Below, in pieces: positions 1 to 56,428 of a stretch of 56,428 nt of DNA. Each line of letters starts with the position of its first letter. The stretch's first letter is position 1. Source of the DNA: Acidobacteriota bacterium. GTDB taxonomy: Bacteria; Acidobacteriota; Terriglobia; Bryobacterales; Bryobacteraceae. The stretch spans positions 1-56,428 of the forward strand of contig VFZO01000012.1 of the NCBI GenBank assembly GCA_016871155.1. Reading direction: 5' to 3'. Position numbers and translations under genes: made by a program. The notes under the pieces were generated by a model. That model ran no database searches and was not told where the DNA came from. It saw only the letters and a program-made list of their open reading frames with translations.

Positions 1-627
1 CGCCCTCGGAAAGGGGATTCTGATCAAATCCGGCACGGGAGTGAGGCGTTGGTGTATACTGTGGGGGTCCGGGAGACCCAAAATGGAAATCCCGGTGGAC
101 TGCATTTTCGCCTTCTGCTCGGCGACGAACTTATCCAGGTCCGCCTGCAGCTTCTGATTCTCTTGCGTTTTGCGGGATTCTAAATCGTCAACCGCTTTTT
201 GATGCACGCGTTCAAAGGCGTCCAAAGCCTGATCCCGGCGGACGGCGTCCTGAATGATATCGTGAATCTTCACGCCGGCCGCGTCGAGGGCGAGCATCAC
301 GGAGCCCTTCTTCATCTCTGCCGGCATCGCTTTGATGTGCTCGCTGGAGAGCATGTCGGCGACTTTGAATATGGAAAAGCCATTGCCGACCGAACGGATG
401 TCGGCGGCGGAGTAGATTTCGTCGAAGTTCGTCAACGTGCCTGCGGCGGCCGCGGCAACGGGCTTATCGAACCTGGCCGGCGGCGGCGGGGCCGCTACGG
501 TGGCTGCGATCTCGGCGATCGCGCGAGCGGCTTCGTTCGCGGCTGGCGGACGCGGCGCGGATCCAGGGGGCTCCGGCTGACCTTCGCCTTCGACGGAGAC
601 GAAATACTCGTACCATTTTTTCGACAT
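1..627 (-). CDS. Hypothetical protein, partial (N-terminal 209 residues)
   Basis: An open frame starts at the ATG at 625-627 and runs off the left edge without a stop, so the C-terminus is missing. The N-terminus reads MSKKWYEYFVSVE and is followed by a Pro/Ala-rich linker (about residues 15-60). A more structured part follows, containing IYSAADI, then a charged helical stretch rich in Glu, Lys and Gln near residues 135-170 that may form a coiled coil. There is no signal peptide or membrane segment. I do not recognise the family and assign no function. It lies directly downstream of rpsT on the same strand, separated from it by a strong terminator, so it is probably transcribed separately. 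Confidence 0.65.
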   Translation of the reverse strand, partial: MSKKWYEYFVSVEGEGQPEPPGSAPRPPAANEAARAIAEIAATVAAPPPPARFDKPVAAAAAGTLTNFDEIYSAADIRSVGNGFSIFKVADMLSSEHIKAMPAEMKKGSVMLALDAAGVKIHDIIQDAVRRDQALDAFERVHQKAVDDLESRKTQENQKLQADLDKFVAEQKAKMQSTGISILGLPDPHSIHQRLTPVPDLIRIPFPRA

Positions 628-655
628 AGCACTAGCTATTGTGCCACGCGGAAAG

Positions 656-687
656 ACGAACGGCCCGCCGGGAGGCGAGCCGTTCGT
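656..687 (-). terminator. Rho-independent terminator after rpsT
   Basis: A 14-bp stem (656-669 with 674-687, one G-U wobble) closes a 4-nt loop just beyond the rpsT stop. On the minus strand the hairpin is followed by a short CTTT tract. Confidence 0.7.
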
Positions 688-712
688 TGTGCGGGGTCCG
701 GAGTAGATCTTG

Positions 713-982
713 TTAAGCGGCCTGGAGCTTGCGCAGACGGGCGGCCAGCCGGGCTTTGTAGCGGGACGCGGTGTTCTCTTTAATAACGCCCCATTTCGCG
801 GCGCGATCAATGATGGAGAAGGTGCCCGGAAGAGCGGCGGTGACGGCTTGAACGTCCTTGGTTTCCAGCGCGCGGCGGATATTGCGGATGCCTGTGCGAA
901 GGCGCGATTTACGAGCGCGGTTAAACTCGGTCCTGCGCTCGGTGACCCGAACCCGCTTCAATGCTGATACGTGATTTGCCAT
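713..982 (-). CDS. rpsT: 30S ribosomal protein S20
   Basis: An 89-residue basic protein that binds 16S rRNA in the small ribosomal subunit. It starts [10 protein letters not shown], has the usual Arg/Lys-rich first helix ([15 protein letters not shown]) and the conserved [18 protein letters not shown] segment near the end, which is diagnostic of bacterial S20. Length is normal for the family. It is a single gene with its own terminator (656-687). S20 is often autoregulated at translation, but nothing in this leader shows that directly. Confidence 0.97.
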
Positions 983-1076
983 ACACTAATTCGTCATTTC
1001 AGAATACCATTGCCGCCGGCGTGGGTCAAATGCTCATCTGGGAACAATCGGGAGGCAGCGGGCGTCTGATGCTGGG

Positions 1077-2168
1077 ATGCAATGGCAAGCGGCCGGACTC
1101 ATCCTCTACTTCGGGTTTTTCGACCATCTCACCGCCTGGTCACGGCCTGGAGTGGGCGCATTGGTGCTCGCGCCGGTCATCACCGGAATCATCTTCCGTG
1201 CTGGCGCGCCAAGAGAGGGCGAGAACCCGCTGGGACGGTGGGGAGAACGGTTTATCCGATGGGTTCTGGTTCCGCTTTGGTTATTCCAATTTTCCCAAGA
1301 CGTCATTAGTCTTAGTGCGAACCTCACGTCTCTCGTTGCCCAGCCCGACGAGCGGTTCTCGGGCATTTCGCCGGACTCCCGCAGAGCCAACTATTGGCCC
1401 TGGCTGATTTTCTTCGTCCTGGCGGCGATCCGGCCAGTCCGGGGACCGCAGTGGATCGCCAAGGCCTCGGTGGCCATACTCTTGGCCGCGCCCTTCGCCT
1501 ATCGGGCCGAATTGCCAAACGTAGCCGCCCTGCTGGCGCAGCGGCAGGTTCTGGAGAATCTTATCCGTCTGATTGGGAGCATCCTGCTGTGGTTTCTTCC
1601 GATTGTCTACCTTGGGGGCCGCGCGAGCAGCAGTACCGGTTGGATGATGGCCGCTTGTTTCTCGGCGTTCCTTACCACGGAGCTGGCTTTGGCCGCGGGC
1701 GCAGTGCACCCCAAAATGGGCAGCTATGTGGGCGCGGTGATCGCCGGAACGGAGCAGGTGAGGACGGGCAAAACAATTCTTCTGCTATTAACCTCGATTG
1801 CCACCATTCGTTGCCTGGGAACCTGGACCGGCGACTGCTTCGGCCCCTATCGGCGCTGGTACCTGATTGCCCCTGTTGCGGTGGGAATCGTCTTCCTTCC
1901 CTACCCATGGAACGACTCCCGTATGCTTCCGGTGGCGGCGGCGTTTCCTTCGCTGTTCGGCGCGCTGGCCGCGGCCCGTTGGCGGAAAGTGGTGTCCGCG
2001 CCGCTGCGCGCGGGTCTTTCGTGGCTGATCGGCTTAACAGTAACGATCCTCTCCTATGCTATGGACGGCAAGGACCCCGCGCCGCTCCTGAGCTTTGCCG
2101 CCGCATTCGCCGCCGGCGCGGTGCTACACTTTCGCCGTGAGCGCCCTGCTGAAGAAACTCAACTATAA
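1077..2168 (+). CDS. Multi-pass membrane protein, tandem paralogue A
   Basis: A 363-residue hydrophobic protein with roughly nine to ten predicted membrane segments, no signal peptide and no motif I recognise. The start is fixed by its paralogue at 2644, which also opens MQWQAAGL. The segment IRCLGTWTGDCFGPYRRWY, with an Asp-Cys pair, is identical in both copies and may be functional. The two proteins have the same length but are far more alike in the C-terminal third than in the N-terminal half. The DUF3052-like gene downstream starts inside the last 32 bases of this gene, so the two are probably translationally coupled. Function unknown. Confidence 0.8.
   Translation: MQWQAAGLILYFGFFDHLTAWSRPGVGALVLAPVITGIIFRAGAPREGENPLGRWGERFIRWVLVPLWLFQFSQDVISLSANLTSLVAQPDERFSGISPDSRRANYWPWLIFFVLAAIRPVRGPQWIAKASVAILLAAPFAYRAELPNVAALLAQRQVLENLIRLIGSILLWFLPIVYLGGRASSSTGWMMAACFSAFLTTELALAAGAVHPKMGSYVGAVIAGTEQVRTGKTILLLLTSIATIRCLGTWTGDCFGPYRRWYLIAPVAVGIVFLPYPWNDSRMLPVAAAFPSLFGALAAARWRKVVSAPLRAGLSWLIGLTVTILSYAMDGKDPAPLLSFAAAFAAGAVLHFRRERPAEETQL
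1806..2117 (+). repeat. Near-identical segment shared with 3367-3678 (copy 1)
   Basis: This 312-base part of paralogue A matches 3367-3678 at a constant offset of 1561 bases with only scattered substitutions. The 5' halves of the two genes are much more diverged. Confidence 0.8.
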
Positions 2169-2607
2169 AGACCAGGCCGCGATCTACGTTCTGAACGCCC
2201 CGGAATCGTTCGCGGCGGAGATGAACGGGATGCGCGCCGCCGCGGAGGTTCGAACGAAAACTGGCAAAGCGAAGAACGTCTCGTTCGCTATCGCATTCGC
2301 GACCAAGAAACACGAAGTGGACGCGTTCGCCGACTGGGCGGCCGGGGCAACCTCCGGCGACGCCATCGTTTGGATGGTTTATCCCAAAGGGACCTCTAAA
2401 CGCTACAAATGCGAATTTAACCGCGACAACGGCTGGGACCGGCTTGGCGCACACGGGTTCGAAGGCGTGCGAATGGTCGCTATCGACGAGGATTGGTCGG
2501 CACTCCGTTTCAGGCGGGTCGAATTTATTAAGACCATGACACGGAGCTTTGCGATGACCGATAAGGGCAAGGAAAAGGCGGCCGTCAAGAACAGCCGTCA
2601 GGCGTAG
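2137..2607 (+). CDS. DUF3052-like protein
   Basis: A 156-residue soluble protein. I chose the GTG at 2137, giving VSALLKKLNYKD, over an upstream ATG at 2095 because the homologous C-terminal domain of the 15001 gene begins at the same point (LVKKLGVKE). Shared features are the LxKKL opening, an APxxF turn, an aliphatic-Trp strand before PKG (IVWMVYPKG), and IDEDWSALRFRR near the end. This matches my recollection of the DUF3052 family; no reaction is known. It overlaps the end of the preceding membrane protein gene and is followed by that gene's paralogue, so it was either inside the duplicated unit or lost from one copy. Confidence 0.75.
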   Translation: MSALLKKLNYKDQAAIYVLNAPESFAAEMNGMRAAAEVRTKTGKAKNVSFAIAFATKKHEVDAFADWAAGATSGDAIVWMVYPKGTSKRYKCEFNRDNGWDRLGAHGFEGVRMVAIDEDWSALRFRRVEFIKTMTRSFAMTDKGKEKAAVKNSRQA

Positions 2608-2643
2608 GGAACTTTGCGGATCTGAGAAGCGTCCAGGGATGCC

Positions 2644-3735
2644 ATGCAGTGGCAGGCGGCCGGGCTCGTCTCCTATTTTGGGTTTCTCGAGTACATTTCA
2701 AGGACGAACTGGGCGGAAGTGGGCCTGGGTGCCATGCTCCTGGCTCCCGCCGTTGCGGGGTTCATCCTCCGCGCCGGTGCGCCGGAGGAGGGGGAGAATC
2801 AGCTTGGGCCTTGGTCGGAACGGGTCGTCCGATGGGTCCTGATTCCGCTTTGGCTGGCTCAAATGTCACACCAAGTTTTCGAGATGAATGGGCGCCAGAC
2901 CTACTTCGTGTTTCGGCCGGAGAACAATCTGTCGCAGTCTTTTCTCGCCTGCCATGGCCCTTGGATTGTGCTTTTCGTAGTGGCTGGGGCCTGGCAGGTT
3001 CGCGGTCCCCAGTGGATCGCCAAGGCCGCGGCCGGGATCGTTTTTGCCGCCCCCTTGGCCTACTGGGCCGAAATGCCCAAGGTTTGGGCGGACGTTGCGA
3101 AGCGGCCCGATCTCTTGGGATTTGTTCCGCTGGTTGAGCGGATATTGTTGTGGTTCTTTCCGATGGTCTTTTTGGGCGGACGTGCCAATATCAGCGCCGG
3201 CTGTTTGACGGTCGCGTGTCTCATAGCGTGCTTCACTACAGAGTTGGGTCTGGCTGCTGGCGCGGTTTTTCCAAAAATGGCCGGGTTCTATGGGGCAGCG
3301 ATTGGCGGGACCGAAAAACTGCGAGAGGGCAAGGCGTTTCTGCTTTTGCTTGCTTCCATTCCGCTCATTCGTTGCCTGGGAACCTGGACCGGCGACTGTT
3401 TCGGCCCCTATCGGCGCTGGTACCTGATTGCCCTGATCGCGGTAGGAATGGTATTTCTTCCCCACCCATTGAACGACTCTTATATGTTTCCAACGGCGGC
3501 CGCGTTTCCGTCGTTGTTCGGCGCTCTTGCGGCCGCCCGTTGGCGAAGAGTTGTGTCCGCACCGCTGCGTGTGGGTCTTTCGTGGCTGATCGGCTTGACA
3601 GTGACGATCCTCTCCTACGCCATGCACGGCAAGGACCCCGCGCCGCTCCTGAGCTTTGCGGCCGCCTTCGCCGCCGGCTCGGTATTGCACTCTCGGCGAG
3701 AACGGCAACAGGTAGCTTATCTACCGGTAGATTAG
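2644..3735 (+). CDS. Multi-pass membrane protein, tandem paralogue B
   Basis: 363 residues, paralogous along its whole length to the protein at 1077-2168 and likewise strongly hydrophobic with about nine to ten membrane spans. The N-terminal two thirds differ at many positions (for example EMNGRQTYFVF here against a Ser/Leu-rich loop in A). The last third is nearly identical, including CLGTWTGDCFGPYRRWY and SYAMHGKDPAPLLSF. The start codon follows the 2607 stop by 36 bases. The family is unrecognised. Equal length and an open frame in both copies suggest that both are functional. Confidence 0.8.
   Translation: MQWQAAGLVSYFGFLEYISRTNWAEVGLGAMLLAPAVAGFILRAGAPEEGENQLGPWSERVVRWVLIPLWLAQMSHQVFEMNGRQTYFVFRPENNLSQSFLACHGPWIVLFVVAGAWQVRGPQWIAKAAAGIVFAAPLAYWAEMPKVWADVAKRPDLLGFVPLVERILLWFFPMVFLGGRANISAGCLTVACLIACFTTELGLAAGAVFPKMAGFYGAAIGGTEKLREGKAFLLLLASIPLIRCLGTWTGDCFGPYRRWYLIALIAVGMVFLPHPLNDSYMFPTAAAFPSLFGALAAARWRRVVSAPLRVGLSWLIGLTVTILSYAMHGKDPAPLLSFAAAFAAGSVLHSRRERQQVAYLPVD
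3367..3678 (+). repeat. Near-identical segment shared with 1806-2117 (copy 2)
   Basis: Second copy of the 312-base segment inside paralogue B. The sharp rise in identity compared with the rest of the gene looks like gene conversion between tandem copies. Confidence 0.8.
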
Positions 3736-3752
3736 TGTAAACTCAGAGGAGC

Positions 3753-4091
3753 ATGCCCAACTCCTCGAAACAAACCGAACTCCTGCAGGGCACTCTGAAC
3801 ATGCTGATCCTTCAGGTGCTTTCCCGTGGCAAGGCCAACGGGTATGAGATCGCAAAACAGATTGAAGAACGTTCGGGCGATGCGCTCATCGTCGACCACG
3901 GTTCGCTCTACCCCGCCCTGCGGCGCCTGGAGGCCAACGATTGGATCTCCGCCCAATGGGAGACCTCGCCCACGAACCGGAAGGCGCGCTACTACTCGCT
4001 GACGCCCGAAGGCCGGACGCGGATCGAATGGGAACGATCCCGCTGGACGGCCACCCGAATCGCGATCGAGCGTGTGATGGGGAACGCATGA
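3753..4091 (+). CDS. PadR family transcriptional regulator
   Basis: A 112-residue winged-helix protein. It has the typical acidobacterial PadR layout: an opening LLQGTLNMLILQ, then GYEIAKQIEERSGD, the recognition region GSLYPALRRLE, and the wing NRKARYYSLTPEGR. PadR proteins usually repress a neighbouring membrane or detoxification gene. The stop overlaps the ATG of the downstream permease at 4088 by 4 bases (ATGA), so this regulator and the permease form one transcriptional unit. That arrangement is standard for the ADOP permeases. Confidence 0.93.
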   Translation: MPNSSKQTELLQGTLNMLILQVLSRGKANGYEIAKQIEERSGDALIVDHGSLYPALRRLEANDWISAQWETSPTNRKARYYSLTPEGRTRIEWERSRWTATRIAIERVMGNA

Positions 4092-6700
4092 AGTTCCGCG
4101 CTCTGTGGCGTTCCTTACGGCGGGATCCGATCGACCGGGAGTTGGAAGAGCATTTCGAACTGCTTCGACAGGAGCGTCTGGAGGCCGGCGACACGCCGGA
4201 ACAGGCCGCTCGCCATGCCCGCTGGAAGCTGGGGCCCGCCCCCGCCATCGGGCAGGAGGTTCGCGGGCAGAGCTTGCGGCACAGGGGAGAATCGGCCGCG
4301 CGGTACGCTCGCTTCGCCCTGCGGTCCTATGGGCGGCACGGCGGGGCGTATATGTTGGCAACGGCGATTCTGAGCCTCGGCATCGGCCTGAGCGTGGCGC
4401 TGTTTTCCGTCGTGGAGGCGGTGGTTCTGGCGCCGTTGCCGTATCCGGCACAGGACCGGATTCACATGATCTAGAAGACCGATCCGGCCAGCCAGGCGCA
4501 TCTGGTTGGGGAGATGGCCTACCCGGAGTTGGAGGACCTGCGGACCAACATTCCCGAAGCCGAAGCGGTCGCGCTCTTTCCGGCCGCGCCTTATGGCAAC
4601 GGCCGCATCCTTCAGCACGGCTCGAATGAGCCTGTGCAGTTGGAAGCCTGCCCCGCCTCGCCGGACTTCTTCCGCGTGATGGGCATACAGCCCGCGATGG
4701 GCCGGGGCTTCGCGCCGGAGGACTCGGCCAAGGGCGCCGCGCGCGTAGCTGTCCTTGCCGATTGGGCTTGGCGAGCCCATTTCAACGCCTCCCCCGATGT
4801 AGTGGGCCGGCCGGTGCGATTGAACGGCCGCGACCACACCGTGATCGGCGTAATGCCGCCCGAGTTCGACTTCCCCCGCGGCGTGGGCCTATGGGTAAAC
4901 CTGCCCGCCAGTTCGCAACGGCCAATGACATGGCTGCAGGCGGTGGTGCGACTGCGTCCGGGTGTGCCGGCCGGGAGGCTCCACGCCGCTGCCGATCGCA
5001 CTTTCCGAATGCAGGCGGCGGACTTTCCGAAGCAGTACTCGCCCACCCAGCGCGCGGTAGTCACTCCGCTCGACGAGTTTCTGGTTGGCCCTTCCAAGGC
5101 GCAGTTGCTGCTGTCCTTGGCGGCGTCCATTCTGCTGCTGTTCTCCGCCTGCGCCAGCGCCGGAAATCTCTTTCTTTCGAGAGCGCTGGCCCGGCGGCGC
5201 GAGTTGGCCGTTCGCGCTTCGCTGGGCGCCACGCGCGGGCAACTGCTGGCACAATGCTGGATGGAGGCCGCCGTGGCGGCCGGGATAGCGACGGTGGCGG
5301 GCGCGGGACTGGCGGCGGTTGTCGCGCGGGCGCTGGCCGCATGGGCGCCGGCCGGCATTCCCCGGGTTGACGCGGCCGGTTGGAATCCCACCGTTCTGGC
5401 CGCGGCAGCCGTGGCCGCGCTTGCCGCAACGGCGGCCTGCGCCGCGGGACCCATGTTGCAACTCCGCACCCGCAGCCTGGAGAGCTTGTTGCGCAGCGGA
5501 GGGCCCCGGGCGGCGGGGTCGCGCTCCGGCAGCAGGCTGCAAAAGCTGTTTGTCCTGGCTCAGGCCGCGCTGACGGTGACAATTCTGGCGGCTTGTGCGC
5601 TGCTTTACCTCAGCAATCGGGCCATCTTGCGGACCGACGCCGGCGTGGCGAATCGAGATGCGATGACGGTCAATCTGGGGTTGCGCGGGCCCAAGCTGAA
5701 TCCGGCCCTGTACCGCGAGACCTACGCGCGGATCCTCGAGCGGCTACGTTCCAGCGCCGGTGTCCGTGCCGCCGCCGGCGTGCTGTTGCGCCCCTTGGAG
5801 GGTCCCATCGGTTGGGACACCGAATACACCTACGAGTTCGAGGGTGGCCAGCGGGATCCGAACCGGATTCTCAAGGCGAACTTCGAAGTCGTCACGCCGG
5901 GCTATTTCGACGCCGTGGGAACGCCTATGCTCGGCGGACGGGACTTCAGCGAGCGCGATTCGGCGGAGACGGCCAAGGTCGTCATCATCAGCCAATCCGT
6001 GGCGCGGCGTTTTCGGGAGGCGGGGCTCGATCCGCTCGGCCAGCGAATGCGCGTATTCGACGACACACGCACGGTGACCGGCGTTGTGGCGGATGTCCGG
6101 TTTCGCGGCATGCGGCAGCCGGGCCACGATGTCTATGTGCCCTACCGGCAGGTGAACGTGCCGACAAACTACCTGGTGATCGCCGGCAGCGCCCCGCCGG
6201 CCGAGTTGCTGGCGCTGGTGCGGAAAACGGTGAAGGAGATCGCGCCGGACCAGGCCGTGGCCGGGGAAGCGACGCTTGGCCAGTTGATCGACCGCAACAC
6301 GGCGAGCGACCGGTTCCTGCTGCGCATTCTGGCGGTGTTTGCCATCGGGGCGATCCTGCTGGTTGCGGCCGGCATTCACAGCGTCACGCGGGAGTTCGTC
6401 ACGGCGCGGGCGAAGGAGATTGCCATCCGAATGGCGCTGGGCGCGACGCGCGGCCGGCTGGCCCGGGACACCGCCCGCCGGTTGCTGTTCGTTGTAGGCG
6501 CGGGTTCGGCGCTCGGCGCGGCGTCCGGGTTTGCGCTGGGCAGCGCGGCAAAGGCGGTCCTATTCGAGGTTCTTCCCGGAAACCCGGCGGTGCTGGGCGG
6601 GGCCGCCTGCCTGGTGATGGGAATCGCCGCGTTTTCCGCCTTCGTGCCCGCCTGGGCGGCGGCCGGCCGGGACCCTCGGGAAGAATTGCATTCGGATTAA
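4088..6700 (+). pseudogene. ADOP-type ABC transporter permease, interrupted by in-frame TAG
   Basis: One reading frame of 871 codons encodes an acidobacterial duplicated orphan permease, but codon 129 (4472-4474) is TAG. Before it lie the cytoplasmic prefix (ELEEHFELLRQERLEAG) and the first membrane helix (about residues 92-115). After it come the MacB-like periplasmic domain, a first FtsX domain (ARRRELAVRASLGATRGQL), a second periplasmic domain and a second FtsX domain (ARAKEIAIRMALGATRGRL) ending at the usual place. In relatives a Trp commonly sits at the stop position (VxWxKDPA), so a single TGG-to-TAG change is the simplest explanation. The alternatives are an assembly error or stop-codon readthrough. 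A downstream ATG at 4514 could give a 728-residue product, but it would lack the first helix. Confidence 0.85.
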
Positions 6701-6753
6701 CCGGCTACAAACCGCTTGCCGGCGGAAAGTACTTTGGAGCACAATGTAGGGTG

Positions 6754-7344
6754 ATGGGTCCCGCCAAACCAGTCGCGATCACCGATCACGCCCTTGAGCA
6801 GTTGAAGTATATCCGCGAGACGATGGAGCGCTCCAGCTCCTTCACCGCGGTGCCCGGCTGGGGAGGCGTGGCGATGGGGCTATCGGCGTTCGCCGCGGCG
6901 TGGTTCGCGGCCGGCGAAACCGACGTGTTCCGATGGTGCCGGATCTGGGTCTGGGAAGCGATGGCCGGAGCGGCGATCGGCGGCGCGGCCATCTATTGGA
7001 AAGCGCGCAACGGCGACAAGACCGCCTTCATGGAGCCGGGCCGGCGCTTTTTCCTCAGCTTCTGTCCGCCGGTCGTGGCCGGCGCGCTGCTGACCTGGAT
7101 GCTCTATCAAAGCGGGCATGTCGCCGTACTGCCTGGACTTTGGCTGCTGCTCTACGGAGCCGGCATTGTCACGGGCGGCACGTTTTCGGTGCGCGTGGTG
7201 CCGATCATGGGCTTGTGCTTCATGACGCTCGGCGCGTTCTCGTTCGGATTCGCGCCCGCCTGGGCCAACTGGTTCCTAGCCGGCGGCTTCGGCGGGCTGC
7301 ATATATTGTTCGGTCTGATTATCGCAAGGAGGTTCGGTGGCTAA
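6754..7344 (+). CDS. Small integral membrane protein next to a winged-helix regulator
   Basis: 196 residues. A short soluble N-terminus (ITDHALEQLKYIRETMERSS) is followed by about five membrane helices, with the last part LFGLIIARRFGG. ATG 6754 is preferred; a GTG lies directly before it at 6751. The next gene starts with a GTG inside this gene's last codons (8-base overlap), so the two are translated together. A soluble helix, several spans and a co-encoded winged-helix regulator form a layout common in acidobacterial genomes, but I know no function for it. Confidence 0.8.
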   Translation: MGPAKPVAITDHALEQLKYIRETMERSSSFTAVPGWGGVAMGLSAFAAAWFAAGETDVFRWCRIWVWEAMAGAAIGGAAIYWKARNGDKTAFMEPGRRFFLSFCPPVVAGALLTWMLYQSGHVAVLPGLWLLLYGAGIVTGGTFSVRVVPIMGLCFMTLGAFSFGFAPAWANWFLAGGFGGLHILFGLIIARRFGG

Positions 7345-7702
7345 ATCAAACGCGGCCGTTAAGGCAACAGTTCTCAAGCCCGCCGCGGTGACCGCGGCTT
7401 CAAAGGAAGTACAGGCGCTGGACCGGCTGATCCATGAAAAGTCGCGCCTGGGCATCGTCAGTGCCCTGGCCGCCAGCGGCCCGATGTCGTTCAACGCCCT
7501 GAAGGAGTTGATGCAAGCGTCCGACGGCAATGTGGCCGTTCATACCCGCAAGCTGGAAGACGCCGGTTACATCGCTTCGGAAAAATCGTTCAAGGATCGC
7601 TTCCCGCGCACCGAGTACACGCTGACCAGCGCCGGCCGGGCCGCGCTGGAAAAGTATCTCGACCACCTGGAAGCGATCGTTGGCGCGATGCGGAAGCACT
7701 AA
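7337..7702 (+). CDS. Winged-helix transcriptional regulator
   Basis: 121 residues, GTG start at 7337. After an Ala-rich N-terminal 30 residues there is a MarR/ArsR-like winged helix: LDRLIHEKSRLGIVSAL, MSFNALKELMQ, the recognition helix NVAVHTRKLEDAGYI, and the wing FPRTEYTLTSAGRAAL. This matches the small stand-alone regulators often described as HTH_34 or ArsR-like. It probably controls its own operon with the membrane protein at 6754. No ligand-binding cysteines are present, so a metal sensor is unlikely. Confidence 0.88.
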   Translation: MAKSNAAVKATVLKPAAVTAASKEVQALDRLIHEKSRLGIVSALAASGPMSFNALKELMQASDGNVAVHTRKLEDAGYIASEKSFKDRFPRTEYTLTSAGRAALEKYLDHLEAIVGAMRKH

Positions 7703-7705
7703 GGC

Positions 7706-8269
7706 TCAACGGGCGCCGTGGTGCTTCAGGTCGGCGAGCCGGTAGGCCTCGATCCTGGCGTACACGCCGTCCAGCCCTTTCATCCCCAACTGCCGGGCCT
7801 TGTCGAGCCAGGGCAGGCCGTCGCGGCCCAGGCGTTCTCCGCGCTGGACCCACGTCTCGCGTTCTGCGGGCGACAGCATCTCGTAACGATAGATAAACGC
7901 CGTCTGCCGGACCGCCTCCACGAAGAAACCGCCATCGAAAAAAGCCCAGGCGTCGTTCGGGTGATCCGTCATCCGTTCCATCAGACGGGCGCTCAGCGAT
8001 GACCCCAGCCTGGCGTCCCTGGCGGCGTAGATGGCGGCCCTTCGGAGGGTCTCCATACGAAGGTTTAGGGGCGCGGTAGGGGTCAGGATCCGCATCGTAT
8101 CATCGACCAACTGCGAGGTACGGTAGGCCGGATCGGTTCCGTCCCAGCCGTTGACGTTCCGCCAGGGCAACGACTTCGCGCCGCCGGTTTCGAAAGAATC
8201 GCAGATAAGCGGCGGGCCGGCCAGGACCGTGGCAGCCGCTAGAAGAGAGAGGGAAAAGAGTTTGAACAT
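7706..8269 (-). CDS. Secreted hypothetical protein
   Basis: 187 residues with a clear signal peptide (MFKLFSLSLLAAATVLAG, cleaved near residue 18). The mature part starts with ICDSFETGGAKSLPW and is mostly alpha-helical, with a possible tetratricopeptide-like character (MLSPAERETWVQRGERLGRDG). It holds one cysteine. I do not recognise the family. It is convergent with the regulator at 7337 (3 bases between stops) and diverges from the gene at 8361, sharing a roughly 90-base upstream region with it. Confidence 0.75.
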   Translation of the reverse strand: MFKLFSLSLLAAATVLAGPPLICDSFETGGAKSLPWRNVNGWDGTDPAYRTSQLVDDTMRILTPTAPLNLRMETLRRAAIYAARDARLGSSLSARLMERMTDHPNDAWAFFDGGFFVEAVRQTAFIYRYEMLSPAERETWVQRGERLGRDGLPWLDKARQLGMKGLDGVYARIEAYRLADLKHHGAR

Positions 8270-8360
8270 TGTGAGTTCTCCTTGGCCACCATATTGGGGC
8301 CGCGATCTGGAAAACGCGAGGTTGTTACGGTAAGCTTACCGCTTTGCACCGTTGAAAAGA

Positions 8361-9200
8361 ATGGGGTTCCGTGGGAGATTCAAAGGAATGACCGCCGCCG
8401 AGCGTGAAGCCATTGTCGCCCTGGTGGGCCGGATTGAAGCAAGCGACGGTTTCGCGCAGTCGGAGCGGCTGTGCCGGTTTCTGCGCTTTACCGTAACCGA
8501 GTGGCTGGCGGGCAATGCGGGTCAAATCAAGGAGTACGCGATCGGCCGGGAGGTCTTCGATCGAAACGACAACTACGACCCGCGTCTGGATCCAATTGTC
8601 CGCGTCGAAGCGCGTCGGCTGCGGAAAAAGCTGGAAGAGTATTACGCAGGGCCGGGCAGCTCCGAACCGATCCGGCTTTCGTACCCGAAGGGCTCCTACG
8701 CCCCTTCATTGGAGACCGGGCGCAGCCGGCCGGTCCCGTGGCGGCCAATTGCGGCCGCCATTCTCGCGCTCGGCTTGGCGGGCGTCTACTTTGGCCGGCC
8801 AACCGCCGCGGAAAAGGTCGCCGTCGTGCCGGCCCGGTGGGTCTGGCCGGCGGAGGACGCCACCGGCGAAGTTCTAGACGCCGACCTGGCGGAGCGGATC
8901 GCCGCCGAAATGGCCCTCCGCGGAACCGCGACGGTCGACTGGCCAACGCTGCAGTCCTTTGCGTCCGGCAGCGTCAGCGTTCAGACTATCGGCGAAAAAA
9001 CCGGCGCCTCGCGGGTCCTCGTCATCGCGGTTCGCCGGGAACCGGAGGGCTTGCGCGCCACCGCATACATGGTGGACCCAGCCGCCGGGCGAAAGATCAA
9101 CGTCGTGGACCGGTCCCGGTTGGACCTTGCATCGCCCGAATCGCGCGCCGCCGAAGCGGCCCGAATCGTTCGGGATCTGAGCGGGCCTGGCGCCCGCTAA
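8361..9200 (+). CDS. Winged-helix-like membrane-anchored protein (acidobacterial TolB-like N-domain)
   Basis: About 279 residues. The N-terminal domain (QSERLCRFLRFTVTEWLAG through NYDPRLDPIVRVEARRLRKK to IRLSYPKGSYAPS) is the cytoplasmic domain found at the start of many acidobacterial TPR and adenylate-cyclase-like signalling proteins. It is followed by one membrane helix (AAAILALGLAGVYFG) and an extracytoplasmic domain resembling the TolB-like FlgO domain (LAERIAAEMALRGTATV). There are no TPR repeats here, so it is a short version. Starts at TTG 8352, ATG 8361 or ATG 8388 are all possible; the conserved domain begins right after 8388. It ends 4 bases inside the convergent gene at 9197. Confidence 0.8.
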   Translation: MGFRGRFKGMTAAEREAIVALVGRIEASDGFAQSERLCRFLRFTVTEWLAGNAGQIKEYAIGREVFDRNDNYDPRLDPIVRVEARRLRKKLEEYYAGPGSSEPIRLSYPKGSYAPSLETGRSRPVPWRPIAAAILALGLAGVYFGRPTAAEKVAVVPARWVWPAEDATGEVLDADLAERIAAEMALRGTATVDWPTLQSFASGSVSVQTIGEKTGASRVLVIAVRREPEGLRATAYMVDPAAGRKINVVDRSRLDLASPESRAAEAARIVRDLSGPGAR

Positions 9201-10129
9201 GCGGCCAAATACCCGGCCAGTTGCGCCGGCTCGACGTTCCCGCCGGACAGGATCACACCGATCCGTTTCACCGAGTCCGGCAGCTTCGGAATAGCCGCCA
9301 CAGGAACGGCGCCGCTGGGTTCGACAACCAGATGCATTTTGTTCGCCAGCCAGCGAACAGCCTCGATGATCTCCGCTTCGCTGACCAGCGCGATGGACTC
9401 TAAATGCGCGCGCAAGACCGGGAACGTAAGCGCGCCGGGCATGGGTGAGCGCAGACCGTCAGCAATGGTCTCCGAGGGCGGAATCTGCTGCCGCTCGCCG
9501 GATTGGAAGGACAGCCACGTGTCGTTTCCGAGCTCCGGCTCGGCGCCGAACAACCGGATGGACCCGGATTTGTCGCGCGCCACCAGACACGTTCCGGCCA
9601 GCAGCCCGCCGCCGCCGATAGGCGTTATGAGAGCGTCGAGGTCCGGCACGTCTTCCAGCAACTCCAGCGCCGCAGTGCCCTGGCCGCAGGCCGTCAGAAC
9701 ATGATCGAACGGAGGAATGACGGTCGCACCCGTTTCCGCCGCGATGGCACGGCAGATCGCTTCCCGGTCTTCGGTGAAACGGTTATAGGTAATGACCTCC
9801 GCGCCGAACGATTTGGTGTTCGCCACTTTCACGGCGGGTGCGTCGTGCGGCATGACGACCCGGGCCTTGACGCCCGCCCGCTGCGCGGCCAGGGCCACAC
9901 CGGCGGCGTGATTGCCGCTGGAATAGGCCATAACTCCCCTCCGCACCACTTCCGTGTCGAGCGACCGTACCCAGTTCGTTGCGCCGCGCAGCTTGAATGC
10001 ACCGGCATCCTGCAGGTTCTCGCACTTCAGAAAGAGGGTGCGTTCCCCCAGCCGGGCCTGGACGACGGGTGTTCGGACAACGCGTCCGCGAATTCGCTCC
10101 GCGGCGGCGTGAACGTCGGCGGCTGTCAT
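9197..10129 (-). CDS. Threonine/serine dehydratase-like PLP enzyme
   Basis: 310 residues, fold-type II pyridoxal-phosphate enzyme. The Schiff-base lysine is K46 in GAFKLRGA. The substrate loop SSGNHAAG and the phosphate-binding GGGGLLAG are both present, and the C-terminal IGVILSGGNV is typical of the serine racemase/threonine dehydratase (catabolic TdcB-like) group. There is no ACT regulatory domain, which argues against biosynthetic IlvA. Expected reaction: dehydration of L-threonine or L-serine to the 2-oxo acid, or serine racemisation; sequence alone cannot separate these. The start at 10129 lies 2 bases after the stop of the upstream lipoprotein gene, so they are probably cotranscribed. 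Confidence 0.9.
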   Translation of the reverse strand: MTAADVHAAAERIRGRVVRTPVVQARLGERTLFLKCENLQDAGAFKLRGATNWVRSLDTEVVRRGVMAYSSGNHAAGVALAAQRAGVKARVVMPHDAPAVKVANTKSFGAEVITYNRFTEDREAICRAIAAETGATVIPPFDHVLTACGQGTAALELLEDVPDLDALITPIGGGGLLAGTCLVARDKSGSIRLFGAEPELGNDTWLSFQSGERQQIPPSETIADGLRSPMPGALTFPVLRAHLESIALVSEAEIIEAVRWLANKMHLVVEPSGAVPVAAIPKLPDSVKRIGVILSGGNVEPAQLAGYLAA

Positions 10130-10131
10130 GG

Positions 10132-10740
10132 TTAGCGGCGCGTCTCCTGCCAGGTGCCAAGCGTGGCGTCGACAAACACCGACTGCGGAGAACCGCTCAC
10201 CGAATCGCCCCAAAAGACTCGCCAGGACGGGTTCGGATGCTTGTCCGATTTTTCCAACTGAAAATTGACTCGCTGGTTCGGGTTTTTCTTCACGTATTCC
10301 GCGGCCTTCTCGGCGGCGATCTTATAGGCGGCCGGGGTGTCGATCTTCAACGCCGCGGTCAGCATCGGTTTGCCGCGGCCATTGTAGCCGTCCTCGACTT
10401 GGCCAAAAACACCCTCGTGGAGGTTGCCCGCCGATTCCACGGCCGACCAGGTGTAGGTCTTCGTCTTCAACTTGGACGGTGACACGAACACCGCCTGCCA
10501 GGCGGCCGATTTGCCCGGTTCGGCTTTCAACTCGTCCAATTGAATGCTGTTGACCATCAGGATCTGTGCGTCGGGCGCCCAGCTTCTGGCGGAAACGTAC
10601 ATCTTAAAGAAGGCGCTCTGGCCTCCAAGCGCTTCGGGCGCTTTCTTGGGTTCCTCCGCTTTTTTTGCTTGATTCGGCGCCTGGGAGCAGCCTGTAAGGA
10701 GTAAAGCCGCGGCGGTCGCTGTGATTGCAATCAGTTTCAT
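10132..10740 (-). CDS. Putative lipoprotein
   Basis: 202 residues with a lipoprotein signal peptide (MKLIAITATAAALLLTGC); the lipobox LTGC puts the acylated cysteine at residue 18. A Lys/Glu/Pro linker follows, then one globular domain with ARSWAPDAQILMVNSI and NPSWRVFWGDSVSGS. I do not know the family, but small acidobacterial lipoproteins of this build are common. The C-terminal Trp-rich segment may bind a ligand (inference). It lies between the amidohydrolase at 10754 (13 bases away) and the PLP enzyme, all on the same strand. Confidence 0.8.
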   Translation of the reverse strand: MKLIAITATAAALLLTGCSQAPNQAKKAEEPKKAPEALGGQSAFFKMYVSARSWAPDAQILMVNSIQLDELKAEPGKSAAWQAVFVSPSKLKTKTYTWSAVESAGNLHEGVFGQVEDGYNGRGKPMLTAALKIDTPAAYKIAAEKAAEYVKKNPNQRVNFQLEKSDKHPNPSWRVFWGDSVSGSPQSVFVDATLGTWQETRR

Positions 10741-10753
10741 TCGTGTCCTTCTT

Positions 10754-12046
10754 CTAGTTTACCCGGCTCTGCTTTAGGACCCTTCCATCCTTCATTACAA
10801 AATGAACGCTCCGCGTCCGCGTGATGTCCGCCACCGGATCGCCGGGTACCGCGATGATGTCGGCCAGTTTGCCGGCATCCAGCGTCCCCAATGTGTCCGA
10901 GACGCCGAACAGCTCCGCGTCGACGGAGGTGGCGGACTTCAACGCGTCGATCGGCTTCATACCCAGCTTGACCATCAACACGAACTCCTCCGCGTTCGAG
11001 CCATGCTTACCTACGCCCGCGTCCGTCCCGAACGCGATGCGAATGCCGCGCGCGATGGCGCTGCGCACTGTTTCATCCACTCTCCGGACGGCGGCCAACA
11101 TTTTCAGCTTCGTTCTCGGGTCCATCACGCTGCCCTGTTTGTCCGCTTCCATCAGACTCCAGGACGCGTGTAAGGTTGGAACGAAAAAGGTGCCCTTCTG
11201 TTTCATGAGGGTGAGCGCCTCGTCGTCGAGGAAACTTCCGTGTTCGATCGAATCGATGCCGGCACGGATGGCGCGTTTGGCGCCGGCCGCGCCGTGGGCA
11301 TGCGCGGCGACCCGCTTGCCCTTGGCGTGCGCCTCGTCGATGATGGCGTCCAGCTCCGCCTGTGTCAGTTGCGGAGAATCGACATCGTTATTCAAGCTGA
11401 GAACCCCGCCTGTCGCACAGATCTTGATCAGATCCGCCCCGTACTTCACGTTGTGCCGGACGGCCTGCCTGCCCGCCTCGGGCGAATCCACGATGCCGTC
11501 CCGCCAGTCCGGTTCGCGGCCGTAGAACCCCGGGCGCTGGCCGTTCATCCCGTCACAGTGACCGCCCAGCGAGCCGAGCCCTTTGCTGGCCGCCAGAATG
11601 CGGGGGCCCTCCACTTCGCCGGCGTTGATCGCATTGCGCATGGCCACGTCGACAAACTCGTTGGCTCCCAGATTTCGAACCGTCGTAAAGCCGGCGTGCA
11701 ATGTGGCTCGCAAGTGCTTAATCGCGCGCAGGGCCGTCTCTGCAGTCGAGCGTGCCTGGTTGTCCAGCCGGTCCTGCCGGCTGTCCATGCCGCGCTCATT
11801 GGTCAGATGCACATGGGCGTCCATAAAACCGGGCAGCAGGGTCGCATCGCCCAGGTCGATGACCTTGGCATTCGGCGTCAGCACAGCGCTGGCGCCGACT
11901 CCGGTAATTTTGTTGCCCTCTACAACGACCAGCCCGGGTGATTGCAAGGAGTCCGAGCGGCCGTCGAACAGACGGGCCGCCTTAATCACCGTCTGTTGCG
12001 CGCACAGGGCCGCCGCGCCGAGCGAAAGCAGAATGAAGCACCGCAT
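10754..12046 (-). CDS. Exported amidohydrolase (imidazolonepropionase-like), copy 1
   Basis: 430 residues with a signal peptide ending near ALCAQ, then an amidohydrolase-superfamily metal-dependent hydrolase. Seen: the metal-binding DAHVHL, a carboxylated-Lys candidate in GADLIKICATGG, HAHGAAGAKRA with its histidines, IEHGSF, and the catalytic Asp in AFGTDAGVG. The C-terminal GTLDAGKLADIIAVPGDPV closes the beta-sandwich. The family includes exported Xaa-Pro dipeptidases and similar peptide or cyclic-amide hydrolases; the substrate cannot be assigned. It is a tandem paralogue of the next gene, with the same length and order and only 10 bases between them. Confidence 0.92.
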   Translation of the reverse strand: MRCFILLSLGAAALCAQQTVIKAARLFDGRSDSLQSPGLVVVEGNKITGVGASAVLTPNAKVIDLGDATLLPGFMDAHVHLTNERGMDSRQDRLDNQARSTAETALRAIKHLRATLHAGFTTVRNLGANEFVDVAMRNAINAGEVEGPRILAASKGLGSLGGHCDGMNGQRPGFYGREPDWRDGIVDSPEAGRQAVRHNVKYGADLIKICATGGVLSLNNDVDSPQLTQAELDAIIDEAHAKGKRVAAHAHGAAGAKRAIRAGIDSIEHGSFLDDEALTLMKQKGTFFVPTLHASWSLMEADKQGSVMDPRTKLKMLAAVRRVDETVRSAIARGIRIAFGTDAGVGKHGSNAEEFVLMVKLGMKPIDALKSATSVDAELFGVSDTLGTLDAGKLADIIAVPGDPVADITRTRSVHFVMKDGRVLKQSRVN

Positions 12047-12056
12047 ACGAACCTCC

Positions 12057-13334
12057 CTAATTCTTGTGGACCCGTCCGTCTTTCATTACGAAAATGACGG
12101 TCCGGGTCTTTGTGATGTCCGCTACCGGATCGCCCGGAACGGCCACAATATCGGCCAATTTCCCCGATTCTAGCGTGCCGAGAGTATCGGCGACACCGAA
12201 CAGCTCCGCGTCCACCGACGTCGCGGCCTTCAAGGCCTCGATCGGCGAAAGGCCCTTCTGAACCAGAAGCACGAACTCTTCGGCGTTGGTGCCATGCGGG
12301 CCAACGCCGGCGTCCGTTCCGAACGCAATACGCACGCCGCGCGCCACGGCGCTGCGAAACGTCTCGTCCAGCCGGCGCGCCGCCGCCTGCATCTTCACCC
12401 GCGTCCGCGGATCCATCACGCCGCCCTTTTTCTCCACCTGATCCAGGGCCCACAACGCGTGCAGAGTGGGTACATAGAACGTCCCTTTCTGTTTCATTAA
12501 CGTGAGCGCCTCATCGTCCAGAAAGCTGCCGTGCTCAATGGAATCGATCCCGGCGCGAACCGCGCGTTTGGCGCCGGCGGCGCCGTGTGCGTGGGCAGTG
12601 ACCTTCTTGCCCTTCGCGTGCGCTTCGTCGACGATCGCGTCCAACTCCGCTTGCGTCAATTGCGGCGAATCGACGTCGTTGTTCAGACTTAACACGCCGC
12701 CCGTGGCGCAGATTTTTATCAGATCCGCACCGTACTTGATGTTGTGCCGTACCGCCTGGCGGCCCGATTCCGCGGAGTCCACGACGCCGTCCCGCCAGTC
12801 CGGCTCACGTCCGCGAAAGCCGGGTCGCGCGCCGTTGGTCATGTCGCAGTGCCCACCCAGCGAACCGAGGCCGGGGCCGGATGCCAGAATGCGCGGGCCG
12901 GGAATCTCACCGGCGTTGATCACGTTTCGCAGCGCGATGTCCACACCGTTCCAGTCGCCTAGGTTTCGCACCGTCGTGAAGCCGGCGTCCAGAGTTGCAC
13001 GGGCGTATTTTGCGTGCCGCAGCGCGATTTCAGCCGGCGTGCGCGCCTGCTCGTCCAGCACCTCCTGGCGGCGGTCCAAGCCGAACTGCATTCCCAGATG
13101 GACATGCGCGTCCATGAAGCCGGGCAACAGAGTCGCATCGCCCAGATCTATAACCTTGGCGTTCGGGGCAAGCACGGCCGACGGTCCAACGCCTACAATC
13201 TTGTTGCCCTCCACCACAACGAGGCCCGGCGATTGGAGCGTTGCCGACCTTCCATCAAATAGCCGGGCCGCGCGGACTACGGTTTGTTGGCCGAAAAGCG
13301 CCATTGCGGCGAGAAGAAGGCTGAGACACTTCAT
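12057..13334 (-). CDS. Exported amidohydrolase (imidazolonepropionase-like), copy 2
   Basis: 425 residues; signal peptide MKCLSLLLAAMALFGQQ, then the same amidohydrolase fold as the neighbour: DAHVHLGMQFG, KYGADLIKICATGGVLS, HAHGAAGAKRAVRAG, FGTDAGVGPHGTNAEEF. All likely metal ligands present in copy 1 are kept. The main differences lie around residues 80-110 and 300-345, near the active-site entrance, so the two copies may differ in substrate. It is first in a four-gene minus-strand run (12057, 10754, 10132, 9197) that looks like an operon. Upstream, 226 bases separate it from the oxidoreductase at 13561, room for its own promoter. Confidence 0.92.
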   Translation of the reverse strand: MKCLSLLLAAMALFGQQTVVRAARLFDGRSATLQSPGLVVVEGNKIVGVGPSAVLAPNAKVIDLGDATLLPGFMDAHVHLGMQFGLDRRQEVLDEQARTPAEIALRHAKYARATLDAGFTTVRNLGDWNGVDIALRNVINAGEIPGPRILASGPGLGSLGGHCDMTNGARPGFRGREPDWRDGVVDSAESGRQAVRHNIKYGADLIKICATGGVLSLNNDVDSPQLTQAELDAIVDEAHAKGKKVTAHAHGAAGAKRAVRAGIDSIEHGSFLDDEALTLMKQKGTFYVPTLHALWALDQVEKKGGVMDPRTRVKMQAAARRLDETFRSAVARGVRIAFGTDAGVGPHGTNAEEFVLLVQKGLSPIEALKAATSVDAELFGVADTLGTLESGKLADIVAVPGDPVADITKTRTVIFVMKDGRVHKN

Positions 13335-13560
13335 TCAAACTCCTTGGGTGGAGCGGATGCGCTTCGCGCGAACGCCTTGTACTTCACGTGGATCATCGCT
13401 TGGACCGGCACCCGGCGAAAGGCACGGTACCGAAAAACCCTCGTCGCTCTATCATCGCGCGCCCTGCGCCGAGAACCCGGTGGGCCATGCAGCCGGCCAA
13501 AGCGCTCGCGCGAAAAGCGGGATTTTCGATCGACTCCGCCCCACGGCCGCGCCGCCGCTG

Positions 13561-14964
13561 TTACGCTTTCTTGGCGGGAGCCTTCGCGTCGGGGTTGCCC
13601 ATCGTTTCGATTTCGGCACGCTTGATCTTGCGGTCCTCTTTCATGCAGAGGTTCGACAAAATCACAGCGATCGAATCGGAGAGGCCAATCTCCAAATCGG
13701 CCTTGGGCTTGGCGCCGGACCGGCAGCAATCCCAGAACTCAATGAGCTGTTGATCCACCGGGTTGCGGTCTTCCTCGGGCACCATCACGCCCTTCGAATA
13801 CAGCCAGCGCCGCGCGAATTTCAGTTCCTTCTGTACGAAGCTGTCCTGATCGGTCACCTCGTCTTTGCTCAGCAATATGGGCAGCGCCTTCGCACCCTTG
13901 CCTGTTGAGGCCAATGATGCGCTGGCCACGGCGGCCTTCGCGGTACCTGGCGCTGGGTTCTTCTTGGCCGGTTCACGATACCAGATGCCCAAGGCGGGTT
14001 CTTCGTCGGTACCCACGGTGATATGGATCGTGCCCTCGGTGCCCATGATCATTTCGCCAAACTGGGCGCGGGTGCCGCCGAACAATGCGCAGTGCTGATT
14101 CGTGGAGATGTAGGAAGCCAGCAGGCGCTGCCCTTTGGGGTAGCGGAAGATCAACTGGACGGAGTCGAAGACGTCGCGGCCGTCCTTGAAATAATCGATC
14201 CCGCCAACGCCGGAAACGGTGTCGAAGTGGCTGCCAAACATCCAGTCTGCGATGTCCATTTGGTGAGACCCGAGCTCCGCCACCAGGCCGCCGGAGAACT
14301 TCGACAGTAACCGCCAGTTGCCGTCTTCGCCGCGCGGATCGTTCTTTTTCATCGTCCACGTGTTCGATGGAACGTTGATCAGATTGCGATGCCATTGCGC
14401 GTAAACGTTGGTCACGTCGCCGAGCAGCCCTTTGTCCACCATCTGACGGGCCGTCTGGTAGAACCGGCTGTAGCGGCGCTGCAGGCCGACTTGCATCACC
14501 TGCTTGGGCCGTTCCGTGACGAGCTTCTTGAGCGCGTGCACCTCTTCCGGTTTGTGGACCAGCGACTTTTCGCAGAACACGTGCTTGCCCGCCAGCAACG
14601 CATCGCGAGTAATGGGGAAGTGGGTGTACAGCGGCGTGGCGATCATGACAGCGTCCACGTCGTTGCGGTTGAGAATCTCGCGGTAGTCCTTGTAGCCTTT
14701 CGGCTTGTCCTTGGAGATGCCGACCGCTTTGTCCAAATTGGTGGGGAAGATGTCGCAAGCGGCGACCAGCCGTCCGCCGTCTAGCCCGTTAATGTGCTGA
14801 ATATGGTACTGACCGCGTCCACCGGTTCCGATGATCGCCATCTGGATCTGGTTATTCGCGGCCTTGACCTTTTGAATCCAGGGCGCTCCGGTAATGACGG
14901 CGGCGGTGGCGCCGGCCGCGATCTTCGTGGCGTCGCGGCGGGTAATTTCTTTCGGTTCAGACAT
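13561..14964 (-). CDS. Gfo/Idh/MocA family oxidoreductase with Tat-type leader
   Basis: 467 residues. The N-terminus TRRDATKIAAGATAAVITG looks like a twin-arginine leader. It is followed by the Rossmann motif IGTGGRGQYHI, then DIFPTN, the family's EKSLVHKPEE (Lys of the EKP motif) and a C-terminal beta-sheet domain. It ends in a charged Ala/Lys tail. This build matches the exported, NAD(P)-dependent sugar or inositol oxidoreductases that are numerous in Acidobacteriota and Planctomycetota. The start at 14964 was chosen over upstream codons because it has GAGGTG 7 bases ahead and opens the Tat leader. It diverges from the 15001 gene across 36 bases. Confidence 0.9.
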   Translation of the reverse strand: MSEPKEITRRDATKIAAGATAAVITGAPWIQKVKAANNQIQMAIIGTGGRGQYHIQHINGLDGGRLVAACDIFPTNLDKAVGISKDKPKGYKDYREILNRNDVDAVMIATPLYTHFPITRDALLAGKHVFCEKSLVHKPEEVHALKKLVTERPKQVMQVGLQRRYSRFYQTARQMVDKGLLGDVTNVYAQWHRNLINVPSNTWTMKKNDPRGEDGNWRLLSKFSGGLVAELGSHQMDIADWMFGSHFDTVSGVGGIDYFKDGRDVFDSVQLIFRYPKGQRLLASYISTNQHCALFGGTRAQFGEMIMGTEGTIHITVGTDEEPALGIWYREPAKKNPAPGTAKAAVASASLASTGKGAKALPILLSKDEVTDQDSFVQKELKFARRWLYSKGVMVPEEDRNPVDQQLIEFWDCCRSGAKPKADLEIGLSDSIAVILSNLCMKEDRKIKRAEIETMGNPDAKAPAKKA

Positions 14965-15000
14965 GGCAATGCACCTCGAGCGGGGTGAACCCATTATTAT

Positions 15001-15747
15001 ATGGCAGTGGCGTCACGCATACGGCTATTGCTTCGAAAACCGGACCCTGAAAAGCGGGCAATCGTCGAGGCTCTCGGATATCCGGTCGACGACGGCCCCC
15101 TGGGCTCGTCATCGCTTAAGGAGTTTCGGGAGAACCCTCCGGCGGCTCTGGTGATCGACCTTTCACGGGTACCAAGTCACGGCCAGGAGGTGGGTGTCGC
15201 GCTCCGCCGGTCACCCGCCACGCGTTTCATACCGCTGGTATTTGTCGAAGGACTTCCCGAGAAAGTCGAAAGAGTGCAGTCGGTCCTTCCTGACGCCCGC
15301 TACACGGTCTACGCGAAGCTCGGCCCGGTACTGGAGGACGTACTGCGCGCCGCGCCCAAAGAGGTCGTGGTGCCGAAATCGCTTTCAGGCTTCGACTCGC
15401 CAACTCCCCTCGTCAAAAAACTCGGCGTGAAGGAGACGGTGGCGCTGACTGGAGCCCCGGCCGGATTCGCCGAGCGCTTGCCCGGCGTTCGAGTCGCCGC
15501 GAAGGCCCCGCTGACGATCTGGTTTGTCGAGACGCGCGGCGAGTTCGAAAAGGCGCTCCCCCGGATGAAGGCTTGTGCCGAAATGGGCGGCCTTTGGATC
15601 TGCTGGCCGAAGGGGCGGAAGGACGGGCTGAACGGGAATGTCGTTCGCGAAGTCTGCCTCTCGATCGGGCTGGTGGACTTTAAGATTTGCGCGATCGACG
15701 AGACTTGGAGCGGCATGCGTTTCGCCGTGCGAAAACCGCGCGGTTAA
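15001..15747 (+). CDS. Receiver-like domain fused to DUF3052-like domain
   Basis: 248 residues. Residues 1-120 look like a response-regulator-type alpha/beta domain (IRLLLRKPDPEKRAIVEALG; LVIDLSRVPSHG where the phosphoacceptor Asp would be; PLVFVEGLPEKVERV), without a convincing acidic pocket. Residues 130-248 are a DUF3052-like domain paralogous to the 2137 protein: LVKKLGVKETVALTGAPAGF, LWICWPKGRKDGL and IDETWSGMRFAVRK. No biochemical role is known to me. The gene shares a 36-base divergent spacer with the Tat-exported oxidoreductase, leaving little room for separate promoters. Confidence 0.75.
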   Translation: MAVASRIRLLLRKPDPEKRAIVEALGYPVDDGPLGSSSLKEFRENPPAALVIDLSRVPSHGQEVGVALRRSPATRFIPLVFVEGLPEKVERVQSVLPDARYTVYAKLGPVLEDVLRAAPKEVVVPKSLSGFDSPTPLVKKLGVKETVALTGAPAGFAERLPGVRVAAKAPLTIWFVETRGEFEKALPRMKACAEMGGLWICWPKGRKDGLNGNVVREVCLSIGLVDFKICAIDETWSGMRFAVRKPRG

Positions 15748-15772
15748 GCCCCTCTGGCATAATGTCTGCGGG

Positions 15773-17821
15773 ATGCTCCGCCAAATACTGGAATCGGCGA
15801 ACATGCCGGCCCGCAGGCCGCGCCTCGGGCCGAACTTTGAGTCCAGCATCCCCGGGGTACACATCGTCGGCGACCTGGCCGGGGCGCCGGTGGTTAAGCT
15901 GGCCATAGAGCAGGGCCACCAGTTGGCCGGATATCTGGCCGGCCAACGTGTGGAGAACGCGGCGGATTTCGATGTCGTCGTCGCGGGCGCCGGCGCCGCC
16001 GGCTTGAACTGCGCGCTAACACTGCGAGAGCGCGGGCTGCGTGTCGTCGTGCTCGAAAAGAACATTCTGGCGAACACGATTCACGAATTCCCGATCGGCA
16101 AAATCGTCTACGACGAACCGGTTTCGCGCGCAACCGCCGGGAGCCTTTGGCTGGAAGAATCGACACGCGAGGAGCTCCTGGAAAAGTGGGGCGAAGCGGC
16201 GCGCGAACTGGAAATCCGGACTGGCGAGGCGATCACGGGGATTGTTCCCGGCCCCGGGTTTCTGACTGTCAAGACGAACCGGGGCACCCTTACGGCTCGC
16301 AAGGTGGTGATCGCGACCGGCCAGCGCGGCGAGGCGCGCCGGCTGGGGGTTCCGGGCGAAGACCGCGCCAACGTGCACAACCGGCTCTATAATCCGGCCC
16401 ACTTTCACGGGGAGCGAATCGTAGTGGTGGGCGGAGGCAACTCCGCTGTGGAGGCGGCTATCGCGCTCTCCGAGGCCGGGAACGAAGTGACGCTCTCTTA
16501 TCGAGGGGCCGAACTGCACCGTCTGTTCAGCGCGAACCGGAAGAAACTGGCCGCCTCTAAAGTGAAGCTGGCGCTGAATAGCAACGTCTCTGAGTTCGGC
16601 GAGGGCCGGTGCCGGCTGAACGGCGAACACATCTCCTGCGACAGGGCGTTCGTACTGATCGGAGCCGATCCACCGGCCGCCTTTCTCAAACAACTGGGCC
16701 TGCGGTTGGAGAACGAGTGGGACTGGCGGCGCTGGCTCTATCTCGCCGTTGTGATGTTTGTCAGCTACACCATCTACGCGGTGAAGGGCGGCGACGGCAA
16801 CGAATTTTGGCCATTTACCGGCTGGGGGCATAAGCTAGTCAGCTTCGGGGGGAAGCCATGGTCGTTTTGGTACACCGTGCTGTATACGGGCGTGATGACG
16901 GTCTTTGGAGTGCAGGCGATGAAGCGGTGGGGTATCGACTACAAAGACAGGTTTCAGATCTGGCGCTATATCAGTTTGATTAGCTTCCAGTGGATCTTCT
17001 TTTTTTTGATCCCGGAATACCTGGTTCAGATTGCCGTGCGGAATCAATGGGTGGGCGAGGCGCTGGCCTCCGATCCGCAGTTCACGAACAATCTTTGGCG
17101 CTCCTACGGATTGATCTATGCGTGGCCGCTGTTTTTCTATACGTTCATCGGGAACCCGCATCAGGTCTGGATCTATTGGGGCCTCATCCTCAGTTTCGGC
17201 ATCATTCCAATCTTCGTCCTGCTCTACGGCAAACGCTACTGCACCTGGATATGCGGATGCGGCGGTTTGGCGGAGACCCTTGGCGACCGGTGGCGCCATT
17301 TAGCGCCGAAAGGTCCCACGGCGGCCAAATGGGAACGCATGAACCTGGCCGTGCTGGCCGCCGCGGTGATAGTGACCGTTCTGCTGTTGGGCGCGGACGT
17401 CTACAAGGTCCTGTCCAAACCCGCGCAAACCGGTTTGGAATACTACCACCTCTTCGCGGATGTCTGGCTGGTGGGAATCCTCCCGGTGGGGCTGTATCCG
17501 TTCCTTGGAGGCAAAGTGTGGTGCCGCTACTGGTGCCCGCTTGCCAAGATGATGGAGATCTTTTCCGCCTGGTTCACCCGCATGCGCTGGAGCCGGTTCG
17601 CGATCACGGCGAACGACAAATGCATCGCTTGCGGAGAATGCACCCGCAACTGCCAGGTGGGAATCGACGTAATGCGCTTCGCCATGCTGCAGCAGGAGCT
17701 GAACAACGCGAATAGCTCGTGCATCGGGTGCGGAATCTGCGTCACGGTTTGCCCGATGAAGGTTCTGCGTTTCGAAGACACCTCGAAACGGGAGCTGGTA
17801 CAAATCGCCGGGGCCCGCTAG
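15773..17821 (+). CDS. Fusion of TrxR-like flavoprotein and NapH-like membrane polyferredoxin
   Basis: 682 residues from the ATG at 15773. Residues 20-50 carry a motif (GVHIVGDLAGAPVVKLAIEQ) that normally ends the FAD domain of thioredoxin-reductase-like enzymes. After it come the FAD Rossmann motif VVVAGAGAAGLNCALTL, an NAD(P)H motif VVVGGGNSAVEAAIAL, and four to six membrane helices. Next are the NapH/NosR-like YCTWICGCGGLAETLG and WCRYWCPLAKMMEIF, and two ferredoxin clusters CIACGECTRNC and CIGCGICVTVCP. This implies electron transfer from NAD(P)H through flavin to a membrane 4Fe-4S relay; partner and direction are unknown. The stop codon overlaps the stop of the convergent BON gene (CTAG at 17818-17821). 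Confidence 0.88.
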   Translation: MLRQILESANMPARRPRLGPNFESSIPGVHIVGDLAGAPVVKLAIEQGHQLAGYLAGQRVENAADFDVVVAGAGAAGLNCALTLRERGLRVVVLEKNILANTIHEFPIGKIVYDEPVSRATAGSLWLEESTREELLEKWGEAARELEIRTGEAITGIVPGPGFLTVKTNRGTLTARKVVIATGQRGEARRLGVPGEDRANVHNRLYNPAHFHGERIVVVGGGNSAVEAAIALSEAGNEVTLSYRGAELHRLFSANRKKLAASKVKLALNSNVSEFGEGRCRLNGEHISCDRAFVLIGADPPAAFLKQLGLRLENEWDWRRWLYLAVVMFVSYTIYAVKGGDGNEFWPFTGWGHKLVSFGGKPWSFWYTVLYTGVMTVFGVQAMKRWGIDYKDRFQIWRYISLISFQWIFFFLIPEYLVQIAVRNQWVGEALASDPQFTNNLWRSYGLIYAWPLFFYTFIGNPHQVWIYWGLILSFGIIPIFVLLYGKRYCTWICGCGGLAETLGDRWRHLAPKGPTAAKWERMNLAVLAAAVIVTVLLLGADVYKVLSKPAQTGLEYYHLFADVWLVGILPVGLYPFLGGKVWCRYWCPLAKMMEIFSAWFTRMRWSRFAITANDKCIACGECTRNCQVGIDVMRFAMLQQELNNANSSCIGCGICVTVCPMKVLRFEDTSKRELVQIAGAR

Positions 17822-18099
17822 TTCCCGGTGGGCGAAACCCGTAACTCGTTGACTACTTTGGTTACACCCTTCACCTTCATAGCCACCTTCTCGGCCTTAG
17901 CCTTCCCCTTGCCGGTGCGCACGATGCCGCGAATGGTCACAACGCCGTCCTTCACGGTGACATCCAGCGCCCCGCCTTTTACGTCCGGATCGCCCGCCAG
18001 ACGCAGCCGGACTTTGTCGTAGATATCGTCGTCCTGCTTCTGGTCCGCTAGCAACACGGCCGCGCCACTCAGCGTCAGAAATGCAACTCTTCTATTCAT
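17818..18099 (-). CDS. Exported BON-domain protein
   Basis: 93 residues: a signal peptide (MNRRVAFLTLSGAAVLLAD), then one BON domain with DIYDKVRLRLAGDPDVKGG, the strand DVTVKDGVVTIRGIV, and VKGVTKVVNELRV. BON domains bind phospholipid or protein surfaces in the periplasm or outer membrane (OsmY-like). The start overlaps the era stop (ATGAATAG), so it is translated as the last gene of the phoH-ybeY-corC-era operon. An alternative start 12 bases upstream gives MERAMNRR. Confidence 0.88.
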   Translation of the reverse strand: MNRRVAFLTLSGAAVLLADQKQDDDIYDKVRLRLAGDPDVKGGALDVTVKDGVVTIRGIVRTGKGKAKAEKVAMKVKGVTKVVNELRVSPTGN

Positions 18100-19018
18100 C
18101 GCTCGCTCCACCTACCATTGTGCGCCAATCGAGCTCGTTGAGAAACTCCGGCTGACTCCGCCAATCGGGCTTCACCTTCACGAACAGCTCCAAGTGAATC
18201 TTCTTCGCGAAAAAAGTTTCCAGTTCTTTCCTGGCGCTAATTCCAATTTTCTTGATCATAGCGCCGCCGGCGCCCACGATAATGGACTTTTGGCCGGCCC
18301 GCTCCACGAAAATCGTCGCCATGATTCGCGTGAGTCCCGGCGTCTCTTCCCACTTGTCCACCAGGACCGCCACAGAATGCGGAACCTCCTGCCGCGCCAG
18401 AATCAGGATCTTCTCTCGGATCATCTCCGCGGCCAGATAGCGCGAGGGCACCTCCGTCAAATGGTCTTCGGGATAGATAGCCGGGCCGGCCGGCAGCCGT
18501 TCGATGATTGCGTCGCGCAGCACCTCCAGGCCTTCCCCCTTGCGGGCCGATACCGGAATGTATGCGGCAAACTCATGGAGCGCCCGGTAGGAATCGATAA
18601 CCGCCAGGAGCTTTTCCTTGTTCTTCACCGCGTCCACTTTGTTCAACACCAGCAGAGCGGGCACCGGGGTCTTTTTCACAAGATCGACAGCCTGTGTCTC
18701 GGCGGCCGGTAGTGGCAGCGGCTTGGTCGCGTCGCAAACGTAGACCAGCACGTCGATGGATTCCAGCGCCGACCGCACGGCTCGCATCATTCGCTGATTG
18801 AAGACGTTGTCGGATTTGTGAATGCCGGGTGTGTCGACAAAGACGATCTGCGCGGCAGGCCCCGTCCATACGCCGTTAAGCGAAGTTCGCGTCGTCTGCG
18901 CCTTGGCGGTGACAATTGCGATTTTCTCGCCCACCAGGGCGTTCAACAACGTCGACTTTCCGGCGTTGGGCAGTCCGATAATGGACGCGCTGCCGGCTCG
19001 AAACTTCCTTTTAGCCAT
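18092..19018 (-). CDS. era: GTPase Era
   Basis: 308 residues. GTP-binding motifs are complete: G1 GLPNAGKS, the TTRTSL switch region, G3 DTPGIH, G4 NKVD and G5 SARKGEG. The C-terminal KH RNA-binding domain contains VGAGGAMIKKIG and LELFVKVKPDWR. Era binds the 3' end of 16S rRNA and supports 30S assembly. The ATG at 19018 was chosen because it starts MAKRKFRAGSASIIGLPNAG and overlaps the stop of the CorC-like gene (ATGGCTAA); longer upstream codons only add unrelated sequence. Its place beside ybeY and phoH is the conserved bacterial order. Confidence 0.96.
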   Translation of the reverse strand: MAKRKFRAGSASIIGLPNAGKSTLLNALVGEKIAIVTAKAQTTRTSLNGVWTGPAAQIVFVDTPGIHKSDNVFNQRMMRAVRSALESIDVLVYVCDATKPLPLPAAETQAVDLVKKTPVPALLVLNKVDAVKNKEKLLAVIDSYRALHEFAAYIPVSARKGEGLEVLRDAIIERLPAGPAIYPEDHLTEVPSRYLAAEMIREKILILARQEVPHSVAVLVDKWEETPGLTRIMATIFVERAGQKSIIVGAGGAMIKKIGISARKELETFFAKKIHLELFVKVKPDWRSQPEFLNELDWRTMVGGASDE

Positions 19019-20282
19019 TGGCCTTCTTTTCTTCGGTCTCCTCGGCCGGCGCTGGTGCCGCGCGCATGACGCGGACACGATCCACGCGGCGGTCGTTGGC
19101 CGCGATGACTTCCAACCGGATGCCGTCGCGCACGACGCTTTCGCCGGCGCGCGGCACACGTCCCAGCCACTCCGCCGCCAAACCGCCAACGGTTGTGGAT
19201 TCTACTTCGTCGTCGGGGCGGAAGTCCACGAGTTCGGTCAGGTGGTCGAGATCGAAACTCCCGGATACCAGCCAGCACCCGTCGCCGTCGGGTACGACAT
19301 CGGCCACCGGCTCATGCTCATCGCGAATTTCGCCGAAGATTTCCTCGACAAGATCTTCCATCGTCGCCAGGCCCGCCGTGTTGCCATACTCGTCCACGAC
19401 CACGGCCATGTGGGCGCCGTCCCTTTGCATCTCGCGAAGCAGGCTGGTGACCTTCTTTTGCTCCGGCACGATGCGAATGGGCCGCATCAACTCCCAAACC
19501 TTGCGGTTCTTTTCGTCGGCGTTACGCTCAAACATGTCGCGAACGTGGACGAAGCCCACGACGTTGTCGATGGACTCATCGTAGACAGGGATTCGCGAAT
19601 ACTGCTCGTTGATGACGAGTTGGCGCAGATCGCCGAACGACCGGTTTCGTTCAATGGCCACGATGCGCGGCCGCGGAGTCATCACCGCGTGGACCGTTTT
19701 GTCGCCGAACTCGACGACGGACTGAATCAGCTTCCGGTCCTCTTCTTCGATCAGCCCCTCTTCCTTGCCCGCCGTGATCAGCGCCTCCACCGATTCGCCG
19801 TTCGCTTCCTCCGCGCCGTTTTTCAACTCCGATAGCGACTGGAAAAACTTCAATGTGACGACGACGGGGGAGATCACCCACTTCATCGCGACAAAGACCG
19901 GCAGAAACGCGAACAGCCACCGGCCGCTGGTATGCCGGTATAGAATCTGCGGAAAGATGTGCGCGAACACCGTGCACAGGCCCCACGCCAGCACGGCGGC
20001 TTCCGCGATGGCATACCAGAATCGCTCCCGTCCGCTGCCGAGCAGTGCCAGGGCGAAGATGCCCATCAGCGCGATCAACGCGTGTTTCATCAGGGAATAG
20101 GTCAGCGAGCCCCGCTCGATCTTCATGCCGAGGCGCGCTTCGATGTTTTCCTTGAAGTAGTCGAGCGCTTCACACTCGCGCGCGCGCAAGCGCAGCGATT
20201 CCAGGTACAGCAACTGCGCCACTGCCGAGAGTGTTAGCAGGCAGGAGAAGACGGCCAGCGTAATGAAAAACGCGACACTCAC
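19011..20282 (-). CDS. CorC/HlyC-family protein with DUF21-like membrane part, CBS pair and transporter-associated domain
   Basis: 423 residues, GTG start at 20282 overlapping the ybeY stop. About four membrane helices occupy residues 1-140 (CNNM/DUF21-like). They are followed by the connecting helix GKEEGLIEEEDRKLIQSV, a CBS pair (VMTPRPRIVAIER; HMAVVVDEYGNTAGLATMEDLVEEIFGEI), and a CorC_HlyC domain ending near VRVMRA. Relatives act in divalent-cation (Mg/Co) efflux or tolerance. In many bacteria this protein is encoded between ybeY and era, as here. The last 15 residues are charged and of low complexity. Confidence 0.93.
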   Translation of the reverse strand: MSVAFFITLAVFSCLLTLSAVAQLLYLESLRLRARECEALDYFKENIEARLGMKIERGSLTYSLMKHALIALMGIFALALLGSGRERFWYAIAEAAVLAWGLCTVFAHIFPQILYRHTSGRWLFAFLPVFVAMKWVISPVVVTLKFFQSLSELKNGAEEANGESVEALITAGKEEGLIEEEDRKLIQSVVEFGDKTVHAVMTPRPRIVAIERNRSFGDLRQLVINEQYSRIPVYDESIDNVVGFVHVRDMFERNADEKNRKVWELMRPIRIVPEQKKVTSLLREMQRDGAHMAVVVDEYGNTAGLATMEDLVEEIFGEIRDEHEPVADVVPDGDGCWLVSGSFDLDHLTELVDFRPDDEVESTTVGGLAAEWLGRVPRAGESVVRDGIRLEVIAANDRRVDRVRVMRAAPAPAEETEEKKANG

Positions 20283-20719
20283 GCGCGAGCCCTCTCAATC
20301 AGGCCGGCCGGCAGCCCCAGCTCCAGCCGCCACTTCTTTTCCAACCGCTTCATCGCACCGCGGTCGGACTCATGATCGTGTCCCTGCAAGTGCAGCAACC
20401 CATGCAACATCAAAATTTCGATCTCCGTTTCCACGCTGTGTCCAAATCCGCCGGCCTGCTCCGCCGCGCGCTGCGCGGAGATGGCCATTTCGCCCAGCGA
20501 CCCGTCGGCGGCCGGGAACGAGAGCACATCGGTGGCGTAGTCGTTGCCGAGGAAGTCGTTGTTGAACTTCCGTAGAGCGGCGTCGTTGGTGATCAGGCAG
20601 GTCACCGGTCTGCCGGGGCTCACACGCCGTGTGAGCGAAGTGAGGAAGGCGCGCAGGCGTTTCCGGTCCAGACCTCGCGGCGCGCGTTCGAATAACAAAG
20701 TACTGCCTTCTGGCGACAT
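20279..20719 (-). CDS. ybeY: Endoribonuclease YbeY (rRNA maturation factor)
   Basis: 146 residues. The zinc-binding signature HGLLHLQGHDHE (H-x3-H-x5-H) and NDFLGNDYATDVLSFPA are the hallmarks of the family, which acts in 16S rRNA 3'-end processing and ribosome quality control. I chose the ATG at 20719, preceded by GGAG, rather than a TTG three codons earlier. It sits between phoH (9 bases) and the CorC-like gene (4-base overlap) in the conserved operon. Confidence 0.95.
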   Translation of the reverse strand: MSPEGSTLLFERAPRGLDRKRLRAFLTSLTRRVSPGRPVTCLITNDAALRKFNNDFLGNDYATDVLSFPAADGSLGEMAISAQRAAEQAGGFGHSVETEIEILMLHGLLHLQGHDHESDRGAMKRLEKKWRLELGLPAGLIERARA

Positions 20720-20728
20720 AGGCTCCAA

Positions 20729-21766
20729 TTAGGCGTTAACGGTGGGCGGAGGCGCCTGGGGCTCGTTGGCCACCGCGTCCGCCATGGCCTCATTGAGGCG
20801 AAGCGTCAACTGGCGATTGGTGCCGTTGTCGCCCCACTTTTCGTAGGCCTTGATAATGCGTTGCACAAGGTTATGGCGCACCACGTCCATGTCGTCGAAA
20901 TGGACGAAGCTGATGCCTTCCGTACCCCGCAGAACTTCGATCGCTTCCAGCAGCCCGCTGCGCCGCGCGTTGGGCAGGTCGATTTGCGTTACGTCGCCCG
21001 TTACGACGGTCTTCGAATTGAAGCCTTGGCGCGTCAACACCATTTTCATCTGCTCGGGCGTGGTGTTCTGCGCTTCGTCCAGAATGATGAAGCTGTCGTT
21101 CAGCGTGCGCCCGCGCATGAACGCGATCGGCGCGACTTCAATCACTTTCCGTTCGATCAGCTTTTCCACTTTTTCCGCTTCGAGCATATCGAAAAGCGCG
21201 TCATAGAGGGGCCGCAGGTACGGGTCGATCTTTTCCTGCAGGGTTCCGGGAAGAAATCCGAGCTTCTCGCCCGCTTCAACGGCCGGCCGCGTGAGGATAA
21301 TTCGCGATACGCGTTTCGACATGAGCGCGGAGATCGCCATCGCCACCGCCAGGTAGGTCTTGCCCGTGCCCGCCGGGCCCACGCCAAACACCAGATCGTT
21401 GCGCTCAATGGCTTCCAGATACCGTCTCTGATTGATCGTCTTCGGCGTCAGCACTTTTTTGCCAAAGCTCCGCTGCCGCCCGCTGGCCACCAACGCGCGC
21501 AGCGTAACGTCGCCGTCCCCGCTGACGATGCGCAGGAAATTGTGCATGTCTCCGCTGGAAATCACCACGCCCTCGCGGACCAACTCCGCGTAGTCGGAGA
21601 GTATCCGGCCGCATCGCTCCACGCCCTCGGGAACGCCTTCCACTTCCACGGCGCTATTGGCCAGGCGCGTGCGCACCGCCAGAGCGGCCTCCAACAGGCG
21701 GATGTTCTCGTCGCGGGTTCCGTACAGGGCCTCTATGCCCTGTGGCATAGGCACGCTTAGTCGCAT
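20729..21766 (-). CDS. PhoH-family ATPase
   Basis: 345 residues, P-loop ATPase of the PhoH/YbeZ type. An N-terminal KH-like part (ALYGTRDENIRLLEAAL) is followed by Walker A GPAGTGKTYLA, the LTRPAVEAGEKLGFLPG motif and Walker B SFIILDEAQNTTPEQMKM, then VVTGDVTQIDLP. YbeZ works with YbeY in rRNA handling, and this order supports that role. It is the first gene of the operon; its upstream region (21767-21839) is shared with the divergent small gene at 21840. Confidence 0.94.
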   Translation of the reverse strand: MRLSVPMPQGIEALYGTRDENIRLLEAALAVRTRLANSAVEVEGVPEGVERCGRILSDYAELVREGVVISSGDMHNFLRIVSGDGDVTLRALVASGRQRSFGKKVLTPKTINQRRYLEAIERNDLVFGVGPAGTGKTYLAVAMAISALMSKRVSRIILTRPAVEAGEKLGFLPGTLQEKIDPYLRPLYDALFDMLEAEKVEKLIERKVIEVAPIAFMRGRTLNDSFIILDEAQNTTPEQMKMVLTRQGFNSKTVVTGDVTQIDLPNARRSGLLEAIEVLRGTEGISFVHFDDMDVVRHNLVQRIIKAYEKWGDNGTNRQLTLRLNEAMADAVANEPQAPPPTVNA

Positions 21767-21799
21767 TGGTTACGGCGTGCAAAGGAACAATACTGCATC

Positions 21800-21828
21800 T
21801 TGAATTAGTATACCAACGGGCGCATACT
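21800..21828 (+). promoter_or_regulatory. Possible sigma-70-type promoter for the Cys-rich peptide genes
   Basis: TTGAAT (21800-21805) and CATACT (21823-21828) are 17 bases apart, matching the -35/-10 layout with two or so mismatches each. The ATG at 21840 follows 12 bases later, so the leader would be very short. Confidence 0.35.
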
Positions 21829-21839
21829 GGTACCGGTCC

Positions 21840-22157
21840 ATGAGGCACAAAGCGATATCGCTTCTGTTAACTCTTCTGCTCCTCGGCTTGTTCGACGGCG
21901 CCTTCGCCCTCGCCTGCCCGGCGAAGTCGCACTGCAAGAGCAAGGCGGTCCACTGCCCCTTTAAGCCCGCCATCGACAACTGCCAATTCTTTGACGGCGA
22001 CAAGAGCCCGCTGGAGCTGAGCGCCAGAACTCTTTTGGCTCTGCCGCCCTCCGTCGTTTTTGTCCCGCCTTCGTTTGCCGCTCATTCCGTTCTCGATACA
22101 CCGGATTGGCATCACGCGAGCGGCCTGCATCTCCGGCTGCGTGTTCTTCGGATCTAG
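21840..22157 (+). CDS. Small exported cysteine-containing protein
   Basis: 105 residues. A signal peptide (ISLLLTLLLLGLFDGAFA) is followed by a short region with four cysteines (LACPAKSHCKSKAVHCPF and DNC). Hydrophobic and proline-rich segments (LPPSVVFVPPSF) come next, then a His/Arg-rich end. I do not recognise the family. The Cys/His content suggests metal binding or disulfides (inference). A short promoter-like pair lies upstream, and a second Cys-rich peptide gene follows on the same strand 51 bases later, so the two may form a unit. Confidence 0.65.
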   Translation: MRHKAISLLLTLLLLGLFDGAFALACPAKSHCKSKAVHCPFKPAIDNCQFFDGDKSPLELSARTLLALPPSVVFVPPSFAAHSVLDTPDWHHASGLHLRLRVLRI

Positions 22158-22208
22158 AAACAACGGGTTGTTTCCGAATTCCAGACCAAACACGAAAGGA
22201 GAACTGTT

Positions 22209-22331
22209 ATGAGCATCCTTGCAAAAGCATTGATGTCGCTCGGACTGTTCGCAATCGGCGCCTGGGCAGTGGAAAGCTGCTGCGGGCTGGGTTGCTGCGA
22301 CGGACTGGGCTGCTGCCGTAAGGCAAGCTAA
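22209..22331 (+). CDS. 40-residue cysteine-rich exported peptide
   Basis: A very short gene with an excellent ribosome-binding site (AGGAG, 7 bases before ATG). The product opens with a hydrophobic leader, MSILAKALMSLGLFAIGAWA. Its mature tail has six cysteines in three CC pairs spaced by Gly-Leu-Gly and Asp-Gly-Leu-Gly (SCCGLGCCDGLGCCRK). An inverted repeat at 22341-22364 follows the stop. The pattern suggests a metal-binding or disulfide-linked exported peptide; it might also be a lipoprotein-like or pheromone-like product. I know no described family. Confidence 0.7.
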   Translation: MSILAKALMSLGLFAIGAWAVESCCGLGCCDGLGCCRKAS

Positions 22332-22340
22332 CCGCCAGGC

Positions 22341-22364
22341 AGGGGCGGCTCTCGGGCCGCCCCT
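22341..22364. terminator. Bidirectional hairpin between convergent genes
   Basis: A perfect 9-bp GC-rich stem (22341-22349 with 22356-22364) with a 6-base loop, placed between the 22331 stop and the convergent 22363 stop. No long T tract follows on either side, so efficiency is uncertain. Confidence 0.5.
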
Positions 22365-22743
22365 ACTTCTGTGTGTGCACGGAGTACTGCGCTTGCGGCT
22401 CGTTCAACTTGATCTCGATCGTCTTCTCTTCCTCGGCCACGTCGAAGATCTGGCCGAAGGTCTGCTGGTTCTTGGCGATGATCTGGATCTGAATCTTCCC
22501 TTGCGGAATCGGCGGAATCGAGGCCACGCCATCCTGATTCGTCCGGAGCTGATAGGACGTGTTGATCTTCTTGCCGAGCTTGATCACCGAGCGGCCTTCC
22601 ACGAAACGCACGATCACGCTGGCGCGGTCCACTGGTTTGTCGTTGACCGCCTTTCGAACCTCGATGCGAAGCCTCGTCATCGGCGGGTCGGCCAACAGGA
22701 ATCCAGCGGACAAGCAAGTGAGGAACACGGCGCGCAACAGCAT
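22363..22743 (-). CDS. Secreted protein with carboxypeptidase-regulatory-like beta-sandwich
   Basis: 126 residues. The signal peptide MLLRAVFLTCLSAGFLLAD is followed by one Ig-like/transthyretin-like domain: PVDRASVIVRFVEGRS, then LRTNQDGVASIPPIPQGKIQI, typical of carboxypeptidase-regulatory-like (CarbopepD_reg) folds. Such domains are common in exported acidobacterial proteins and act as structural or binding modules. It lies 5 bases downstream of hpnE on the same strand and may be cotranscribed, though no functional link to hopanoids is evident. Confidence 0.75.
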   Translation of the reverse strand: MLLRAVFLTCLSAGFLLADPPMTRLRIEVRKAVNDKPVDRASVIVRFVEGRSVIKLGKKINTSYQLRTNQDGVASIPPIPQGKIQIQIIAKNQQTFGQIFDVAEEEKTIEIKLNEPQAQYSVHTQK

Positions 22744-22748
22744 AGCCT

Positions 22749-24053
22749 TTATTTTATGTCGGGAAGCAGGAAGCGCGTGGGCCGCCCCAACGTTGCCGAT
22801 GCAAACTCCGCCGCTTTATAGCCGCTGCGGACTGCGCCCTCCATCGTTGCGGGCCATCCCGAATCGGTCCAGTCGCCAGCCAGAAAGAGATTTTCGTACC
22901 GGGTCCTTGCCTCCGGCCGGTGCTTCGCGAGACCAGGCAGCGCCGAGTATGTCGCACGCGCTTCCTTCACGACGTGCGCTTTTTCCAGCTTCGCCTCGCC
23001 GGCGCGCGGAAGAAATTCGGCGAGCTCTTTCACGGCGAGGTCGATCACCGCTTGGCGCGGCATTTCCAGCAACGGCGCGGAGGCGCTAATCACCACTTGC
23101 AGGTACCGGCCTCTTTCCTTGTTGAAGAACCACTGAATCGTCCGGTCCAGCAGCGTTGCGTTTTCCATCTCCGTCACGGCGCGATCAAACCACAGATGCA
23201 CGCCAGTAATCGAGGAGTGGGTGAATGCGCTCGTGTCGAGGTCCGGCAACAGCGCACCCGCCTTCTCAAACGGCACGGCCGAGATAAAGACCCTTCCGGC
23301 CACCGGCTCGCCGCCGGACATCGCGGCATCGACACGGCCACCGCCGAATCGGAGCGATTCCACCGGAGTGCGGGGGCGCAGCGAAACTTCGGGCATGGCG
23401 GACCACGCCGGCGAGCCGTACAACTCGCCAAGCGGAACGTTCGGAACGCCCATCTCATAGGAGTCGCGCGCGGCCATGAATCCGAGCCGGAACACCTGAA
23501 AACCATGGCAAGCCGCCATGCGGTCCAACTCTTCGTTGATGGCGCTCACCAGAACCTGCCGCCAGAAGCGCTCGATGGCGTTCGGCGTCTGCCCATGCGC
23601 GCGAAGCCAATCGAGCATCGAGATGTCATCGAGGTCCTTCCGGCCGGATTCCATCAAGATCGCCACGAACGCCCGGGCGATGGCTACCTTATCCGCCAAC
23701 GTGAGGAACGGTAGTCGTAGGAAACATTCGGTGAAATGCAGCGGCGCCGGCAACACTCCGCGCTTGAAGATCGAAACCCGTCCGCCTGGCTCCAGGAATG
23801 GAATCTCTGAATAGAACTTCACCTTCGAATCGACATCAAGCCGCCGGTAAAAATCGAGCAGATTGACGCAGCAGCGCAAAAGCACGTGCTGGCAGTTGTC
23901 GATGACCTCGCCATTCGGGAGCCCGTAGGAGGTGGCCCTGCCTCCGAAGAACGGCCTCGCCTCCAGCAACTCTACGCGAAAACCGGCGCCTCCCAGTGCA
24001 GCCGCGGCGGAAAGCCCGGCCAGTCCCCCGCCAATAACGACGACGTCTGTCAT
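22749..24053 (-). CDS. hpnE: Hydroxysqualene dehydroxylase
   Basis: 434 residues from ATG 24053. An FAD-dependent amine-oxidase-like fold opens with VVVIGGGLAGLSAAAALG and EARPFFGGRATSY and ends with NLFLAGDWTDSGWPATMEGAVRSG. The internal DNCQHVLLRCCVNLLDF and MLDWLRAHGQT segments are typical of HpnE, which reduces hydroxysqualene to squalene in the HpnCDE route to hopanoids. Related carotenoid desaturases share the fold but lack that central region. hpnC and hpnD are not in this window. The ATG overlaps the stop of a 38-residue membrane peptide by one base (TGATG), so it is translationally coupled. Confidence 0.9.
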   Translation of the reverse strand: MTDVVVIGGGLAGLSAAAALGGAGFRVELLEARPFFGGRATSYGLPNGEVIDNCQHVLLRCCVNLLDFYRRLDVDSKVKFYSEIPFLEPGGRVSIFKRGVLPAPLHFTECFLRLPFLTLADKVAIARAFVAILMESGRKDLDDISMLDWLRAHGQTPNAIERFWRQVLVSAINEELDRMAACHGFQVFRLGFMAARDSYEMGVPNVPLGELYGSPAWSAMPEVSLRPRTPVESLRFGGGRVDAAMSGGEPVAGRVFISAVPFEKAGALLPDLDTSAFTHSSITGVHLWFDRAVTEMENATLLDRTIQWFFNKERGRYLQVVISASAPLLEMPRQAVIDLAVKELAEFLPRAGEAKLEKAHVVKEARATYSALPGLAKHRPEARTRYENLFLAGDWTDSGWPATMEGAVRSGYKAAEFASATLGRPTRFLLPDIK

Positions 24054-24169
24054 CAACAGGCGGCGGGAATTCGGGATCTCCGTCCGCCACCGCCGCCGCT
24101 GGAAATGCCGGCCGCCAACGCGGCGCAGATGACCAGAAACGCGATATAGATGAGATCCGAAAAGTCCAT
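24053..24169 (-). CDS. 38-residue membrane peptide coupled to hpnE
   Basis: A short frame starting at the ATG at 24167-24169. It reads MDFSDLIYIAFLVICAALAA, one clear membrane helix, then a Gly5 run and a basic tail (RRSRIPAAC). The stop shares one base with the hpnE start (TGATG), an arrangement typical of reinitiation. Unknown to me. It might be a membrane anchor or partner for HpnE, or a leader controlling its translation. Confidence 0.55.
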   Translation of the reverse strand: MDFSDLIYIAFLVICAALAAGISSGGGGGRRSRIPAAC

Positions 24170-24226
24170 GATGAAAGTGCTAGCCTCGGGATCCAGTATG
24201 GAACCTGAGATCTAGCCGTGCAACTG

Positions 24227-24583
24227 CTAATGGTCCCAGTACCCTTGTGACCATCCTACAAGGAATCCGAGCAGTCCGCCAACGACCGGGTATGCGGCCA
24301 GGGCAACTAAGCCTCTGACGAATAAGGACCATGCGCTGTTCCGGAACACGGCGATTCCCTGCACCACGAACACCGGTACCATACTGACGGCGAAACCGAA
24401 ACCACCGTGGGTACACCACGGACAATGGGGTCCCACTCGGTGGTGGATATTGCAGTGATCGGCGCCGATTCCCCACAAACCCTGGCAGCCGCACCGGAAA
24501 AGTGTCGCGCAAAAATTGATGGACGTCCCAGCGGTGAACAGGAACACGGCCGCGAAGAGGGCCCAGACTATCGGACGGCGCAA
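24227..24583 (-). CDS. Cys-rich small membrane protein after trpE
   Basis: 118 residues if the TTG at 24583 is used. The N-terminal helix (VWALFAAVFLFTAGTS) is followed by a Cys/His-rich loop (CATLFRCGCQG, HCNIHHRVGPHCPWC) holding six cysteines, then two further hydrophobic segments. The loop has a CPWC motif like a thiol-disulfide or metal site. The start lies 16 bases inside the end of the trpE-trpG fusion. Family unknown; the weak TTG start is the main doubt. Confidence 0.6.
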   Translation of the reverse strand: MRRPIVWALFAAVFLFTAGTSINFCATLFRCGCQGLWGIGADHCNIHHRVGPHCPWCTHGGFGFAVSMVPVFVVQGIAVFRNSAWSLFVRGLVALAAYPVVGGLLGFLVGWSQGYWDH

Positions 24584-26715
24584 CGGACAGCCTTGGATCG
24601 CCCATGCAGGCGAATCATGTTCTCGATGAGCTTCAAGCCGGCGTTCCCTTCAAGCGTTAACAGGGATTCGGGATGGAACTGGACCGCTTCAATGGGCAAC
24701 TCGCGGTGGCGGACGCCCATGATGATCCCGTCCTCGGATTCGGCCGTGATCTCCAATTCCGGCGGCAGTTTCTCGCGAATCGCATACAGGGAGTGGTAGC
24801 GGCCGGCATTGATAGTCTCCGGCAGTCCCGCAAACGCTCCGATTCCGAAATGGCGAACCTTGGACGGCTTCCCATGCATTGGGTAGGGCAACACGCCGAG
24901 CTCACCGCCAAACGCCTCGACGATTCCTTGCAGTCCCAAACAGACTCCGAACAGCGGATAACCGGCACGGGCTGCAAAGCGGGCCAGCGCCGGCACGCCG
25001 AAATCGGCGGGCCGGCCCGGGCCGGGCGAGAGCAGAATCAGGTCCGGATCGATCTTCTGAATCAACGACTCCGGAATTCCGGAACGATAGGTAACGATCT
25101 CCGCGCCCGTCTGGCTTGCGTAGTTGGCCAGCGTCTGGATGAAGCAGTCGTCGTTGTCGACAAGCAGCATCTTCAGTCCAGCGCCAACCGGCGCCGGTGT
25201 TTCGCCGGAAACGGCTTTCCGCTTTCTCGACAGCGCGTGGAAGAAGCCAGTGGCCTTGATGCGGGTCTCCTGCTCCTCCGCCGCCGGGTCGGAATCGTAG
25301 AGCAGAGTTGCGCCCGCCGAATAGGAGGCGATGCCGTCTTTCAAGTGAACGGTTCGAATGGTGATGCCGGTGTTGATATCCCCGTTCAGCGACAATGCCC
25401 CGATCGCGCCTCCGTACCAGCCACGCGCGTCCTTCTCCAAATTCTCGATCATTTGCGATGCGGCCTTCTTCGGCGCACCGATTAGAGTCACGGCCCACAT
25501 ATGGGACAGGAAGGCGTCGATCGCGTCAAACCCCGGTTTCAAGACGCCTTCCACATGATCCACTGTATGGAACAGGCCAACATAGCTTTCAATCAGCCGG
25601 CGGCCGATGATCTTCACCGAACCCGGCACACAGACGCGGGATTTGTCGTTGCGGTCGACATCGGTGCACATCGTCAGTTCGGACTCTTCCTTGGCCGACA
25701 CCAGAAGCTGCTTGATGCTCTCCGCATCCACCATCGGGTCCCCTGTGCGCCGGGCGGTTCCGGAGATCGGGCACGTCTCAACGCGCGGCCCTTCCACGCG
25801 GACAAACATCTCCGGTGATGCGCCGATCAATTGCTCCTCGCCCAGTTGCAGTATGAACTCATAGGGCGAAGGCGACGCCTGCTGAATCGTCTCAAAGAGC
25901 TTGGACGGACTTTGCGAGTACGTCGTGCGGAAGGTCTGCCGCAGAACGACTTCGTAGTAATCGCCCTGCTTCATGCCGGCGCGGCAGCGCTCGACGTTGG
26001 CCATGTACTCTTGCGGCGTATGGTTACTGGTGATCGGCTCCGGCTTGCGTTTTGGCTGCTTGGGAACCTCGGCGCCGGTGCGGTCCAGTCCCAGGGTGGA
26101 GAGGCCTTCGAAATCGAAGTCGTACTGATACCGCTCGATGACTTCCTTCTTGCGGTCCATGTAGTAGATGTCGTCGCAGAAGAACAGGTGCAGGTCTTTA
26201 CGGTCTTCGCGCGGCAACCGGAGCTGAATGGGGTCGAATTGAAAGAGTAGATCGTAGCCGAAGGCCCCTATGAGCGACAGCTTGGAATCGTCGGGGTGCT
26301 GGAACTCCTCCACGAACGCCCGCAGGACCGAAAAGACGGACGGCTGCTTGGAGCGCTCCTCTTCTGGAAACAGCTCCGGCAAGGGTTTTAGAATTCCAGA
26401 AGTGCCGTTGAACTCTTCCCAGAAATCCTTCTTACGCAGAAACGCGCCGAACATCTGGGCCAGCATCTCTCCGCGCATGTTCAATGGGCGGAACTCCACA
26501 CGCCGGCCCCGCGAAATGATCTCCAACGGCGGAGTGATGCCCGCGATATCCCAGCGCGAGTACCGCCCGGGATACTCGTATCCCGAGGAAAGATAAAAGC
26601 CGCGGACGCGATCAAGTTTACGCAACAACGGTTTTAGGCCCCGGCGATACGGAGCCTTGCTGGTAGTGCGGCTGACGGCGATCCCGCTTTTCGTCTCGTA
26701 GCGGAGGATTCGCAT
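24568..26715 (-). CDS. trpE: Anthranilate synthase, fused TrpE-TrpG
   Basis: 715 residues. Residues 1 to about 510 form the chorismate-binding component I (SPSPYEFILQLGEEQLIGASPEMF, PISGTARRTGD, SYVGLFHTVDHVEG, GAPKKAASQMI, GWYGGAIGALS). From about residue 520 there is a class I glutamine amidotransferase (MLLVDNDDCFIQTLANY, LLSPGPGRP, the nucleophile Cys in FGVCLGLQG, and AVQFHPESLLT). The fused order matches the single-chain anthranilate synthases known from Rhizobium and others. It converts chorismate plus glutamine to anthranilate, the first step to tryptophan, or to a phenazine-like product. No other trp genes are in the window, and I saw no leader attenuator. Confidence 0.93.
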   Translation of the reverse strand: MRILRYETKSGIAVSRTTSKAPYRRGLKPLLRKLDRVRGFYLSSGYEYPGRYSRWDIAGITPPLEIISRGRRVEFRPLNMRGEMLAQMFGAFLRKKDFWEEFNGTSGILKPLPELFPEEERSKQPSVFSVLRAFVEEFQHPDDSKLSLIGAFGYDLLFQFDPIQLRLPREDRKDLHLFFCDDIYYMDRKKEVIERYQYDFDFEGLSTLGLDRTGAEVPKQPKRKPEPITSNHTPQEYMANVERCRAGMKQGDYYEVVLRQTFRTTYSQSPSKLFETIQQASPSPYEFILQLGEEQLIGASPEMFVRVEGPRVETCPISGTARRTGDPMVDAESIKQLLVSAKEESELTMCTDVDRNDKSRVCVPGSVKIIGRRLIESYVGLFHTVDHVEGVLKPGFDAIDAFLSHMWAVTLIGAPKKAASQMIENLEKDARGWYGGAIGALSLNGDINTGITIRTVHLKDGIASYSAGATLLYDSDPAAEEQETRIKATGFFHALSRKRKAVSGETPAPVGAGLKMLLVDNDDCFIQTLANYASQTGAEIVTYRSGIPESLIQKIDPDLILLSPGPGRPADFGVPALARFAARAGYPLFGVCLGLQGIVEAFGGELGVLPYPMHGKPSKVRHFGIGAFAGLPETINAGRYHSLYAIREKLPPELEITAESEDGIIMGVRHRELPIEAVQFHPESLLTLEGNAGLKLIENMIRLHGRSKAVRCAVR

Positions 26716-26744
26716 GGTACTGCTTTCAGGTTAGCAGGGCTGGC

Positions 26745-28184
<1,440 letters not shown>

Positions 28185-28214
28185 CAGCGTTACTGTACCA
28201 AATGGTCTGGAGGG

Positions 28215-28550
28215 CTAGAGAGATTCGGAGATGGCGCTAAGGGCGCGAGGAATTTGAGTGTCGAGCCATCGGTCGTAGCGGTGGACGACGGACTCAACCG
28301 GTTCTTGATACGTAAAAACGAAAGTCTCGCGCTTGGCGTCCGAAAGCCGGCGGTCTCCGGCAAACACGAAGAGATCGGCCACCGCGATCCCGTTTAAGGG
28401 GCTTGCCGCGTCGGCGAAGACACAAAGGAGCCGGCGGGTCACACCCAAGTCGACCCGCAGATCCGTTGCCACGTTGTTTCTGTCGAGGGGTCTGTCATAA
28501 CAATCTTGCGCGGGACCCTCCACCAGACCTGCATGCCGGAAAGCATGCAC
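28215..28550 (-). CDS. Possible hypothetical protein or remnant
   Basis: An open frame of 111 codons. Its C-terminal half looks protein-like (GIAVADLFVFAGDRRLSD, QEPVESVVHRYDRWLDTQ), while the first 25 residues (MHAFRHAGLVEGPAQ) look arbitrary. Another open stretch on the same strand in a different frame (28495-28725, opening MGQAPRQADAAVEILNVIE) overlaps it. This may be one gene broken by a frameshift. No family recognised, and the region could simply be noncoding. Confidence 0.35.
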   Translation of the reverse strand: MHAFRHAGLVEGPAQDCYDRPLDRNNVATDLRVDLGVTRRLLCVFADAASPLNGIAVADLFVFAGDRRLSDAKRETFVFTYQEPVESVVHRYDRWLDTQIPRALSAISESL

Positions 28551-28734
28551 CCGTTCGCTCTGGGAGCGTTCGCAATTGTTCTTGCGTCCGCGGCAAGAAG
28601 CACTCCGCCGTATCCACTGCGCTAATCCCTTGAGACGGAATCAAGGTCGTGTCGTTGATCAGCCTGGTTTCGATCACATTCAGGATCTCCACGGCCGCAT
28701 CCGCCTGACGAGGGGCCTGTCCCATCTAGGGACG

Positions 28735-30558
28735 TTACCGCATATTCGCCTTCAAAATCTTCTTCCGCAAGCGAATCGACTGCGGCGTAATCTCCACCAG
28801 CTCGTCGTCCTTAATAAACTCGATCGCCTGCTCCAGGCTCAACACCTTCGGCGGCACTATACGCACGGCTTCATCGGCCGTTGAGGACCGCATGTTCGTC
28901 AATTTCTTTTCCTTGACGATGTTCACGTCCAGATCGTTGCCGCGCGAATGCTCGCCGATGATCTGCCCCTCGTAGACCTCAGTGGCCGGTTGCGTGAAAA
29001 TGATGCCGCGTTCCTGCAGGTTCGAGATGGCGTACGGCGTAGTCTTGCCGGGGCGGTCGGAGATCAGCGAACCCGTCGGGCGGCTCTCGATATCGCCTTG
29101 CCACTCGATATAGTTGTGAAACAGCGAGTGCAAGATCGCGGTGCCGCGCGTCTCGGTCAACAACTCGCCGCGGATGCCGATCAGTCCACGCGACGGAATC
29201 AGGAACTCCAGGCGAACGCGGCCGGAGCCATGATTGACCATCTTGGACATCTTGCCCTTGCGCATTCCGATGCGCTCCATCACAACGCCGACGAAGGACT
29301 CCGGGCAATCCACCGTGAGCTGCTCCTGCGGCTCCATGGTGACGCCGTCCAGCTTCTTCGTGATAATCTCCGGCCGCCCCACGGCAAGCTCATAGCCTTC
29401 GCGGCGCATCATCTCGATCAGAATGGCCAATTGCAGCTCACCGCGGCCCATCACCTTGAAACTGTCGGGGCCGCCGGCTTCCTCCACTCGTATCGATACG
29501 TTGGTGAGGAGTTCCTTGTCCAGGCGGTCGCGAATGTTTCGCGAAGTCACATATTGACCTTCGCGCCCGGCGAACGGCGATGCGTTCACCGTGAAATTCA
29601 TCGCGATGGTCGGTTCGTCGATCTTAATCTTGGGCAGTGGCATCGGCGTCTCCGCCGAGGAAACCGTTTCGCCGATCGTGATGCCTTCCACGCCGGCGAT
29701 CGCCAGCACCGCACCGGGTACGGCCAGCGATTCCTCCACGCGCTTTAGACCCTGGAACGAGTACATCTTCGTAATTCGGGTCTTCTGAATGCTGCCGTCC
29801 AGCTTGCAGATCGAAACATCGTCGCCCAATTTTAACTGGCCGTTAAACACCCGGCCGATCGCCAGCCGCCCCAGATAATCCGAATAGTCGAGGTTGGCCA
29901 CCAGCAGTTGGAGAATCGCGTCCGGTTCGCCTTTCGGCGCTGGAATGGTTTGAATGATGGTCTCGAACAATGGCAGAAGGTTTTCGGACTCCTCCTCCAG
30001 GCTGCGTTTGGCGATGCCAAGTTTCCCGTTGGTGTAGATGACGGGGAAGTCGAGTTGATCCTCGGTCGCATCCAGGTCGATGAAAAGATCGTAGACCTCG
30101 TTGAGCACTTCCTGGACACGCGCGTCCGGGCGGTCGATCTTGTTGACCACGACAATCGGCGTGAGCTTGGCTTCAAGCGACTTGCTCAGCACGTAACGGG
30201 TCTGGGGCAGCGGCCCTTCGCTGGCGTCCACAAGCAGAATGACGCCGTCGATGATCTTCAACGCGCGTTCCACTTCCCCGCCGAAGTCGCTATGACCAGG
30301 CGTATCGACGATGTTGATCTTATAGTCCTTGAACTGGACGCCGGTCGTTTTCGCGAGAATCGTGATGCCGCGCTCCCGTTCCAACTCGTTGGAATCCATG
30401 GCGCGCTCGGTCTGCGCTTCGTTATCCCGGTAGATGCCGCTTTGGCGGAACATGGAGTCGACTAGGGTTGTCTTTCCGTGGTCGACGTGAGCGATGATGG
30501 CAATGTTGCGAATGAAAGAAGAAGGGTTGTTAGACTGCAAACTCTTGCATTTTCTCAC
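28735..30558 (-). CDS. typA: Translational GTPase TypA/BipA
   Basis: About 607 residues. It contains G1 [23 protein letters not shown]3 [14 protein letters not shown] and NKIDRPDAR, then EF-G-like domains. The TypA-specific C-terminus ([34 protein letters not shown]) is complete. TypA acts in ribosome assembly and stress or cold adaptation. The start is uncertain: GTG 30558, TTG 30540 ([12 protein letters not shown], 601 aa) and ATG 30597, which would overlap the divergent der start, are all in frame with no strong ribosome-binding site. The E. coli length of 607 favours 30558. Confidence 0.94.
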
Positions 30559-30595
30559 ATCAAGCGCCAGAAGCCCTTTGATATCCTGAAAATTC

Positions 30596-31945
30596 ATGGC
30601 TGCGACTGAAATTCTGCCGTGCGTTGTGATCGTCGGCAGGCCGAATGTGGGGAAATCCACATTGTTCAACGCCATCACCGGATCGCGGCGCTCGATCGTT
30701 GGAGATGAGCCGGGCATAACGCGGGACCGCATTAGCGGAATCGCCGTGCATGCGGGCCGGCGTTTCGAGATCATCGACACGGGGGGCATCATCCCCGACG
30801 ATCGCGAGTGGATCCCGTCGCAAATTCTGAAACAGGCCCGTGTCGCGCTGGAGGGTGCCGCGCAGATCATCTTCCTCATCGATGGAAGAACCGAGATCAC
30901 CTCGGCCGATCGCGAACTCTCGCAAATCCTGCGCCGTTTGAACAAGCCGGTCACGCTGGCGGTCAACAAAATCGACACGCAGAAGAGCGCGGGATTGGTT
31001 CACGAGTTTCACGAGTTGGGTATCGACCATGTGCTCCCCGTCTCAGCCGAGCACAAAGTAGGCCTGTACGAGTTGCTAGACCACGTCACGCAGTCGTTCC
31101 CGATGGAAGATGCCGTGCCTGCGGCCGAACGGCGGCCGGCGATCAAGATCTCCATCGTCGGACGTCCGAATGTTGGGAAATCGACACTGATCAACTCGCT
31201 GGTCGGCGAGGAACGGGCGATCGTTTCGCCGGTCGCGGGAACCACGCGGGACACGGTCGATGAGCAGATTACGCGAGGCGGGATCGACTACATCTTCATG
31301 GACACCGCCGGCATCCGGCGCAAGGGCAAGACGCATGAGATGGCCGAGAAACTCAGTGTCATGATGGCTCGCCGTCACATTCGGATGGCCAATGTGGTGC
31401 TGCTCGTCGTGGACGCCGTCGAGGGGCCTGCTTCGCAGGATGCGACCATCGCCGGCTACGCCCATGAAGGCGGACGCGCGCTCATCGTCGTCGTCAACAA
31501 GTGGGATGCCATGGGCAAGGCCGATAAAAAGGCCTTTGAGGAAAACCTGCGCGACGAGATGAAGTTCCTGGAGTACGCACAGGTGGCCTTCGTCTCGGCG
31601 AAGACCGGCCAAGGCGTCGGCCGGCTGTTCGAGATGATCCGCGAGGCGCACAAGTGGTTCTCCCACCGCGTGGGCACCGGCGAGTTGAACCGGTTCTCGT
31701 CCACGCTGGAGTTGGAGCCGGACACCAAGATCAAATACATCACGCAGGCCTCGATCCGGCCGCCCACCTTCATCGTCTTCCCCGACAAGCGCAATCAACT
31801 GCACTTTTCGGCGGAGCGCCAGTTGGTAAACAAGATCCGCAATGAGTTCGGATTCAAAGGAACGCCTATCATCGTGAAGGCGAAGTTCTCAAAGAATCCG
31901 TTCGAAGGCAAGAAGCCCAAGGAGAAGGAGAAACGGCGGAAGTAG
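30596..31945 (+). CDS. der: GTPase Der (EngA)
   Basis: 449 residues with two tandem GTPase domains, the unique mark of Der. The first has [13 protein letters not shown] with NKID; the second has [23 protein letters not shown] and NKWD. A C-terminal KH-like domain follows, with a Lys-rich tail. Der is needed for 50S subunit assembly. It diverges from typA, with the two 5' ends nearly touching. Confidence 0.96.
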
Positions 31946-31951
31946 GCGGAC

Positions 31952-32106
31952 TCAGTTCTGCAATCCGCACCACTCCCGCATCGCTTCGAGTTCGCGTTCC
32001 CCGCCGCCGGGTGCGAAGAACTGTCTGCGTCAAGCGACTCCAAGCCGGAGTTGAAAGCCTTGCCGGTCACGCGATCGGCCGTGGCCTCCATTTCCGGTGT
32101 CATCAT
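31952..32106 (-). pseudogene. Possible gene remnant downstream of the permease
   Basis: An ATG at 32106 overlaps the permease stop and opens MTPEMEATADRVTGKAF. The plausible ending FFAPGGGERELEAMREWCG with a stop at 31952 lies in another frame after about 32029. Together they look like a roughly 50-codon gene with a frameshift, or the two ends of a deleted gene. Weak evidence; it could be chance. Confidence 0.2.
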
Positions 32107-33401
32107 CGCGCCGCGGCGTTGGCCTTTTCCACAACCTTCGGCTGCAAGCCTGCCTTCGCCAACACGGTGTAGACCACCAGACCGGCGACGAAGCTCAATA
32201 CTGCGGCGGGCTGATAGGTCGATTGAATGCCGACCGCGAAGCCAACGGCCCACGCACCGTAGCCCGCCCAATTGATCCCTTGCCGGGGGCCGGACCATTC
32301 GCAGCCGCTCAGGAAGTAGTCGGCGACCATCGCGCCGCAGATCGGTCCGAATGACGCGCCGACCAACCCGAACACCGCGACCAGGTTGTTCGCCACGCCC
32401 GTCACCGCGAGCGCGATAGCGACCACCGCTCCAACCATCGTCGAACTCATGCGCGGCACGCCGGGAATCATCGTCGAAAAGCTGTTGCCCGCGATGAACG
32501 CACAGAAGCACGCCGGTGTGATGGAGGCGATAGCGAATAGCCCGAACATTCCAGCGGCCAGTGCACCGCCTTGCGCGCTGATAACGCCCTCATACGTGAA
32601 GCCTGTAATGGCCGGATTCAATGCGCGCGCTCCGGCGACGGAGAGCAACGGCAGTCCGCCGGCAATAAGAATTGCCAGCGTGATGCCCGTGAGCCCGCCC
32701 ATCTTCACATCGTTTGCGTCGCGCGAGTTCATGCCGAAGTCCACGCCCGCCGCGCCTGCGGTGGCAAAAAAGCCGATGACCGTTTGCACGATCGTGAGGA
32801 ATGCGCCAAGCGAATCGTCGCCTGTGGGTTTATGCAACGAGATGCCTCCCTGCGTCTGCGCGAAGACCACCAGAATCATCAACAACGGAATCGCGTTCAG
32901 AAACATCGATGCGCGCGCGACGTACTGGATTCCCTTCACGCCGATGTAGGCCATCACCAAACCCCACGTGATGGCGATTGCGATGTAGGGCATTGAGCCC
33001 GGGCCCGCCGTGGAGCCGGCCGCGTTCAATATGAACTGCGTCGCCGTCGCGGTGCCAACCGCAAACCATCCGAGCTGGAGCAAGCCCATTAGCAATCCGG
33101 GCATCAGATATCCGCCCGCGGTTCCAAACGTGGAGCTGCCCACGACGTACAAAGGCAAGCCCGTCTTCATTCCGAGCATGCCCGGCACGTAATAGAACAG
33201 CGCATAGCTCAACACACCGGCCACGGCGAGCGCCGCGAGGCATACGCCAAGGCTGGCGCGATCGATCGTGTTTTGCGCGAGTGTCTGATAAAAAACGATC
33301 CACAGGAATACGCCCGCGTAGCTCGGCGCGGTGTTCACGAACCAGGGCGCGCGATTCGACTTGGGATTCGCGGCCGTCTTTTCGATGTAGGCAGGAAGCA
33401 T
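32103..33401 (-). CDS. NCS1-type permease (cytosine/purine family)
   Basis: 432 residues with about 12 membrane helices. The layout and local motifs (TLAQNTIDRASLG, GVDFGMNSRDANDVKMGG, ITPACFCAFIAGNSFSTMIPG, SFGPICGAMVADYFL) are those of the CodB/cytosine permease branch of nucleobase:cation symporters. Substrate is not certain: cytosine, allantoin, hydantoin and purines are all known in the family. No nucleobase-degrading gene is adjacent, although a possible broken small gene follows the stop. Confidence 0.85.
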   Translation of the reverse strand: MLPAYIEKTAANPKSNRAPWFVNTAPSYAGVFLWIVFYQTLAQNTIDRASLGVCLAALAVAGVLSYALFYYVPGMLGMKTGLPLYVVGSSTFGTAGGYLMPGLLMGLLQLGWFAVGTATATQFILNAAGSTAGPGSMPYIAIAITWGLVMAYIGVKGIQYVARASMFLNAIPLLMILVVFAQTQGGISLHKPTGDDSLGAFLTIVQTVIGFFATAGAAGVDFGMNSRDANDVKMGGLTGITLAILIAGGLPLLSVAGARALNPAITGFTYEGVISAQGGALAAGMFGLFAIASITPACFCAFIAGNSFSTMIPGVPRMSSTMVGAVVAIALAVTGVANNLVAVFGLVGASFGPICGAMVADYFLSGCEWSGPRQGINWAGYGAWAVGFAVGIQSTYQPAAVLSFVAGLVVYTVLAKAGLQPKVVEKANAAAR

Positions 33402-33469
33402 GGCGAAGAAGTATATCGCGTTCGGCGGCCCGTGAAAATCACCATGCCCGGAAACGGTGCTACAAAATC

Positions 33470-33499
33470 GAATCGGCCCCGGATGCCCGGGGCCGATTC
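33470..33499 (-). terminator. Strong terminator hairpin
   Basis: A perfect 13-bp stem (33470-33482 with 33487-33499), very GC-rich, with a 4-base loop. On the minus strand it is followed by GATTTTG. It lies 42 bases beyond the stop of the histone-like gene and upstream of the permease. Confidence 0.8.
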
Positions 33500-33541
33500 T
33501 TTACTACTGGCTATTCGCTTTCTCCTATCGGAGAGGCGTTG

Positions 33542-33652
33542 TTACTTCTTCTTGGCTGCAGCCTTCTTGGCGGGGGCTTTCTTCGCGGCTTTCTTCGCCG
33601 GAGCCTTCTTCGCCGCCTTCTTGGCTGCTTTCTTTGCGGTAGCGTACTTCAT
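33542..33652 (-). CDS. Histone H1-like Lys/Ala-rich nucleoid protein (36 aa)
   Basis: A 36-residue product starting MKYATAKK, followed by an almost perfect repeat of AKKA and AKKAP units and ending AAAKKK. It holds 16 lysines and no acidic residue. Such tails resemble eukaryotic H1 C-termini and bacterial Hc1/Hc2-type or HctB proteins that bind DNA by charge. A good ribosome-binding site (AGGGAG, 9 bases from the ATG) and a strong terminator at 33470-33499 support a real, well-expressed gene. A role in DNA compaction is inference from composition. Confidence 0.75.
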   Translation of the reverse strand: MKYATAKKAAKKAAKKAPAKKAAKKAPAKKAAAKKK

Positions 33653-33860
33653 TGATTGATTCTCCCTAACAGAATTTCGCGATCCCTTGATGAGATCGCA
33701 GCGTGTCCCATATATAAAATCCTTTCGCGTTCAAGTCAAGAGAAAAATGCAACACACGCACGCGTTGGAACTCTACGTGCAAGGGCTTTTTTGCAAAAAA
33801 ACGAAGATGAGGGAAAATGTTTTTATCATGCGAGTGCATTTTGCGCTAATAAATACGGGC

Positions 33861-34628
33861 ATGCGAACGATGCTCCAATTTTTTGAGCGTTCGCGGGACG
33901 TCCCGCGCACGGACTCCAAATGCGTCGAAAAAAATTTTTTTGCAAAGTGGCGAATCGCACGCGCAAATCGCTTCGCGGCGCTCTCATGCGTTCTCGCGTT
34001 GTCGTTTTTTTTCTCCGCGTGTGGAACGCGAAAGGCGCCCGCGCGCGTTCCGGTTGCGCGCGTTGGCATGACGGAAGAAGGCATCGCGAGTTGGTATGGA
34101 GATCCCTATCACGGACGGCTCGCGGCCAACGGCGAAACGTTCGACATGGATTCCGCATCCGCAGCGCATCCGTCGCTTCCCTTCGAAACCTGGGTGCGTG
34201 TGCGTCATCTTTCGAACAAGAGAGAGACCGACGTTCGAATCACCGATCGCGGTCCGTTCGTGAAGGGACGCATCATCGATCTCTCCCGCGCTGCGGCGAA
34301 GAACATCGATATGATTCGCGACGGTACCGCGAAGGTGCGCGTCACAGTGATCGAACCTCCGCGCGCATATGAGCGGGGTCGCGAGTTCTCCGTGCAGGTG
34401 AGTACGCTGCGGGAAGAGCATCGCGCCGAACAACTCCGGCGTTCGCTCGCTCGCGACTATAAAGAGGTTGCCGTCCGCTACCGCAAGCCGAACGCCGCCG
34501 GCGGCCACCCTGCGGTGTGGCGTGTCCTGGTCGGCAAAGAGAAGTCGATCAAACAAGCCAGGGAAGTTCTCCAGCGGTTACGCGGCCGATTTCCTAACGC
34601 ATTTGTAGTACCGTTGGACGCCCAGTGA
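33861..34628 (+). CDS. rlpA: RlpA-type lytic transglycosylase lipoprotein with SPOR domain
   Basis: About 255 residues. The lipoprotein signal FAALSCVLALSFFFSACG is followed by the double-psi beta-barrel domain (GIASWYGDPYHGRLAANGE, FETWVRVRHL, VRITDRGPFVKGRIIDLS) with the family's catalytic Asp and His region. A C-terminal SPOR domain (EFSVQVSTLREEHRAEQL) binds denuded septal peptidoglycan. The start is unclear: ATG codons at 33828, 33861 and 33870 all leave a 45-60-residue extension before the signal, and none has a clear Shine-Dalgarno. The leader is A/T-rich with long A and T runs and a 16-base palindrome at 33892-33907, unlike the neighbouring genes. Confidence 0.88.
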   Translation: MRTMLQFFERSRDVPRTDSKCVEKNFFAKWRIARANRFAALSCVLALSFFFSACGTRKAPARVPVARVGMTEEGIASWYGDPYHGRLAANGETFDMDSASAAHPSLPFETWVRVRHLSNKRETDVRITDRGPFVKGRIIDLSRAAAKNIDMIRDGTAKVRVTVIEPPRAYERGREFSVQVSTLREEHRAEQLRRSLARDYKEVAVRYRKPNAAGGHPAVWRVLVGKEKSIKQAREVLQRLRGRFPNAFVVPLDAQ

Positions 34629-34829
34629 TCCCCCGCCTGGCGGTAGACGCCAATCTCCGAACGCCACCCACAATGGGGGGGGTTGCCCCACCGCATCGTT
34701 TACATTGTCATACCTCCACGGCGGTCTATAGAAAATTTTCATTGCCATGTAGATTATTGGGTACGCCAACACACTAATTAAGTATGGGCACCTGGTGAGC
34801 CTTCGTCCGGGAAGCCCAAACCCAAGAAA

Positions 34830-35870
34830 ATGCCAATCTTCCACCAGAACTCACTGCCGCCGGAGCCTACTCTCGTCGGAAATTCCACCCGTTTGCGAAA
34901 CGTACAGCGGATGGTAGACAAATTAGCCCAAGGCAAATGGCCGGCGCTAGTCCTAGGCGAGACCGGCACAGGGAAAGAAGTGGTTGCGCGTTCCATCCAT
35001 GCCGCGAATCCAGTCGGGCCATTCGTGACGATCGATTGTTCGTCATTTGTAGGGCCGCTTATGGAAAGTGAACTCTTTGGCCACGCGAAAGGGTCGTTCA
35101 CTGGGGCGTTCGCGGCCAAGATGGGTTTGTTGGAGGCAGCGAATGGGGGGACGGCTTTCTTCGACGAAATCGGAGAGCTGCCGCTGGATTTGCAGGCGAA
35201 GCTCCTGCGCGTACTGCAAGAAAAAGAGTTCCGGCCGGTCGGTTCGATTCAAACGAAACGTTCTGATTTTCGAATCGTGGCGGCGACGAACCGCGATTTG
35301 GCGAAAGAAGTTGAGAAAGGCACGTTCCGGCGCGACCTGTACTACCGGTTGAACGTCGTGACCGTGCGCCTGGCGCCTCTTCGGGACCGCAAAGAGGACA
35401 TTCCGCTCCTGATCCAGCATTTTCTAAACAAGTTCGGGAGCAACCACTCGTTCACCGCCGAAGCCATGGAGGCGCTGCTCGCTTACGAGTGGCCAGGAAA
35501 TGTGCGGGAACTGGAAAACATGATGCAGCAAATGGTCGCCATGCGTACCGGCCCGCTGCTTCATGTCTACGATCTTCCGTCGCCCATTCAGAATTCCATG
35601 ATTGCCCGGCGCGGTCCCGGCCTGGCGCTGGCGGCGACGGCCAACGTCTTTGTCCCCGCTTCCTACACGGCTCCCATGGCTGATGTGGAGTCCGGGACGG
35701 ACGCGAGATTTTCGGACGCACCCATCTTGCCGTTGGTGGAAATGGAGAGGCGGGCGATTTTGAACGCGTTATCGTTCACGAAGGGCGACCGGTTGATGGC
35801 GGCTGGCCTTCTGGGTATCGGAAGAACTACGTTGTACCGGAAACTGAAAGAATATCAAGTGGCGGTGTGA
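34830..35870 (+). CDS. Sigma-54-dependent transcriptional activator
   Basis: 346 residues: an AAA+ domain from the N-terminus with Walker A GETGTGKE (residues 43-50), the sigma-54 contact loop GSFTGA (88-93; Ser replaces the usual Ala), Walker B in GGTAFFDEIGELPL and the arginine-finger region FRRDLYYRLNVV. A Fis-type helix-turn-helix follows at the C-terminus (MAAGLLGIGRTTLYRKLKEY). It has no N-terminal receiver, GAF or PAS domain, so its activity is probably set by a partner or by expression level. The receiver/GGDEF-like gene 31 bases downstream is a candidate partner. Confidence 0.93.
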   Translation: MPIFHQNSLPPEPTLVGNSTRLRNVQRMVDKLAQGKWPALVLGETGTGKEVVARSIHAANPVGPFVTIDCSSFVGPLMESELFGHAKGSFTGAFAAKMGLLEAANGGTAFFDEIGELPLDLQAKLLRVLQEKEFRPVGSIQTKRSDFRIVAATNRDLAKEVEKGTFRRDLYYRLNVVTVRLAPLRDRKEDIPLLIQHFLNKFGSNHSFTAEAMEALLAYEWPGNVRELENMMQQMVAMRTGPLLHVYDLPSPIQNSMIARRGPGLALAATANVFVPASYTAPMADVESGTDARFSDAPILPLVEMERRAILNALSFTKGDRLMAAGLLGIGRTTLYRKLKEYQVAV

Positions 35871-35901
35871 GAGGATTCGCCTCCCGCCGCCACTAATTTG
35901 T

Positions 35902-36762
35902 ATGCGGCTGCTTTTGGTCGAAAAGGACGCTTGGGAAGCCGGGCTCGTGCAGGAGGCCCTGGATGAACTGGAAGAACGTCCGCAAGAGCGGTTCCTGCCC
36001 AGGCCGTTGGATCTATTCCACGCCGAGACATTGGACGAAGCCCTCACCTCGCTGACCACGGAAAGCTACGACCTCATTCTGCTCTCGGGCGCCTGCGGCC
36101 TGCAACCAATGCTGCAAATGCGCGAAGCGGCGCCGAAAACACCCGTCGTTCTTCTGATTCCCAGGGAAGAAGAGGCGCTGGCCTTGGCCGGGATGCGTGA
36201 AGGCGCGGCCGGATACATGCTGAAAGAGGACATCGACTGTCTTCCCCTGGCCCGCACCTTGCGGTCCGCGCTGGAGCGCCATCAGGCGCTGATGAGCCGT
36301 GAGGAATCGCCCCATACCGACGAACTCACCGGGCTGCACACACGCGCCGGGTTCTTGTATCTCGGTGAAATGGCGCTGAAAATCGCCGCGCGCTGGACCA
36401 AGCCCGCGCGGTTGTCCACTGTCCAACTCACCGGCTACAAACTGATGCAGGATGTTTACGGCGCCCAGGCCCGCGACCTCGCATTGATTGAAACCGCGGA
36501 AATGGTCCGCGAGCTATTGCAGGATGCTGATCTGCTCGCACGCACCGGCGTCACCGAGTTCGCCGCCCTGTCCATAGGGCCGGCGGAGTCGGAGCGGCCT
36601 CTCGAAATGAGGGTCGAATCCTGGTTGAAGGCGCGCGCGCCAAGGGAAGGGCACCCGCTGCCGCTTGAGTATTTCTGTTCGGAAGAGGTCTTTTGCGCCG
36701 GGGATGTGTCGCTGGAAAGCATGCTGAGTGCGAAGGCCGCCGCGGCCGCAGTGCGAAAATAG
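35902..36762 (+). CDS. Degenerate receiver plus degenerate GGDEF protein
   Basis: 286 residues. A CheY-like fold (RLLLVEKDAWEAGLVQEAL, then DLILLSGACGLQP, then VVLLIPREEEALAL and GYMLKEDID) covers residues 1-130, but the phosphoacceptor Asp position is Ser in LLSG. A diguanylate-cyclase-like domain follows: DELTGLHTRAGFLYLGEMAL matches the usual DxLTGLxNRRxF. The GGDEF signature itself is replaced (GVTEFAAL), so it should not make c-di-GMP. It is probably a protein-protein or nucleotide-sensing module. It lies between the sigma-54 activator and the glycosyltransferase on the same strand. Confidence 0.8.
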   Translation: MRLLLVEKDAWEAGLVQEALDELEERPQERFLPRPLDLFHAETLDEALTSLTTESYDLILLSGACGLQPMLQMREAAPKTPVVLLIPREEEALALAGMREGAAGYMLKEDIDCLPLARTLRSALERHQALMSREESPHTDELTGLHTRAGFLYLGEMALKIAARWTKPARLSTVQLTGYKLMQDVYGAQARDLALIETAEMVRELLQDADLLARTGVTEFAALSIGPAESERPLEMRVESWLKARAPREGHPLPLEYFCSEEVFCAGDVSLESMLSAKAAAAAVRK

Positions 36763-36766
36763 GCCG

Positions 36767-37795
36767 GTGCGGATTGCTCTGGACGCCACATACTCGCTTG
36801 GCCGGGAACTAACCGGCGTTGGCGTCTACTCGCGGGAGATCTTGCAAGGGCTCGCGCGGCGCCAGCCGGAAGCCGTTCTTGAGTTTTGTTATCGCTCAAA
36901 CCGGTTCCTCAAGTCGATGCGGGAGACGCTGCCGCCCGGAGCCAAGCGCAGGCTGCTCACCGATTCCGGCATCGGAATCGGCGCTCCGCTGTTCCATGGT
37001 TTGAACCAGCGCGCCCCGTCGCGTGGCTTTCGCCGGGTCGTCACAACCTTCCATGACCTCTTCGTTCTGACCAACGAGTACTCGACGCCTGACTTCCGGA
37101 AGCGTTTCGAGGGCCAGGCGCGGGCCGCTGCGGAAAAATCGGACGCGATCGTCTGCGTTTCCGCCTTCACCGCCTCTCAAGTCGAGTCGCTTTTGGGGGT
37201 GGAGCGCAGCCGCCTCCATGTGGTGCATCACGGTGTACGTACCGGAACCCTGCCGGCCCTGACACGGGAGCCCGTCGTGCTAACCGTTGGCTCCATTCAA
37301 AAGCGGAAAAACACGGCGCGTCTGGTGGAAGCGTTCGAGCGCGCGGCCGGCCCCGAATGGCGATTGATCCTCGCCGGCGCCGCCGGTTACGGAGCCGGCG
37401 AGATCCTGGAGCGGATTGACGCATCGCCCAGGCGCGAGTCCATCACCGCTACCGGGTACGTCGGCGCCGAAGAGCTGGCCCGCCTCTATGCCACGGCTTC
37501 CGTGTTCGCGTTCCCCTCTTTAGACGAGGGCTTCGGCATTCCGGTCATCGAAGCGATGGCCCGCGGCCTGCCGGTCGTGACGTCGGACCGGCCCGCTTTG
37601 CTCGAAGTCTCCGGCGATGCCGCCGTGCATGTCGATCCCGCCAGTGTGGACGAGCTTGCCGGGGCCCTGCAAACCCTCATGCAGTCGCCTGGGCTCCGCG
37701 GCGATCTGGCCGCGCGCGGAAAAGAACGGGCCTCGCGATTCACCTGGGATCGCGCGGTGGATGAGACGTGGGAAGTCTACCGGTCGCTGGCTTGA
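36767..37795 (+). CDS. Family 4 glycosyltransferase
   Basis: 342 residues from GTG 36767, 4 bases after the previous stop. It is GT-B fold: RIALDATYSLGRELTGVGVYSREIL at the N-terminus is the donor/acceptor G-loop area of GT4 mannosyltransferases. VVLTVGSIQKRKNTARLVEAF and ASVFAFPSLDEGFGIPVIEAMARGLPVV (E-x7-E motif) mark the nucleotide-sugar site. It likely adds a hexose to a surface polysaccharide or lipid. Being in one run with the sigma-54 activator suggests exopolysaccharide control (inference). Confidence 0.92.
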   Translation: MRIALDATYSLGRELTGVGVYSREILQGLARRQPEAVLEFCYRSNRFLKSMRETLPPGAKRRLLTDSGIGIGAPLFHGLNQRAPSRGFRRVVTTFHDLFVLTNEYSTPDFRKRFEGQARAAAEKSDAIVCVSAFTASQVESLLGVERSRLHVVHHGVRTGTLPALTREPVVLTVGSIQKRKNTARLVEAFERAAGPEWRLILAGAAGYGAGEILERIDASPRRESITATGYVGAEELARLYATASVFAFPSLDEGFGIPVIEAMARGLPVVTSDRPALLEVSGDAAVHVDPASVDELAGALQTLMQSPGLRGDLAARGKERASRFTWDRAVDETWEVYRSLA

Positions 37796-37801
37796 CGGCC
37801 G

Positions 37802-38113
37802 CTACTTGGAGTCGTCGTCGAGCGAGATCTTCAGGGCGCGCAGGAACTTCTGATCCTGGGACGTCCAGGATGCTTTTAATCGTTTGGGCTTTTCGGTGGT
37901 CTCGACTTCGTCGATTTCGTCCAGGGCGTTGTCGTCGTCGCTGGCACCGTCTTCGCGGCGGTTAAAACCGATGGTCGCCTCAAGGATGAGGAACACATCG
38001 TAGCCGGATCGTTTGATCTCGCCGATGGCTTCGGCGATGCGATCGGAGTCGGAGAGAGACTCGTTGATCGCGTTACCAAGATCCTGCATCAGTTCTTTGA
38101 GCCGGTCGTCCAA
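37802..38113 (-). CDS. Hypothetical small acidic protein
   Basis: 103 residues. An N-terminal helical part (MDDRLKELMQDLGNAINESL, then IAEAIGEIKRSGYDVFLILEATIGF) is followed by a highly acidic, probably disordered linker (DGASDDDNALDEIDEVE) and a short C-terminal segment WTSQDQKFLRALKISLD. No family recognised. The gene is convergent with the glycosyltransferase, 6 bases between stops. Confidence 0.7.
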   Translation of the reverse strand: MDDRLKELMQDLGNAINESLSDSDRIAEAIGEIKRSGYDVFLILEATIGFNRREDGASDDDNALDEIDEVETTEKPKRLKASWTSQDQKFLRALKISLDDDSK

Positions 38114-38230
38114 AAATACCTTCCTTACTTCGGGGGCACTCTCAGGATAGCATCGCCCTTGCCGATTCTATCGTCACTTTTCATAGCTTCCTGCATGCCC
38201 TCGCATATAATTTAAGCAGCTGCCATTTCG

Positions 38231-38494
38231 ATGTTCGCCGTAGGTAAGAAGTTTCTCTCTCACGTGATCCCAGGGATCATGCGCCCGCTCCGGATTCTCT
38301 GGAATGAGATGATCGGGTTTATTTTTCTTTGTGTTGCGGTGATCGGAATCCCCAAGACCTTTCAGGCGTACAGGGACTTCAACGGCGATCCGGATAAGCT
38401 GTTTCGTCTTCTATTGACCGTTCTCTTCACGGGCACCATGCTCGGCTTCGGACTCTCTTCGTTTTGGCGCGCTCGTAAAATTTCGCGGTCCTAA
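38231..38494 (+). CDS. Small two-helix membrane protein
   Basis: 87 residues with two membrane helices ([18 protein letters not shown] and [19 protein letters not shown]), a basic N-terminus and a basic C-terminus (WRARKISRS). A perfect TATAAT lies at 38206-38211, 19 bases before the ATG, but the -35 region is poor. It ends 8 bases before the mutase gene and may be cotranscribed with it. Function unknown. Confidence 0.7.
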
Positions 38495-38502
38495 ACATTT
38501 TC

Positions 38503-39975
38503 ATGGCCGGCATGCCCTCCGAAAATCCCGGACAATTCCCATACACCCGTGGGATTTATCCGGACATGTATCGCAAACGTCTTTGGACGATGCGCCAATA
38601 TGCCGGCTTCGGATCAGCCGAAGAATCGAACCGGCGGTACAAGTTTCTCCTGGAACAGGGCAATACGGGACTGTCGGTCGCGTTTGATCTGCCCACCCAG
38701 ATGGGCATGGATGCCGATCACCCTCTCGCCGCCGGGGAAGTGGGCCGCACCGGCGTCTCGATCTGTTCGCTCCGTGACATGGAGCTGCTTCTCGACGGCA
38801 TTCGTCTCGACACGGTGTCCACGTCGATGACAATCAACTCCACCGCATCGACGCTGCTGGCCTACTACGTCCTGGTGGCGGACCGCCAGGGCGTCCCTCG
38901 GACGCGTTTGAACGGCACCGTTCAGAACGACATTCTGAAGGAGTACATCGCCCGCGGCACCCAAATCTACCCGCCGCGGCACTCCATGCGCATCATCACC
39001 GATCTGTTCGCCTGGGCCCGCCTGGAGACGCCGGAATGGAACACCATCTCCATCAGCGGCTACCACATCCGCGAAGCGGGCTCCACCGCAGCGCAGGAAA
39101 TCGCCTTCACACTGGCCAACGCGATCGCTTATATCGATGCCGCGCTGGCGGCGGGCTTAAAGATCGATGACTTCGCGCCGCGCCTCTCGTTCTTCTTCAA
39201 CGCGCACAACGATTTTCTTGAAGAGGTCGCCAAGTTCCGTGCCGCGCGGCGTCTCTATGCGCGGATCATGCGCGAACGCTTCGGCTCCTCGCACTGCCAG
39301 TTGCGCTTTCACACCCAAACCGCCGGGTCCACCTTGCAAGCACGCCAGCCCGAAGTAAACGTCGTGCGCACCGCGCTGCAGGCCATGGCGGCCGTACTCG
39401 GCGGCACGCAGTCGCTGCATACGAACTCCATGGACGAAGCCATCGGGTTGCCCACGGAAAGCGCTGCGACGCTGGCCTTGCGCACGCAGCAGGTCATCGC
39501 GTATGAGTCGGGTGTTTCCGCGCATGCTGACCCGTTCGGGGGTAGCTATGTGGTCGAAGCGCTCACGGACACGCTGGAAGCGGAGGCGCGCGCCTACATC
39601 GACCGCATCGACGCCTTGGGTGGAGCCGTCGCTGCCATCGAGGAAGGCTTTCAGCAGAACGAGATCCACAACGCGGCCTATCGCTATCAGCGCGCCGTCG
39701 AAAGCGGAGAGCAGGTGGTGGTCGGCGTCAACCGTTTCTCGTCAGCGGAAAAGGCTGCCATCCCGGTCTTCCGTGTCGATAGCGCGATCGAAGCACAACA
39801 GGTGGAACGCCTGCGCGAGCTGCGCGCGTCCCGCTCCGTGGCCGGAAGCGCCGCCGCGCTCGCCGCCCTGCGCGCGGCAGTTGGGGAAGGCGGCAACGTG
39901 ATGCCGCGTATCGTCGACGCAGCCAAAGCGTTGTGTACCACCGGCGAGATCGCGGAGGCGCTGCGGCCCCAATGA
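38503..39975 (+). CDS. Methylmalonyl-CoA mutase-type large subunit (catalytic TIM barrel only)
   Basis: 490 residues. [20 protein letters not shown] and YAGFG carry the active-site Tyr expected in methylmalonyl-CoA mutase rather than the Phe of isobutyryl-CoA mutase. [40 protein letters not shown] (the His that contacts cobalamin's lower face region) and [14 protein letters not shown] are present. The C-terminal B12-binding flavodoxin-like domain is absent, so a separate small subunit is needed, as in the two-protein mutases. That subunit and MeaB are not in the window. It isomerises methylmalonyl-CoA and succinyl-CoA, linking odd-chain and branched metabolism to the TCA cycle. ATG 38503 or 38512 may be the start. 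Confidence 0.93.
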
Positions 39976-40011
39976 GTCCTCGCATTTTCGAACGCAGCCG
40001 GATAGTGCCCC

Positions 40012-41682
40012 ATGCTCGTTGAACTCCATGTCGAAAACTTCGCCGTTGTCGAGCGCCAGCGCCTCCGTTTCCACGCGGGCCTGAACGTGTTAACTGGAGA
40101 AACCGGCAGCGGCAAGTCCATCATCGTCGATTCCCTCGGGTTGTTGTTCGGCGGCCGGGCCTCCGCCGAAATGATTCGCACCGGGTTTGATCGCGCGCGG
40201 GTCAGCGGCATCTTCGAAGTGCCCGCCGCCGCGCGGGCCGTGCTTGCCGGCGCCGGCATCGAGCTGGAAGACAACGAAATTCTGATTGAGCGGGAGATTC
40301 AATCCGGCGGAAAGTCGCGCGCCTTCGCCGCCAGCCGCCCGGTGACGGTCGCACTTTTGAAGGCGCTGGCTCCGTGGCTCGGCGACATCCACGGCCAGAA
40401 CGAGCAGCAGCAACTCCACGATCCTGTCGAGCAACGTGCCATGCTCGATCTGTTCGCGGGTGCCGCGGAGTTGTCGGCCGCCACGGCCTCGTTATTCGAC
40501 CGGTGGCGCGCCTGCGATCGCGAAATGGAGGAGATCGCCGCGCGGGAGCAGGAGCAGCTCCGGCTGGCCGATCTCTGGAACTTTCAGCGCAAGGAGATCG
40601 AAGCCGTCGCGCCGCTGTTCGGCGAGGACGCCGAGCTCGAAAACGAAAAGCGCGTGCTGCAAAACGTCACCCGCCTCGCCGAAAACGCCGAAGCGGCGTT
40701 CACCGCGATCTACGACGCGCCGGACTCCGCGCTCGCCCAGGCCCGCGCCGGCCAGCGCCGCGTGGAGGAGTTGGCCCGCATCGACGGCGGTATGACGGAA
40801 GTGGTCGATCTGTTGAAGCCCGCTGTCATCGCCCTCGAAGAGGCCGGCCGCACGCTCCGCGACTATTTGAGCCGTCTGGAGGCGGATCCCGCCCGGTTGG
40901 AGGCCGTGGAGTCCCGCCTTGCCGGCATGGACCGGTTGAAACGGAAGTATGGTCCGGCTATCGACGACGTGCTGCGCTTCCTCGATCAACTGCGGGAGAA
41001 GATGCGCACCGTCGAGACGGCCAGCGAACGCCGCGCCGAAATCGAGAAGCGCCGCGTCATGATCGGCAAGGAGTATGGAGCCGCGGCATCCAAACTGCGC
41101 GCGGCGCGAAGGGACGCCGCAAAGAAGTTGGAAAAGCGCGTCGAGAAAGAGTTGACGTCGTTGGCCATGGCGGGCACGTCGTTCGCCGTTTCATTCGACG
41201 AGGCTCCTTGGAGCGCGGCCGGTTTCGATGCCGTCGAGTTCCTCGTCTCCGCCAACAAAGGCGAGGAGCCGCGCGAACTGGCGAAGGTCGCCAGCGGAGG
41301 CGAAATCTCCCGGATCGCGCTCGCGCTCAAGACGTGCATCGAACGCGAAAAGCCAAGCGTCTCGCAGCATCTGCTCATATTCGACGAAGTGGACGCCGGC
41401 ATCGGCGGCCAGGCGGCGGAGGCCGTCGGCAAGCGCCTCCGGGAACTCTCCAGCGGCTACCAGGTGCTGTGCGTCACCCACTCGGCGCAGATCGCCTCGT
41501 GCGCGGAGAGTCACTTCCGTGTGGAGAAACGGGTCACGGCTGGCCGCACCGTCGCCGAAGTCACCGAACTCGACGCCAACGAACGGACCCGCGAAATCGG
41601 CCGCATGCTGGGCGGGCAGAATCTCACGCCGGAGGCGCTGAAGCACGCAGCACAGATGCTGCGCGCGGCCTCCAACGGGTAA
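40012..41682 (+). CDS. recN: DNA repair protein RecN
   Basis: 556 residues, SMC-like ATPase. MLVELHVENFAVVE opens the family, and Walker A is GETGSGKS (29-36). IHGQNEQQQLHDP is the RecN-specific QxxxxL segment, and a long coiled coil follows around residues 150-370. The signature KVASGGEISRIALALK and Walker B HLLIFDEVDAGIGG complete the head domain. It acts in double-strand break repair. It ends 5 bases from the convergent Hsp70 gene. Confidence 0.95.
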   Translation: MLVELHVENFAVVERQRLRFHAGLNVLTGETGSGKSIIVDSLGLLFGGRASAEMIRTGFDRARVSGIFEVPAAARAVLAGAGIELEDNEILIEREIQSGGKSRAFAASRPVTVALLKALAPWLGDIHGQNEQQQLHDPVEQRAMLDLFAGAAELSAATASLFDRWRACDREMEEIAAREQEQLRLADLWNFQRKEIEAVAPLFGEDAELENEKRVLQNVTRLAENAEAAFTAIYDAPDSALAQARAGQRRVEELARIDGGMTEVVDLLKPAVIALEEAGRTLRDYLSRLEADPARLEAVESRLAGMDRLKRKYGPAIDDVLRFLDQLREKMRTVETASERRAEIEKRRVMIGKEYGAAASKLRAARRDAAKKLEKRVEKELTSLAMAGTSFAVSFDEAPWSAAGFDAVEFLVSANKGEEPRELAKVASGGEISRIALALKTCIEREKPSVSQHLLIFDEVDAGIGGQAAEAVGKRLRELSSGYQVLCVTHSAQIASCAESHFRVEKRVTAGRTVAEVTELDANERTREIGRMLGGQNLTPEALKHAAQMLRAASNG

Positions 41683-41687
41683 GCGGG

Positions 41688-44291
41688 CTAACTCAAAACC
41701 AAGCCGCCCGGCAGCTCCTCGCCAAACACGCGGTCCATATTGCCGGCGGACTCACCGTCCAGCACAGCCAGCAGCTCCGGATCCTCACCCAGACGGCCGC
41801 GCACAAGCTGCACGGTCTGCGGATTCACGTCCAGCGTCACGTTGCCGGTCTTCTGGCAAAGCCGTGCCAGCGTCTCGTCCACATGCGCCGTCTTGATCAC
41901 TTGCTCGGCCCACCGCGCGGCCGTCGAAGGCGGCAGCACTTGATTGATAGGCGCGTAGAACAGCTTGCGCGCGCCGATCCTCGCCAGGCACCATGCCTCC
42001 GATGCTCCGCCGTCGCCCGCACGCAGGCGCTTCACCAGCGCGTCGCCCAGCTCCGTGCGCGTGCCCGCTGGAAGATGCTCCAGGCTCGAAATCGCCCGCC
42101 ACATCTCGCGGTGCAGGCTGGAGTTGATCCGCTTCGGTTTCTGGCTGCCTTTCGGCAGCAGATACTGCGCCACGCGCTGATAGATATCGGCTTGTTGATT
42201 TCGGTTCAGTCCGCCCGCCACCCGTCCCCAGAAAATATACCACTCGCTCTCGCACTGCACCTGATTGCCAAACGTCAGGCCGCCGGCGTAGATGCGCCGG
42301 GCCTGTTCGATACGCAGATCGTCGCCCGGATAGCCGAAGCCCGGCCGCAGGCACAGCCCGCAAAGGTTCAGCCAGCGCGCTTCGTGGGAGGCCGATCTCT
42401 TGCGGCCCTCGGCGTGCTCCAGGAACCGGTCGGCCAGCGCGCGAATCACCTCCAACGGCCAACTGGCCCGGCCCAGTCCCAGCGTTTGCTCCATGCGCGA
42501 CGGCAACTCTTCCGGCGTCAGCGTTCCCGCGCCGAACGTGGCCGATACCAGCTCCAGCGCTTTCGCCCGCGCCTCGTCGCTGATCACCGCGGCCGGACGC
42601 TTCGCCGCCGCCTTCTGCTTCTGCTTGCGCAGCTCGAACTGCAGCCGCCAGCGGTTCTCGCTGACCTTCGAGTCACAATAGATCTCCAGCGTGCCAACGG
42701 CCGTGAGCGTGGCGCCCAGCCGCACCGGCACCAGCCGTTCGCCCTGCGGTTTTCCGAAACGGATCAGCGCGTTCAACGGAGCGTGCGCGTGCAGCTCGGG
42801 TTCTTCGTTCGCGAACGTCACCAGGTCGCCCAGTTTGTCCTCGGTGCGCGTCAGGCTCGAATAGAGGCGGAAGCTCACCGGCTTGTTGGCCACCAGTTGC
42901 AGCCCTTCCACGTCGAGCGTCAACGACGCGCCCTCTTCCGTGCCTCGCGGCGCCAGGCACACCGTCTTGCGTTCCGTCTCCGATGCGCTGACCTCGATGA
43001 AATACGCGCGCGGCAGTCCGCCGCGCACCAGCACGCCGCTGCCCGTTGTCTTTGCGTTGGCATAGTAGGCCGCGCCCACCGCCACGGCCAGATCCAGGTC
43101 CCGGTTCTCGAAAATCAGCGGCCGCTTCCCAAACCAGCTCTCCAGCACGGAAGCCACACGCTGGCGCAAAATCTCCGGAATGAAGAATCCGCCATTAAAC
43201 AGAATCGCGTCCGGAACAATATTCCCGGCCCCTTCCAAAAAGGCCGCCAGATGCTTCGTAACCGCCGGATCGGAAACGTACGGCAGCCCCAGCTCCCGGA
43301 AAATGCTCTTCTTGTCGTCGCTCGGCCGGTCGGTCAACGCACAGCTTGGAAGAAATCCTTCCAGTGCCAGTTCCAGCGCCTCAGCGCGGGTAATCTCCGT
43401 GCGCAGCGTACCCCCGATCAGCGAGGACCCGGCGCCCAGTACCGTGATCTCCACCTTCTCGATGCTCGGGTTGTTCAGCATCTTCTCTTTGGCCGACGCG
43501 CATTGCCGGCGCAACGCGCTGCGTTGCCGCAGGCTCAACTGCTGGCCCAGTTTCGCCTCCACCAACCACGCCAGCGTCAAATCCAAATTGTCCCCGCCCA
43601 GCAGCAGGTGCTTGCCCACCGCCGTCCGCGTGAACTCCACGACATCGTCCTTGCGCGAAACCCGGATCAGCGTAAAGTCCGACGTGCCGCCGCCGACATC
43701 GCAAACCAGCACCGTCTGTCCGTCGAAAAGCTGCTTGCGCGAATCGGCCAGATGATTCGCGATCCAGGAGTAGAAGGCCGCCGCCGGCTCTTCCAGCAGC
43801 GTCAACCTGTCCAGCCCCGCCTCGCGCGCGGCCTCAACCGTCAACTCGCGCGCCTCTTCGTCGAACGAAGCCGGAACCGTCAGAACGATATCCTGCTCCG
43901 CCATCGGTGCGTCCGGGTGGGAGGCGTCCCACGTTTCCCGCATGTGCCGTATGTAGGCCGCGCTCACCGCCACCGGACTTAACTCGCGAGCCGATTCCTG
44001 CGTATCCCACGGCAGTATCTTCGCCGTCCGGTCGACGTCCGGATTCGACAGCCAGCTCTTCGCCGAATGCACGCAGCGCGTCGGCGTCAACGCGCCCTGT
44101 TCCCGCGCGTAGGCGCCAGCGAACGTTTGGTCGCCCAGGTAGAGGAACGAGGGCAGCGTGCGCTGCTTCTCCACCCGCGACGCCGTCACATGCTGTTCGA
44201 TATCGAAGACGTGAATGGAAAAATCGTCGTCGGATGGGTCCATCCAGGCGACGGCCGAGTTCGTGGTTCCTAGGTCGATGCCGATCTTCAT
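41688..44291 (-). CDS. Hsp70-family protein with long C-terminal extension (DUF3731-like)
   Basis: 867 residues. The N-terminal ATPase is DnaK-like: IGIDLGTTNSAVAW, RCVHSAKSWLSN, and VCDVGGGTSDFTLI. It is followed by NGGFFIPEILRQRVASVLE and a region after residue 430 that replaces the usual substrate-binding domain. The C-terminal 300 residues are helical, with LCLRPGFGYPGDDLRIEQ and WYIFWGRVAGGLNR, which I associate with DUF3731. It is therefore an atypical Hsp70 with a dedicated, unknown client domain. It overlaps the next Hsp70 gene by 4 bases (ATGA) and is last in a three-gene operon. Confidence 0.88.
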   Translation of the reverse strand: MKIGIDLGTTNSAVAWMDPSDDDFSIHVFDIEQHVTASRVEKQRTLPSFLYLGDQTFAGAYAREQGALTPTRCVHSAKSWLSNPDVDRTAKILPWDTQESARELSPVAVSAAYIRHMRETWDASHPDAPMAEQDIVLTVPASFDEEARELTVEAAREAGLDRLTLLEEPAAAFYSWIANHLADSRKQLFDGQTVLVCDVGGGTSDFTLIRVSRKDDVVEFTRTAVGKHLLLGGDNLDLTLAWLVEAKLGQQLSLRQRSALRRQCASAKEKMLNNPSIEKVEITVLGAGSSLIGGTLRTEITRAEALELALEGFLPSCALTDRPSDDKKSIFRELGLPYVSDPAVTKHLAAFLEGAGNIVPDAILFNGGFFIPEILRQRVASVLESWFGKRPLIFENRDLDLAVAVGAAYYANAKTTGSGVLVRGGLPRAYFIEVSASETERKTVCLAPRGTEEGASLTLDVEGLQLVANKPVSFRLYSSLTRTEDKLGDLVTFANEEPELHAHAPLNALIRFGKPQGERLVPVRLGATLTAVGTLEIYCDSKVSENRWRLQFELRKQKQKAAAKRPAAVISDEARAKALELVSATFGAGTLTPEELPSRMEQTLGLGRASWPLEVIRALADRFLEHAEGRKRSASHEARWLNLCGLCLRPGFGYPGDDLRIEQARRIYAGGLTFGNQVQCESEWYIFWGRVAGGLNRNQQADIYQRVAQYLLPKGSQKPKRINSSLHREMWRAISSLEHLPAGTRTELGDALVKRLRAGDGGASEAWCLARIGARKLFYAPINQVLPPSTAARWAEQVIKTAHVDETLARLCQKTGNVTLDVNPQTVQLVRGRLGEDPELLAVLDGESAGNMDRVFGEELPGGLVLS

Positions 44292-45976
44292 CGTTTCTCT
44301 CGCACGTTAAATTCCAGTTTCCAGCGTTTGTCTTCCGGTCCGGCGCACCAGATCTGCAACACGCCGGTTTCCGTCACTTCCGCCTCCAGCTTCACCCGCA
44401 CCACTCGTTCGGCGGCCGCGGGCAGCGCCACCTCTACCGGCGCCAACTCCTCCACCTCGGCGGGAATCGGGTCCAGAACATCGCCCGGCTTATCGTCGTG
44501 GCGGGCTACCGAACTGAAGAACCGGAACTCGGCCGCCTCTCCCGTCAGCAACCCGAACTCGGCCGCCGGCAGGGAGACGGACGTTCCCTCTTCCAGTCCG
44601 AACGGCACCACGGTCAACGCCTTCATCGGCGCCGGGAAACCGGGTACGGCGGGCATGGAGGATTCGATGCCGATATAGTAAGTCCGCGCCACGCCCCCGC
44701 GAATACGGACGCCTTTTCCCTGCCTCGCCAGCCCGTAGTAGGCCGCGCCGCGTGCCACCGCGTGCATCAGGTCCTCGCCGCTCAACACCTGCGCGGGCCG
44801 TCCCAGCCAGGCCGTAAGATTCTCGAGTATCCGGTCTCGCACCAGCGGGGCGTGCAACACGCCGCCATTGAAAAGCACGTGCGTCGGCTCGCCCGCCTGA
44901 CGGACGAATCGCGCCAAGTGCGCCGTGATCCGCGGATCGCTCTCGAACGGCAGGCCGATCTCCTGCAGCGCGGCCCTCCGCGCCCGCTGCGGCTCTTCGT
45001 CTTTGGAAACCGCCGGCAGAAACCCATCGCGCAGGACGCTCTCCAGCGTCTCCCGCCGCAGCGCAGCCTTGATCGTGCCGCCGATCAATCCCGTGCCGCG
45101 GCCCAGAATCGTCACCGCCTCTTCGGCCTGCGTGGCGCCGGGCGCAAGCAACTTCTCTTTGGCCGCGCGGCAGCGCTGCCACAGCATGTTCAATTGCGCC
45201 GCGTCCAGCTTGGCCGTCATCGTCTGTGCCACGGCCCTCGCCAGCGCCAGGTCGATATTGTCGCCGCCCAGCAGCAGATGGTCGCCCACCGCCACCCGCT
45301 CCAGCGTCAGTTCGCCTTTCGCCTCGCCAACCGCAATCAGCGTGAAGTCCGTCGTGCCGCCGCCAATGTCGATCACCAGGATGCGGTCGCCCGCCGCCAC
45401 GCGCTCCCGCCAATCGGGATGCCGTTCAATCCAGGCGTAGAACGCCGCCTGCGGTTCCTCCAGCAGCACCGGCTCGGCGATGCCCGCCCGGCGCGCCGCC
45501 TCTTCGGTCAGCGCGCGCGCCCCGGCGTCGAATGAGGCGGGCACCGTAATGAACACTCGCGGCGATCCGTCGAAGGTGTGCGTCAGGTGCTGCAAATACG
45601 CAGCCGACGCCTCCACCGGCGAAAGCGCCGGCGCGGCCGCCGGCAGTAGTGCCGATTGCCGGTCCACTCCCGAATGCGATAACCAGCTCTTCGCCGAATG
45701 CACCAGGCGGGCCGTGTTCTCGCCTCCCCGGCGCTTGGCGAACTCGCCCAGAATCCAGCGCGGCGACTCATCCCACGGCAGCGCCGTCGATCCCGCCGCG
45801 AACTCCTTCTCGCCGTGGAGATAGAGCGAGGACGGAAACAGATTCTCCTCCCGCAGCTCGCCGGGGCCTATCAGTTGCGGCACCGCCAGTACGGCCACCG
45901 CCTCTCCCTCCACCGACTGGGCCACCGCGCAGTTCGTGGTACCGAGATCGATACCGATCACACGTCCGGGGGGCAC
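44288..45976 (-). CDS. Hsp70-family protein, short form
   Basis: 562 residues, GTG start at 45976. ATPase motifs are intact: VIGIDLGTTNCAVAQSVEGE, RLVHSAKSWLSHSGVDRQ, VIDIGGGTTDFTLIAVG and NGGVLHAPLVRDRILENL. It ends after a beta-rich domain (about residues 440-562) and lacks the alpha-helical lid. It shares the HSAKSWLS signature with the longer neighbour, so both belong to one Hsp70 subfamily rather than being housekeeping DnaK. It sits between DUF2760 (3 bases) and the long Hsp70 (4-base overlap), which implies stoichiometric expression. No DnaJ or GrpE is nearby. Confidence 0.9.
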   Translation of the reverse strand: MPPGRVIGIDLGTTNCAVAQSVEGEAVAVLAVPQLIGPGELREENLFPSSLYLHGEKEFAAGSTALPWDESPRWILGEFAKRRGGENTARLVHSAKSWLSHSGVDRQSALLPAAAPALSPVEASAAYLQHLTHTFDGSPRVFITVPASFDAGARALTEEAARRAGIAEPVLLEEPQAAFYAWIERHPDWRERVAAGDRILVIDIGGGTTDFTLIAVGEAKGELTLERVAVGDHLLLGGDNIDLALARAVAQTMTAKLDAAQLNMLWQRCRAAKEKLLAPGATQAEEAVTILGRGTGLIGGTIKAALRRETLESVLRDGFLPAVSKDEEPQRARRAALQEIGLPFESDPRITAHLARFVRQAGEPTHVLFNGGVLHAPLVRDRILENLTAWLGRPAQVLSGEDLMHAVARGAAYYGLARQGKGVRIRGGVARTYYIGIESSMPAVPGFPAPMKALTVVPFGLEEGTSVSLPAAEFGLLTGEAAEFRFFSSVARHDDKPGDVLDPIPAEVEELAPVEVALPAAAERVVRVKLEAEVTETGVLQIWCAGPEDKRWKLEFNVREKR

Positions 45977-45979
45977 GTG

Positions 45980-46516
45980 TTACTCGACTTCGATTTCGGC
46001 CGCGGCGATCACGGCGACCTGCATCGACGCGTTCAGCTTTGGCAGATCGACGCTCGACGCCTTCCAGCCCTTGTGGCGCAGCGTACCGCCGGCCGCGCGG
46101 CCTTCCGGTGGAACGTTGCCGATAAACTTCAGTCCCTGCTTGGCGTCCGCTCCCGCCGCCTCGGCCTTGGCATAGGTGCCTTCCACGCCGTCGATAATCG
46201 GCGTGAGGGTTACGCAGCGTTTCAGCGCCGCGCCGCATTGTTCATGCAGCGTTCGCACCGCGGCGCCCACCTGATCGTCGCTGTAAGCGGAGATGTCTTC
46301 CATCAGGAAGTCCACCAGCCGGGCCTCCCGCTGCAACACCCCAAGCAACTGCAGTGCGCCGTCGGAGGGCTTCGCCTCCGGGGCTTTCGGCTTGGCTGGT
46401 TCTGCCTTGGCGGCCGCGGCCTTCGTATAACCAAAAGCCTGTGCGACCTCGGCGGGCAGCTCGCCGCCGAACAGGATTCCAAAGAAGCTGCTGAATGCGT
46501 TTCCGATACGAGACAA
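45980..46516 (-). CDS. DUF2760 protein
   Basis: 178 residues. N-terminus SRIGNAFSSFFGILFGGELP, then a Lys/Ala/Pro linker (KAAAAKAEPAKPKAPEAKP). The domain that follows holds LLGVLQREARLVDFLMEDI, YSDDQVGAAVRTLHEQC and TLRHKGWKASSVDLPKL. This matches DUF2760, which I recall being encoded next to Hsp70-like proteins in several phyla; its role is unknown. First gene of the Hsp70 operon. The divergent gene begins 61 bases upstream, so both promoters must lie in that gap. Confidence 0.85.
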   Translation of the reverse strand: MSRIGNAFSSFFGILFGGELPAEVAQAFGYTKAAAAKAEPAKPKAPEAKPSDGALQLLGVLQREARLVDFLMEDISAYSDDQVGAAVRTLHEQCGAALKRCVTLTPIIDGVEGTYAKAEAAGADAKQGLKFIGNVPPEGRAAGGTLRHKGWKASSVDLPKLNASMQVAVIAAAEIEVE

Positions 46517-46577
46517 AGTGAGAAAACTCCGAAACTAACAGGATACCAGCGGTTCCGAAATGTAGTAGCGTGGGGGC

Positions 46578-47882
46578 ATGAGGCGTTTGCTGCTGTTCGT
46601 TCTAAGCCTGACGGCCGCGCCGGGCCAGGTGCTGTTGCGCCAGTCCGGCTTCTGCGGGTGCGACGGCGATTGGACCCCCTGGAGCCATCGCGAGGACACC
46701 TTGCCCCGCACCTTTGTCGATACCAAGGTCTCCCTCGGCGATGCCGGGTCGCTGGCCGTCAGCGGCGCCAGCAAAGTGGCGGCCTACGGCGGCTGGCAGC
46801 GTCAGGTGGCGGGCGTCAAGGGCGGCGAATGGGTCCGCTTCAAGGCCTCCTACAAGGCCGACAATGTCGCCGCGGAGAACTGGCAGGTAGTGGCCCGCCT
46901 GGACTGGCGCGACGCCAAGGACAAGCGCGCCGGGGAGCCGGACTACGTCCCGTGGGCCCGGCGCGCCGGCGATTGGAATGAGCTTTCGCTGGAGGCGCAA
47001 GCCCCGGCCGGCGCCGATGCCGTGACCATCGAACTCCTCTTGGCCAATGCGCCGCAGGGCACCGTGTGGTGGGACAACATCAGTCTCGAGCGCATCGCCG
47101 AACCGGCGCCGCGGAAGGTCACCGTCGCCACCGTGAATCTGCGCCCTCGCAATTCGTCCGGCCGCGAGGAGAGCGTGGCCAAATTCATCGAAACCATCGC
47201 CAAATCCGTCCCCGTCAATGCCGATGTGATTCTGCTCCCGGAAGGCATCAGCGTGGTCGGCACTACAAAATCGTATGCCGAAGTCTCCGAGACGATTCCC
47301 GGGCCGACGACGGAAGCGCTCGGCAAAGTCGCCAAGGCGCGAAAGGCGTATGTCGCGGCCGGCATCTACGAGAAAGAAGGCGCGACGATCTATAACACGG
47401 CGGTGCTGATCGACCGCAACGGCGAACTGGTTGGCAAGTATCGAAAGGTGTATCTTCCGCGCGAGGAGGTGGAGAAAGGCCTCACGCCCGGCTCCCATTT
47501 CCCCGTATTCCAGACCGATTTCGGCCGCGTCGGCCTCATGATCTGCTACGACGTGTTCTTCTCGGAGCCGGCCCGTTACCTAGCCAATCAAGGCGCGGAC
47601 ATGGTGCTAATGCCCATCTGGGGCGGCGACGAAAACCTGGCCAAAGCCCGCGCGATCGAAAACGGCGTCTTCCTAATCGCCTCCGGCTACGATCACCCGA
47701 CGTATGTAATGGATCCCCTCGGCGAGCGCCTCTCGCAGGCGACGGAACAGGGCACAGCCGCCGTAGCGACCATCGACCTGGAGAAGCGCTACAAAGCCAA
47801 ATGGCTCGGCGAAATGCGCACCCGCCGCATAAAGGAACTCCGCGTCGACGTAAAGGCCCCCATGCCGGGCCTGCTGCCGTAG
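46578..47882 (+). CDS. Exported carbon-nitrogen hydrolase (nitrilase superfamily) with N-terminal beta-sandwich
   Basis: 434 residues. A signal peptide (MRRLLLFVLSLTAAPGQ) is followed by a carbohydrate-binding-like beta-sandwich at about residues 20-175 (WQRQVAGVKGGEWVRFKASY, VWWDNISLERI). The C-terminal 255 residues form a CN_hydrolase domain with the Glu-Lys-Cys triad: LLPEGISVVG (Glu), KYRKVYLPREE (Lys) and GLMICYDVFFSEP (Cys). Secreted nitrilase-fold enzymes usually cleave amides. The fused sandwich suggests a polymer-bound or glycan-linked substrate (inference). Confidence 0.9.
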   Translation: MRRLLLFVLSLTAAPGQVLLRQSGFCGCDGDWTPWSHREDTLPRTFVDTKVSLGDAGSLAVSGASKVAAYGGWQRQVAGVKGGEWVRFKASYKADNVAAENWQVVARLDWRDAKDKRAGEPDYVPWARRAGDWNELSLEAQAPAGADAVTIELLLANAPQGTVWWDNISLERIAEPAPRKVTVATVNLRPRNSSGREESVAKFIETIAKSVPVNADVILLPEGISVVGTTKSYAEVSETIPGPTTEALGKVAKARKAYVAAGIYEKEGATIYNTAVLIDRNGELVGKYRKVYLPREEVEKGLTPGSHFPVFQTDFGRVGLMICYDVFFSEPARYLANQGADMVLMPIWGGDENLAKARAIENGVFLIASGYDHPTYVMDPLGERLSQATEQGTAAVATIDLEKRYKAKWLGEMRTRRIKELRVDVKAPMPGLLP

Positions 47883-47910
47883 CGGCCGCCTGACCGCGCA
47901 AACCACCGTC

Positions 47911-48005
47911 CTCCGCACGGGGTCCTCCCGAATGGGGTCGCCTCCCGAATGGGGCCTCCCGCATGGGGTCGGGGCCTCCCGCATGGCTCCCGCATGGCTC
48001 CCGCA
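47911..48005. repeat. Iterated tip units left of element copy 1
   Basis: Several imperfect tandem copies of a 12-17-base unit resembling ctcccgcatggggtc, leading into the element's own terminal tgggGTCAGTCACC. Parallel iterations flank the right end and the second element. Confidence 0.7.
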
Positions 48006-48687
48006 TGGGGTCAGTCACCTCTGCCACCAGACCTCCGCACTCAACGTTTCCGTTCCGCGCGCCTGCAACGGCGCTCATGCCGGCCCGGAACAACCGTCTT
48101 GCACGACGGCTCACCTTCCTCAGGCGCCGCTGTAATAAAGAGAAACAAAAGCACTTCCTCCCTGACGACCACCATCGCGCCCTCGACTTCCACCTAGCCG
48201 GCCCCCGGCCTTCCGCACCTCCATACTGGCATGCTTGCGAACGCCAAGCCACATTCACCTTGCCCCTATACCGCGCGGCAAGAACCCCTGTTTCAGCGTG
48301 ATCGCCGCGAATACGCCTCGATCCCTACGCCAACCTCAGCAGCGTAAGCCGCTCATTCCAAGCACTTTACTGCCCCACTCCCGACGTAGCGAACATTTCT
48401 GCCACACAATGTTCTAGGTTGAGCAATATCGCCGCCGAGTGGCCCCCAAAGGGCCGGAATCGCACCCAGCCCGGTCCCGCGGTTGCGCAGTACGCTGACC
48501 CCTGAACCAGCGCGTGTACCGCACCCCTCCGAGTCCTGAAAGTCACTGCTAGACAACGGCTTATCGGAGTCGACACAAGCACAATTCCAGCTCCCGTCTG
48601 ATCCAGAAGCCGCAACTTTCGAACCATCAACTACTCACAACCAAATCGCCGGCCCGGGGCTGCGAGTGCCAGCGGTGACTGACCCCA
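48006..48687. mobile_element. 682-bp TIR element, copy 1 (MITE-like)
   Basis: Bounded by a perfect 14-bp inverted repeat, TGGGGTCAGTCACC at 48006-48019 and its complement at 48674-48687. The body is about 91% identical by hand count to 51631-52312, at the same length of 682 bases and in the same orientation. No transposase is encoded. Two minus-strand open frames (48367-48630, and one through about 48000-48258) also persist in copy 2. The tips resemble GGGGTCAG-type ends of REP/RAYT-associated repeats. Class and mechanism are inference. Confidence 0.65.
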
Positions 48688-48719
48688 CGAGCCGACCCCA
48701 CGAGCCGACCCCACAAGCC
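48681..48719. repeat. 13-base tandem units at right end of copy 1
   Basis: Three consecutive 13-base units, gaccccacgagcc twice and gaccccacaagcc once. The first overlaps the terminal inverted repeat, so these are duplications of the element tip. Confidence 0.75.
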
Positions 48720-48906
48720 CCGGCGATTGTCGGGCGAGACAAGAGGCACACGTCCTGCCCATCGTTCTCGATAAGTTCCGGTCGGCTACTCCTCGGCGAG
48801 GCGGGCGCCACCAGATCCCGCCTCCGCTTCACCGCCACTTTTCCCTCGATTCGCTGGCGTTATTCACCGCCAGCATTTATCATTGACCCGTAGACACACC
48901 TAAGCT

Positions 48907-51465
48907 ATGTCGCACCAGCCAGAGTTTGACGCGACGCGCACCCAGCATTCCGATTCCACGCTCGAACGGTCGAGGCCCGATCTGGGGGCGGCGGCGGGCG
49001 CGACTTTCAGGGGTTTCCGCATCTTGCGCCTGCTCGGCGAAGGCGGCATGGGTGCGGTCTACGAAGCGGAAGAAGCGGAAACCGGGCGTATTGTTGCATT
49101 GAAGCTCGCGCGCCCGTCTGTTTCGATGGATGCGGCAGAGAGAGACCGCCTGCTGAACGAGGCCCGCTTGGCTGCCTCCATCAGCCATCCCAATTGCGTG
49201 TTCGTGTACGGATCGCACCAAGATGGCGAGGGCATCGCGATCGCGATGGAAATGGTGCGAGGCCACACTGTGAAAGACGTCGTGGAGCGATTCGGCGCAA
49301 TGTCCGTCGATCGCGCGGTGCAATGCACGCTGGACATCCTGGCGGGATTGGAAGCGGCGCACGAGAAGGGCGTCCTGCATCGTGACATCAAGCCGGCGAA
49401 CGTGTTCGTGGACCAGTTGACCGGCCAGGCTAAGGTCGGGGACTTCGGCTTGTCGCTGAGTTACACGGCGACCGAGTTGAAGAAAGGATCGAAGTCGTTT
49501 GCCGGGACCCCGGCGTATGCCTCACCGGAGCAGTTGCAGGGCTCGCCGCTCGAGCACCGTAGCGATATCTATTCCGCCGCGGCAACGCTCTACTATATGC
49601 TCACCGGACGGGCGCCCTTCATCGAAGTGGACATCATCCAGCTTGTGGCGTCGATCGCCGGCCGCATGCCGGAGCCGCCCTCTCAATGGAACACCGCAGT
49701 GAAGCCGGAACTCGACGCGGTCGTGCTGCGCGCGCTGGCCAAAAAGCCTGACGAGCGCTTTCCGGATTACGCCTCGTTTCGCGCCGCCCTGGTGCCCGAA
49801 CCGGCGGCGCCGTTGCCGCGACGCCTCGCGGCCGGCATGATTGACGCGGCGCTCACCGCAACGTCGCTAGCGGCGAACCTGGCCGCCGGCATCTCCCCAG
49901 CGAGCCCGCTGGGACACGTGGTGGAAGATGTCTCGAGCATCATCCTGTATACATCGTTTGGAGCGATGGAAGGCCATCTCGGGTTCACGCCCGGCAAGTG
50001 GCTGTACGGCTTGCGAGTCCGTCGCGGACTCCGCAACGCGGGGTGGCGCGCTGGACTCTGGCGCGGATTCCTCTTCGCCCTGCTGCAGAACGGATTGGCG
50101 TTCGGGGCCGGGCTGGCTTCCGGCCACGCGTTGGGTTGGCGGTTCAAACTGGATTTGCAGGCTGGAGCATGGACGACGGCAATCATGCTGATGGAATTCG
50201 CTGGGGTCGCCATTGCATTCCTGACGGCTCGCTCGGCCAACGGGTGGCAGGGGCTGCACGACCGCTTGTCCGGGACGCGTGTCACCCGGGTGAGCCGGAG
50301 TGGCGCGGGTTTGTCAAAGCTGGAGCCGGTGCAAAGAGTGGATCCTTCGGCGTCGAGACCTGCCGGTCCGTTTCTGGTTGCGGCGGAGGCCGCGTCGCCG
50401 GGCGTCGCCGTAGCATGGGACCCAATACTCGAACGCAACGTCTGGCTCGTGGAGCATGCGCCCGGCACTCCGCCGCTGCCAACGGCACGCCGCGAGACTA
50501 TCCGGCGCGGCGCGCTGCGCTGGATTGGCGGGCTGCGGACCTCCGCCAAAGCGTGGGACGCATTCGAATACCCCGGCGGCGGGCCCTTGCTGGGCTACCG
50601 GCGCATCGACGAAGTTGGCCAACTGGCTACCCTGCTCGCCGATCTTGCCGCGGAACTGCCCCCTGAAGCGGAGAACTTGGACCTGCGGCGGGTTTGGATC
50701 GCCGGCGATCACGGCGTGGTGTGCGACTTCCCGGTGGCATCCGAGCCCATGATCGCTCCGCTCGAAAGCGGCGCCCCTGCGTTCCTGCGGCGCTGCGCCT
50801 CGGAAGCCTTGTCTCACGGCAGCAGCATTCCGCTCCCCGTAGGCGAGGTTCTTGGAGATTTGGAGCGGGGCACGCTCAACCTCGCCGAGGCCTCCTCCCG
50901 TTTGCGATCGCTCGCCGAATCGGGTGGATGCACGGTGACCCGGGTCCGGCGTCTGGTCCAGATGCTGGTTGGGAACTGGGCCCCGGCGTCCTTGGCCGCG
51001 GTGGTGGCTGTTGATTTTGCCTTGGGCCCGAGTTGGCGTGGCTTTCGGGAATTGCGCGAGATTCCGATGTTCTTCGCCGGACTCTCAATCGCCGCCGGAC
51101 TTCTCTTTACCGCGGCCACGGGCGCTCCGCTTTCGATGTCGATGACCGGCCTCGCGTTCACGGACCGCAACGGGGCTCGCGCTCCCCGCTGGCGCGCTCT
51201 GGCGCGCCTCGCCTTGCCGCTGCTGATCTGGCTGGCGATCCTGTTCGCCGTGCTCCAACACGAATCGTCGAAACTGTCGCCGCTGTCCGCACAGGGAGAC
51301 GTATTCCAGCAATTTGGGAAACGGCTGGGCGCCGCTTCGAGGGAAATGGGTTGGGCGTTCGGGTCCTACTGGTTGCTGGTGATCCCGCAGTGGCTGTTCG
51401 CCCTGCGGACCCCGTCGCGGGGAATCCTGGAGCGCATCACTGGGCTCTGGATCTCCCGCACCTGA
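48907..51465 (+). CDS. Ser/Thr protein kinase with two RDD-type membrane domains
   Basis: 852 residues. The Hanks-type kinase domain (about 35-295) is intact: glycine loop GEGGMGAVYEA (44 on), ATP Lys66 in VALKLARP, HRDIKPANV with Asp160, and GDFGLSLS. SPEQLQGSPLEHRSDIYS holds the APE-like activation segment end. Residues 300-460 form an RDD-like membrane domain (GFTPGKWLYGLRVR, WQGLHDRLSGTRVTR). The middle (about 480-680) is soluble and unrecognised. A second membrane RDD-like domain follows (GPSWRGFRELR, MSMTGLAFTDRNG). It probably senses a membrane signal and phosphorylates cytoplasmic targets. Direct copies of a 682-bp element lie on both sides, 219 and 165 bases away. Confidence 0.9.
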   Translation: MSHQPEFDATRTQHSDSTLERSRPDLGAAAGATFRGFRILRLLGEGGMGAVYEAEEAETGRIVALKLARPSVSMDAAERDRLLNEARLAASISHPNCVFVYGSHQDGEGIAIAMEMVRGHTVKDVVERFGAMSVDRAVQCTLDILAGLEAAHEKGVLHRDIKPANVFVDQLTGQAKVGDFGLSLSYTATELKKGSKSFAGTPAYASPEQLQGSPLEHRSDIYSAAATLYYMLTGRAPFIEVDIIQLVASIAGRMPEPPSQWNTAVKPELDAVVLRALAKKPDERFPDYASFRAALVPEPAAPLPRRLAAGMIDAALTATSLAANLAAGISPASPLGHVVEDVSSIILYTSFGAMEGHLGFTPGKWLYGLRVRRGLRNAGWRAGLWRGFLFALLQNGLAFGAGLASGHALGWRFKLDLQAGAWTTAIMLMEFAGVAIAFLTARSANGWQGLHDRLSGTRVTRVSRSGAGLSKLEPVQRVDPSASRPAGPFLVAAEAASPGVAVAWDPILERNVWLVEHAPGTPPLPTARRETIRRGALRWIGGLRTSAKAWDAFEYPGGGPLLGYRRIDEVGQLATLLADLAAELPPEAENLDLRRVWIAGDHGVVCDFPVASEPMIAPLESGAPAFLRRCASEALSHGSSIPLPVGEVLGDLERGTLNLAEASSRLRSLAESGGCTVTRVRRLVQMLVGNWAPASLAAVVAVDFALGPSWRGFRELREIPMFFAGLSIAAGLLFTAATGAPLSMSMTGLAFTDRNGARAPRWRALARLALPLLIWLAILFAVLQHESSKLSPLSAQGDVFQQFGKRLGAASREMGWAFGSYWLLVIPQWLFALRTPSRGILERITGLWISRT

Positions 51466-51603
51466 GGCCGGACGGCTACGTCTTGGCGGTGTTCGCCGGG
51501 ACTTTGGCGATGGCGACTACGAGTTCGCATCCGTTGAATGGAGGGTTGACTCACGAGACTGACCCGAAGGGAGTTTACGCCGGGCTTACCCGCGTTCTCA
51601 GCC

Positions 51604-51630
51604 CTTCCCGCATGGGGTCTCCTTCCCGCA
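51604..51630. repeat. Iterated tip units left of element copy 2
   Basis: One full unit, cttcccgcatggggtct, and the first half of a second lead into the copy 2 end. They match the copy 1 flank in motif but not in unit length. Confidence 0.65.
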
Positions 51631-52312
51631 CGGGGTCAGTCACCTCTGCCACCAGACCTCCGCACTCAACGTTTCCGTTCCGCGCGCCTGCAACGGCGCT
51701 CATGCCGGCCCGGAACAACCGTCTTGCACGACGGCTCACTTTCCTCAGGCGCCGCTGTAATAAAAAGAAACAAAAGCACTTCCTCCCTGCCGACCACCAT
51801 CGCGCCCACGACCTCCACCTGACCGGCCCCCGGCCTTCCGCACCTCCATACTGGCATACTTGGGAATGCAAAGCCACATTCACCTTGCCCCCATACCGCT
51901 CGCCAACATCCCCTGTTTCGGCGGGATCGGGGCGAATACACGCCGGTACCCACGCTAATCTAAGCAGTGTAAGTCGCTCATTCCAAGCACTTTACTACTC
52001 CACTCCCGACGTATCGAACATTTCTGCCACACAATGTTCTAGGTCGAGCAATATCGCCGCCGAGTGGCCCCCAAATGGCCGGAATCGCACCCAGCCCTGT
52101 CCCGCGGTTGCGCAGTACGCTGACCCCTGAACCAGCCCGCGTACCGCACCCCTCCGAGTCCTGAAAGTCACTGCTAGACAGTGGCTTATCTCAGTCGACA
52201 CAAGCACAATTCCGGCTCCCGTCTGATCCAGAAGCAACAACTTTCAAACCATCAACTACTCACAACCGAATCGCTGCTGCAGCCCGGCCGGTGCCAGAAG
52301 TGACTGACCCCA
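51631..52312. mobile_element. 682-bp TIR element, copy 2 (MITE-like)
   Basis: Same length and orientation as 48006-48687, with about 60 differences by hand count. Its ends pair over 12 bases: GGGGTCAGTCAC near 51632 and the complement at 52300-52311. The minus-strand open frames seen in copy 1 persist (51995-52240 here ends at TSGVE). Differences cluster around 51890-51970 and in the last 45 bases, and are few elsewhere. Confidence 0.65.
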
Positions 52313-52341
52313 CAAGCACAAGCGACCCCACAAGCACAAGC
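52306..52341. repeat. 18-base tandem units at right end of copy 2
   Basis: Two perfect copies of gaccccacaagcacaagc, the first overlapping the terminal inverted repeat. The unit differs in length from the 13-base unit of copy 1, so the iterations arose independently. Confidence 0.75.
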
Positions 52342-52355
52342 AAGCCCAACCCCCA

Positions 52356-54296
52356 CTAGCGCGGATAAACAAGAAGCGCCACATCGGACCCGCCAGGCGG
52401 CGCGTAAGAGTAGTACGCCTCGGTTCCACCGGCAGAAACGCCGAAGCCCCCATAAATGCCGCCAGCCTCAGGCAGTTCGCCCAAAATCACCTCGGACCTC
52501 GTGTCCGGGTCCAGACGCCAAATCGCGCGCCTCGGCTGTGTACGAAGGAAAACGGCGGAACGGCCCGCAAGTCCCCAATACCCCTCGCGGATGTTCTCTC
52601 CTACTTTCTCACCGGGTCCTTTCGTTTCGGTACGGATTCGCCACAACCCAAGCTTGCTCCGCTGCTTGGTGAAGTAGAGCCAAACCCCATCGGCGCTCGC
52701 GAACGCCTCGTAGCCCTCGTCCGTCGTCACCTGTTCGGGGGTGCCGCCCGTCGCCGGTATCCGCCAGATATTCATCGCGCCGCCGGAATTGGAGCGGAAG
52801 TAAATCCACTTTCCGTCGGCCGACCAGTTGGGCCGGCCCTCCTCGGACGGAGCCGTTGTCATGCGCCGCGGCGCACCACCGCCGGCCGGAACGGTATAGA
52901 TGTCGCGGTTGTCGCCCTCGGTGGTGGAGAAGACAAGCGTCGATCCGTCGGGCGACCAGCGCGGCGAATCGGTGTAGGGCCGCTGCATCGCGGTGAGCTT
53001 TTTCGGATCGCTTCCATCGGTCTTGGAGGTCCAGATTTCGCCAAATCCGTCGCGATTGGAAACGAATGCGATCCGGGTGCCATCGGGCGACACCTGCGCG
53101 TTGACGTCCCGCCGGCCCGAGGGCGGATTCGGCAACGCCGGCTGGCCGTCATCGGCGCTCCAACGCGAGATCCCGATCGAGTGAGTGGTCCATTGATACG
53201 CGACGCGCAAGGGCTTCTGCGCCGCTACCGAAGGCCAGACCGCGTGTGGAATCACGCCTTCCACACGCGCCGACGGCGAGCCGCCGGAGACCTTGACACG
53301 CCGCAGATTCGCGAACATGTCGACGCCGTGGGTGGAATAGAAGATCTCGTGGCCGTCCGGAGTCCAGGCCAAACCGAGGTGCGGGCTCGACTCGAAGGTG
53401 ATTCGCTTTGGGGCGCAGCCGGCGATTTCACACACGAAAATGTCGGTTCCGACGCCCGATAGATGCCGGACAAACGCAAGGCGCTTTCCATCCGGAGACG
53501 CGGCCGCGGTCGTGTCGCCGGGCGTCGAAGCGAGGGGTGTGGTGATCCTTCGGCTGCGGCCGGTTTCGAGCTCGTGCAGATAAATCGCGAACGGACTTTC
53601 GAGATTTTCGCGGTCGACGATCAGTAACGCTTTGCCGTCCGGCATCCAGGTGGCCCATTCGTGGCGGGACTCCGGGAAGGTCGAGCCCCCAATCTTCCGC
53701 ACCGGCTTCGGCTCGCCGCCTTCCGTATCGACGATCAGGATCTGCCGCGACTCCGCGGCCACGCGCGTAAAGACGATTCGCGAGCCGTCGGGCGACCACC
53801 GGGGAAACACATCGGCGCCAGGCGTGTGAGTAACCTGGCGGCGAACGCCGCTTTCGATCTCCTGGACAACGATCCCGGCCTGGCCCGCTTCACGCAGTTC
53901 GTAGGCAACAAAACGGCCGTCGGGCGAGAGGCCCGGCGACTCCTGGAACGGATTGTCGCGAGTGACCGGCAACAAGCGTGGTTCGCCGTGGCCGGATTCG
54001 TCCAGGCGTCCGGCAAGAAGCAGCAAGCCCGTTAAGGCGGCCGCGAGTACCGGCGTCCAGAGCCAGAGGATCGGGTCTTTCCTCTCCGGCACCGGCGCCG
54101 CTTCCGCCAGCGGTGTTGTCCTGGCATTGAGCCAGGAGTCGAGTTCGGCTTGGAACGCAACCACCGATCCGCGCTTGGTGTGTTCCAACCGGCGGACGGG
54201 CAAGCCGTCTTCGCGCTCCCACCGGCGGACGGTGCTGACACCTTTGCCGAGGTAGTCGGCGATCTCCTTCCAGGAATCGAGGCGGCCATCGGACAT
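52356..54296 (-). CDS. HTH-domain membrane-anchored PD40/TolB-like beta-propeller protein
   Basis: 646 residues from the ATG at 54296. An N-terminal helix-turn-helix of the excisionase/MerR type (LDSWKEIADYLGKGVSTVRR, WEREDGLPVRRLEHTKRGSV) is followed by one membrane helix (LWTPVLAAALTGLLLLAG). Then come many PD40/WD40-like repeats with the signature SPDGxxIxF or SxDGKWIYF (for example SPDGRFVAYELR, SPDGSRIVFTR, SADGKWIYFRS). This domain order is widespread in Acidobacteriota and may couple an exported propeller to DNA binding. Upstream ATG 54308 adds 4 residues. It ends 43 bases from element copy 2. Confidence 0.88.
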   Translation of the reverse strand: MSDGRLDSWKEIADYLGKGVSTVRRWEREDGLPVRRLEHTKRGSVVAFQAELDSWLNARTTPLAEAAPVPERKDPILWLWTPVLAAALTGLLLLAGRLDESGHGEPRLLPVTRDNPFQESPGLSPDGRFVAYELREAGQAGIVVQEIESGVRRQVTHTPGADVFPRWSPDGSRIVFTRVAAESRQILIVDTEGGEPKPVRKIGGSTFPESRHEWATWMPDGKALLIVDRENLESPFAIYLHELETGRSRRITTPLASTPGDTTAAASPDGKRLAFVRHLSGVGTDIFVCEIAGCAPKRITFESSPHLGLAWTPDGHEIFYSTHGVDMFANLRRVKVSGGSPSARVEGVIPHAVWPSVAAQKPLRVAYQWTTHSIGISRWSADDGQPALPNPPSGRRDVNAQVSPDGTRIAFVSNRDGFGEIWTSKTDGSDPKKLTAMQRPYTDSPRWSPDGSTLVFSTTEGDNRDIYTVPAGGGAPRRMTTAPSEEGRPNWSADGKWIYFRSNSGGAMNIWRIPATGGTPEQVTTDEGYEAFASADGVWLYFTKQRSKLGLWRIRTETKGPGEKVGENIREGYWGLAGRSAVFLRTQPRRAIWRLDPDTRSEVILGELPEAGGIYGGFGVSAGGTEAYYSYAPPGGSDVALLVYPR

Positions 54297-54429
54297 GACG
54301 AATCTCATCAAGAATACTTGCTTTCGAGGCTGTTCGAAAGTGTTCAATCCTGTCCAAAAGCGCTCACGGGCCTGTTTTGAGCGGTTTTAGCGATTGGCGC
54401 CCGGCGAAATTCGCCCTACAGTCGATCTC

Positions 54430-54813
54430 ATGACGAAACGCTGCCTCCTGCTTCTTTGCGGCGTCTGCGGGTACGCCGCCGATATCCCGGTGCTGGGGCC
54501 GCTTGCACCCATACCTTTCGGGGATTCGTTCGTTCAGTTGTACTCCACGTCCTGGACCTCGACCTCGGACTATCCAGATGGCGTCATTTCGGCCTGGTTG
54601 CCGGCACAGTCTGGCATGCCCCGATTCTCTGGTCTTTCATTGCCAACCGGGAGCTCCTATCTCGTTCTTCGTGTTCCTGGCGCAAGTACCCAGTGGGGCG
54701 TGTGCCTCGGAAGTGGCACGCCTTCTGCCGGAGCCGGAGTACCCCTCGGTTCCGATCAAACGGCGCTCGGCCCGGCGGCTTACCACCCGGCAACCGCATT
54801 CTTCTTCAGTTGA
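54430..54813 (+). CDS. Secreted hypothetical protein
   Basis: 127 residues. A signal peptide with a Cys-rich hydrophobic core (MTKRCLLLLCGVCGYAADIP) precedes a Ser/Gly/Pro-rich mature region (YSTSWTSTSDYPDGVISAW, GSGTPSAGAGVPLG). No domain recognised. It lies 16 bases before the PEP-CTERM gene on the same strand and may be cotranscribed. The frame is open and ends TGA, but low complexity makes it less certain. Confidence 0.6.
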   Translation: MTKRCLLLLCGVCGYAADIPVLGPLAPIPFGDSFVQLYSTSWTSTSDYPDGVISAWLPAQSGMPRFSGLSLPTGSSYLVLRVPGASTQWGVCLGSGTPSAGAGVPLGSDQTALGPAAYHPATAFFFS

Positions 54814-54829
54814 TAGGAAAACCACAAAC

Positions 54830-55498
54830 ATGCTTTCCACCAAAATCCGCGCATCTCTGCTGGCGCTGGCTCTCGGCTCGCTCGCCCATGCCTCCACTAT
54901 CGTTTCCGTCGGCCCAGCCGCCGACCACCAACGGGCATTCTTCGCCCCAGGAACCGGCGTCTATAGCATGGGTTGGAGTCAAACCCAGTCCTACACCAAC
55001 GTTTCGATCCGTGTTTCATTCCGGGAAATCGACACAGGTACTGGCTTCCTCGGCGGGGAGATCACCGGCTTTCTCACGAGCCAGGTCGGAGCGGGAACAA
55101 CCCAGGCGCTGCACGAACTGGAAGCGCCCGCCGACGCCGTCTACGCTCCAGGCCACACGGGCCTCCTGACCGTCTACTCCGGTCTCGCCCTGGGGCCCGG
55201 GAACTACTATTTCACGGTCACTCCGAAAAGCTTCATTGGAATCTCTCAAATAAGCGAAAACCCTGCCCCAACGGTGCTCCTCGATTCCGGCGTCGCGGTC
55301 CTTGGTTACTCGATCGGCATTGGCGGCTCCGCGTACATGCCGGACTCCGTGATCCCTTGGATTGGCGTCTCCGCGTGGGTCTTTGAAGTCACCGGCGACC
55401 CCGTCCTCGATCCCGTCGCCGAGCCCGCCACTTGGCACCTCCTCCTCCTCGCAGCGCTTCCCCTTCTTCTCCTCCGTCGCAAGTCCAAGACACCGTAA
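54830..55498 (+). CDS. PEP-CTERM sorted secreted protein
   Basis: 222 residues: a signal peptide (MLSTKIRASLLALALGSLAH), then a beta-rich mature domain with many Thr/Ser/Gly (GVYSMGWSQTQSYTNVSIRV, TPKSFIGISQISENPAP). The C-terminal tag is EPATWHLLLLAALPLLLLRR, the PEP-type signal, a helix and a basic end recognised by exosortase. PEP-CTERM proteins are usually surface or exopolysaccharide-linked in biofilm formers. An exosortase gene is not in this window. Confidence 0.88.
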   Translation: MLSTKIRASLLALALGSLAHASTIVSVGPAADHQRAFFAPGTGVYSMGWSQTQSYTNVSIRVSFREIDTGTGFLGGEITGFLTSQVGAGTTQALHELEAPADAVYAPGHTGLLTVYSGLALGPGNYYFTVTPKSFIGISQISENPAPTVLLDSGVAVLGYSIGIGGSAYMPDSVIPWIGVSAWVFEVTGDPVLDPVAEPATWHLLLLAALPLLLLRRKSKTP

Positions 55499-56063
55499 CC
55501 TCCGCCACCCTGGCCGCGGAATGCCGGAAGTCCGAGGTGACTTAAGAACGCCCGGTGCCGGCCGCCGGTGCGCCGCTCCTCTTCGATCGCATCCGGACAC
55601 CGTAAGACGGGCCGCCTTCGAAACGGACGAAGTGTAGGTTGGCGTAATTCCCGGTTGCTCCTGCAAACAGGGCAGCCTGTGAAGACACAGCCCCACGGAA
55701 CTTGCCGGATCAAAATAAAGACTCCCTCGGCCTCGTGGCGAAATTGAAAGGCCGCAATCCCGTTCGTCTTTCGCGGGGCTCAGCAACAACTTGGCCAGGC
55801 ACTCCAGAGAGACCCGGTCCCCTTCGATCAAGACGAGGGGAACCCCCTCCGGGCACTCGCCTTCGCCAACGCGTGTCTTCGCGGCTCACCCGGTCAACCC
55901 CTCCCATGCCGTCCCAAATACGCCGGAACCTCTTGGCCAGTCCCGATCAGAACCCCGAAAAACCGCACCCTCCGAAAACCTTCGAAAAATTTTCCTTCCA
56001 TCATTTCAACCACTTCCGGCAAAAACGGCGCCCAATCACATCCGTTTCCAGTTGACGCCTCTC
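55499..56063. other. Intergenic, no gene supported
   Basis: About 565 bases with several open frames on both strands, none with family features, a good start or a coherent sequence. A GC-rich inverted stretch lies near 55555-55580. I see no RNA gene. Confidence 0.5.
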
Positions 56064-56069
56064 TATAAT
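56064..56069 (+). promoter_or_regulatory. Perfect -10 box for the 56150 gene
   Basis: TATAAT at 56064-56069. A TTGACG at 56052-56057 is only 6 bases upstream, so it cannot serve as the -35; the 17-base position shows only a weak match. Transcription starting near 56076 would make a 60-base leader ending at the terminator-like hairpin. Confidence 0.45.
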
Positions 56070-56100
56070 CTGTACAGGAAGCGCAACGCGCCCCCCCAAC

Positions 56101-56136
56101 AAAGCCTCCGGCCAACCCCCGGGGGCTTTCCTTTTT
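56101..56136 (+). terminator. Terminator/attenuator-like hairpin in the leader of the 56150 gene
   Basis: An 11-bp stem (56101-56111 with 56119-56129, one G-U pair), a 7-base loop, then CCTTTTT. It lies immediately before the Shine-Dalgarno (AGGAG near 56139) of the gene starting at 56150. It would stop transcription before the gene unless read through. Confidence 0.65.
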
Positions 56137-56149
56137 CAGGAGATCCGTC

Positions 56150-56428
56150 ATGTCACAGGAAAAGAATTCGCGGTCCGAACAGGCCCGCATCAACGGCGCC
56201 AAGTCCAAAGGCCCCAAAACACAGGAAGGCAAGGCGAAGTGCGCCCGCGTCAACATCACCCACGCCGCCTATGTCGCTCACCAGTCCACCCTGTCGCACG
56301 AAGACCAGAACGGCTACGCCGCCGTCTGGCTCGCCGCCATGGACCAGTTCAATCCGCGGAACGCCTTCGAGCTCGAAATCGTCGCCCTCCTCGTCGACCA
56401 CCAATGGGCCACCGCCCGTCTCACCGCC
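56150..56428 (+). CDS. GAKSKGP-type hypothetical protein, partial (first 93 residues)
   Basis: The start (ATG 56150, AGGAG about 8 bases upstream) is clear and the frame is still open at the window end. The N-terminus EQARINGAKSKGPKTQEGKA is the motif typical of a large acidobacterial/planctomycete family of unknown function, often annotated only as hypothetical. A second half-conserved region (FNPRNAFELEIVALLVDHQW) follows. Repeated paralogues of this family are common in such genomes and suggest mobility, but that is not shown here. Confidence 0.8.
   Translation, partial: MSQEKNSRSEQARINGAKSKGPKTQEGKAKCARVNITHAAYVAHQSTLSHEDQNGYAAVWLAAMDQFNPRNAFELEIVALLVDHQWATARLTA

Follow-up and report, generated by a model that had tools for sequence, protein, structure and literature searches.

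The window, the whole stretch of 56,428 nt that was analysed, corresponds to contig C12 in a draft assembly (G000; 577 contigs, 7.2 Mb in total, with a contamination estimate of 6.54%). The contig fits this genome, since the best matches to its nitrilase gene from the same genus are 75-76% identical. Two direct repeats of 682 nt each, at 48006-48687 and 51631-52312, bracket a gene with Pkinase and RDD domains. The repeats are identical at 621 of 682 positions (91.1%) with no indels, 33 of the 61 differences being transitions, and a gapless match of this kind has a chance probability of about 1e-293 on a uniform-base estimate. The ends of both copies are inverted repeats (TGGGGTCAGTCACC). The coordinates, equal length, common orientation, identity of about 91% and inverted-repeat ends reported in the initial annotation are all borne out, and the outer limits it had set, 47911 and 52341, correspond to the outer edges of tandem arrays of tip fragments. 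The features are listed below.

47911..48005 (+): left array of copy 1; six truncated units with a linker similar to CTCCCGCAT, then the complete tip
48006..48687 (+): copy 1, predicted decayed TIRtron, TIR to TIR (repeat and alignment analysis)
48006..48027 (+): left terminal inverted repeat of copy 1; 22 nt, 91% complementary to 48666-48687
48211..48444 (+): stretch of copy 1 matching a Y1/HUH transposase, with a stop (tblastn with the C351 protein, E 5e-5)
48666..48687 (-): right terminal inverted repeat of copy 1; 22 nt, partner of 48006-48027
48688..48719 (-): right array of copy 1, in units of 13 nt with a linker similar to GGCTCGT on the - strand
51602..51630 (+): left array of copy 2; a single truncated unit, then the complete tip
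51631..52312 (+): copy 2, predicted decayed TIRtron, TIR to TIR (repeat and alignment analysis)
51632..51652 (+): left terminal inverted repeat of copy 2 (repeat search)
51836..52069 (+): stretch of copy 2 matching a Y1/HUH transposase, with stops (tblastn with the C351 protein, E 6e-4)
52290..52312 (-): right terminal inverted repeat of copy 2 (repeat search)
52313..52341 (-): right array of copy 2, in units of 18 nt

The ends of copy 2 lie inside a 41-nt pair (51613-51653 and 52290-52330) that is 73% complementary and takes in some bases of the arrays. As its first base is unlike that of copy 1, the tip proper of copy 2 begins at 51632.

Contig C351 of the same genome carries an apparently intact Y1_Tnp gene in an element with the same tips as the window copies. 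The 233-aa protein scores 43.3 bits against Pfam Y1_Tnp (cut-off 23), and H62, H64 and Y121 are invariant in an alignment of five proteins that includes it; we take these three to be the catalytic residues. Searched with this protein by tblastn, both copies show transposase relics, on the same strand, and at the nucleotide level the copies are ~61% identical to the C351 element (412/680 and 413/680). Relative to that element the two copies have an identical set of ten deletions, and in both a stop replaces a tyrosine that is invariant among the five aligned proteins, presumably the catalytic tyrosine. A Y1_Tnp domain with the HUH histidines and the tyrosine is found in the C351 gene and not in the window copies. 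The statement in the initial annotation that neither copy encodes a transposase holds in so far as there is no intact gene, but a recognisable relic is present in each. Sequence comparison thus shows in each copy the decayed remains of a Y1/HUH transposase gene and, because the same lesions break the gene in both, the copies arose after it decayed. The C351 gene is also the kind of Y1/RAYT-type transposase with matching tips that the initial annotation had suggested looking for elsewhere. Separately, nine contig ends in this genome (L017 to L025) carry what is apparently the same 105-bp piece of a Y1_Tnp gene, with equal coordinates, score and length; this is probably a multi-copy IS that broke the assembly.

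The tip GGGGTCAG, found on the C351 element and on both window copies, fits GGGGWSAS, which the available sections of PMC3733652 give as the tip motif of the genes for TIR-associated tyrosine transposases (TIRYT), naming an Acidobacteria subgroup. In the accessible part of PMC6006769, 20 of 26 TIRYT examples are assigned to TnpAREP subclass 2.1, with which RAYT group 1 is equated, and the C-terminal HTH extension is described as heterogeneous in part of that subclass. In a Pfam search at E 0.001 the matches of the C351 protein were to Y1_Tnp alone and a C-terminal helix-turn-helix was absent from them, though a divergent one could escape. Because the extension is undetected in this protein and heterogeneous in the subclass, we file the element as TIRYT and not firmly as subclass 2.1. 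The 80-bit cut-off of NCBIfam REP_Tyr_transpos was missed by the C351 protein (65 bits) and by L128 (74.3 bits), and was passed by L077 from the same genus (80.6 bits). At the ends of the copies there are GGGGTCAG inverted repeats and not GT[AG]G-footed palindromic REPs; we class the copies as TIRtron relics and not as REPs. The resemblance to REP/RAYT-type tips proposed in the initial annotation was therefore close to the mark, the tips fitting the TIRYT motif and a Y1_Tnp gene with the same tips being present in the genome. A literature search for GGGGTCAG together with transposase returned no title on bacterial TIRs.

Hairpins at the tips were considered as a general TIRYT feature and rejected for this set, with no general excess across 114 TIRYT tips compared with 298 control 26-mers (p = 0.80). 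Good hairpins around a GGGACAG core were seen at L152, L155, L170 and L128, with a z of about -7 to -8 at L152, and TIRYT subclasses may differ in this respect.

Consistent with the suggestion that copies would occur at other sites of the genome, the 682-nt sequence has 13 matching places, of which 11, spread over 10 other contigs, fall outside the window; the tip alone (23-32 nt) accounts for five of these 11. Exact tips number 13, on nine contigs, with none in the reversed control. Two partial copies lie outside the window, on C202 (376 aligned nt, 77% to copy 1) and C324 (321 aligned nt, 71%). The C202 copy shares with the window copies the stop and the deletions of 10 and 11 nt, while that on C324 has the 11-nt deletion, most of a deletion of roughly 70 nt, and the stop. 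In the lesion alignment the two are 67-71% alike to the window copies, with small differences of their own, and two good tips were seen on neither. As both carry the main lesions of the window copies, the family spread after its death. What would be expected of a MITE-like passenger, namely the tips of a live element and several dispersed copies with common lesions, is found here. Since no clean two-sided empty site was found in the loci examined, we infer the movement of the family from its dispersal; the family is dead and non-autonomous and was probably spread in trans.

Empty sites in relatives, a further expectation of the initial annotation, were not found for the unit. At 29 loci of the neighbouring nitrilase (tblastn, flank of at most 1500 nt) the search recovered the nitrilase, but not the kinase and not the gene on the far side of copy 2. 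Four of 19 genomes, its own included, match the RHS-like flank of the C216 element; next to the tip array of this element, in L010 (1603-2568, +), is a coding sequence of RHS-like type that is seemingly cut at its 5' end. For an array locus from Novosphingobium, 70 of 195 genomes matched, and among the matches listed no split match was usable as an empty site. At an array locus of G261, which from the strain label of L177 we take to be Mesorhizobium-like, 145 of 146 genomes matched; L228 gave a one-sided boundary, homology stopping directly before the AATTAC of the neighbouring element in L222, and L229, L230, L231 and L232 gave none. Of 72,556 plasmid records, 15 matched, all below 60% identity. 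The Novosphingobium search also turned up a short sequence (L202, ~1260-1317) that is present in many genomes, often as inverted pairs ~70-130 nt apart, and is a separate small repeat family.

Just outside the tips in this genome stand tandem units of a short linker and a truncated tip, with the complete tip innermost. In the window such arrays occupy both edges of the copies, the place where target duplications would be sought. In the left array of copy 1 the tip part of a unit ends after GG, GGGG or GGGGTC, and the seventh unit is the complete tip. Counted with the complete tip, there are seven left units at copy 1 and two at copy 2, so array length varies between bodies that differ by no indel. 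The linkers vary from element to element, and the two ends of a single element can have different ones: the C351 element has TCTCTCAT on the left and TCGGTC on the right, C118 has GCAAGT and C458 has GTACATTT. The elements on C216 and C79 have linker and gene in common, and the linkers on C132 and C325 are close to that of copy 1, so the arrays seem to travel with the element. That the linkers are purely target sequence was not established, C216 and C79 having gene and linker in common. A pattern of three tip fragments (GGGGTC) has seven matches in G000, none in the reversed control and none in 18 other genomes of the genus. As TIRYT-like genes are present in 15 of the 19 genus genomes and the pattern in G000 alone, the GGGGTC type of tip is special to this genome within the genus sample.

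The genes that stand behind the GGGGTCAGTCACC tips with arrays on C216 and C79 belong to a family with the motif NGAKSKGPKT.EGKAK, which had no match in Pfam, NCBIfam or PHROGs. Members lie at the end of the window (55938-56428, +, with the gene from ~56150), in L010 (630-1340, -) and in L013. Identity to the window copy is 82.5% over 504 nt, and the C216 and C79 copies are 87% identical to each other. The window copy is without a tip, and no second tip was recognised at these genes.

The kinase-RDD gene has one matching place in its own genome at E 1e-100 (protein search) and no homologue at this threshold in 40 relatives, which makes it an accessory gene. When the whole block was compared by DNA with 61 genomes including its own, there were elsewhere only short matches in the kinase part, which we take to be other kinases. 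We consider it very probable that the copies are sister dead elements derived from a TIRtron and moved in trans, with arrays at their ends and the kinase gene as a bystander. The ancestor would have been a Y1 (HUH) TIRYT-type transposase gene between terminal inverted repeats starting GGGGTCAGTCACC, the gene being broken first and the copies made afterwards. The element would have retained its tips and was most likely mobilised in trans, as a MITE-like passenger, by a live TIRYT such as that on C351. The kinase gene would simply have come to lie between two copies, and the arrays would probably form at the ends of the element during or after the action of the transposase.

The initial annotation had compared the locus to a composite transposon with the copies as ends and the kinase-RDD gene as cargo. 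This now appears very improbable: both copies are dead, the kinase has a single place in the genome at E 1e-100, no empty site was found, and it is the copies and not the block that are dispersed, even though the same orientation of the copies around the gene and the lack of a kinase homologue at E 1e-100 in the 40 relatives would suit such a structure. Alternatively, the element could have transposed here only once, ordinary recombination then placing a duplicate of the insertion 3.6 kb away. We think a local segmental duplication of this kind unlikely, because homology between the copies stops at the edges of the arrays on both sides, beyond which the flanks are unrelated (30-38% identity across 40-100 nt), and because linkers in common are also seen at unlinked copies (C216 and C79, with C132 and C325 close to copy 1). 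It would nevertheless account for the closeness and same orientation of the copies and for the linkers that they have in common (on the left similar to TCCCGCA, on the right to CACAAGC). The differences between the copies are also clustered (longest identical run 108 nt, at most 21 differences per 100-nt window; shuffle p 0.0014 and 0.0016), which suggests exchange between them or uneven constraint; exchange would speak for a duplication of this kind.

The arrays were followed in other bacteria at TIRYT-like loci, taken as the best 80 of 561 confirmed stretches; GGGGWSAS lies within ~300-350 nt of the gene at 39 of these 80. Windows outside and inside the tips could be compared at 58 of the 80 loci, from many phyla, that have a TIR pair with a G[AT]CA core. 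At the remaining 22 the flank was too short, no TIR pair reached the score applied, or the G[AT]CA core was lacking. The 58 loci provided 116 tips, with 111 outer and 112 inner windows usable. Among these loci from the best 80 of 561, tandem repeats were present in 46 of 111 outer windows compared with 18 of 112 inner windows and 481 of 2761 background windows (17%), an excess with p 9e-9 against background and 3e-5 against the inner windows; some of the 46 are not made of tips, since the test counts any tandem repeat. An outer tandem repeat occurs at 41 of the 58 loci, with 23 left and 23 right ends. A stricter test for linker plus GGGG, which covered 56 of 57 tips from the same best 80 of 561, found it at 19 of 56 tips (17 of 37 loci), compared with 75 of 1732 other GGGG sites in the same loci. 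Truncated tips behind one linker are clearest at L162, L146, L160, L128 and L136. Arrays of linker and truncated tip thus recur at TIRYT elements of other bacteria, and no description of tip-fragment arrays at TIRYTs was found in the literature searched, which comprised papers outside subscription. In Novosphingobium sp. B 225 (L196, G061:C56) near-complete tips stand in tandem, four in ~110 nt, with units longer than elsewhere. A tip search that allowed up to 2 mismatches gave 15 matches in this strain and 0 with the reversed control.

Cleavage by an HUH enzyme yields a 3' end that is free and a 5' end bound to the tyrosine, so that a truncated unit could be gained on the outer side with every cycle. 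The transposase would nick a fixed site a few nucleotides outside the tip, synthesis from the freed 3' end would duplicate the linker together with a short part of the tip that varies in length, and the end held by the tyrosine would be resealed to the copied stretch, one truncated unit being gained per round. That TIRYT transposases stutter at their own ends in this way, the arrays being a fossil record of HUH nicking in many phyla, is a tentative idea and we hold it to be rather doubtful. A fixed start with a variable stop was not established: in 26 arrays of at least three units, from 130 tips, the mean within-array variance was 2.2 for starts and 5.6 for stops, which is the expected direction and not significant (p = 0.13), 13 arrays behaving as expected, eight against, with five ties. 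A serious rival, which may well be right and to which we would give a little short of an even chance, is that replication slippage or microhomology-driven tandem duplication made the arrays with no role for the transposase. The lack of a significant difference in variance between unit starts and stops in those 26 arrays fits slippage, as do the 27 of 74 unit junctions that overlap, as expected of microhomology, and the 17% of background windows with tandem repeats (481/2761). Slippage sits less easily with the excess outside the tips (46/111 windows against 18/112 inside) and the linker repeats at 19 of 56 tips as opposed to 75 of 1732 other GGGG sites, both from the best 80 of 561 stretches, or with the two ends being affected alike (23 left, 23 right).

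The element adds a dead and probably trans-mobilised family to the thinly studied TIRYT class. The arrays matter more than the element, being common at the ends of TIRYT elements, mainly on the outer side, and easy to count in any genome. Should they be the work of the transposase, they would mark the sites of HUH nicking in the cell and provide an inexpensive assay of such enzymes.

Like known TIRtrons, the ancestor of the copies would have had a Y1/HUH transposase gene between GGGGWSAS inverted repeats; the window copies differ in being dead and in their arrays of linker and truncated tip, of which the accessible text of the published description makes no mention (PMC3733652, PMC6006769). 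The former source does state, in its available sections, that TIRs can occur as dimers or clusters and that large REP clusters take in flanking DNA (PMC3733652), and ends of rayt genes have been found between REPs in BIMEs, according to the part available of PMC2817692. With REPINs the copies have in common that they are non-autonomous, REPINs being presumably mobilised in trans by a RAYT, and tandem REPIN clusters likewise show ordered tandem repetition with flanking sequence included (PMC3116915, accessible part). In the same text, however, REPINs are short REP doublets and the repeated unit is a whole REPIN with its flanks (PMC3116915), whereas the unit of the window arrays consists of a short linker and part of a single tip. 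The copies also resemble MITEs in being bounded by TIRs, non-coding, present in several copies and derived from a transposon, although at 682 nt they exceed the 70-300 nt given for MITEs in the available sections of PMC3733652 and are still recognisable as the parental gene.
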